38,865 nt of DNA. It comes from Pseudomonadota bacterium. GTDB taxonomy: Bacteria > Pseudomonadota > Gammaproteobacteria > Xanthomonadales > Rhodanobacteraceae. Both the position numbers and the translations under genes were made by a program. Shown here in pieces: positions 1 to 38,865 of this stretch; within the stretch, counting starts at the first letter, position 1, and every line of letters begins with the position of its first letter. The notes beneath the pieces were generated by a model. The model was not told the DNA's origin and searched no databases. It worked only from the letters and a program-made list of their open reading frames with translations. The DNA lies in contig JAJYQO010000009.1 of the NCBI GenBank assembly GCA_021794575.1, positions 1-38,865 of the forward strand, given 5' to 3'.

Positions 1-92
1 TGTTCCTGGCAATTAAAGTCGCGAATTAGGCGCCGCGGTTTTCGCTGCCCTGAGCACGTCCTCCTTCTTGCTTGACCGCAAGAAGTCGCGAA
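1..92 (+). repeat. Left end: terminal inverted repeat plus one internal core copy
   Basis: Bases 1-25 are the reverse complement of 1110-1134. The core AAGTCGCGAA lies at 16-25 and recurs in the same orientation at 83-92, 67 bp further in. The second copy overlaps the 3' arm of a perfect 8-bp hairpin (64-71 with 78-85, loop TTGACC). Widely spaced sites at this end contrast with tightly packed ones at the right end, the same asymmetry as between Tn7L and Tn7R. The host flank and any target duplication lie outside the window. Confidence 0.75.
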
Positions 93-253
93 CAGTGTCC
101 CTTCATAGCTGGGAATGCTCGAGCGCGCAGTCCGTCGGCGCCGGTGCCGGCGGCGCATGCGGCTCGAGCCGGCGAGGCGGACGCCCTTGGGCAGCGGCTG
201 CGTCGGATTCAGACCCTGCCGGCGATCAGCCGCTGTCCGGGAAGCTTCCGAAC

Positions 254-352
254 CTGATCGAACTGGCGGCGGTCACCGGCCACAAGGATCTGCGCATGCT
301 CAAGCGGCACTACCATCCGCGGGCGACGGATCCGGCGAAGAAGCTGGGGTAG
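254..352 (+). pseudogene. 3' fragment of a tyrosine recombinase/phage integrase
   Basis: The frame ending at the TAG at 350-352 encodes a tail of about 32 residues containing AAVTGHKDLRMLKRHYHPRA. This is the C-terminal signature of tyrosine site-specific recombinases: the box III Gly-His followed by the catalytic Tyr in a Tyr-His-Pro context. Upstream of about position 254 the frame shows no integrase-like sequence (Arg box I and the rest are missing), so only the last tenth of such a gene remains. It sits just upstream of the toxin-antitoxin pair and marks an older recombination junction. The family assignment is from motif recognition. Confidence 0.65.
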
Positions 353-374
353 CCGGCGGCCCGAAAGCATCGTC

Positions 375-403
375 TTGTAATCATGTAATCGTTCGATTAC
401 ATT
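375..403 (+). promoter_or_regulatory. higBA promoter with palindromic operator
   Basis: A candidate -35 TTGTAA (375-380) and -10 TACATT (398-403) are separated by 17 bp. A 20-bp palindrome with perfect 9-bp arms (ATGTAATCG at 383-391, CGATTACAT at 394-402, 2-bp spacer) fills the spacer and overlaps the -10. This is the expected site for autorepression by the HTH antitoxin. The predicted start of transcription is about 7 nt past the -10, essentially on the toxin ATG at 410, so the mRNA may be leaderless. Confidence 0.65.
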
Positions 404-409
404 CTGCGC

Positions 410-733
410 ATGCTCACAATCCGCCGCCTGCCTCAGTTCGATGCATGGCTGAGGGGACTGCGCGACACCAAGACCAAGGCGCGCATGGTGGCCCGTCTGC
501 GCAAGGCACAGCTTGGAAATCTGGGTGACGTGCGCCCTGTTGGTCGCGGCGTGTTCGAGATGCGAGAGCACTTCGGACCAGGCTGGCGCATGTACTGTGC
601 GCAATGCGGCACCCAGTTGATCGTGATGCTCGGCGGAGGCGAGAAATCCACGCAGAATCGTGACATCGCCGAAGCCAAGCGACTCGCCGCACTGCTGGAG
701 AATGACGATGAAGACGAAGATCAAGATCCGTGA
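410..733 (+). CDS. higB: RelE/HigB-family toxin (addiction module killer protein)
   Basis: This 107-residue protein matches the HigB-like branch of the RelE/ParE toxins. It starts with a helix (FDAWLRGLRDTKTKARMVARL), followed by the beta-strand core with GDVRPVGRGVFEMREHFGPGWRMYC and the C-terminal GGGEKSTQNRDIAEAKRLA, typical of the TIGR02683 type. Such toxins are ribosome-dependent mRNA endonucleases kept inactive by the antitoxin. The gene precedes and overlaps its antitoxin (toxin-first order, as in higBA). No ribosome-binding site precedes the ATG, which lies 7 nt after the likely -10, consistent with leaderless initiation. The C-terminus is strongly acidic (NDDEDEDQDP), and part of that tail is encoded by the overlap with higA. 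The pair lies inside the mobile-element remnant and is probably cargo. Confidence 0.85.
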   Translation: MLTIRRLPQFDAWLRGLRDTKTKARMVARLRKAQLGNLGDVRPVGRGVFEMREHFGPGWRMYCAQCGTQLIVMLGGGEKSTQNRDIAEAKRLAALLENDDEDEDQDP

Positions 734-1007
734 TCTGCCTGAGTTCGACGCCGCCGAGTACCTCGACAACGAGGAAGCGGTGGCCGAGTACCTTTCGGCG
801 GTCCTGGAAGAAGACGACCCCGGGTTGCTCGCCGCGGCGCTGGGCGACATCGCCAAGGCACGAGGGATGGCCGACATCGCCAGCGCTTCCGGCCTCACAC
901 GCGAAGCGCTCTATAAGGCCCTGCGCCCCGGCGCCCAGCCGCGCTTCGACACCGTGTCGCGTGTATGCCGCGCGCTGGGTCTCAAGTTCACCGTGCGGGC
1001 GGCGTAA
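708..1007 (+). CDS. higA: HigA-family HTH antitoxin
   Basis: This 99-residue protein is a typical addiction-module antidote (TIGR02684-like): KIRDLPEFDAAEYLDNEEAVAEYL, then LLAAALGDIAKARGMADIASASGL, then a helix-turn-helix with TREALYKALRPGAQPRF and RVCRALGLKF. It should bind and neutralise the HigB toxin and repress the pair through the palindrome at 383-402. I chose the ATG at 708 because GGAG (697-700) lies 7 nt upstream; the ATG at 702 is too close to it. The start lies 26 bp inside higB, so translation is probably coupled. The reading frame is intact, so the module may still be functional. Confidence 0.85.
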   Translation: MKTKIKIRDLPEFDAAEYLDNEEAVAEYLSAVLEEDDPGLLAAALGDIAKARGMADIASASGLTREALYKALRPGAQPRFDTVSRVCRALGLKFTVRAA

Positions 1008-1089
1008 GGGAAACCATCCTCTGGAAACGGCCCTGTACCTTGGGTTCAACGGCGTCCGTGCCGGCACGTTGGCGTCGGCGTCGGCGCAG

Positions 1090-1134
1090 TTCGCGACTTT
1101 ATTGGCCCGTTCGCGACTTTAATTGCCAGGAACA
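1090..1134 (-). repeat. Right end: terminal inverted repeat with two packed core copies
   Basis: TTCGCGACTT occurs at 1090-1099 and 1110-1119, a 20-bp period, and the terminal copy continues through AATTGCCAGGAACA to 1134. These are the inverted counterparts of the sites at the left end. Dense sites adjacent to glmS correspond to the Tn7R arrangement. The next five bases, GCGAC (1135-1139), would be the target duplication if the element is Tn7-like. Confidence 0.75.
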
Positions 1135-1157
1135 GCGACATCTATGCGCGGCCGGCC

Positions 1158-2984
1158 CTATTCGACCGTCACCGACTTGGCAAGGTTGCGCGGCTGATCC
1201 ACATCGGTGCCGCGCAGCACGGCGACGTGGTAGGCCAGCAGTTGCAACGGCACGGTCAGTACGGCCGGGGCGATCATCTCGCCGCCCACCTGCAGGCGCA
1301 GCACGCGGGTGGGGTCTTCGCCCTCCAGCGCCGAGACGTGGTCGGCGATGACGTATAGCTCGCCGCCGCGCGCGCGCACTTCCTGCAGGTTGGACTTCAG
1401 TTTGTCCAGCAGCGCGTTGTTTGGCGCTACCGCGATCACCGGCATGGCGCTGTCCACCAGCGCCAGCGGGCCGTGCTTCAGTTCACCGGCCGGGTAGGCT
1501 TCGGCGTGGATGTAGGAAATTTCCTTGAGCTTCAGCGCGCCCTCCATGGCCACCGCCTGCTGGGTGCCGCGGCCCAGGAACAGCGCGTGCTGGCGATCGA
1601 CCAGACGCGCCGCCAGCGCTTCGATGGACGGCTCGATGGTGAGCGCCTGCTCGAGCATGCGCGGCAGGTGCGCCAGCTCCGCGGCCAGCGCGTCCACGCG
1701 TGCCGGTGCCAGGCCGCGCGTGCGCGCCAGTTCCAGGCTCAGCAGCGCCAGCGCGGCTAGTTGGGTGGTGAAGGCTTTGGTGGAGGCCACGCCGATCTCG
1801 GGGCCGGCGCGCGTCATCAGCTTGAGGTCGGCCTCACGTACCAGCGAGGACTCCGGCACGTTGCAGATCGCCAGCGTGCCCAGGTAGCCGCGCGCGCGCG
1901 TCTCGCGCAGCGCCGACAGCGTGTCGGCGGTTTCGCCGGATTGCGAAATCGCCACGAACAGCGTGCCGGGCGGCACCACCACCTCGCGGTAGCGATACTC
2001 GCTGGCCACCTCGACGCTGACCGGGATGCGCGCCAGTGCCTCGATCCAGATTTTCGCCACCAGGCCGGCGTGGTAGCTGGTGCCGCAGGCCACGATGTGC
2101 AGCCCCGCGGCGCGCGCCAGCAGTTCGCTGCCCCCCGGTCCGAAAATGTTCGGCAGGGGGCCGTGCGTGCCTAGGCGGCCTTCCAGCGTGTCGGCCACCG
2201 CGCGCGGCTGCTCGTGGATTTCCTTGAGCATGAAATGGCGGAACTCGCCCTTGTCGATGGCGTCGCTGTTCAGTTCGCTTTCGTGCACCGCGCGCTGCAT
2301 CGGCGTACCGCTGCGGTCGAAGATGGCATAGCCGTCGCGGCGGATTTCGGCCACGTCGCCTTCTTCCAGGTAGATCACCTGCCGCGTCACCTGCACCAGC
2401 GCCTGGATGTCGGAGGCCAGAAAGTGCTCGCCGATGCCCAGGCCCAGCACCAGCGGGCTGCCCAGGCGCGCGCCGACGACGTGGTCGGTATCGCGTGTGT
2501 CCATCACCGCGATGGCGTAGGCGCCCTCCAGCCGCGCGATGGTGCGCAGCGTGGCCGTGCGCAGATCGACTCCTCGTGCCAGTTCCGCATCGATCAGGTG
2601 CGCGATGACCTCGGTGTCGGTTTCCGATTCGAACACGCGCCCCTGCGCCTGCATCTCGCTGCGCAGCGCGGCGTGATTCTCGATGATGCCGTTGTGTACC
2701 ACCGTCACGCGCCCGGCCAGGTGCGGGTGGGCGTTGCCCTCGCTGGGCGCGCCGTGCGTGGCCCAGCGCGTGTGCGCGATGCCGGTGTGGCCGGGCAGCG
2801 GATCGGCCAGATAGCGCTGCTCCAGCTCGCGCACCTTGCCCTTTGCGCGCAGGCGGCACAGGCCGCCGGGTGTCAGCACCGCGAGTCCCGCCGAGTCGTA
2901 GCCGCGGTATTCGAGCGCCTTCAGACCGGCGATCAGGATGGGAGCGACGTCACGTTGGGCGACGGCACCGACGATGCCACACAT
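1158..2984 (-). CDS. glmS: Glutamine--fructose-6-phosphate aminotransferase (isomerizing)
   Basis: GlmS makes glucosamine-6-phosphate from fructose-6-phosphate and glutamine, the first step to UDP-GlcNAc for peptidoglycan and LPS. The 608 residues match the usual length (E. coli 609). The N-terminal class II glutamine amidotransferase domain starts MCGIVG, whose Cys2 becomes the nucleophile after Met removal, and contains HTRWATHG and HNGIIEN. Two SIS sugar-binding domains follow (CGTSYHAG near residue 300, SQSGETADT near 350, then HAEAYPAGELKHGP). The end, NLAKSVTVE, is the conserved C-terminus whose codons form the Tn7 target-recognition site in other bacteria. A GGAG precedes the ATG, and TATCAT (minus strand, 3018-3023) is a possible -10. 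The mobile-element end is only 23 bp past the stop and no terminator is left between them. Confidence 0.98.
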   Translation of the reverse strand: MCGIVGAVAQRDVAPILIAGLKALEYRGYDSAGLAVLTPGGLCRLRAKGKVRELEQRYLADPLPGHTGIAHTRWATHGAPSEGNAHPHLAGRVTVVHNGIIENHAALRSEMQAQGRVFESETDTEVIAHLIDAELARGVDLRTATLRTIARLEGAYAIAVMDTRDTDHVVGARLGSPLVLGLGIGEHFLASDIQALVQVTRQVIYLEEGDVAEIRRDGYAIFDRSGTPMQRAVHESELNSDAIDKGEFRHFMLKEIHEQPRAVADTLEGRLGTHGPLPNIFGPGGSELLARAAGLHIVACGTSYHAGLVAKIWIEALARIPVSVEVASEYRYREVVVPPGTLFVAISQSGETADTLSALRETRARGYLGTLAICNVPESSLVREADLKLMTRAGPEIGVASTKAFTTQLAALALLSLELARTRGLAPARVDALAAELAHLPRMLEQALTIEPSIEALAARLVDRQHALFLGRGTQQAVAMEGALKLKEISYIHAEAYPAGELKHGPLALVDSAMPVIAVAPNNALLDKLKSNLQEVRARGGELYVIADHVSALEGEDPTRVLRLQVGGEMIAPAVLTVPLQLLAYHVAVLRGTDVDQPRNLAKSVTVE

Positions 2985-3037
2985 GCGGAGGGCTCCGGTC
3001 TTTCAATCAGGTGACAGATGATAGGGCCGCGCCGCGT

Positions 3038-4045
3038 TCACGCGCCGTAGTAGCCGCTGAACCAGCGCACGAAGCGGGCGATACCGTCCTCGATGCCCAC
3101 GCGCGGTTGCCAGCCGGTGGTCGCGCGCAGCGCCGAGACGTCGGCCCAGGTGGCCTCGACATCGCCCGGCTGCATGGGCAGCAGATGTTTTTCCACCGTG
3201 CGGCCCAGCGCCCGTTCGAGCAGTTCGATGAAGCGCAGCAGTTCCACCGGCGCATCGCCGCCGATGTTGTAGATGCGGAACGGCGCGTCCGAGCGCGCCG
3301 GGTGCGGGTGCAGCGGGTCGTAGGCGGGATCGGGCGCGGCCGGCCGGTCCAGCACCGCCAGCACGCCCTCGACGATGTCGTCGATGTAGGTGAAGTCGCG
3401 CTGGTGCCGGCCGTGGTTGAACACTTGCAGCGGTTCGCCGCGCTGGATGCGCCGGGCGAACAGGATCGGCGACATGTCCGGTCGGCCCCAGGGCCCGTAC
3501 ACGGTGAAAAAACGCAGGCCGGTGGCCGGCAGCCGGTACAGATGGCTGTAGGCGTGCGCCATCAGCTCGTTGGATTTCTTGGTGGCCGCGTACAGGCTCA
3601 CCGGATGGTCCACAGCGTCGGCTTCGCTGAAAGGCAGCTTGCGGTTGGCGCCGTACACCGAGCTGGACGAGGCGAACACCAGGTGCTGCACCGCGCCGTG
3701 GCGGCAGGCTTCGAGCATGTTGCCGAAGCCCACCAGGTTGCTCTGCACGTAGGCGCCGGGGTTGGTCAGCGAATGGCGCACACCGGCCTGCGCGGCCAGA
3801 TGCACCACGCGTTCCGGGCGGAACTGCGCGAAGGCCTCGCGCACTGCGGCGCCATCGGCGATGTCGAGGCGCGCGTGCCGGTAGCCCGGATGCGCGGCGA
3901 ACCGGTCCAGCCGCGCCTGCTTCAGTGCCGGGTCGTAGTAATCGTTGTGGTTGTCGACGCCCAGCACGTGCTCGCCGCGAGCCAGCAGGCGCTCGATCAG
4001 CGCTGCACCGATGAACCCGGCCGCGCCGGTGACCAGAATGCGCAT
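3038..4045 (-). CDS. UDP-glucuronate 4-epimerase-like NAD-dependent epimerase
   Basis: This 335-residue extended short-chain dehydrogenase has the Rossmann motif GAAGFIG (residues 7-13), an HLAAQAGVR strand, SSSSVYG with the active-site Ser, and the catalytic Tyr152-x3-Lys156 in YAATKKS. The downstream FFTVYGPWGRPDM and NHGRHQRDFTYIDD are typical of the CapI/LspL group, which interconverts UDP-glucuronate and UDP-galacturonate for capsule, O-antigen or LPS. UDP-glucose 4-epimerase or another UDP-sugar specificity cannot be excluded. It is upstream of glmS in the same direction with a 53-nt gap, so they may be cotranscribed; both supply nucleotide-sugar pathways. It is divergent from the thrS operon. 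Confidence 0.85.
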   Translation of the reverse strand: MRILVTGAAGFIGAALIERLLARGEHVLGVDNHNDYYDPALKQARLDRFAAHPGYRHARLDIADGAAVREAFAQFRPERVVHLAAQAGVRHSLTNPGAYVQSNLVGFGNMLEACRHGAVQHLVFASSSSVYGANRKLPFSEADAVDHPVSLYAATKKSNELMAHAYSHLYRLPATGLRFFTVYGPWGRPDMSPILFARRIQRGEPLQVFNHGRHQRDFTYIDDIVEGVLAVLDRPAAPDPAYDPLHPHPARSDAPFRIYNIGGDAPVELLRFIELLERALGRTVEKHLLPMQPGDVEATWADVSALRATTGWQPRVGIEDGIARFVRWFSGYYGA

Positions 4046-4101
4046 GTGGTAGCGGCCTGGGAAATGCGCAAAGTCTATCAGCGCCGTGCCTCGCGCCGCC
4101 G

Positions 4102-4130
4102 TTGACAGCGCGCGGGCCGCTGGCTAGCGT
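4102..4130 (+). promoter_or_regulatory. Candidate promoter of the thrS leader
   Basis: A perfect -35 TTGACA (4102-4107) is followed after 17 bp by TAGCGT (4125-4130), a weak -10. Transcription would start near 4137 and give a leader of about 150 nt before thrS. That length fits the leader ORF and hairpins described below. Confidence 0.5.
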
Positions 4131-4188
4131 GAAGCAGTGTTTCCGCGATCCGGGTGGCGTGCGGGCAACCGTGCGCCGAGCGTGCGAC

Positions 4189-4206
4189 ATGAGCACTACG
4201 TTCTGA
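4189..4206 (+). CDS. Putative thrS leader peptide, Met-Ser-Thr-Thr-Phe
   Basis: A five-codon ORF (ATG AGC ACT ACG TTC TGA) carries two consecutive threonine codons and ends 30 nt before a terminator hairpin upstream of threonyl-tRNA synthetase. In-frame GTG codons at 4159 and 4171 could extend it to 15 or 11 codons; the 15-codon form would add a third Thr codon. No strong ribosome-binding site is visible, which is the main weakness. If translated, it would sense charged tRNA-Thr, as the leader peptides of amino-acid operons do. It is a hypothesis based on position and codon content. Confidence 0.4.
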
Positions 4207-4219
4207 TCCCATCCGTCAC

Positions 4220-4256
4220 GCGTCGCGCCGGCCAGGGGCGTTCGACGCCCTTTTTT
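4220..4256 (+). terminator. Intrinsic terminator with overlapping antiterminator in the thrS leader
   Basis: The terminator is GGGCGT (4236-4241), loop TCG, ACGCCC (4245-4250), then six T residues (4251-4256). An alternative 10-bp hairpin pairs GCGTCGCGCC (4220-4229) with GGCG (4237-4240) and CGACGC (4243-4248), leaving a TT bulge. It uses the same bases as the terminator, so the two are mutually exclusive. The layout, promoter, Thr-Thr leader ORF, antiterminator, terminator, then thrS, is that of a transcription attenuator. No other gene on this strand needs a terminator here. Confidence 0.65.
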
Positions 4257-4288
4257 ATCGCCCGCAATTTGCTTTGGAACGCACCGCC

Positions 4289-6193
4289 ATGATCCAGATC
4301 ACCCTCCCCGACGGCAGCCAGCGCGGCTACGACCATGCGCCCAGCGTGCGCGAAGTGGCGGCATCGATCGGCCCCGGCCTGGCCAAGGCGGCGCTGGCCG
4401 GTCGCGTCGACGGCAAGCTGGTCGATCTCGGCCGCGCCATCGAGCACGATGCCAGGCTCGAAATCATCACCGAAAAAAGTCCCGAGGCACTGGAGATCAT
4501 CCGCCACTCCACCGCGCACCTGCTGGCGCAGGCCGTGCAGCGCCTGTTTCCCGGCGCGCAGGTGACCATCGGTCCGGTCATCGACAGCGGTTTCTATTAC
4601 GACTTCGCGTACCAGCGGCCGTTCACGCCCGAGGATCTGCCGCGCATCGAGGACGAGATGCGCAGGATCGCCGCCGCGGCGATTCCGCTGGATCGCGCGG
4701 TGAAATCGCGCGACGACGCGGTGGCTTTCTTCGAGGGAATCGGCGAGCACTACAAGGCCGAGATCATCCGCGCCATCCCCGCGCACGAGGAACTCTCGCT
4801 GTACACCCAGGGCGAGTTCACCGACCTCTGCCGCGGCCCGCATGTGCCGGACACCGGCCGGCTGAAGGCGTTCAAGCTGCTCAAGGTGGCCGGTGCCTAC
4901 TGGCGTGGCGACAGCAGTAATCCGATGCTCAGCCGCATCTACGGCACGGCGTTTCTCAACGAGAAAGACCTCAAGGCTTACCTGCACCGGATCGAGGAAG
5001 CCGAAAAGCGCGACCACCGCAAGATCGGCAGGGCGCTGGACCTGTTCCATCTGCAGGAAGAAGGCCCGGGACTGGTGTTCTGGCACCCCAAGGGCTGGTC
5101 GATCTGGCAGGTGGTCGAGCAGTACATGCGCAGCGTGTATCGCGACACCGGCTATGGTGAGGTGCGCTGTCCGCAGATTCTCGATGTGTCGCTGTGGCAG
5201 AAGTCCGGCCACTGGGACAACTATCAGGAGAACATGTTTTTCACCGAGTCGGAAAAGCGCACCTACGCGGTCAAGCCCATGAACTGCCCGGGCCACGTGC
5301 AGGTGTTCAACCAGACGCTGCACAGCTATCGCGATCTGCCGATCCGCTACGGCGAGTTCGGCGCCTGCCACCGCAACGAGCCCTCGGGGGCGCTGCACGG
5401 CATCCTGCGCGTGCGCGGCTTTACCCAGGACGACGGCCACATCTTCTGCACCGAGGCACAGATCGAGTCCGAGGTGGCCGCATTTCACCGCCAGGCGCTC
5501 GAGGTCTACGCCGATTTCGGCTTCAGCGACATCCAGGTCAAGATCGCGCTGCGCCCGGACAAGCGCCTGGGCGACGACGCCACCTGGGACAAGGCCGAGC
5601 ATGCGCTGCGCAGCGCGCTGCGCGGCACCGGCGTGGAATGGCACGAGCTGCCGGGCGAGGGCGCCTTCTACGGTCCCAAGGTCGAGTACCACCTCAAGGA
5701 CGCCATCGGCCGCACCTGGCAGCTCGGCACCATGCAGGTCGATTTCATGATGCCGGGCCGCCTCGGCGCCGAATACGTGGACGAGCACAGTCAGCGCCGC
5801 CATCCGGTGATGCTGCACCGGGCCATCGTCGGTTCGATGGAACGTTTTATCGGCATCCTGATCGAGCACCATGCCGGCGCCTTTCCGATCTGGCTGGCCC
5901 CCGTGCAGGCGGTGGTGATGAACATTACCGATGCGCACGCGGCCTATGCCGCCGAGGTGGCGCAAGCGCTTGTCCGGCAAGGTTTCCGCGTCGAAGCCGA
6001 TTTGCGCAACGAAAAAGTGGGCTATAAGATTCGCGAACACACGTTGCAGCGCGTGCCCTATCTGCTGGTGGTCGGCGACCGCGAGAAGGAAACGGGCGCG
6101 GTTGCCGTGCGCGCGCTGAGCGGCGCGGACCTCGGCAGCATGCCGCAGGTCGGATTTGCCGCACGCCTGGCCTCGGAGAACAAACCGGCCTGA
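4289..6193 (+). CDS. thrS: Threonyl-tRNA synthetase
   Basis: This class II synthetase charges tRNA-Thr. The 634 residues contain an N-terminal TGS domain (1-60), the editing domain with HSTAH (His73, His77) and CRGPHVP, and the catalytic core with zinc ligands Cys333, His384 and His510 matching E. coli Cys334, His385 and His511. Motif 2 is in [12 protein letters not shown], motif 3 in [10 protein letters not shown], and a C-terminal anticodon-binding domain follows. I chose the ATG at 4289, 9 nt after GGAA (4276-4279); a TTG five codons upstream would give an unusual N-terminus. It is the first gene of the translation operon and lies 32 nt after the leader terminator, which probably controls it. 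Confidence 0.97.
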
Positions 6194-6229
6194 CCGGTTC
6201 CGGGTTCATTGATCCACGGAGACATCACG

Positions 6230-6757
6230 ATCGCTACGCCCACCGAAAACAAGTCCCACCGTCGCAATCTCGAGATCCGCGTGCCGCGTGTGCGCGTGAT
6301 CGACGCCGAAGGCCAGCAGCTTGGAATCCTCGGCCGCGACGAGGCGTTGCGTCTGGCACAGGAAGTCGAGATGGATCTGGTCGAGATCCAGCCCACTGCC
6401 GATCCGCCGGTGTGCCGCATCATGGATTTCGGCAAGTTCCGCTTCGAGCAGCAGAAAAAGGCCCAGGCGGCCAAGAAAAAGCAGAAGCAGGTCGAGATCA
6501 AGGAACTGAAATTCCGTCCCACCACCGATGTCGGCGATTACCAGATCAAGCTGCGCAATCTGCTGCGCTTTCTGGACGAGGGCGACCGCGTCAAGGTCAA
6601 TATCCGCTTCCGCGGGCGCGAGATGTCGCACCAGGAGCTGGGGTACGAGCTGGCCAAGAAAATCCAGACCGACGTGGTCGAGCAGGGCGTGATCGAGCAG
6701 TTTCCCAAGCTCGAGGGGCGCCAGATGATCATGATGATCGCGCCCAAGAAGAAATAA
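6230..6757 (+). CDS. infC: Translation initiation factor IF-3, probable AUC start
   Basis: IF-3 binds the 30S subunit and checks start codons. The N-domain (NRR-like [17 protein letters not shown]), lysine-rich linker ([22 protein letters not shown]) and C-domain ending [10 protein letters not shown] are clear, about 175 residues. No ATG or GTG lies near the N-terminus in frame. GGAGA (6218-6222) lies 7 nt before ATC (6230-6232) and 4 nt before ACG (6227), so AUC at 6230 is the best start. A TTG at 6209 lies upstream of that Shine-Dalgarno sequence. Rare starts (AUU in E. coli) are the known basis of infC autoregulation, because IF-3 itself discriminates against them. The gene follows thrS by 36 nt. 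Confidence 0.95.
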
Positions 6758-6806
6758 CCCGCACCACCGCCGCCGGTCCCGCCCTGCGGGCGCCGGCAGC
6801 AAGCGC

Positions 6807-6834
6807 TTGGCGGGTCCGGGCTGGTGCGTATACA
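6807..6834 (+). promoter_or_regulatory. Possible internal promoter for rpmI-rplT
   Basis: TTGGCG (6807-6812) and TATACA (6829-6834) are separated by 16 bp in the 186-nt gap between infC and rpmI. The gap also holds GC-rich inverted sequence near 6771-6797. In E. coli this leader binds L20 for autogenous repression; nothing here proves the same, but the gap is unusually long for this operon. Confidence 0.35.
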
Positions 6835-6943
6835 CTTGTCGGCCCGGTCTGTGGTTGGACCGGCATACGCGGATTCCGGCACGGATGGCAAGCGCGGCGA
6901 TCGCCGCCGCCGGGGTCAGTCAATAAAACCGATGGAGCATTCC

Positions 6944-7141
6944 ATGCCCAAGATCAAGACCAACCGTGCGGCGGCCAAGCGCTTCCGCAAGACGGCGAGC
7001 GGCAAGTTCAAGGCCGGGCACGCCTTCAAGAGTCACATCCTCACCAAGAAGTCCACCAAGCGCAAACGCAACCTGCGCGGACCCAACCATGTGCGCGCCT
7101 GCGATGCAGGCCACGTCGCGCGCATGCTGCCCTACCTCTGA
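6944..7141 (+). CDS. rpmI: 50S ribosomal protein L35
   Basis: This small basic protein of 65 residues starts [20 protein letters not shown] and continues with [14 protein letters not shown], the standard L35 sequence; it is part of the large ribosomal subunit. The ATG at 6944 is chosen because GGAG (6934-6937) lies 6 nt upstream and the family begins MPK(I/M)KT. It is followed by rplT after 12 nt, the usual pairing. Confidence 0.97.
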
Positions 7142-7153
7142 GGAGACTGACCC

Positions 7154-8642
<1,489 letters not shown>

Positions 8643-8651
8643 GGGCTTGCG

Positions 8652-11036
8652 ATGAAGTTCAGTGAACGCTGGTTGCGGGCGCTGGTGGGCGTCGAGGCCG
8701 ATCGCGCGGCGCTGGTCGAGGGACTGACCCTGGCTGGCCTCGAGGTGGAATCGGTGCAGGCGCTGGGCGACGGCCTCGAGCACGTGGTGGTGGGCGAGAT
8801 CCTGGACTGCCGGCCGCACCCGCGCGCCGACCGCCTGCGCATATGCACGGTTGCGGCCGGTCTGGAGGCGCCGCTGCAGATCGTCTGTGGCGCGCCGAAT
8901 GCGCGCGCGGGACTGAAGGCGCCGCTGGCGCTGGAAGGCGCGCGGCTACCCGGAGGCGTGGTGATCCGTGCCGCCGAACTGCGTGGTGTGCACTCGCAGG
9001 GCATGCTGTGCTCGGCGCGCGAACTGGCGCTGGATGCCGACGCCTCGGGCCTGATGGTGCTGCCCGATGACGCGCCGGTGGGGCATGCGCTGGCCGATTA
9101 CCTGGGCCTGCCCGACGCCAGCATCGAATTGAAGCTGACGCCTAACCGCGCCGACTGTTTCGGCATGCTGGGCCTGGCGCACGATGTGGCTGCGCTGTTC
9201 GGCGGCGCCACGCGTCTGCCTGACTGCAGCCCGGTACCCGCACAGCACGCGCAGACGCGCGCGGTGCAACTGCAGGCCGGTGCGGCCTGCCCACGCTACT
9301 GCGGGCGGGTGATCGAGGATCTCGATGCGCGGGCGCCGACGCCGTTGTGGATCGCCGAGCGTCTGCGTCGAGCCGGCCTACGTCCGGTCAGCGCCATCGT
9401 CGATGTGGCCAACTACGTGATGCTGGAGCTGGGCCAACCGCTGCATGCGTTCGACAACGCCGCGCTGGATGGCGACATCATTGTGCGTCCGGCCAAGTCG
9501 GGCGAAGCGATGCGCCTGCTGGACGGCAGCACGGTGACACTGGAACGCGGTGAACTGGTGATCGCCGACGCGCGCGGCGCACAGGCGCTCGCCGGTGTGA
9601 TGGGCGGTGCCGACAGCGCGGTGGCAGCGGCCACGCGCACGGTGTTCCTGGAAGGCGCGCATTTCGCGCCGGCCGCCATCATGGGCGTGGCGCGGCGCTT
9701 CGGCTTGCAATCCGATGCCGCGCACCGCTTCGAGCGCGGCGTCGACCCCGAGCTGCCGCGGCGCGCGCTGGAGCGTGCCAGCGCCCTGCTGCTGGCGGTC
9801 TGCGGCGGCCGTGCCGGGCCACTGCAGCAGGCGGACCTTGTCGGCTGGACGCCGCCGCGCACGTCGATACGGTTGCGCCGCACGCGCCTGGCGCGGGTGC
9901 TGGGCATCGAGGTGCCCGACGTCGAGATCGAGCGCATCCTGCTGGCGCTGGAGATCAAGCTAGCGCGTGAGGCCGATGGCTGGCTGGCGATCCCGCCCAC
10001 GCGGCGTTTCGATCTGGCGCGCGAGGAGGATTTGATCGAGGAGGTCGCGCGCATCCACGGCTACGCGCGCATTCCCGGCAGCCTGCCCGGTGCGGGCGTG
10101 GTCGCTTGGGCCGAGCCCGAGGGGCAGGTGCCGCTGGCGCGTCTGCGCGCCGCGCTTGCCGACCGCGATTATCGCGAAGCAGTCAGCCTGTCGCTGCTGG
10201 GGGAGGCGCAACTGGCGCCGTGGGGACTGCTGGAAGCGTCGCTGCCGCTGGCCAACCCGCTCTCGAACGAACTGGCGCGCATGCGCCCCTCGCTGCTGCC
10301 GGCGCTGGTGGCCGCGTTGCGTGCCAACCGCAATCGCCAGCAGGGGCGCGTGCGCCTGTTCGAGGTCGGGCGCAGCTTCCATCCGGCGCCGGCCGCACGG
10401 CGCGAAGTCGAGCGTCTGGCGCTGGTGGCTTGCGGTGGCGCAGCGCGCGAGCAATGGAGCGCGCCCGCGCCGGTGCTGGATTTCCATGACATCAAGGGCG
10501 ATGTCGAGGCGCTGCTTGCGTTGCGCGGCGGCAACGCCGAGGCGGTGTCCTTGGTGTGCAACGACCTGCCGCCCTGGCTGCATCCGGGGCGCGCCGCGCG
10601 CGTGCTGGCCGGGACTGTCGAATTGGGCGTGATCGGCGCGTTGCATCCGGCGCTCGAGCGTGCCATCGATCTGGATGGCGCCGTGTACGTCGCCGAGTTC
10701 GACCTGGCCGCCCTGCGCGCGGGTGCCGCGCCGCGGCTGCGGTCGCTGCCGCGTTTTCCGGCCGTGCGCCGTGACCTTGCTGTGGTGGTGCCGGAGTCCG
10801 TGAGCTGGGATCGCGTGGCCGCTGCCGCGCGCACAGCGGCGGGATCCGTGCTGGCGGAATTGCGCCTATTCGACGTCTATCGCGGCGCAGGTCTCGATGC
10901 GGAACACAAAAGTTTCGCCATGGGCTTGATTTTACAGGACCACTCGCGCACGCTTACAGACACCGACGCGGACGCCTGCCTGGCGCGGGTACTACAAGCA
11001 CTGGCGCAGGCGTGCGCGGCGCGCATCAGGGGGTAG
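8652..11036 (+). CDS. pheT: Phenylalanyl-tRNA synthetase beta subunit
   Basis: PheT partners PheS and edits misacylated Tyr-tRNA-Phe. Its 794 residues match E. coli (795). Domains in order: an EMAP-type tRNA-binding domain (about 40-150, with [20 protein letters not shown]), the B3/B4 editing domain ([21 protein letters not shown]), a B5 domain ([15 protein letters not shown]), a catalytic-like core ([20 protein letters not shown]), and the C-terminal ferredoxin-fold anticodon-binding domain ([18 protein letters not shown]). Its stop is 2 nt before the ihfA start, so they are tightly linked. Confidence 0.97.
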
Positions 11037-11038
11037 CC

Positions 11039-11335
11039 GTGGCTTTGACCAAAGCGGAAATGGCCGAACGCCTGTTCGCCGAAGTGGGCCTCAACAAGCG
11101 CGAGGCCAAAGAGTTCGTGGACGCCTTCTTCGAGACTATCCGTCTCGCCCTGGAGCGCGGCGAGCCGATCAAGCTCTCCGGGTTCGGCAACTTCGAGCTG
11201 CGTAGCAAGAACCAGCGTCCGGGCCGCAATCCCAAGACCGGCGAGGAAATTCCCATCTCGGCACGCCGCGTGGTCACCTTCCGCGCCAGCCAGCGTCTCA
11301 AGCAACGGGTGGAAACCTATGCTGGACCCAGGTAG
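11039..11335 (+). CDS. ihfA: Integration host factor alpha subunit
   Basis: IHF-alpha pairs with IHF-beta to bend DNA at specific sites. The 98 residues start (M)[20 protein letters not shown] and contain [25 protein letters not shown], whose [10 protein letters not shown] arm inserts the Pro wedge into the minor groove. A GTG start at 11039 is chosen: AGGGGG (11028-11033) is 5 nt upstream, and the sequence from there matches family N-termini. The last gene of the operon overlaps its 3' end by 17 bp. The pheST-ihfA linkage is conserved in gammaproteobacteria. Confidence 0.96.
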
Positions 11336-11672
11336 CAACAACGAGCTGCCGCCGATCCCGGCCAAGCGCTACTTCACCATCGGTGAGGTCAGCGAGCTGT
11401 GCGGGGTGAAGCCGCACGTGCTGCGTTACTGGGAGCAGGAGTTCAGTGGGCTCAATCCGGTCAAGCGGCGCGGCAACCGCCGCTATTACCAGCGCCACGA
11501 CGTGCTGATGATCCGCCAGATTCGCGCGTTGCTGTACGAACAGGGCTTCACCATCACCGGTGCGCGCCAGCGCCTGGAAGGTAGCCAGGCCAAGATCGAG
11601 GCCAGCTACTCGGGCCAGGTCGCGCGCGAGTTGCGCCTCGAGCTCGAGGATCTGCTGGCGCTGCTGCGCTGA
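11319..11672 (+). CDS. MerR-family transcriptional regulator
   Basis: The 117-residue protein has an N-terminal MerR winged helix (about 17-85): [25 protein letters not shown], then [25 protein letters not shown] short C-terminal helix ([15 protein letters not shown]) probably dimerises. There is no metal- or ligand-binding domain, so the signal it senses cannot be told. Its start lies inside ihfA (17-bp overlap), suggesting coupled translation. A MerR-like gene after ihfA is a conserved arrangement in pseudomonads and xanthomonads. The stop codon lies in the loop of the operon's terminator. Confidence 0.9.
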
Positions 11673-11689
11673 TCCGCGGCTTCTTTTTC
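11663..11689 (+). terminator. Terminator of the thrS-merR operon overlapping the merR stop
   Basis: The stem is GCTGCG (11663-11668) with CGCGGC (11675-11680), one G-T wobble, loop CTGATC, followed by TTCTTTTTC (11681-11689). The TGA stop of the merR-like gene (11670-11672) is in the loop, so the terminator begins inside the coding sequence. Confidence 0.6.
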
Positions 11690-11704
11690 GCGCACGCGCG
11701 CTGA

Positions 11705-11710
11705 TACAAT
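11705..11710 (+). promoter_or_regulatory. Likely -10 element of tRNA-Pro
   Basis: TACAAT, five of six bases matching the consensus, lies 20 nt before the tRNA. No good -35 is visible; the T-rich stretch at 11681-11689 is at about the right distance but also serves as the upstream terminator tail. Confidence 0.45.
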
Positions 11711-11730
11711 CCCGCGTTCTGGAACCGCGT

Positions 11731-11807
11731 CGGGGCGTAGCGCAGCCTGGTAGCGCACCACAATGGGGTTGTGGGGGTCGCGAGTTCGAATCTCGCCGCC
11801 CCGACCA
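11731..11807 (+). tRNA. tRNA-Pro (anticodon GGG)
   Basis: The 77-nt cloverleaf has a 7-bp acceptor stem (CGGGGCG/CGCCCCG), a D arm with GCGC/GCGC pairing, an anticodon stem CCACA/TGTGG around loop ATGGGGT with anticodon GGG at 11765-11767, and a T arm with GTTCGAATC. The 3' CCA is encoded (11805-11807). It decodes CCC and CCU proline codons, which matter in this GC-rich genome. Confidence 0.97.
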
Positions 11808-11820
11808 GTTTCCAGCCATC

Positions 11821-11842
11821 CGCGGCGCCTCATGGCGCCGCG
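11821..11842 (+). terminator. Hairpin after tRNA-Pro
   Basis: CGCGGCGCC (11821-11829) pairs perfectly with GGCGCCGCG (11834-11842) around a TCAT loop, 13 nt after the tRNA. The following CGTGTTTCC is only weakly T-rich. It may terminate the tRNA transcript or mark a 3' processing boundary. Confidence 0.5.
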
Positions 11843-11899
11843 CGTGTTTCCGGGATCGCGTGGCGTCCGCACTGCGCGCTCCACCGCGAGGTCTGCCCG

Positions 11900-12865
11900 A
11901 TGTCCAGCACGCCCAGCACGCGCCGCAGCTTGTATCCCGAGATCGAGCCCTATGCCAGCGGCCGGCTGCCGGTGTCGGCCCTGCACACGCTGTACTACGA
12001 ACAGTGCGGAAATCCGCAGGGCAAGCCGACAGTGTTCCTGCACGGTGGTCCGGGTGGCGGTTGCAACGCGCGCTGCCGGCAGTTTTTCGATCCGGCGGCC
12101 TATCGAATCGTGCTGTTCGACCAGCGCGGCTGCGGGCGTTCCACGCCGCACGCCGAACTGCGCGAAAACACCACCTGGGATCTGGTCGCCGACATCGAGC
12201 GCCTGCGTGCGCATCTGGGCATCGAGCAGTGGCAGGTGTTCGGCGGCTCGTGGGGCTCGACGTTGGCGCTGGCCTACGCTGAGACATATCCCGAGCGTGT
12301 CACCGAACTGGTGCTGCGCGGCATCTTCCTGCTGCGTCGCTGGGAGCTGGAATGGTTCTACCAGCATGGCTGCGACGCGCTGTTCCCCGACGCATGGGAG
12401 CAGTATCTCGAGCCGATTCCCCGCGCCGAACGCGGTGACCTGATCAGCGCGTACTACCGCCGCCTCACCCACGAGGATGCGGCCGTGCGCGTGGCTGCTG
12501 CGCGCGCCTGGTCAGTGTGGGAGGGCAGCACCAGCTTCCTCTACCAGGACGCCGCGCATATCGAGTCCAGCGCCGCCGACGAGTTCGCGCTGGCGTTTGC
12601 GCGCATCGAGTGCCACTACTTCGTCAACGGCGGCTTCCTGCGCAGCGACGCGCAACTGCTGGAGAACGTCGGCCGCATCCGCCACATTCCCGCCACCATC
12701 GTGCAGGGCCGCTACGACGTGGTCTGCCCGGCGCGCTCGGCCTGGGATCTGCACCGCGCCTGGCCCGAGGCCGAACTGCAGATCGTGCCCGACGCCGGGC
12801 ACTCGGCGTTCGAGCCCGGCAACATCGACGCGCTGCTGCGCGCCACCGACCGCTATCGCGGCTGA
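11900..12865 (+). CDS. pip: Proline iminopeptidase (peptidase family S33)
   Basis: This alpha/beta hydrolase removes N-terminal proline from peptides. The 321 residues include the oxyanion motif HGGPGGG, FDQRGCGRS, the nucleophile elbow GGSWGS (Ser117), Asp273 in GRYDVVCP and His301 in DAGHSAFEPG, which gives a complete catalytic triad. SWGSTLALAYAETYPERV and VLRGIFLLR are typical of bacterial Pip. There is no signal peptide, so it is cytoplasmic. The ATG at 11900 gives the usual family N-terminus (LYPEIEPYASGRLPV). It converges on bpt, and the two coding regions overlap by 13 bp at their 3' ends. Confidence 0.93.
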   Translation: MSSTPSTRRSLYPEIEPYASGRLPVSALHTLYYEQCGNPQGKPTVFLHGGPGGGCNARCRQFFDPAAYRIVLFDQRGCGRSTPHAELRENTTWDLVADIERLRAHLGIEQWQVFGGSWGSTLALAYAETYPERVTELVLRGIFLLRRWELEWFYQHGCDALFPDAWEQYLEPIPRAERGDLISAYYRRLTHEDAAVRVAAARAWSVWEGSTSFLYQDAAHIESSAADEFALAFARIECHYFVNGGFLRSDAQLLENVGRIRHIPATIVQGRYDVVCPARSAWDLHRAWPEAELQIVPDAGHSAFEPGNIDALLRATDRYRG

Positions 12866-13586
12866 AGCCCGCCCGCTTGGGCGGACGCCAATGGCGCCCA
12901 GCCCCCGGCGTCCAGCACTTCCAGCGCGCGGAAGCGGCGCTTGTAGTCCATCTTGGGGTGGCGCTCGATCCAGTAACCCAGGTACAGGTGCGCCATGCCG
13001 CGTGCGCGGCCATACTCGATCTGCTGCAGGATGGCCAGTGTGCCCAGCCCGCGCGCAACCTCGCCCGGGTCGTACCAGGTGTAGACCGCCGACAGTCCGG
13101 CCATGGTGACGTCGGTGACGGCCACGGCCAGCAGGCGCGTGCCCTGGCGCAACTCGAGAAAGTGCGTCGGGCTCCACGGCGCGCTGAGGAATTCGCGGAA
13201 GTCCTCGGCGGTTCCCTCGTCCATGCCGCCGCCCGGATGGCGCTGCTGCTGGTAACGCTGGTACAGCGCCCAGCGTTCCGGCGTGAAGCCGGGCTCGGCA
13301 TCCAGCAGCAGCAGATCCGCGTTGCGCGCCAGGCAACGGCGCTGGCTGCGGTCGGGCCGGAAGCCGTCCAGCGCGATGCGGCAGGGCACGCAGGCGCTGC
13401 AGCGTGGGCAGCGCGGCCGGTACACGTGGCCGCCAGCGCGGCGGAAGCCATGGGTGAGCGCCTGCGGATAGGCCGAGGCGATGCCGGCGTAGGCGGGATC
13501 GAGCACCAGGTTGATCGCGGTGCGCCCGGCCCAGTAGCCGCACGCCTGCGGCAGGGTCTGGAACAGGCGGATGCGATCGCGCTGCA

Positions 13587-13587
<1 letters not shown>
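12853..13587 (-). CDS. bpt: Aspartate/glutamate leucyltransferase (bacterial N-end rule)
   Basis: Bpt transfers Leu from Leu-tRNA to proteins with N-terminal Asp or Glu, marking them for ClpS/ClpAP. The 244 residues show the ATE N-terminal Cys-rich signature RPRCPRCSACVPCRIA (the CxxC region at about 58-69, which in this family can bind an Fe-S cluster), and the C-terminal GNAT-like half with VAVTDVTMAGLSAVYTWYDP, LGTLAILQQIEYGR and YLGYWIERHPKMDYK. Its ATG shares one base with the kbl stop (TGATG), so translation is coupled to kbl. The metabolic link with threonine catabolism is not evident. Confidence 0.93.
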
Positions 13588-14786
<1,199 letters not shown>

Positions 14787-14811
14787 GCGGGTGTCCTCAT
14801 CGGTGCGGCGC

Positions 14812-15846
14812 TTAGCTCCACGAACACACCACCTTGCCGCAGTTGCCGGCTTCCATCAGCTCGAAGCCGCGCTGGAAATCGTCGATGGCCACCTGGTGTG
14901 TCAGCACCTTCTGCAGCGGGAAACCGGTGAGCAGCATCTGCGTCATCTTGTACCAGGTCTCGTACATGCGTCGGCCGTAGATGCCCTGCACGGTGAGGCC
15001 CTTGAAGATGATCTTGTCCCAGTCGATGCCGGCGCCCTTGGGCAGGATGCCGAGCAGTGCGATCTTGCCGCCGTGATACATCACCTCGAGCATGTCGTTG
15101 AAGGCGCGCGGGTTGCCGCTCATCTCCAGGCCCACGTCGAAGCCTTCCATGTGCAGGTCCTTGACTACCTCGCGCAGCGACTGGTTGGCGACGTTGACCA
15201 CGCGCGTGGCGCCCATGTCGGCAGCCAGCTTGAGGCGGTAGTCGTTGACGTCGGTGACCACCACATTGCGCGCGCCGACATGTTTGGCGATGCCGGCGGC
15301 GATGATGCCGATCGGGCCGGCGCCGGTGATCAGTACGTCCTCGCCGATCAGGTCGAACTCCAGCGCGCAGTGCGCGGCATTGCCGTAGGGATCGAAGAAC
15401 GCCGCCAGTTCGGAGGGGATCGGGTCCGGAATCGGCCACAGATTGGAAGCCGGCATGGCGATGTACTCGGCGAAGGCGCCGTGGCGGTTGACGCCGATGC
15501 CGACGGTGTTGGGACACAGGTGCTGGCGGCCGGCGCGGCAGTTGCGGCACATGCCGCAGACGATATGGCCCTCGGCGCTGACGCGCTGACCGGGACTGTA
15601 ACCCTTGACGCCCGCGCCGATCTCGACGATGCGGCCGACGAACTCATGGCCGATCACCAGGCCGGGCTTGATGGTGCGTTGCGACCACTCGTCCCACTTG
15701 TAGATGTGCAGGTCGGTGCCGCAAATCGCGGTCTTCTCCAGCTTGATCAGCACCTCGTTGGGGCCGATCACGGGCAGCGGTACCTCCTCCATCCAGATAC
15801 CCTTGGCGGGCTCGCGCTTGACCAGCGCGCGCATGGTCTGCGGCAT
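14812..15846 (-). CDS. tdh: L-threonine 3-dehydrogenase
   Basis: Tdh oxidises L-threonine to 2-amino-3-oxobutyrate with NAD+. The 344-residue medium-chain zinc dehydrogenase has catalytic zinc ligands Cys42 and the His67-Glu68 pair in GHEFVG, structural zinc cysteines 97, 100, 103 and 111, and the NAD-binding GAGPIG motif. It is the first gene of tdh-kbl-bpt. A GGAG lies before the ATG and a perfect TATAAT is upstream. The alcohol-dehydrogenase superfamily is broad, but the adjacency to kbl settles the function. Confidence 0.97.
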
Positions 15847-15872
15847 GTGGAACTCCGGCGGATGAAAACACG

Positions 15873-15878
15873 ATTATA
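15873..15878 (-). promoter_or_regulatory. -10 element of the tdh-kbl-bpt operon
   Basis: On the minus strand TATAAT is a perfect consensus -10, 27 nt before the tdh ATG. No recognisable -35 lies at 16-18 bp, so an activator may be needed. The 138-bp gap to the divergent hydrolase gene otherwise shows nothing clear. Confidence 0.5.
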
Positions 15879-15984
15879 GGTCCGCGGTCCTGCCGCCCGT
15901 GTGCGGCCTGCTGCTGCAACGCACGCTGCCGGATCGCGTGCGGCACGGCTAAGCTGGCGGCTCCCGTTCATGGGCAGGTCAACC

Positions 15985-16794
15985 ATGCGCCGCATGCTGG
16001 GTGTGTTGGTGTTGCTGCTGCTGGCCGGCGGCGCGCGCGCTGCCATGGTGGCGCGACCGGCGGCGTGGACGCTGGACGGCACGCGCTTCCAGGGCTACCT
16101 GGTCTATGACGATGCCTCCGCGGCGCTGCGCCCCGGTCTGCTGATGGTGCCCAACTGGTACGGCGTCGACGCCGATGCCATCGCCAAGGCCAAGATGATC
16201 GCCGGTCATCGCTACGTGATCTTGCTGGCCGACCTGTACGGCGCGGGCGCGCGCCCGGCGAACACCGAACAGGCACAGGCCGCGGTCAAGCCGCTGTATG
16301 CCGACCGCGCGCTGCTGCGGGCGCGCATGCTCAAGGCGCTGGCCGAACTACGCGCGCAGGAGGGCCATGCGCCCATCGACCCGGCACACATCGCGGCGAT
16401 AGGCTTTTGTTTCGGCGGCTCGGCGGTGCTGGACCTGGCGCGCGCCGGCGCCGATATCGCTGCAGTGGTGATCTTCCACGGCATCCTGTCCACCGATGAT
16501 CCGGCACTGGCTAGGAACATCAAGGCCGACGTGCTGGTGCTGACCGGAGACGCCGACCAGGCGGTGCCGCCGGCGGCGCGCGCGGCGTTCGAGCAGGAGA
16601 TGCGCCAGGGCCACGTCAAGCGCTGGGCGCTGGTGGATTTCGGCGGCGCCGAGCATTGTTTCACCGAGGCGGCGCAGAAGCCGGCGCCCAACTGCGTTTA
16701 CGATCCGCCGGTGGCGAAGCGCGCCTACCAGTTTATGCGCGTGTGGCTGGACGACGCCTTCGCCGGACAGTCACGCCGGCCATCGTCAGACTGA
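15985..16794 (+). CDS. Exported dienelactone-hydrolase-family protein
   Basis: The 269-residue protein begins with a signal peptide (MRRMLGVLVLLLLAGGARA, likely cut after the Ala-Arg-Ala), so it is probably periplasmic. The rest is an alpha/beta hydrolase of the DLH family: Cys142 nucleophile in GFCFGGSAVL, Asp191 in LTGDADQAVPP and His224 in GGAEHCF. Classical DLH is cytosolic and cleaves dienelactone; for exported paralogs the substrate is unknown. The ATG at 15985 is chosen because it places the hydrophobic stretch at the N-terminus and follows CAGG by 6 nt. It is divergent from tdh and converges on aroB. Confidence 0.85.
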   Translation: MRRMLGVLVLLLLAGGARAAMVARPAAWTLDGTRFQGYLVYDDASAALRPGLLMVPNWYGVDADAIAKAKMIAGHRYVILLADLYGAGARPANTEQAQAAVKPLYADRALLRARMLKALAELRAQEGHAPIDPAHIAAIGFCFGGSAVLDLARAGADIAAVVIFHGILSTDDPALARNIKADVLVLTGDADQAVPPAARAAFEQEMRQGHVKRWALVDFGGAEHCFTEAAQKPAPNCVYDPPVAKRAYQFMRVWLDDAFAGQSRRPSSD

Positions 16795-16830
16795 GCGCAA
16801 GGTCCCGGCGCGAACCTGCGGATACGCCGA

Positions 16831-17916
16831 TCATCCTGGCGTAGTCCACGTCGCACGTACGTCCGCGGCATCGACATCGCCGGCGATGAAAGCTGTGCCG
16901 ACGCCGCGCCACAGGATCAGGCGCAGCCGGCCGCCGCGGTTTTTCTTGTCCAGCCGCATGGCCGCCAGCAGCGCCTCCGCGTCGAGGCCGGGCGGCGGCA
17001 CGATGGGCAGACCGAGCGCCGCGAGCAGTGCGGACAGGCGCTCGGCATCGGCTGCCGTGGCGTGGCCCAGGTGCGCCGATAGCCGTGCCGCCAGTCGCAT
17101 GCCGATGGCGACGGCCTCGCCGTGCAGCAGCGTGTCATAGCCGGTGACGGTTTCCAGCGCGTGCGCGAACGTGTGGCCGAAGTTGAGCAGGGCCCGCTCG
17201 CCCTGCTCGGTTTCGTCGCGCGCCACCACGCCGGCTTTGCAGGCGCAGGCGTGGGCGATGGCATGGGTCAGTGCGGCGTCATCGCGCGCGCTCAACGCGG
17301 CGGCATGCTGCTCGAGCCACGTGAAGAACGCGGCATCACCCAGCGCGCCGATCTTGACCACTTCGGCGAGACCGGCGCGATACTCGCGCACCGGCAGGGT
17401 ATCCAGCGTGACCAGGTCGCTCAGCACCAGGCGTGGCTGATGGAACGCGCCGATCAGGTTCTTGCCGGCAGCGTGGTCGATGCCGGTCTTGCCGCCGACG
17501 GCGGAATCGACCATGGCCAGCAGTGTGGTCGGCATCTGCACGAAATCGATGCCGCGCATCCAGCAGGCCGCGGCGAAGCCGGCCATGTCGCCGACCACGC
17601 CGCCGCCCAGCGCGATGATGCAGGCGTCGCGGCTGGCGCCCAGCGCCGCCAGCGCGTCCCAGATGCGCGCGACGTTGTCCAGCGTCTTGTGCCGCTCGCC
17701 GTCGGGCAGTGCGATGCTGCTCCAGCACAGGTCGGCCAGCCCCGGTTCGAGCAGGGGCTGGTACAGCGGGGCGATGGTGGTGTTGCTGACGATCAGCGCG
17801 TGTCGCCCGCGCAGCGCCGTGCGCCATTGCGCGGCGTCGCCCAGCAGGCCGCGGCCGATACGGATCGGATAGCCGCGCGCGGCCAGCGCGACGGTCGTTT
17901 CGCGCGTGCCGCTCAC
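16831..17916 (-). CDS. aroB: 3-dehydroquinate synthase
   Basis: AroB converts DAHP to 3-dehydroquinate, the second shikimate-pathway step. From the GTG at 17916 it has 361 residues (E. coli 362). Seen are the NAD-binding GGGVVGD (104-110), MPTTLLAMVDSAVGGKTGID, and zinc ligands Glu184, His248 (NFGHTFAH) and His265 (LLHGEAVA), matching E. coli 184, 247 and 264. The GTG overlaps the aroK stop as GTGA, so the two genes are translationally coupled. A longer reading from an upstream ATG would run into aroK and is unlikely. Confidence 0.96.
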   Translation of the reverse strand: MSGTRETTVALAARGYPIRIGRGLLGDAAQWRTALRGRHALIVSNTTIAPLYQPLLEPGLADLCWSSIALPDGERHKTLDNVARIWDALAALGASRDACIIALGGGVVGDMAGFAAACWMRGIDFVQMPTTLLAMVDSAVGGKTGIDHAAGKNLIGAFHQPRLVLSDLVTLDTLPVREYRAGLAEVVKIGALGDAAFFTWLEQHAAALSARDDAALTHAIAHACACKAGVVARDETEQGERALLNFGHTFAHALETVTGYDTLLHGEAVAIGMRLAARLSAHLGHATAADAERLSALLAALGLPIVPPPGLDAEALLAAMRLDKKNRGGRLRLILWRGVGTAFIAGDVDAADVRATWTTPG

Positions 17917-18467
17917 GGGGTGGACTCCACCGACACGTGGCGTTGCCAACGTGCGGCGAGTTGGGACTGGGCGCGCTGGCCCAGAACGTCGATGGCCACC
18001 TCGCTAGCCAGCGTCAGCACCAGATCGGCGCAGTCCGCGTACAGCGGTTCGCGTTCGGCATCGAGCTGATGCAGGCGTTGCAGCAGGTCGGCGCCGGCCA
18101 GCAGCGGGCGGGTGGCATCGCCTTCGAGGCGCTGCGCGCGCAGCGCGGCATCTACATCGAGCCAGAGTACGAATCCATGGCGCGCAAGCCGTGCACGGTT
18201 GTCGGGCCGAGTGACGATGCCGCCGCCGCCCACCAGCAGCATGCCGGCATGCGTGCAGTACTCGTCCAGTACGGCGGCTTCGCGCATGCGGAAGCCGGCC
18301 TCGCCCTCGCGTGCGAAGATCGTGGCCACTGGCATGCCCGCCTGCGCTTCGATGATGCGGTCCACATCGACCAGTGCCAGGCCCAGGCGCGGCGCCAGCC
18401 ATGCGCCCAACGTGCTTTTGCCGGAGCCGGTGGGGCCTATCACGAACAGGTTGGGCGAAGGATTCAT
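17913..18467 (-). CDS. aroK: Shikimate kinase
   Basis: Shikimate kinase phosphorylates shikimate at the 3-OH with ATP. The 184-residue P-loop kinase has Walker A GPTGSGKST (11-19), the DxD-like LVDVDRIIE that binds Mg and shikimate, the FRMREAAVL region, the glycine loop LLVGGGGIV, and a lid with RPLL. I chose the ATG at 18467; no strong ribosome-binding site precedes it. It is the first gene of aroK-aroB and is divergent from the SDR gene with a 36-bp gap. Confidence 0.94.
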   Translation of the reverse strand: MNPSPNLFVIGPTGSGKSTLGAWLAPRLGLALVDVDRIIEAQAGMPVATIFAREGEAGFRMREAAVLDEYCTHAGMLLVGGGGIVTRPDNRARLARHGFVLWLDVDAALRAQRLEGDATRPLLAGADLLQRLHQLDAEREPLYADCADLVLTLASEVAIDVLGQRAQSQLAARWQRHVSVESTP

Positions 18468-18503
18468 GATCGCGATTAGACCGCAAGCACCCGGAGAGGC
18501 CAA

Positions 18504-19349
18504 ATGGCCGATGCCGCGTCCGTGCTGATCGCCGGCTGCGGCGATGTCGGCATGCGCGCGGCGGCGCTGCTGCGCGCACGCGGCGAAGCGGTGCTTTGCC
18601 TGCGCCGCAATACGACCGCCCTGCCGCCTGGCCAGCCGGTTCTGGCCGCCGATCTGACCGATGCGGCCAGCCTGCGCGCGCTGCCGCGCGGTATCCGCCG
18701 GCTGCTGTTCGTGGCCGCGCCGGATGCGCGCGACGCGGCGACCTATCGGCGCATCTACGTGCACGGCCTGGCGCACCTGCTCGATGCGCTCGATCCCGAT
18801 CAGGTGCAACGCGCGGTGCTGGTCAGCTCCAGCGCCGTCTATGGCGAGCATGGTGGCGGCCGGGTCGACGAGGATACGCCGCCGGCGCCGCTGGCCTTCA
18901 ATGGTCGCGTGTTGCTGGAGGCGGAGCGCCTGCTGCACGCGCGCGTGTCCGGCCGTGGCGTGGTGCTACGTCTCGCCGGTCTGTACGGACCGGGCCGCAC
19001 GCAGTTGTTGGCCGCGCTGCGCGCGGGCACGGCGCGGGCGCCGGCGGAGCCGCCGTTCTACCTCAACCGCATCCATGTCGACGATGCCGCTGCCGCGCTG
19101 GCGCACCTGCTGGCGTTGCCGGCGCCGGCGCCGTGCTATCTGGGCGTGGACGACACGCCGCTGCCGCAGCATGAGCTGTACGCGTTTCTGGCGGAGCGGA
19201 TCGGCGCACCGCCGGTGGCCGCGGGGCCACCGCCGCCAGCGATCGGCAACAAGCGCCTCAGCAATGCGCGGCTGCGCGCCAGCGGCTGGGCGCCGCGCTG
19301 GCCGGAAGCCTGTACCGGCTACGCTGCGCTGATCGCTGCCGCGTCGTGA
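18504..19349 (+). CDS. SDR-family NAD-dependent epimerase/dehydratase-like protein (YeeZ-like)
   Basis: This 281-residue atypical short-chain dehydrogenase has the nucleotide-binding GCGDVG near the N-terminus (residues 11-16), VLVSSSAVYGEHGGG, and RLAGLYGPGR. The usual Tyr-x3-Lys active site is not evident (FNGRVLLEAERLL at that place), so it may be a non-catalytic NAD(P)-binding member, as in the YeeZ/WcaG-like group. It ends without a C-terminal extension. GGAGAGG lies upstream of the ATG. Function unknown; it is followed by the response regulator after about 100 nt. Confidence 0.75.
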   Translation: MADAASVLIAGCGDVGMRAAALLRARGEAVLCLRRNTTALPPGQPVLAADLTDAASLRALPRGIRRLLFVAAPDARDAATYRRIYVHGLAHLLDALDPDQVQRAVLVSSSAVYGEHGGGRVDEDTPPAPLAFNGRVLLEAERLLHARVSGRGVVLRLAGLYGPGRTQLLAALRAGTARAPAEPPFYLNRIHVDDAAAALAHLLALPAPAPCYLGVDDTPLPQHELYAFLAERIGAPPVAAGPPPPAIGNKRLSNARLRASGWAPRWPEACTGYAALIAAAS

Positions 19350-19446
19350 CGGTTTGTTACACTGGGGCGGCGGATGCGGTGACCGCAGCGCGCAAGCGTT
19401 GGCGGAGAGGGGTCGCGTGAATGCCTGGTACAGAGGAATGCCGCGA

Positions 19447-20145
19447 ATGAACAAGCACAGATGGGTCGTCGGCGTGCTCGAAGACGATCCCGAGCAGTCC
19501 GGGCTGGTGCAGATCTGGCTGGAAAAGGCCGGCTATGAGGCGCTGTTGTTTTCCAGCGCGGCCGAGTTCCGCCGTGGCCTCGGGCACGAGGCCATCGATC
19601 TGCTGCTGCTGGACTGGATGCTGCCCGACGCCAGCGGTCTGGAAGTATTGGAATGGATCCGCAGCGCCGGCAATCCCAATCTGCCGGTGGTGTTTCTGAC
19701 CGCGCGCGCGGCCGAGAGCGACATCGTGCGCGGCCTCGAGGTGGGGGCCGACGATTACGTGGTCAAGCCGCCCAAGCAGGGTGAGCTGCTGGCGCGCGTG
19801 GCCGCCGTGCTGCGCCGGCGCGGCGGCGAAGTGGACGCCGACGCGCTGCTCGAGGTGCCGCCCTACGCCATCGACTTCACCAAGCGCCGCGTGCGCATCG
19901 GCGGCGACGATTTCGACCTGACCCAGCGCGAGTTCGATCTGGCCAGCTACCTGTTCCGCCGCCACGGCCGTATCGTCAGCCGCGAGGCGCTGCTGGAACA
20001 AGTCTGGAACCTCAGCCCGGGCCTGACCACGCGTACCGTGGACACCCATATCAGCCGGCTGCGCAAAAAGCTGGCGCTGAGCGGCGAGCACGGCTGGAAA
20101 CTCACTGCCGTGTACCAGCACGGCTACCGCCTCGAGCAGGTCTGA
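19447..20145 (+). CDS. OmpR/PhoB-family response regulator (orphan)
   Basis: The 232-residue protein has a receiver domain (1-120) with the acidic pocket Glu12-Asp13-Asp14, phospho-acceptor Asp56 in LLLLDWMLPDASG, Thr85 and Lys107, and a C-terminal winged helix (about 130-232) with DFDLTQREFDLASYLF, RTVDTHISRLRKKL and VYQHGYRLE. It would regulate transcription when phosphorylated, but no histidine kinase is encoded nearby. The ATG at 19447 is 9 nt after AGAGGA (19432-19437); the ATG at 19438 is too close to it. ybjQ follows after 2 nt, so the two are cotranscribed. Confidence 0.93.
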   Translation: MNKHRWVVGVLEDDPEQSGLVQIWLEKAGYEALLFSSAAEFRRGLGHEAIDLLLLDWMLPDASGLEVLEWIRSAGNPNLPVVFLTARAAESDIVRGLEVGADDYVVKPPKQGELLARVAAVLRRRGGEVDADALLEVPPYAIDFTKRRVRIGGDDFDLTQREFDLASYLFRRHGRIVSREALLEQVWNLSPGLTTRTVDTHISRLRKKLALSGEHGWKLTAVYQHGYRLEQV

Positions 20146-20147
20146 GC

Positions 20148-20489
20148 ATGGCTACGACAATCGCCCACGACGCCGTCACCACGGCCAACGAGCTGCATGG
20201 CTTCCGCGTCACGCGCACGCTGGGCATCGTGCGCGGCATCACCGTGCGCTCGCGCAGCGTCATCGGCAACATCGGCGCCACGCTGCAGACCCTGGTCGGC
20301 GGCAACATCAGCCTGTACACCGAGCTGTGCGAGAAGGCGCGCGAGGAGGCCTTCGAACTGATGTGCCAGCACGCGGCCGCGATGGGCGCCAACGCCGTGC
20401 TGGCCATGCGCTACGACGCCAATGATGTCGCCGCTGGCGTGACCGAGGTGCTGGCCTATGGCGCCGCGGTGGTGGTCGAGCCGACCTGA
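20148..20489 (+). CDS. YbjQ/UPF0145-family protein
   Basis: The 113-residue protein matches the YbjQ family: an N-terminal strand (LHGFRVTRTLGIVRGITVRSRS), a helix with EKAREEAFELMCQHAAAMGANAVLAMRYDAN, and a C-terminal strand ending AYGAAVVVE. Members form small pentameric rings; the biological role is not established. It starts 2 nt after the response regulator, a link that may be functional but is not informative alone. Confidence 0.88.
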   Translation: MATTIAHDAVTTANELHGFRVTRTLGIVRGITVRSRSVIGNIGATLQTLVGGNISLYTELCEKAREEAFELMCQHAAAMGANAVLAMRYDANDVAAGVTEVLAYGAAVVVEPT

Positions 20490-20600
20490 TATCGGTACAG
20501 CATGCGCAGCCGGCGCACGCTGCGCGGCGTGCTAGCATCGCGCGCTTTCCGCGGGCGCTCCCGGAACGGTCGCTCGACCATTGCCGCAGGCAAGGACACC

Positions 20601-21200
20601 ATGATGAACCCCGAATTGCTGCAACTGTTGTGCGGCTTGATGGAGCAGGCGCGCGCTTCGGGCGACCCCGAAGCCACCGCGATGACCCTGGCCACGGTCG
20701 GCAGCGACGGCCGCCCGCATGCGCGCGTCGTGCTGCTCAAGAGCATCGAAACCGATGGGCCGCAGTTCTACACCAACTATCACAGCGCCAAGGGGGAGGA
20801 GATACGTGCCCACGCCGAGGTCGCACTGTGCCTGCACTGGAAGCATCTGGGCGAGGTCAGAGCCGGTGGTGTACAGGTGCGCATCGAGGGCCGCGCCTCG
20901 CGTCTGCACGACGATGAATCCGACGCCTACTTCGCTACCCGCCCGCGCGGCAGCCAGATCGGCGCCTGGGCCTCGTTGCAGTCGCAGACGCTGCCCGATC
21001 GCAGCACGTTCGACGCGCGTGTGGCTGAATACGAGCAGCGGTTCGCCGATCAGGACGTGCCGCGGCCGCCGCACTGGGGTGGTTACCGCGTGCTAGCGGA
21101 CATGATCGAAGTGTGGCGCGGGCGCGAGTTCCGCCTGCACGAGCGCCGGCGCTGGGAACGCTTTGCCGACGTGTGGCGTGAGCGGCTTTTGTATCCCTGA
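20601..21200 (+). CDS. pdxH: Pyridoxamine/pyridoxine 5'-phosphate oxidase
   Basis: PdxH oxidises PNP or PMP to pyridoxal 5'-phosphate with FMN and O2. The 199 residues have ARVVLLKSIETDG and FYTNYHSAKGEEI (FMN-binding), LHWKHLGEVRAGGVQVRIEG, RGSQIGAWASLQSQ, and the C-terminal PPHWGGYRV with EFRLHERR, all family signatures. The usual N-terminal flexible segment is short. Two adjacent ATG codons (20601, 20604) follow AAGGA (20592-20596); either may be used. The product feeds PLP enzymes such as Kbl, but there is no sign of co-regulation. Confidence 0.95.
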   Translation: MMNPELLQLLCGLMEQARASGDPEATAMTLATVGSDGRPHARVVLLKSIETDGPQFYTNYHSAKGEEIRAHAEVALCLHWKHLGEVRAGGVQVRIEGRASRLHDDESDAYFATRPRGSQIGAWASLQSQTLPDRSTFDARVAEYEQRFADQDVPRPPHWGGYRVLADMIEVWRGREFRLHERRRWERFADVWRERLLYP

Positions 21201-21207
21201 GGCGCCC

Positions 21208-21288
21208 GGACTCGGGACGCGGACAAGCGCGCTGTCGATCATCGGCTTTGGCTTTATCCCGGAGTTCCGACTCCAGATGTCCCGAGTT
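21208..21288. repeat. GGACTCG-type short repeats in the pdxH/BtuF-like gap
   Basis: GGACTCG followed by the variant GGACGCG lies at 21208-21221. Partial inverted versions (such as CCCGAG near 21281-21286) lie at the far end of the same gap. The same heptamer forms a larger array at 23979-24033. Confidence 0.45.
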
Positions 21289-21293
21289 CGTCC

Positions 21294-22085
21294 ATGCACG
21301 GTCCGCGCCGCATCGTCTGTCTGACCGAAGAGCCCACCGAGGTGCTGTACGCCCTGGGCGTGCAGGACCGTATCGTCGGCATCAGCGGTTTTACCGTGCG
21401 TCCGCCGCGCGCGCGCAAGGAAAAGCCCAAGGTCAGCGCCTTCACCAGCGCCAGGCTGCACGCCATCCTGGCGCTGAAGCCCGATCTCGCCATCGGTTTC
21501 TCGGATATCCAGGCCGACATTGCGCGCGAGTTGATCAAGGCCGGCATCGAGGTCTGGATCAGCAACCACCGTTCGGTGCGAGGCATTCTCGATTACGTGC
21601 GCAGGCTGGGCGCGCTGGTCGGCGTTGCCGCGGCTGCGCACGCTTATGCGCAGCGGCTCGAAGCGCATCTCGATGCCGTGCGCACATCCGCCGCCGTGCT
21701 GCCGCACCGGCCGCGCGTGTATTTCGAGGAGTGGGACGACCCGCTGATCACCGGCATCGAGTGGGTGGCCGAGCTGGTGCGCATCGCCGGAGGAGACGAC
21801 ATCTTTCCGGAGCTGGCCGGACAGCCGCTGGCGCGTGGACGCATCCTGTCCGATTCTGGCGAGGTGGTGCGGCGTGATCCCGAGATCGTGTTCGCGTCCT
21901 GGTGCGGCAAGCGCTTCCGCCCCGAGCAACTGGCCGCACGCCCGGGCTGGGGCGCGATCAGCGCGGTACGCGCGAATCAGGTGTTCGAGATCAAGTCACC
22001 GGTGATCCTGCAACCCGGCCCCGCGGCGCTGACCGATGGCGTGGATGCGCTGCACGCGCGCATCCGGGCCTGGGCGTTGCCCTGA
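21294..22085 (+). CDS. Cobalamin/siderophore-type periplasmic-binding-protein homolog without signal peptide
   Basis: The 263-residue protein has the BtuF/FecB-type helical backbone fold: RRIVCLTEEPTEVLYALGVQDRIVGISG at the N-terminus, KVSAFTSARLHAILALKPDLAIGFSD, and a C-terminal lobe with PRVYFEEWDDPLITG, GGDDIFPEL and DPEIVFASWCG. Such proteins deliver cobalamin or iron chelates to ABC importers. Unusually it starts directly with the first beta-strand: no signal peptide or lipobox is present, and the only start codon in frame is the ATG at 21294. No permease or ATPase gene is nearby. It may be a cytoplasmic cobalamin-binding paralog. Confidence 0.8.
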   Translation: MHGPRRIVCLTEEPTEVLYALGVQDRIVGISGFTVRPPRARKEKPKVSAFTSARLHAILALKPDLAIGFSDIQADIARELIKAGIEVWISNHRSVRGILDYVRRLGALVGVAAAAHAYAQRLEAHLDAVRTSAAVLPHRPRVYFEEWDDPLITGIEWVAELVRIAGGDDIFPELAGQPLARGRILSDSGEVVRRDPEIVFASWCGKRFRPEQLAARPGWGAISAVRANQVFEIKSPVILQPGPAALTDGVDALHARIRAWALP

Positions 22086-22111
22086 GCCACGGGCCGGACG
22101 CCGAGCGGGCG

Positions 22112-22555
22112 TCACGGGAAATCGTGGCTGAAGTCGACCTCGATCGGCGCCGCGCCGACGGGTGTGACCCGCAGGGCGAAGCGCAGCGTATCCGGACGCG
22201 TCACCCGCAGGGTAGCCAGGTAATAAATCATACCGCCGGCATCACGCACTTCGCGGAAGTGCAGCGGCAGCGGCTTGCCGAGCAGGGTGGTGGCGTGTCC
22301 GGCAACGCGCGCCGCCACCGGCGTGCCGCGCGCGGCATCCGGGCCCTGCATGACGCTGATATCGACCACCACGGCGTTCGCGGTGCGCGGCAGCTGATGC
22401 GACGCGGCGACGCTGGACGGTATGTCGGCCGCTGCCACTGCGCTGTAGTAGACGACATAGCCTCCGCCGCGCACCGCATCGGCCGCGCGCAGCGGCATCA
22501 CCGCAAGCAGCGCAGCGGCGCAGGCCACGGCCGACCATGCGCGGGCCATGCGCAT
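22112..22555 (-). CDS. Exported DUF4426-family protein
   Basis: The 147-residue protein has an N-terminal signal peptide (ARAWSAVACAAALLAVMPLRAADA), so it is secreted to the periplasm. The mature part is a single beta-rich domain with GGYVVYYSAVAAADIPSSVAA and a conserved-looking YYLATLRV strand, resembling DUF4426, whose function is unknown. The gene is found after yggT in many gammaproteobacteria. The ATG at 22555 shares a base with the yggT stop; a GTG one codon upstream is also possible. It ends proC-yggT-DUF4426. Confidence 0.75.
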   Translation of the reverse strand: MRMARAWSAVACAAALLAVMPLRAADAVRGGGYVVYYSAVAAADIPSSVAASHQLPRTANAVVVDISVMQGPDAARGTPVAARVAGHATTLLGKPLPLHFREVRDAGGMIYYLATLRVTRPDTLRFALRVTPVGAAPIEVDFSHDFP

Positions 22556-23151
22556 CACGGCCCCGGTCCGAGGGCGCCCAGCGCCAGATGCTGGGCGAAA
22601 TCGGACAATGGCTGCACCAGCAGTGCACGCGCCAGCAGGATGATCAGGATGGCCAGTGCCGGCGAGAAATCCAGCCCGCCCAGGGTGGGCAGCACGCGTC
22701 GCAGCGGACGCAACAGCGGCGCGGCGATCTGGCCGACGAAAGGCACCAGCGGGTGCTGCTGCTCGACCGCGAACATGCTCATCAGCGCGTCGGCGAAGAC
22801 GATGACCATGTACAGGACCAGCACGAAGTCGAGCAGATCGGCCAGCGCCATCAGCAGCAGGCCGGGCAGGCGCGGCAGTGCGCCGACCAGCAACACCAGT
22901 AGCAGCATCTTGAGCAGGGCGATCAGGTAGGCCAGCAGCAGTGGCGCCAGACTGACCCGGCGAATGCCGGGCACGAAGCGGCGCAGCGGCGTCACCAGCA
23001 GGTGTGTGGCGCGAAACAGGAACTGACAGATCGGGTTGTAGAAATTGACGCGCGCGAATTCGGCCAGCAGGCGCAGCACGAACAGCGCCATCGCAGCGCC
23101 GAATGCGAACGTGACCAGAATCTGTCCGGCGTTGGCGAGGTAAGTACTCAT
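22555..23151 (-). CDS. yggT: YggT-family integral membrane protein
   Basis: The 198-residue protein holds two copies of the YggT unit, each a pair of hydrophobic helices separated by a conserved stretch (VNFYNPICQFLFRATHLLVTPLRR in the first, HPLVPFVGQIAAPLLRPLRRVLP in the second). Long hydrophobic segments (about 10-30, 67-95, 100-125, 165-185) predict four membrane spans. Its role is not firmly known; members have been tied to osmotic stress and cell-division-related functions. It overlaps proC by four bases (ATGA). Confidence 0.92.
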   Translation of the reverse strand: MSTYLANAGQILVTFAFGAAMALFVLRLLAEFARVNFYNPICQFLFRATHLLVTPLRRFVPGIRRVSLAPLLLAYLIALLKMLLLVLLVGALPRLPGLLLMALADLLDFVLVLYMVIVFADALMSMFAVEQQHPLVPFVGQIAAPLLRPLRRVLPTLGGLDFSPALAILIILLARALLVQPLSDFAQHLALGALGPGP

Positions 23152-24050
23152 GGCGCGGCCTCGGCCTGGACGGACAACTCGGCCGCGCGCTGCGCCGCCG
23201 CCCGCACCGCGCGCGTCACCAGCGCGCCGAAGCCGCCGCGATCGAAGGCGTCCAGCGCCGCCGCAGTGGTACCACCGGGCGAGGTCACGCGTTGCCGCAG
23301 CGCGGCGGCATCGGCACCGTCCTCGCGCAGCATGCGGCCGGCGCCCAGGCAGGTTTGCGCGGCCAGCAGGCGCGCAGTCGCCGGCGGCAGGCCAAGCTCG
23401 GCCGCAGCCGCTTGCAGCGCCTCGGCCAGCAGGAAGAAATACGCCGGTCCCGAACCCGACAGCGCGGTGACGACGTCCATCTGCACTTCGTCGTCGATCC
23501 AGCAGGTGACGCCAGTGGCCTGCATTACCGCAGTGGCTTGGGCACGACCTGTACCATCGACGCGCGCATTGGCGTGCAGTGCGGTCGCACCTGCACCCAG
23601 CAGCGCTGGGGTGTTGGGCATGGCGCGCACCACGGCGAGGTCACCGCCCAGCCAGCGTTCGATCTGGTCGCCGCGGATGCCGGCGGCGATCGACAGCAGC
23701 AGCGGGCGCTGCCGCTGCGCCAATGGTGCCAGCGCCTCGCATACGGCGCGCAGCACCTGCGGTTTGACCGCCAGCACCCACAGCCCGGCACCGCTGGCGG
23801 CGGCGACGTTGTCGGCGTACGTGGCGATGCCGAATTCATGTGCCAGCGCAGCACGCGTTTCGGCGCGCGGCTCGGACACCCGCAGCGACGCTATCGGCGC
23901 GCCGCTGCGCAACAGTCCGCCGATCAGCGCGCGCGCCATGTTGCCGCCGCCGAGGAAGGCGATAGTGCCGGGTAGGCCGGACTCGGGACTCGAAACAGAT
24001 GCCCGGGACTCGGGGCTCGGGACTCGGGACTCGGGTGGAAGCGAATTCAT
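23148..24050 (-). CDS. proC: Pyrroline-5-carboxylate reductase with repeat-encoded N-terminal extension
   Basis: ProC reduces pyrroline-5-carboxylate to proline. The core has the Rossmann motif FLGGGNMARALIGGL (starting near residue 32), LAVKPQVL, RAMPNTPALLGAGATAL, ALSGSGPAYFFLLAEAL and the C-terminal signature SPGGTTAAALDAFDRGGFGALV. From the ATG at 24050 it has 300 residues, about 25 more than usual. The extra N-terminal part (PPESRVPSPESRASVSSPES) is encoded by GGACTCG heptamers and looks like translated repeat rather than domain. No nearer ATG, GTG or TTG in frame is seen, and no ribosome-binding site precedes 24050. The true start is therefore uncertain. Confidence 0.9.
   Translation of the reverse strand: MNSLPPESRVPSPESRASVSSPESGLPGTIAFLGGGNMARALIGGLLRSGAPIASLRVSEPRAETRAALAHEFGIATYADNVAAASGAGLWVLAVKPQVLRAVCEALAPLAQRQRPLLLSIAAGIRGDQIERWLGGDLAVVRAMPNTPALLGAGATALHANARVDGTGRAQATAVMQATGVTCWIDDEVQMDVVTALSGSGPAYFFLLAEALQAAAAELGLPPATARLLAAQTCLGAGRMLREDGADAAALRQRVTSPGGTTAAALDAFDRGGFGALVTRAVRAAAQRAAELSVQAEAAP
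23979..24033. repeat. GGACTCG heptamer array at the proC 5' end
   Basis: GGACTCG occurs twice at 23979-23992 and four times (one copy GGGCTCG) at 24006-24033, with 13 nt between the two blocks. The unit length of 7 is not a multiple of three, so copy-number changes would shift the frame if translation starts upstream. The same heptamer appears at 21208-21221. Dispersed short repeats of this look are common between genes in xanthomonads (established knowledge, recalled in general terms). Confidence 0.7.
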
Positions 24051-24187
24051 GCTGGGAGCCAACGATTCGGAAGCATCCGGGTTCCCTGAATTCTAGGGGT
24101 TAATCAGGATCGGCAGAGGGGCGGGAGCCGGGAGCAAGGAACTTGCGCCTTGTCGCTTGATTTTTGGACTTTCCCCAGTCCCGAACC

Positions 24188-24862
24188 TCACCTGCGCGGC
24201 CCGAACAGTGCGCTGCCGACGCGCACTTCGGTGGCGCCACAGGCGATCGCGAGTTCGAAATCCTCGGACATGCCCATCGACAGCGTATCCGCACCCGGAT
24301 GCCGGCCGCGCAGTGTTTCGAACAATGCGTGCATGCGCCGGAACGCCTCCGCGCGGCGCGCGACATCCGGGTGCGGCGCCGGAATCGCCATCAACCCGCG
24401 CAGCGCGAGGCCGGGCGTGGCCGTGACCCGCCGCGCTAGCTCCTCGATGTGGTCGGGAGCGCAGCCGCTCTTGCTGGCTTCGTCGTCGATGTTGACCTGG
24501 ATCAGTACGTTCAGCGGCGGCCGTTCAGGCTGCCGCGCCGCGCCCAGCAGCGGTACAAGCTTGGCGCGGTCCAGGCTTTCCAGCCAGTCGAAATGCCGCG
24601 CCACATCGCGGCACTTGTTGGACTGCAGTGGTCCGATCAGGTGCCACTCGAGATCCAGATCGGCAAGTTGACGCTGCTTGTCCAATGCCTCCTGCACGTA
24701 ATTTTCGCCGAAGGCGCGCTGCCCGCAGGCGGCCAGTTCGCGCAATACCGCTGCCGGCTGCGTTTTGGACACTGCCAGCAGCCGTGCCGGCGCCGCATTT
24801 GCATGCTGCGCGCCGTGTATCCGCGCCAGCGTGGCTGCAAGCGTGATACAGCCCGCGCTCAT
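24188..24862 (-). CDS. yggS: YggS-family PLP homeostasis protein
   Basis: The 224-residue TIM-barrel PLP-binding protein has PLP-Lys33 in LLAVSKTQP, the FGENYVQEA and EWHLIGPLQSNK motifs, and the C-terminal MSMGMSEDFELAIACGATEVRVGSALFG-type phosphate site. Members balance free PLP; they have no known catalytic activity. The gene is divergent from pilT with a 90-bp gap, the order also found in Pseudomonas. Confidence 0.95.
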   Translation of the reverse strand: MSAGCITLAATLARIHGAQHANAAPARLLAVSKTQPAAVLRELAACGQRAFGENYVQEALDKQRQLADLDLEWHLIGPLQSNKCRDVARHFDWLESLDRAKLVPLLGAARQPERPPLNVLIQVNIDDEASKSGCAPDHIEELARRVTATPGLALRGLMAIPAPHPDVARRAEAFRRMHALFETLRGRHPGADTLSMGMSEDFELAIACGATEVRVGSALFGPRR

Positions 24863-24896
24863 AGACGCCGCCTGCTGTGCCGGAACGCCGCCGGGC

Positions 24897-24902
24897 TATA
24901 CT
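24897..24902 (+). promoter_or_regulatory. -10 element of the pilT promoter
   Basis: TATACT, five of six matching the consensus, lies about 50 nt before the pilT ATG in the yggS/pilT gap. No convincing -35 is seen upstream. Confidence 0.4.
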
Positions 24903-24952
24903 CAGCTAGCCTGTCGAGAGCGCCGCCGCGAGCGGTCAAGGGGGAGAGGTGC

Positions 24953-25993
24953 ATGGATATCGCCGAACTGCTTGCTTTCTCGGTCAAGAATAAAGCCTCG
25001 GACCTGCATCTGTCGGCCGGCCTGCCGCCAATGATCCGCGTCGACGGCGACGTGCGCCGCATCAACGTGCCGGCGCTCGAGCACAAACAGGTGCATGCGC
25101 TGATCTACGACATCATGTCGGACAAACAGCGTCGCGACTACGAGGAGTTTCTCGAGGTCGACTTCTCTTTCGAGATCGCCGGGCTGGCGCGCTTCCGCGT
25201 CAACGCCTTCAACCAGAATCGCGGCGCGGCGGCGGTGTTCCGCACCATCCCCTCCGAGGTGTGGACGCTGGAGGATCTGGGCGCGCCCAAGATCTTCAAG
25301 GATCTGATCGACCAGCCGCAGGGCCTGGTGCTGGTGACCGGGCCGACCGGCTCCGGCAAGTCCACCACGCTGGCGGCGATGGTCGACCACATCAACAAGA
25401 ACAACTACGGCCACATCCTCACCATCGAGGATCCGATCGAGTTCGTGCACACTTCGCAGAAGTGTCTGGTCAACCAGCGCGAGGTGCACCGCGACACGCA
25501 TGGTTTCAACGAGGCGCTGCGCTCGGCGCTGCGCGAGGATCCGGACTACGTGCTGGTCGGCGAGATGCGCGATATCGAGACCATCCGCCTGGCGCTGACC
25601 GCCGCCGAGACCGGCCACCTGGTGTTCGCCACGCTGCACACGTCATCGGCGGCCAAGACCATCGACCGCATCATCGACGTGTTTCCCGCCGGCGAAAAAC
25701 CCATGGTGCGCTCGATGCTGTCCGAGAGCCTGCGCGCGGTGATCGCGCAGTCGCTGCTGAAGAAGGTAGGCGGTGGGCGCATCGCCGCGCACGAGATCAT
25801 GGTCGGCATTCCGGCCATCCGCAACCTGATCCGCGAGGACAAGGTGGCGCAGATGTACTCCTCGATCCAGACCGGCCAGCAGTACGGCATGCAGACCATG
25901 GACCAGTGCCTGCAGGACATGGTCAAGCGCGGCGCGGTCACGCGCCAGCAGGCTTTGGAGTACGCCAAGAACAAGGACATCTTCAGGGCCTGA
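24953..25993 (+). CDS. pilT: Type IV pilus retraction ATPase PilT
   Basis: PilT is the hexameric motor that depolymerises type IV pili. The 346 residues hold the Walker A GPTGSGKST (130-138), Asp box IEDPIEF, Walker B DPDYVLVGEMRD, His box TLHTSSAAKTIDRI and the PilT-specific C-terminal AIRNLIRE. A strong GGGGAGAGG precedes the ATG at 24953. It is upstream of pilU by 83 nt. It supports twitching motility together with the Pil-Chp genes at 31281-38865. Confidence 0.98.
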   Translation: MDIAELLAFSVKNKASDLHLSAGLPPMIRVDGDVRRINVPALEHKQVHALIYDIMSDKQRRDYEEFLEVDFSFEIAGLARFRVNAFNQNRGAAAVFRTIPSEVWTLEDLGAPKIFKDLIDQPQGLVLVTGPTGSGKSTTLAAMVDHINKNNYGHILTIEDPIEFVHTSQKCLVNQREVHRDTHGFNEALRSALREDPDYVLVGEMRDIETIRLALTAAETGHLVFATLHTSSAAKTIDRIIDVFPAGEKPMVRSMLSESLRAVIAQSLLKKVGGGRIAAHEIMVGIPAIRNLIREDKVAQMYSSIQTGQQYGMQTMDQCLQDMVKRGAVTRQQALEYAKNKDIFRA

Positions 25994-26076
25994 GGCGCGC
26001 GCGCGCATGGCCGCGGGTGTAGCGTTATCGACGGTCAGTCGCGCCGCCAGTCTGCGGCGCAATTCGGGAGGACGCG

Positions 26077-27225
26077 ATGAGTACGCCGGATTTCACCAGT
26101 TTCCTCAAGCTGATGGCGCACAAGAAGGCCTCGGACCTGTTCGTTACCGCGGGCGTCGCGCCGTCCATCAAGATCAACGGACGCATCACTCCGATCACCC
26201 AGGGGCCGCTGACCGCCAGCCAGGCGCGCGACATGGTGCTCAACGTGATGACGCCGGCGCAGCGCGAGGAGTTCGAGAAAACCCACGAATGCCAGTTCGC
26301 CATCAGCCTCAGCGGCGTCGGTCGATTCCGCGTCAGCGCCTTCTATCAGCGCAATTGCGTCGGCATGGTGCTGCGCCGCCTGGAAACGCGAATTCCCACG
26401 GTGGAGGAGCTGAACCTGCCGCCGATCCTCAAGCAGCTGGCGATGACCAAGCGCGGCATCATCATCTTCGTCGGTGCCACCGGGGCGGGCAAATCCACCT
26501 CGCTGGCGGCCATGATCGGCTATCGCAACCAGAACTCGACCGGACACATCATCACCATCGAGGATCCGATCGAATATGTGCACAAGCACGAGGGCTGCAT
26601 CGTCACCCAGCGCGAGCTGGGCATCGACACCGACACCTGGGAGAACGCGCTGAAGAACACCCTGCGCCAGGCGCCGGACGTGATCATGATCGGCGAGGTG
26701 CGCACGCGTGAAACCATGTCGCACGCGATCAACTTCGCCGAGACCGGACATCTGGTGCTGTGCACGCTGCACGCCAACAACGCCAATCAGGCGATGGAGC
26801 GCATCATCCATTTCTTCCCGGTGGACATGCGCGAACAGTTGTTCATGGACCTCTCGCTCAACCTCAAGGGCGTGGTCGCGCAGCAGCTGATACCGACGCC
26901 CGACGGCAAGGCCCGGCGCGTGGCGGTGGAGATCATGCTGGGCACGCCACTGGTGTCCGACTACATCCGCAAGGGCGAGATCCACAAGCTCAAGGATGTG
27001 ATCAAGGATTCCACCCAGCTCGGCATGCGCACCTTCGACCAGAGTCTGGTCGAGTTGTACCACGCGGGCGAGATCACTTATGACGACGCGCTGCGTCATG
27101 CGGACAGCGCCAACGAGGTGCGTCTGGCGATCAAGCTGGCGCAGGGTGGTGATGCCAACACGCTGTCGCAGGGCCTTGGCGACGTCGAAGTGCTGGAGGC
27201 CACGCCCAGCGATTACCGGCGCTGA
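26077..27225 (+). CDS. pilU: PilT-dependent retraction ATPase PilU
   Basis: PilU is the auxiliary retraction ATPase that works with PilT and adds force. The 382 residues have Walker A GATGAGKST (133-141), IEDPIEYVHKHEGC, Walker B APDVIMIGEVRTRET and TLHANNANQAMERI. The longer C-terminal tail (VEVLEATPSDYRR) and the KHEGC motif distinguish it from PilT. GGAGG lies just before the ATG at 26077. It converges on pyrB. Confidence 0.96.
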   Translation: MSTPDFTSFLKLMAHKKASDLFVTAGVAPSIKINGRITPITQGPLTASQARDMVLNVMTPAQREEFEKTHECQFAISLSGVGRFRVSAFYQRNCVGMVLRRLETRIPTVEELNLPPILKQLAMTKRGIIIFVGATGAGKSTSLAAMIGYRNQNSTGHIITIEDPIEYVHKHEGCIVTQRELGIDTDTWENALKNTLRQAPDVIMIGEVRTRETMSHAINFAETGHLVLCTLHANNANQAMERIIHFFPVDMREQLFMDLSLNLKGVVAQQLIPTPDGKARRVAVEIMLGTPLVSDYIRKGEIHKLKDVIKDSTQLGMRTFDQSLVELYHAGEITYDDALRHADSANEVRLAIKLAQGGDANTLSQGLGDVEVLEATPSDYRR

Positions 27226-27253
27226 CGCGCGCCGTCATTTGCGCGCGGGCCGT

Positions 27254-28180
27254 TCAGCGCGCCAGCAGCTCGGCCAGCACGGCCATGCGCACGAACACGC
27301 CGTTGGCGACCTGCTCGAGGATGCGTGACTGCGTGCCGTCGGCCACCTCCGAGGCGATCTCGACGCCGCGGTTGATTGGGCCCGGATGCAGCACCAGCGC
27401 GCCCGGCGCGGCGCGCCTCAGTCGCGTCTGGCTGAGCCCGTAACGCTCGAAGTACGCCGCTTCGTCGGGCAGCAACGTGGCGACCATGCGTTCTTTCTGC
27501 AGGCGCAGCATGATGATGACGTCCGCGCCTTCGACCGCGCTGTCGAAGTTGTCACTGAACGCGCAGCCGGGCAGTTCACCCGGCGCCGGAAGCAGCGCGC
27601 CGGGTCCGCACAGACGCAGATCGCGCACGCCCAGCGCTTGGAAAGCGTGTACGTCGGAGCGCGCCACGCGCGAGTGCAGCACGTCGCCGCAGATGGTCAC
27701 GGTCAGCGCATCGAAATGGCGGCGGTGCTGGCGCACGGTCAGCGCGTCCAGCAGACCCTGGGTGGGGTGCGCGTGATTGCCGTCGCCGGCGTTGACGATG
27801 CTGACGCCGCTGGCCGCATGGCGTACCAGGAACTCGGGTGTGCCGCTCTCGCGGTGACGCACCACCAGCGCATCGAGGTGCATCGCCTCCAGCGTGTGCA
27901 GCGTGTCCAGCAGGGTTTCGCCCTTGCTGGTGGAAGAACTGGTGATATCGAAATTGACTACATCGGCACCCAGCCGCCGCGCCGCCAGTTCGAAGGAGGT
28001 GCGTGTGCGCGTCGATGGCTCGAAGAACAGGTTCAGCACGGTGCGGCCACGCAGCAGGTCGATGCGGCGCGTGCCGTGGGCGCATGCCTCGCGCAGCGAT
28101 TCGGCGCGGTCGAGCAGGTGTTCCAGCGTCTCGGCGCCGAGGTGCTGCAGGGTGATCAGGTGGCGCAGATGGGTGGGCAT
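27254..28180 (-). CDS. pyrB: Aspartate carbamoyltransferase catalytic subunit
   Basis: PyrB condenses carbamoyl phosphate and aspartate in pyrimidine synthesis. The 308 residues contain the carbamoyl phosphate loop FFEPSTRTRTSFE (about 52-64), the Ser/Lys 80s loop SSSTSKGET, HPTQGLLDALT and LHPGPINRGVE. The ATG at 28180 lies 25 bp inside ruvX, a long overlap. Neither pyrI, the dihydroorotase-like pyrC' partner nor pyrR is in the window, unlike Pseudomonas. It ends the gshB-tonB-yqgE-ruvX-pyrB chain. Confidence 0.96.
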   Translation of the reverse strand: MPTHLRHLITLQHLGAETLEHLLDRAESLREACAHGTRRIDLLRGRTVLNLFFEPSTRTRTSFELAARRLGADVVNFDITSSSTSKGETLLDTLHTLEAMHLDALVVRHRESGTPEFLVRHAASGVSIVNAGDGNHAHPTQGLLDALTVRQHRRHFDALTVTICGDVLHSRVARSDVHAFQALGVRDLRLCGPGALLPAPGELPGCAFSDNFDSAVEGADVIIMLRLQKERMVATLLPDEAAYFERYGLSQTRLRRAAPGALVLHPGPINRGVEIASEVADGTQSRILEQVANGVFVRMAVLAELLAR

Positions 28181-28623
28181 GGGTGCTCGCTCAGCCAGGT
28201 TTCGAGGATGACCGCCGCGGCCACGGCGTCGAGCTGCACGGCATCGCGGCGCCGGCGTTGTCCGCTGGCGCGCTGCGCGGCGAAGCGGCGCGCGGCTTCC
28301 TGCGAGCTGTGGCGTTCGTCGCTGAGGTGGATTTGCAGCGCGTAACGCTGGCGCAGGCGTTCGGCGAAGGCGCGCGCGGCGCCGGTGATGGCCTGCTCGT
28401 GACCGCCGTGGTCGAGCGGCAGGCCGACGATCAGCGCCAGGGGCGACCAATCGCGCAACAGAGCGTCGACATGGTTCCAGTCGGGCTCGCCATCCTGTGC
28501 GGCGAGCGCGACCAGCGGCCGCGCGCTGCCGGTCACGGTTTCGCCCACAGCCACGCCGATGCGGCGCCGGCCGAAATCGAACCCCAGCAGATTGCCCGCG
28601 CGCGCGCCGGAACCCGCGGTCAT
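28156..28623 (-). CDS. ruvX: Putative pre-16S rRNA nuclease/Holliday junction resolvase YqgF
   Basis: The 155-residue RNase H-fold protein has the acidic catalytic start LLGFDFGRRRIGVAVG (Asp16), ALIVGLPLDHGG and the late acidic motif LSDERHSSQEA, then DAVAAAVILETWL. YqgF/RuvX homologs process the 5' end of 16S rRNA. Its ATG overlaps the yqgE stop (ATGA), and its 3' end overlaps pyrB by 25 bp. Confidence 0.93.
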   Translation of the reverse strand: MTAGSGARAGNLLGFDFGRRRIGVAVGETVTGSARPLVALAAQDGEPDWNHVDALLRDWSPLALIVGLPLDHGGHEQAITGAARAFAERLRQRYALQIHLSDERHSSQEAARRFAAQRASGQRRRRDAVQLDAVAAAVILETWLSEHPCPPICAT

Positions 28624-29183
28624 GCGTTACCGGCGTAGTGCGACAGGCGTTGCGCGTCCACCCCCATGCGCGCCGCCGCCGCACTCCAGCGCTGCTCCAG
28701 CGGCACCTCGAACAGCAGTTCGTGGTCGGCATCCACGGTCAACCAGGCGTTGTCGCGCAGTTCGCGCTCGAGCTGGTTCGGCTCCCACCCGGCGTAGCCC
28801 AGCGCGATCAGGATGCGCGCCGGCCCCTGGCCGCTGGCGATGGCTTCGAGGATGTCGCGCGAGCTGGTCAGACTGAGCTGCCCGTCGATAGCGTAGCTCG
28901 ACGCCCAATGCCCGCCCGTGGGGTGCAGCACGAAGCCGCGCTCGCGCTGCAGCGGACCGCCGGTCAGCACAGTCTGCTGGGCCAGGGGTTCCTCGGCGCT
29001 GGACAGGTCCATGTGCCGCAGCAGGTCGTGCAGGCGATATTCGGAAGGCCGGTTGATCACCAGCCCCAGCGCGCCGTCCTCGTTGTGCTGGCAGATCAGC
29101 GTGACGGCGTGGTCGAAGTCCGGATCGCGCAGGCCGGGCATGGCGATCAGGAGCTGGCCGGTGAGCGTGCTGGTGGCGATCAT
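28620..29183 (-). CDS. YqgE/AlgH-family protein
   Basis: The 187 residues fit UPF0301 (YqgE, AlgH in pseudomonads): LTGQLLIAMPGLRDPDFDHAVTLICQHNEDGALGLVINRP, LTGGPLQRERGFVLHP, and the C-terminal GYAGWEPNQLERELRDNAWL. The function is not firmly known. It lies between tonB and ruvX with four-base overlaps on both sides. Confidence 0.94.
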   Translation of the reverse strand: MIATSTLTGQLLIAMPGLRDPDFDHAVTLICQHNEDGALGLVINRPSEYRLHDLLRHMDLSSAEEPLAQQTVLTGGPLQRERGFVLHPTGGHWASSYAIDGQLSLTSSRDILEAIASGQGPARILIALGYAGWEPNQLERELRDNAWLTVDADHELLFEVPLEQRWSAAAARMGVDAQRLSHYAGNA

Positions 29184-30088
29184 GGTGCCATTGTAGCCCG
29201 GCCGGGGCGGCGGCCGGCCGCGGCGTGCTCACGCAACACGCCACCGGGCAGGAATTGCCAAGTGCGCGTGATGTACAGCTCGTCAAGGCGGCCATCGTTC
29301 TGCGGCAAAGACGGGAACGGTGCGGCCATGCGCACGATGCGCTCGGCGGCGCGGTCCAGCAGGGCGATACCCGAGGATTTCACCACGTCGATGCTGCGTA
29401 CCGCGCCATCGCGGGTGATGCAGACGGTCATGATCAGGTCGCCGTGCAGATGCCGCTCACGCACGGCTTCCGGATAGTTGAGATTGCCGATGCGCTCGAT
29501 ACGCGCCACCCATGCCGCCATATAGGCGGCGTAGGCGTATTGGCGCGTATTGGCGGAGATGAACTTGCGGTGTGGGCGGCGCGCGTAGGCCTCGCGCTCG
29601 GTGCGTAGATCGGCGCTGAGCTGCGCCACCTGTGCGCGTTCGTAGGCGGGGATGGGCGAAATCGGCAGCGGCACAGCCGGTGCCGGGCGCGCTGCCGGGT
29701 GCGAATCGACGCTGAAGCTGCTGGCGGCGCGCGTGGTCACCAGTTGTGGGCCATTCGGCGTGACCGGCGCCGGTGCGGCGGGCGTGACACGGCGCGGCGC
29801 CTGTCCCGAGCTCTCCGGCAGCGGCGTCGAGAACGGCGCGCCTGGCTTGCGTGCCCGCGCGCTGTTGCCGCCGCCGGCGTTGTTGGCCTGCGCCAGAAAA
29901 TCGGCATGTCGCGGCGTTTCTGCGTTGGCGCTGTGCAGCAGGGTGATGTCCAGCGCCGGCAGGCTCGGACGTGGCGGTTCGAGGGTGAAGCCCAGCCCCA
30001 GCACCAGTACCGCGTGCAGGATCAGCGAAAACAGCAGCGTCACGCCGATGCGTTCGCGGCCCTGGTCCGGGGCAACCGGCGTATTCAC
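29180..30088 (-). CDS. Energy transducer TonB
   Basis: The 302-residue protein has one N-terminal membrane anchor (about 15-37, LLFSLILHAVLVLGLGF), a Pro/Ala-rich periplasmic linker, a helical stretch with RTEREAYARRPHRKFISANTR, and a C-terminal TonB domain (about 210-290) with YPEAVRERHLHGDLIMTVCI and GAVRSIDVVKSSG. It would couple proton motive force to outer-membrane transport; in the Pseudomonas ortholog at this place (TonB3) a role in twitching is known. No ExbB/ExbD genes are nearby. Its ATG overlaps gshB, and its stop overlaps yqgE. Confidence 0.9.
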   Translation of the reverse strand: MNTPVAPDQGRERIGVTLLFSLILHAVLVLGLGFTLEPPRPSLPALDITLLHSANAETPRHADFLAQANNAGGGNSARARKPGAPFSTPLPESSGQAPRRVTPAAPAPVTPNGPQLVTTRAASSFSVDSHPAARPAPAVPLPISPIPAYERAQVAQLSADLRTEREAYARRPHRKFISANTRQYAYAAYMAAWVARIERIGNLNYPEAVRERHLHGDLIMTVCITRDGAVRSIDVVKSSGIALLDRAAERIVRMAAPFPSLPQNDGRLDELYITRTWQFLPGGVLREHAAAGRRPGRATMAP

Positions 30089-31044
30089 GTCAGGCGCCGC
30101 TCGATGGCTTCGAACAGAAGCCCGGCGATGTTGAGCCCGTACTGGCCATCCAACTCGCGGATGCAGGTGGGCGAGGTGATGTTGATCTCGGTCAACCAGT
30201 CGCCGATCACATCCAGTCCTACGAACAGCAGGCCGCGCCGGCGCAGGTCGGGCGCCACCTGCGCCACGATCCAGCGGTCGCGCTCGGACAGCGGCACGCC
30301 GACGCCGCGTCCGCCGGCGGCCAGGTTGCCGCGGAACTCGTCACCCTGCGGAATGCGCGCCAGCGCGTAGGGCAGCGGCTCGCCGTCCACCACCAGAATG
30401 CGCTTATCGCCCTCGCGTATGGCCGGAATGAATTTTTGCGCGATGGCGAAACGCTGGTCGGCCCCCAGCAGGGTTTCCAGGATCACGTTGAGGTTGGGAT
30501 CGTGCGCGGCGCTGCGGAATATGCCACGTCCGCCCATGCCGTCCAGGGGCTTGAGCACGATCTCGCCGTGCTCGGCCGCGAACGCGCGCAGTTCGTCGCG
30601 CCGGCGCGCCACCAGTGTGGGCGCGCAGCATTGCGGGAATCGCAGCGCATAGAGCTTTTCGTTGCAGTCGCGCAGCGCCTGCGGTGGGTTCAGCACCATC
30701 GCGCCGGCTTCGGCGGCGCGCTCCAGCACCTGTGTGTCGTAAAGGAATTCGGCGTCCAGCGGCGGATCCTTGCGTGCCAGGATCAGGCGTTGGCGCGTCA
30801 GAGACTGCCACTGCGCGTCACCTAGGCTGAACCAGTCATATGCATCGTCGCGGACCGTGAGCGGGCGCAGCCGCGCCCACGGTTCGCCCTGGCGCAGTGC
30901 CAGATCGCCCTGCTCGACGTAATGCAGCGACCAGCCGCGGCGCTGCGCCTCGAGCAGCATGGCCAGGGTCGAGTCCTTGTACGGTTTGACTTGACCGATG
31001 GGATCCATCAGCACCGCGAGGCTGCGCGGAAGGCGAGTAGGCAT
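30085..31044 (-). CDS. gshB: Glutathione synthetase
   Basis: GshB joins gamma-glutamylcysteine and glycine with ATP. The 319 residues (E. coli 315) have the MDPIGQVKPYKDST start, the ATP-grasp core with GEIVLKPLDGMGGRGIF, AQKFIPAIREGDKRILVVDGEPL, the NLAAGGRGVG loop, and LLFVGLDVIGDWLTEINITSPTC. The ATG at 31044 follows GGAGAG and matches the family start. It is the first gene of gshB-tonB-yqgE-ruvX-pyrB and is divergent from pilG. Confidence 0.97.
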   Translation of the reverse strand: MPTRLPRSLAVLMDPIGQVKPYKDSTLAMLLEAQRRGWSLHYVEQGDLALRQGEPWARLRPLTVRDDAYDWFSLGDAQWQSLTRQRLILARKDPPLDAEFLYDTQVLERAAEAGAMVLNPPQALRDCNEKLYALRFPQCCAPTLVARRRDELRAFAAEHGEIVLKPLDGMGGRGIFRSAAHDPNLNVILETLLGADQRFAIAQKFIPAIREGDKRILVVDGEPLPYALARIPQGDEFRGNLAAGGRGVGVPLSERDRWIVAQVAPDLRRRGLLFVGLDVIGDWLTEINITSPTCIRELDGQYGLNIAGLLFEAIERRLT

Positions 31045-31088
31045 GGGCTCTCCAAGGGTGGCCGTGACGTTCTTCACGGTCTGCGGAA

Positions 31089-31118
31089 AATTTACAAAAG
31101 CATCATCGCCGACAATAA
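31089..31118 (-). promoter_or_regulatory. Candidate promoter of the gshB operon
   Basis: On the minus strand, TTATTG (31113-31118) and TAAATT (31089-31094) are separated by 18 bp. A CCGTGA/TCACGG hairpin (31062-31067 with 31074-31079) lies in the predicted 5' UTR. It is a tentative call. Confidence 0.35.
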
Positions 31119-31132
31119 GTTGCGCGCTCAAC

Positions 31133-31161
31133 TTGACACTTCTCATAAACGCGCGTTAAAC
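31133..31161 (+). promoter_or_regulatory. Candidate promoter of pilG-chpA
   Basis: A perfect -35 TTGACA (31133-31138) is followed after 17 bp by TTAAAC (31156-31161), a weak -10. The predicted leader before the pilG GTG is about 110 nt and contains the hairpin at 31206-31225. Confidence 0.45.
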
Positions 31162-31205
31162 AGTCCGCAACAGCGGGAGTATGGTTCCGCGACTGTGCGC
31201 CATGC

Positions 31206-31225
31206 GCCGTGGCCAAAGCCACGGC
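31206..31225 (+). other. Hairpin in the pilG leader
   Basis: GCCGTGGC (31206-31213) and GCCACGGC (31218-31225) form a perfect 8-bp stem with loop CAAA, 55 nt before the pilG start. Only a weak T-rich run (GGTTTGCATGTTTCC) follows. It may be a weak terminator, a leader structure or a protein-binding site. Confidence 0.5.
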
Positions 31226-31280
31226 ACGTGGTTTGCATGTTTCCAGTGCCGCAGCGACCCTGACGCGGCGGGGGTGACAA

Positions 31281-31679
31281 GTGCTTGCAGACAGCAATAC
31301 CGGCAGTCAGGCGTTGCGCGTGATGGTCATCGACGATTCCAAGACCATCCGCCGCACCGCCGAGACGCTGTTGAAAAAAGAAGGCTACGAGGTGGTCACC
31401 GCGGTGGACGGATTCGAGGCCCTGGCCAAGATCTCCGACCTGCAGCCACACATCATCTTCGTGGACATCATGATGCCGCGCCTGGACGGCTACCAGACTT
31501 GTGCGCTGATCAAGAACAACCAGAATTTCCGCCATGTGCCGGTGGTGATGCTGTCCTCCAAGGATGGCCTGTTCGACAAGGCGCGCGGCCGTATCTGCGG
31601 CTCCGACCAGTACCTCACCAAGCCGTTCACACGTGAGGAGCTGCTGGCCGCCATCCGCTCCCACGTGGACGCGCGTTGA
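31281..31679 (+). CDS. pilG: Twitching-motility response regulator PilG
   Basis: This 132-residue single-domain CheY-like protein has acidic residues Asp18-Asp19 (VIDDSKTIRRTAE), phospho-acceptor Asp62 in FVDIMMPRLDGYQTC and Lys114 in LTKPF. PilG is phosphorylated by the ChpA kinase and promotes pilus extension in Pseudomonas. It starts with GTG at 31281, preceded by GGGGGTGA. It is the first gene of pilG-H-I-J-K-chpA and is divergent from gshB. Confidence 0.95.
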   Translation: MLADSNTGSQALRVMVIDDSKTIRRTAETLLKKEGYEVVTAVDGFEALAKISDLQPHIIFVDIMMPRLDGYQTCALIKNNQNFRHVPVVMLSSKDGLFDKARGRICGSDQYLTKPFTREELLAAIRSHVDAR

Positions 31680-31690
31680 GATCGGCCGCC

Positions 31691-32062
31691 ATGGCGCACA
31701 TTCTCATCATCGACGATTCGCCCACCGATGTGCGTGTGTTCACCACGCTGCTGGAACGGGCCGGGCACCGCGTGTCCAGTGCCGGCAGCGCCGAGCAGGG
31801 CATCGAGATGGCGCGCCGCCTGCGCCCCGACCTGGTGATCATGGACGTGATCATGCCCGGCATGAACGGCTTCCAGGCCACGCGTGCGCTGACCCGCGAC
31901 CCGGCTACCCAGGACGTGCCGATCCTGATCATCACCACCAAGAGTATGGAGACCGACCGCGTTTGGGGCTTGCGCCAGGGCGCCAGGGATTTCCTGACCA
32001 AGCCGGTCGGCGAGAAGGAACTGCTGGCGCGCATCCAGAACCTGCTGGTCAAGGCCGGATGA
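31691..32062 (+). CDS. pilH: Twitching-motility response regulator PilH
   Basis: The 123-residue CheY-like protein has Asp8-Asp9 (LIIDDSPTDVRVF), phospho-acceptor Asp52 in VIMDVIMPGMNGFQATRAL and Lys104 in FLTKPV. It is shorter than PilG and lacks an output domain, as in the Pseudomonas ortholog, which acts on retraction or as a phosphate sink. The ATG at 31691 is chosen by family alignment (MA[HR]ILI-DDSPT); its ribosome-binding site is weak. It follows pilG after 11 nt. Confidence 0.95.
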   Translation: MAHILIIDDSPTDVRVFTTLLERAGHRVSSAGSAEQGIEMARRLRPDLVIMDVIMPGMNGFQATRALTRDPATQDVPILIITTKSMETDRVWGLRQGARDFLTKPVGEKELLARIQNLLVKAG

Positions 32063-32072
32063 GGGCCCCGCG

Positions 32073-32612
32073 ATGAGTGTCGAGATGCCCTTCGCGATCC
32101 TGGCCGAATATGAGCGTCTCAGCCTCGCGCACCAGGCCGGCGTACCCGAGCAGATCGAGGCGCCCGGGTTGTGGCGCGGCATCGCTTTTCGCGTCGGCGC
32201 GCGACAACTGGCCAGCGGCATCGGCGAGGTCAACGAAATCATGCTGCCGCAGGCGCTGACGCCGGTGCCCGGCACCCAGAGCTGGCTGCTGGGAGTCGCC
32301 AACGTGCGTGGCAATCTGGTGCCGGTGATCGATCTGGGCCTGTTCCTGTTCGGCAGCGCCACGCTGTCCGGCGAGCGCACGCGCATATTGCTGGTGCGCC
32401 AGGGCAACAGCGGCAACGTCGGCCTGCTGGTCGATGAGGTTGCCGGGCAGCGCAGCCTGAGTTTCGAAGCACAGGCCGACGCCGAAGGCGAGGACGATCC
32501 GCGCCTGATGCGTTTCGTCGAGCGCAATGTGCGCCTGGACGGGCAACGCCTGGGCATTTTCAGCATGCCGCGCCTGACGCGCGCGGCCGATTTCCAGCAA
32601 GCCGCCGCCTGA
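32073..32612 (+). CDS. pilI: CheW-like adaptor PilI
   Basis: The 179-residue protein has one CheW domain with GIAFRVGARQLASGIGEVNEIM, PGTQSWLLGVANVRGNLVPVIDL and LLVRQGNSGNVGLLVDEVAGQRSL. CheW proteins link chemoreceptors to the histidine kinase; here it should couple PilJ to ChpA. It starts 10 nt after pilH. Confidence 0.94.
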   Translation: MSVEMPFAILAEYERLSLAHQAGVPEQIEAPGLWRGIAFRVGARQLASGIGEVNEIMLPQALTPVPGTQSWLLGVANVRGNLVPVIDLGLFLFGSATLSGERTRILLVRQGNSGNVGLLVDEVAGQRSLSFEAQADAEGEDDPRLMRFVERNVRLDGQRLGIFSMPRLTRAADFQQAAA

Positions 32613-32644
32613 GCGACGGCTAAAAATCCGGGGTGAGGTGAAGC

Positions 32645-34675
32645 ATGAGCGCAACCAGCACTATCGTCGGCAAGGAGCGCAGCAACACGTGGCTTATCGT
32701 GTTGTTGCTGCTATCGATCGCGCTCGCGGTGATCGATTTCGGCTGGCTGACCTACAACAGCAAGAACGAACGTGATGCCGCCAACCTGACCACCCAGATC
32801 CAGGTGCTCTCGCAGTCCACCGCCAAATTCGCGCTCGAATCGGCCAGCGGCAACCTCGATTCCTTCAAGGAACTGGACGCCACCCGCGCCACGCTCGACA
32901 ACAAGATCAAGCAACTCAAGAACGGCGATCCGGAAACCGGTATGCCCGGCTATGGCGATGCCAGCGCGGGCGTCGGCCCGGCCATCGCCGCGCTGGACAA
33001 ATCCTGGGCCCAGCTGGATGGCGATCTGACCAAGATCCTGCGCAACAAGGAACTGGTGCTGGATTCCAAGCAGCAGACCGACATCTTCACTCGCGAGGTG
33101 CCGGTGCTGGATTCGCGCATGGACCAGGTAGCCAGCATCGTCAAGCAGGGCGGCGGCAGCGCCAATCAGACTTACACGGTGGTCAACCAGATGCTGCTGG
33201 GTGACCGCATGATCCGCCGTGCGCTGGAAGTGCAGGGCGGCGGCGAAGGCGCGCAGACCGCGGCCGATGGCTTGGCGCGTGACGCGCAACTGTACGGTGC
33301 AGTGCTCAGCGGCTTGATCCAGGGCAACAGCGAGGTCGGCGTCAGCCGGTTGCCGCAGCCGGCCGCGCAGGGGATCCTGGAATCGGTCAGCAAGAGTTGG
33401 CAGGGTGTGTCCACGCCGCTCAACAAACTGCTGGCGGCGGCCCCGACCCTGGTCGAGGTCAAGCAGGCGGCGAATCAGGCGTCGGTCGATTCGCAGTCGG
33501 TACTGCTGCAGGCCAACGATGTCGGCAAGCGACTGGATCTGCTGCCGCTGCAGCGGCCGTTTCCCAATGTCTGGCTGGGCGCGCTGGGCGCGCTGGGCGC
33601 CATCGTGTTCGCGCTGCTGCTGGTGTTCGCGCAGTCGCGCGCGCAGAAACAGCGTCTGGCCGTATCGAGCGAGCTGAATCAGCGCAACCAGGAGGCCATC
33701 CTGAGGCTGCTGGACGAGATGGGTTCACTGGCCGAAGGTGATCTGACCGTGCGTGCCACGGTGACCGAGGACATCACCGGCGCCATCGCGGATTCGGTGA
33801 ACTTCGCGGTCGAGGCGCTGCGCAGCCTGGTGTCCACCATCAACGAGACTGCTGTGCAGGTCTCCGCAGCCGCGCAGGAAACCCAGGCCACTGCCACGCA
33901 TCTGGCCGAGGCGGCCGAGCAGCAGGCGCAGCAGATCACCTCGGCGTCGGCGGCCATCAATGAAATGGCGGTGTCGATCGACGAGGTGTCCAAAAACTCT
34001 TCCGAGTCGGCCGAGGTGGCGCAGCGCTCGGTGCAGATCGCCGGCAAGGGCGTGGCAGTGGTGCGTCAGACCATCGCCGGCATGGACGCCATTCGCGACC
34101 AGATCCAGGAAACCTCCAAGCGCATCAAGCGCCTGGGCGAGTCCTCGCAGGAAATCGGCTCGATCGTCGAGCTGATCAACGACATCGCCGAGCAGACCAA
34201 CATCCTGGCGCTGAACGCGGCCATCCAGGCGGCATCGGCGGGCGAGGCCGGCCGCGGCTTCGCAGTGGTCGCCGACGAAGTGCAGCGCTTGGCCGAGCGC
34301 TCCGCCGCTGCGACCAAGCGCATCGAGGCGCTGGTGCAGGCCATCCAGTCCGACACCAACGAAGCGGTGAACTCGATGGAGCAGACCACCGCCGAAGTGG
34401 TCACCGGCGCCCGCCGCGCCGAGGATGCCGGCGCCGCGCTGGGCGAAATCGAAAAGGTTTCCAACGATCTGGCCGACTTGATCCAGAACATCTCCGAGGC
34501 CGCGCGGCAGCAGTCGGCGGCGGCCACCAACATTTCCTCGACGATGAACGTCATCCAGGAAATCACCTCGCAGACCTCGATGGGTGCCAGCCAGACCGCC
34601 GAGTCGATCGGCAACCTGGCGCAGATGGCACAGGATCTGCGCCGCTCGGTCGCCGACTTCAAGTTGCCGGGCTGA
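32645..34675 (+). CDS. pilJ: Methyl-accepting chemotaxis protein PilJ
   Basis: The 676-residue chemoreceptor has a first membrane span (about 14-36), a periplasmic sensory region (about 37-305) rich in helices typical of PilJ-type domains, a second span (about 306-330, [14 protein letters not shown]), a HAMP region, and the cytoplasmic signalling domain. The hairpin tip [20 protein letters not shown] and [18 protein letters not shown] are the conserved MCP core. The receptor senses pilus/surface signals in Pseudomonas and signals to ChpA through PilI. It follows pilI after 32 nt. Confidence 0.95.
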
Positions 34676-34690
34676 TCGGGACGCTATGCC

Positions 34691-35557
34691 ATGGTCGCTG
34701 CGCTGACACCCCACGCCGATGCCCTTGCCCTTGCCGGCATGGACGACGCGGTGTTCGCACGCTGGGTGGCGCTGCTCGAGCAGCGCACCGGCGTGGTGGT
34801 GGCGCCGCAGCGCAAGCCGTTTCTGGTCAGCGCGGTGCGCGCACGTATGCGCGAGGTCGGCCACGGCAATTTCGTTCAGTACCTCGAGCACATCAGCGCA
34901 CCGGGCGCCGGTGCGGTGGAGTGGGCCACGCTGGTGGATCGGCTGACCGTTCATGAGACGCGTTTTTTCCGCCATCCGCCGTCGTTTGAGCTGATCCGAC
35001 AGCGCTGGCTGCCCGAGCGCATGGCGGCCGGCAGCAGCACCCTGCATGCCTGGAGCGTGGGCTGCGCCAGCGGCGAGGAAGCCTGGTCGCTGGCCATGGT
35101 GCTGCACCAGGGCCTGCTTGGTCATGGCGGCAAACAGCATTTCGGAGTCACCGCGAGCGATGTCTCGGCCGCCGCCGTGGCCAGCGCGCGCACGGCGCAA
35201 TACCCGCGCGCGCGCCTCGAGGAGATCCCCGCGCTGTACCGTGCCGACTATGTCGAGATGCAGGGCGAGGCGGCATTCACCCTCATCGCCAGCCTGCGCA
35301 AGCGCGTGGCGTTCGCGCGCGTCAACCTGCTGGAGGCCGCTGCAGCGCCGCTGCAGCGTCTCAACCTGATCTTCTGCCAGAACGTACTGATCTACTTTTC
35401 GCGCGAACGCCGGCGCGAACTGCTGGACGGCCTGGCGGGCCTGCTCGAACCTCACGGCTTGCTGCTGATCGGTCCCGGCGAGATCACCGGCTGGAGCCAT
35501 CCCGCCCTGACGCGGGTGGCCTGGCAGGGCACGTTGGCCTATCAGCGCCGCAGTTGA
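34691..35557 (+). CDS. pilK: CheR-type methyltransferase PilK
   Basis: PilK methylates receptor glutamates with SAM. The 288 residues have the CheR N-terminal helical domain (about 15-85), the LTVHETRFFRHPPSFELI region, the SAM-binding WSVGCASGEEAWSLAMV and the C-terminal NLIFCQNVLIYFSRERRRELLDGL. It lies between pilJ and chpA, as in Pseudomonas, and presumably acts on PilJ. Confidence 0.93.
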   Translation: MVAALTPHADALALAGMDDAVFARWVALLEQRTGVVVAPQRKPFLVSAVRARMREVGHGNFVQYLEHISAPGAGAVEWATLVDRLTVHETRFFRHPPSFELIRQRWLPERMAAGSSTLHAWSVGCASGEEAWSLAMVLHQGLLGHGGKQHFGVTASDVSAAAVASARTAQYPRARLEEIPALYRADYVEMQGEAAFTLIASLRKRVAFARVNLLEAAAAPLQRLNLIFCQNVLIYFSRERRRELLDGLAGLLEPHGLLLIGPGEITGWSHPALTRVAWQGTLAYQRRS

Positions 35558-35611
35558 GCGCACGCACATTCAGCATGCGCCGCGCGCGGTGCATCGATCC
35601 AGAGGCACACC

Positions 35612-38600
35612 ATGCGACTTGACGAAGATCTCGACTTCACCACGCTGGGCTGGGTCAAGAGCGAGCTCGACGAGACCCTGCGTCAGGCGCGCATCGCGCT
35701 CGAGGCCTACGCACAGGATGTCTCCGACACCAGCCAGATGCGCTTCTGCGCCACCTACCTGCACCAGGTGCAGGGCACGCTGCGTATGGTCGAGTTATAC
35801 GGCGCGGCCATGGTGGCCGACGAGATGGAGCAGTTGTCCAAGGCCTTGCTGGACAGCAAGGTCGCCGATCGCGAAGCCGCTTTCGCCGTGCTGATGCGCG
35901 GCATCATGCAGTTGCCCGACTACCTCGAGCGCCTGCAGGGCGGGCACCGCGACGTGCCGCTGGTGTTGCTGCCGCTGCTCAACGAACTACGCGGTTGCCG
36001 TGGCGAGATGCAGATTGGCGAGACCGCGCTGTTCATGCCCGACCTCAACGCCGAACTGCCCGGCTTCGTTCCCGGACTGACCGCCGCGCCGGCGCCGGCC
36101 GCGCAACAGCGCGCCGTGGGCGCCTTGCGCACCCAACTGCAACTGCCGTTGCTGGCCTGGATTCGCAATCAGGGCGACGCTGCGCAGCATCTCGCCACGA
36201 TGCGCCAGGTGCTCGATGGCATCAGCGCGCAGTGCTACTCGCTGCCAGGGCGGCGTCTGTGGTGGATCGCCGGGGGCGTGGTCGAGGGCCTGGAACGCGG
36301 CTTGCTCAGCGAGCACAGCGTCGAGGTCAAGAAACTGATCGGCAAGGTCGATCGCAGCGTGCGCGCTCTGATCGAGGACGGCGAGAGTACGCTGGCGCGC
36401 GGCGAATCCGAGGAACTGGCCCGCAACCTGCTGTACTACGTGGCGCGTGCGCGTCCCGGCAGCGAGCGTCTGGCCGCGATCTACCATACCTATCGGCTCG
36501 ACCGACTGCTGCCATCGCAGAGCGAGATCGCTCACGCCGAGGGCGCGCTGGCCGGCCACAACCGCATGCTGCTGGACACCGTGGCGCGCGCCATCCGCGA
36601 GGATTTACTGCGCGTCAAGGACGCATTGGATCTGTACCTGCGCAACGTCGAGCACGACCCGCGTCAGCTGGGTGGCGAGGCCGATACGCTAGCGCGCGTG
36701 GCCGACACGCTGGGCATGCTGGGGCTCAATGTGCCGCGCCGCGTCGTACACGAACAGCGCGAAACCATCGCCCAGATCGCCGCTGGCGCGCGTGCCGTCG
36801 ACGAGGCCGCACTGCTCGATGTCGCTGGCGCACTGCTGTATGTCGAATCCTCGCTGGACGACCACATCGACCGCCTCGGCGCCGAGAGCGGCGAGGGCGG
36901 ATCCCTGCAATTGCCCAAAGCCGAGGCGCGGCGCCTGCTCGAGGCCGTGCTCAAGGAGGCCTCTACCAACTTGGCGCGCATCAAGGACGATCTGGTGGCC
37001 TTCATCGAATCGCCCTGGGAGCATGCTCGTGTCGCCGCCGTGCCCACGCTGCTTGACGAGCTGATCGGCGCCCTGCGCATGCTCGACCTGCCGCGACTGC
37101 CGGCGTTGACCGAAGCCATCGGCCGTTTCGTTCACAACGAACTGCTGGTCGACCGGCGCGTGCCCACCGCCGAGCAAATGGATCTCCTGGCCGACGCCCT
37201 GGCCTCGGTCGAGTACTTTCTCGAGGCCGTGCGAGAACAGCGCCCACAACGCGAGCGCATCCTCGATGTGACCCAGCGCAGCATGGCGGCGCTGGGCTAC
37301 TGGCCGGCGCCGCCGGCGCGCGCGCTGCGTGAGCCCGTTGTGCAGACTGCCGCGGCCGCGGAGTCCGCTGCCGACGCGCGCGCGGACTCGTCGCCGCGGA
37401 TGTCGGATCAATACGACACCCGGCAACTGGAAGCCCGGGACGCACTGTCCGAACTGCCCGAATTGGTCCCTGCCGGTGCGCCCGAGCCGCTGCCCGACGC
37501 GGGCCCGGGCGAGTGGGTCGAGATCGAGGAGGAGATCGACGAACCCGTCGCCAGCGATGGCGTCGCGCCGCTGGTGGGATTCCGTCAGGATGGCGAGGCC
37601 GCCGACGCCGAGATTCGCGAGGTGTTCATCGAGGAAGTGGGCGAAGAAATCCAAGCGCTCAACAGCGGACTGGATGCGTGGCTGGGCAACCCCGACGACC
37701 TTGAAACGCTGCGCAACCTGCGTCGCGCCTTCCACACGCTCAAGGGCTCCGGTCGCTTGGTTGGCGCGATGGAACTGGGTGAGTTCGCGTGGAAGGTGGA
37801 AAATCTGCTCAATCGCACACTCGACCACAGTGTGCAACCAGGACCTATGGTGCAAGCGCTGGTCAAGCATGCGGTGGCCGCGCTGCCGGCGGTGCAGTCG
37901 TCGCTGCGGGGTGAAACCGCCTACGCGCCGCTGGCGGCCATCATGCTGGCCGCCGACAAGCTGGTTGGCGGCGAGGCAGCGGCGGTCGAGGACTTCATTG
38001 GCATGGGTGGTACGGCGCCACCGATCATGCAAAAGCGCACTGTTACCCGGCGCGTGTGGCGCGCGACCGGGCAGGTCGCGTCTGCGGCACCGGCATCGGT
38101 GTCGCCGCTGGAACCGCCGCTGGGGCCGGTGCTGCCGCCTATCGATGCGGTGCTTCTGGAAATCCTGCGCAGCGAAACCGCACAGCATCTTGAAACCCTG
38201 CGCGGCTGGCTCGACCAGCCTGGCGACGGCAGTGTGAGCGAGCCGCTGCTGCGTGCCGTGCATACGCTCAATGGCGCGATCGCAATGGTGGACATCCCGG
38301 CGGTCGGGCACGCACTGGCGCCGCTGGAGACCTACCTCAAGCGTCTGCGTGGCAGCACGCAGGCCATGCCCGCCGAAGGCCGCGCCGCGCTGGCCGAAAC
38401 CGCCACGCTGATCGAAAGGGTGATGGCCGAATACGACCGGCCGCGGCCGCAGGTTCCCGATTCCGATGGGCTCGCCGCGCGCATCGCCGCGCTGCGCGAT
38501 GCCTTGCCCGAGCCGGAGCAGGCACACCCCGTCTACGACGAAATCGGTGCCGAGGCGATCGACGAGACCGAACGTGCCGAAGCCGAACGTGCCGAAGCCG

Positions 38601-38865
38601 AACGTGCCGAAGCCGAACGTGCCGAAGCCGAACGTGCCGAAGCCGAACGTGCCGAAGCCGAACGTGCCGAAGCCGAACGTGCCGAAGCCGAACGTGCCGA
38701 GGCCGAACGTGCAGAGGCCGAACGTGCCGAGGCCGAACGTGCCGAAGCCGAACGTGCCGAAGCCGAACGTGCCGAAGCCGAACGTGCCGAAGCCGAACGT
38801 GCCGAAGCCGAACGTGCCGAAGCCGAACGTGCCGAAGCCGAACGTGCCGAAGCCGAACGTGCCGA
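35612..38865 (+). CDS. chpA: Hybrid chemotaxis kinase ChpA/PilL, 5' part only
   Basis: The coding region is open from the ATG at 35612 to the window end: 1084 codons without a stop. It begins MRLDEDLDFTTLGWVKSELD and continues with helical regions that resemble the FimV/ChpA N-terminal part. An HPt domain follows near residues 665-760, with phospho-acceptor His708 in RRAFHTLKGSGRLVGAMELG. A second HPt-like segment (about 845-915) has His884 in RAVHTLNGAIAMVD, where the usual Lys and Ser of HTxKGSA are replaced. The final 95 or so residues are the Ala-Glu-Arg-Ala-Glu repeat. The kinase, CheW and receiver domains are expected beyond the window. It is the last gene of pilG-chpA and follows pilK after 54 nt. 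Confidence 0.93.
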   Translation, partial: MRLDEDLDFTTLGWVKSELDETLRQARIALEAYAQDVSDTSQMRFCATYLHQVQGTLRMVELYGAAMVADEMEQLSKALLDSKVADREAAFAVLMRGIMQLPDYLERLQGGHRDVPLVLLPLLNELRGCRGEMQIGETALFMPDLNAELPGFVPGLTAAPAPAAQQRAVGALRTQLQLPLLAWIRNQGDAAQHLATMRQVLDGISAQCYSLPGRRLWWIAGGVVEGLERGLLSEHSVEVKKLIGKVDRSVRALIEDGESTLARGESEELARNLLYYVARARPGSERLAAIYHTYRLDRLLPSQSEIAHAEGALAGHNRMLLDTVARAIREDLLRVKDALDLYLRNVEHDPRQLGGEADTLARVADTLGMLGLNVPRRVVHEQRETIAQIAAGARAVDEAALLDVAGALLYVESSLDDHIDRLGAESGEGGSLQLPKAEARRLLEAVLKEASTNLARIKDDLVAFIESPWEHARVAAVPTLLDELIGALRMLDLPRLPALTEAIGRFVHNELLVDRRVPTAEQMDLLADALASVEYFLEAVREQRPQRERILDVTQRSMAALGYWPAPPARALREPVVQTAAAAESAADARADSSPRMSDQYDTRQLEARDALSELPELVPAGAPEPLPDAGPGEWVEIEEEIDEPVASDGVAPLVGFRQDGEAADAEIREVFIEEVGEEIQALNSGLDAWLGNPDDLETLRNLRRAFHTLKGSGRLVGAMELGEFAWKVENLLNRTLDHSVQPGPMVQALVKHAVAALPAVQSSLRGETAYAPLAAIMLAADKLVGGEAAAVEDFIGMGGTAPPIMQKRTVTRRVWRATGQVASAAPASVSPLEPPLGPVLPPIDAVLLEILRSETAQHLETLRGWLDQPGDGSVSEPLLRAVHTLNGAIAMVDIPAVGHALAPLETYLKRLRGSTQAMPAEGRAALAETATLIERVMAEYDRPRPQVPDSDGLAARIAALRDALPEPEQAHPVYDEIGAEAIDETERAEAERAEAERAEAERAEAERAEAERAEAERAEAERAEAERAEAERAEAERAEAERAEAERAEAERAEAERAEAERAEAERAEAERAEAERAEAERA
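38568..38865 (+). repeat. 15-bp tandem repeat encoding (AERAE)n in chpA
   Basis: Nearly 20 copies of a 15-bp unit (GCC GAA CGT GCC GAA, with the phase shifted by one base) run to the window edge. The unit is in frame and the peptide is perfectly repeated. Only synonymous changes occur (three GAG and one GCA between 38699 and 38746). Copy-number change would alter protein length without a frameshift. The true number of copies cannot be known because the window ends here. Confidence 0.95.

Follow-up and report, generated by a model that had tools for sequence, protein, structure and literature searches.

A probable threonine-responsive transcription attenuator upstream of thrS in Lysobacterales

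Results

The thrS locus and its promoter

In the 38,865-nt stretch of DNA analyzed here (the window), thrS encodes a threonyl-tRNA synthetase (ThrS) whose closest named relatives, among the matches listed, are from Lysobacterales. The gene and the features predicted upstream of it are as follows.

4102 to 4130, + strand: promoter, with -35 TTGACA (4102-4107), a 17-nt spacer, and -10 TAGCGT (4125-4130)
4143 to 4228, + strand: candidate anti-antiterminator (helix 1:2), a part of 4143-4160 pairing with a part of 4213-4228
4152 to 4157, + strand: Shine-Dalgarno-like site GGGTGG, for which most relatives have AGGTGG; P1 lies between it and the leader ATG, and it also forms the core of segment 1
4156 to 4177, + strand: hairpin P1, GGCGTGCGG / GCAA loop / CCGTGCGCC
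4178 to 4188, + strand: conserved GAGCGTGCGAC, directly 5' of the leader ATG (alignment A1)
4189 to 4206, + strand: leader ORF MSTTF (ATG AGC ACT ACG TTC TGA), with Thr codons 3 and 4 at 4195-4200
4220 to 4248, + strand: antiterminator (helix 2:3), GCGTCGCGCC at 4220-4229 with 4237-4240 and 4243-4248, and a UU bulge
4236 to 4256, + strand: intrinsic terminator (helix 3:4), stem GGGCGTTCGACGCCC at 4236-4250 followed by TTTTTT at 4251-4256, listed by the scan
4289 to 6193, + strand: thrS (threonyl-tRNA synthetase, 634 aa), start ATG at 4289

The long ORF adjacent to the leader region on its 5' side (3038-4045) is on the opposite strand, so the leader is not simply the tail of a + strand neighbor; on the same ground, we rejected the idea that the terminator is the end of such a gene. 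Of 16 scanned loci, six (L033, L035, L037, L047, L087, and L094) have a tRNA gene whose end is within about 250 nt on the 5' side of the thrS leader, and leader and tRNA may be cotranscribed there; none was found near the thrS leader in the window. Directly 3' of thrS, in the region 6190-6260 of the window, begins infC, which we named from gene order and from the sequence by eye, and which apparently starts with a non-standard codon, ATC after GGAGACATCACG. Given this position, infC and the genes further 3' may have the thrS attenuator in common. Further downstream, a strong terminator-like hairpin (7556-7585) precedes pheS (assigned by gene order). No Phe-rich mini-ORF was seen ahead of that hairpin, and in this it is unlike the enterobacterial pheST attenuator.

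An earlier reading of the locus from its sequence alone (the sequence-only reading) had proposed a TTGACA promoter, and TTGACA is indeed present where it had put it, with TAGCGT as the best -10 box. The pattern TTGACN-16..18-TANNNT was found upstream of the leader in 51 of the 86 testable loci, a count that includes duplicate leaders, against 0.1 expected from letter shuffles; a stricter sigma-70 scan of the window listed no promoter here. The predicted transcription start is near 4137, which would put the leader ATG about 50 nt inside the transcript.

The leader ORF and its threonine codons

Our sample comprised 110 thrS loci, 30 of them from 61 genomes and 80 from contigs of named genomes among the matches listed. 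We called a leader type I, the type of the window, if GAGYGTGYGACATG was present upstream of thrS with at most two substitutions. By this definition, 96 of the 110 loci have a type I leader (duplicates included), and 93 of the leaders are distinct; identical leaders were removed for the counts of distances, folding, codons, permutations, and Shine-Dalgarno matches that follow. Codon 3 specifies Thr in every one of the 93 distinct leaders (ACT in 85, ACC in 3, ACG in 3, and ACA in 2) and codon 4 in 76 of them, while a single Thr codon is present in 12; codon 2 is freely variable. The ORF has five to nine codons in 92 of the 93 leaders, and eight in 66. A short ORF with codons for the cognate amino acid thus stands ahead of thrS, with synonymous variation at codon 3. 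This agrees with the mini-ORF Met-Ser-Thr-Thr-Phe of the sequence-only reading, whose Thr codons are at 4195-4200 and recur in the relatives.

A leader start upstream of the ATG was rejected on two grounds. The length of P1 differs among leaders by amounts not divisible by three, and translation from the GTG of GAGYGTGYGAC would run into an immediate stop in the GTGTGAC variants.

A covarying hairpin between the Shine-Dalgarno-like site and the start codon

While the parts listed in the sequence-only reading were borne out, that reading had overlooked P1 (4156-4177), the Shine-Dalgarno-like site, and a likely third helix. P1 was assessed in an alignment of 85 sequences (A1), from which identical leaders had been removed and L068 and L082 were left out for too short a 5' side. 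In this alignment, 92.3% of the cells are paired, and the covariation score was reached by 0 of 500 shuffles. In six of the eight pairs both partners change, a number reached by 23 of 500 shuffles, and sliding the partners drops the paired cells to 23-43%.

In all 91 distinct leaders compared, the anti-Shine-Dalgarno complement has its longest match on the far side of P1, at least 20 nt 5' of the ATG; a 4-nt match close to the ATG is present in 7 of the 91. For this comparison we assumed the usual anti-Shine-Dalgarno sequence, because a search for the 16S 3' end in the window's own genome returned no match. That AGGTGG is a Shine-Dalgarno site is supported by five of the six loci of one other family, f12 (L168, L170, L277, L279, and L280), in which GAGGTGG stands directly before the ATG and there is no hairpin. 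The GAG just before the ATG was rejected as the Shine-Dalgarno site, since several leaders have CAG or TAG there and the longer match beyond P1 persists.

Terminator and competing helices

An intrinsic terminator lies between the ORF and the gene in 88 of the 96 leaders (duplicates included). For the window, the sequence-only reading had described a terminator with six T residues at 4236-4256, a 10-bp antiterminator formed by 4220-4229 with 4237-4240 and 4243-4248, and the exclusion of one by the other through 4237-4248. The terminator is found by the scan, the antiterminator arms are complementary at those positions, and 4237-4248 is part of both helices. By scan, there is no terminator in 3 of 10 relatives from the window's genus (L119, genome G010; L125, G001; and L006, G002) or in L111 (G016), which is from the same family as the window. 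In these four loci the leader start is preserved and codon 3 still specifies Thr; decay or a different mechanism is possible in them.

Judged alone, the leader of the window does not stand out from chance. Its antiterminator duplex (-17.7 kcal/mol) is equaled in 306 of 2000 shuffled spacers, or in 456 of 2000 when half of the terminator 3' arm is left out, and its folding z is -0.30 relative to shuffled sequence. What lifts it above chance is conservation in relatives rather than its own fold. Among 83 distinct leaders, pairing with their own antiterminator partner averaged -17.2 kcal/mol, compared with -15.8 kcal/mol with the partners of other leaders. This was reached in 0 of 10,000 permutations, and again in 0 of 10,000 without half of the 3' arm, although these counts are not probabilities, as the relatives are not independent. 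The mutually exclusive arms therefore appear to coevolve, and the alternative stem proposed in the sequence-only reading is conserved together with the terminator. As a partner of the spacer, the leader's own terminator has a median rank of only 25 among the 83, and own spacers compared with shuffled ones gave a mean z of -0.98, with 9.6% below -2.

In the window, the duplex energy of the candidate helix 1:2 is -20.2 kcal/mol. The 17 nt that surround the Shine-Dalgarno-like site pair better with their own spacer than with permuted ones (-14.17 vs -13.15; 0 of 10,000 permutations; 86 loci, duplicates included), but with the whole 5' leader there was no signal, as 5430 of 10,000 permutations reach the observed value. 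Consequently, helix 1:2 is a likely third helix and not a certain one.

Ribosome position and predicted switching

Codon 4 and the antiterminator arm are separated by a median of 21 nt (n = 84; quartiles 16-23). For peptides of 5, 6, 7, 8, and 9 residues, the medians are 22, 23.5, 17, 20, and 25 nt from codon 4, and 16, 14.5, 5, 5, and 7 nt from the stop codon. At codons 3-4, a ribosome would leave the arm free, and at the stop of an eight-residue leader it would cover the arm. In snapshot folding of the growing RNA, the mean number of 2:3 pairs was 6.66 with a stalled ribosome, 5.64 with no ribosome, and 2.90 with a ribosome at the stop codon. Stalling gave more 2:3 pairs than no ribosome in 33 of the 83 leaders and fewer in 11.

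According to the sequence-only reading, a ribosome at the stop codon would favor termination. The folding model agrees with this for 57 of the 83 leaders, in which stalling gives more 2:3 pairs than the stop codon (fewer in 3), but not for the window, which hardly switches (7.99 stalled, 8.26 with no ribosome, and 7.67 at the stop) because its stop codon is 16 nt before the arm. Counted from the first base of the codon in the A site, a ribosome usually protects about 12 nt further 3'; one positioned at the stop codon of the window leader would cover the RNA to about 4216 and leave 4220-4229 free. Either helix 1:2 must then act after the ribosome is released, or this copy is weak.

It could be argued from this poor predicted switching that the leader in the window's lineage is a relic, kept across the order but no longer working as a switch here, particularly as three of ten relatives of the same genus lack a terminator by scan and seven of ten have one Thr codon only. 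However, in the window and L002-L005 the antiterminator arms are identical letter for letter while the loop and flanks vary, and the terminator with its long T run, the promoter, P1, and the ORF are all kept. On balance, we consider a relic unlikely, and a working copy in the window is the likely reading.

Specificity and distribution

Exact GAGYGTGYGACATG was found once each in 21 of 41 genomes, in 20 just upstream of thrS and in one elsewhere (L130). We then searched 151 genomes of the order with a covariance model, R1, that extends from P1 through codon 4. At E 0.01, 53 genomes had matches, and 48 had one strong match each (at least 43 bits), with the remaining listed matches at 25.3 bits or less. 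All 48 strong matches are 83-234 nt upstream of thrS, on the thrS strand, so an element that marks many operons was rejected. By family, strong matches were found in 23 of 25 genomes of f1, all 24 of f2, and one of f4. Family f1 is probably Rhodanobacteraceae, as the leader of its locus L011 is identical to that of L048, which is from a named Rhodanobacter.

For the other families of the order, we obtained 79 loci out of 95 matched genomes outside f1 and f2, and for other gammaproteobacterial orders, 79 loci out of 104 matched genomes. A repeated-Thr ORF of different appearance is present ahead of a terminator in 44 of the 79 loci from the other families of the order: f3, 3 of 3; f4, 7 of 8; f5, 4 of 4; f6, 0 of 1; f7, 1 of 1; f8, 17 of 19; f9, 3 of 17; f10, 2 of 19; f11, 1 of 1; and f12, 6 of 6. 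Excluding f9 and f10, the eight further families have Thr leaders in 39 of 43 loci; L275, from f4, has a type I leader. In 99 loci of the class and order (10 of 109 were left out because the ThrS N-terminus was not recognized), Thr was repeated in ATG mini-ORFs ahead of a terminator more often than any other residue, in 20 loci, with Ser next, in 9. A Thr mini-ORF before a terminator was present in 4 of the 79 loci from other orders (L200, L208, L209, and L228), and we take these four for chance.

The start regions of these leaders differ. In f3 and most of f4 (L162-L167 and L271-L274), a purine-rich site is followed by GTAG, a small hairpin whose paired changes were judged by eye, CACGATCAC(C/G), and ATGACGCGA or a near variant. 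This second leader design, with CACGATCAC and then ATGACGCG after the short hairpin, was also noted in L037, L056, and L094; as in the window, the Shine-Dalgarno-like site and the start codon have a hairpin between them. In f8, translation would start 4-9 bases after a TANAAT element in 12 of 15 loci, close enough that these leaders are probably leaderless. The same spacing ahead of a Thr leader start was seen in L281-L283, L286, L288-L292, L295-L297, L307, and L313, whose leader peptides are apparently leaderless.

In type I leaders, conservation covers about 35 nt 5' of the ATG, seemingly beyond what a plain ribosome-binding site needs. These parts could serve another signal instead, such as a protein that binds P1 and GAGYGUGYGAC, with the ORF providing a baseline only. 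We think this quite improbable, because the Thr leaders of other families have different or apparently no 5' parts, and their common core is the Thr codons and the terminator.

Absence of an E. coli-type operator pattern

In E. coli, thrS is controlled by translational self-repression at an operator (PMC11088916), and the sequence-only reading was in line with this in setting the window apart from E. coli. An E. coli-like operator sequence was found upstream of thrS in 27 of the 79 loci from other gammaproteobacterial orders. The pattern, written after we had viewed the sequences of those orders, matched none of the 79 loci from the remaining families of this order (0 of 19 and 0 of 60). Among the 110 loci of the type I set it matched two, L060 and L084, both without a type I leader. 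There is no match in the window, and no anticodon-like hairpin sequence of the E. coli type was found there before the thrS start. A looser test, for a hairpin with CGT in its loop, does not discriminate between these groups (31 of 79, 3 of 19, and 30 of 110). With the pattern distributed in this way and only 38 nt between the terminator hairpin and the thrS start in the window, self-repression by ThrRS on an anticodon-like hairpin that blocks the ribosome seems highly unlikely here, even though it is the described control of E. coli thrS and the looser hairpin fails to separate the groups. In L060, a Rhodanobacter MAG, a seemingly degraded type I leader is followed, after the terminator, by an operator-like CGT-loop hairpin, which may be chance or a trace of both controls.

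Discussion

Taken together, the comparisons make it probable that thrS is preceded by a threonine-responsive, ribosome-mediated transcription attenuator, which is well supported for much of the order and likely works in the window copy. This was the overall proposal of the sequence-only reading, in which the observation is confirmed and the interpretation is largely supported by comparison. That support extends to the ORF with its Thr codons, the promoter, the terminator, helix 2:3, P1, and the link to thrS. Translation of the ORF, stalling, termination in the cell, the roles of helix 1:2 and P1, and the size of the response we infer from these parts, in the following way. Transcription would begin near 4137, and a ribosome would translate the very short leader, with P1 probably looped out so that the Shine-Dalgarno-like site and the ATG are brought together. 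When charged tRNA-Thr is scarce, the ribosome would halt at codons 3-4, with about 20 nt still to go to segment 2 (4220-4229). Left free, segment 2 would pair with segment 3 (4237-4248), the terminator would be blocked, and thrS would be transcribed, perhaps with the genes behind it. With charged tRNA-Thr available, the ribosome would finish the peptide and, in most relatives, cover segment 2 at the stop codon. After its release, and in the window mainly then, segment 1 in the Shine-Dalgarno region would pair with segment 2, and the terminator would form.

Ribosome-mediated leader-peptide attenuators control amino-acid operons and pheST in enterobacteria. Like the predicted leader of the window, these have a short ORF with cognate codons, an antiterminator and a terminator that exclude each other, and a third, competing helix. 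The window type differs from them in its target, thrS, in its leader, which mostly has five to nine codons and Thr already at codons 3-4, and in P1, which splits the Shine-Dalgarno-like site from the ATG, while the site itself seems to double as segment 1. The E. coli operator acts on the same gene and also ties control to the supply of synthetase and tRNA, but by protein-mediated translational repression. T-box leaders, which are found ahead of synthetase genes in Firmicutes, bind tRNA directly and have no leader peptide. They resemble the attenuator proposed for the window in that termination in the leader answers to uncharged tRNA. However, Rfam gave no match of 4050-4320 to a T-box or any other family up to E = 5, and none at the gathering threshold, and in 16 related loci it matched tRNAs only.

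A parallel is reported from Streptomyces lividans TK24, in which thrS is preceded by thrL (MKRVRPFLETTPGFVPAR), described as leaderless, as unclear in its termination, and as lacking a U-rich stretch (PMC8079986). As in the window, its peptide has two adjacent Thr codons, but this is an actinobacterium, the leader is leaderless, and both peptide and architecture differ; the window, with its leader ATG about 50 nt inside the predicted transcript and a typical terminator, is not of this type. A survey of attenuators names threonyl-tRNA synthetase once in its main text, for E. coli, and "thrS" is absent there (PMC2965389). Among the papers listed in our literature searches, which covered few subscription journals and little of the older comparative work on attenuators, we found no thrS attenuator in Lysobacterales and no mapped transcription start for thrS. 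The former agrees with the statement in the sequence-only reading that none had been described for this group.

The E. coli gene is a standard example of translational self-repression by an operator that mimics tRNA. More tentatively, and as something we regard as possible rather than probable, Lysobacterales may have replaced the thrS operator with Thr attenuation and rebuilt the leader start region several times, and the hairpin-split site in the window may itself be a switch. If so, the versions of the start region would include a Shine-Dalgarno site, covarying hairpin, and ATG (in two unlike forms), a plain Shine-Dalgarno site, and no 5' leader at all. The switch would join the Shine-Dalgarno site to the ATG for initiation and, when free, would serve as segment 1 and seal the antiterminator, so that the rate of initiation would be sensed as well as stalling. 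The window type would also be a compact natural case in which a conserved hairpin stands between a Shine-Dalgarno site and its start codon. If most of the order, including Xanthomonas, Stenotrophomonas, and Lysobacter, controls thrS by stalling ribosomes on a very short peptide, in most cases five to nine residues long, the control of one essential gene would have changed its principle within one class, and the families of the order would display alternative designs.
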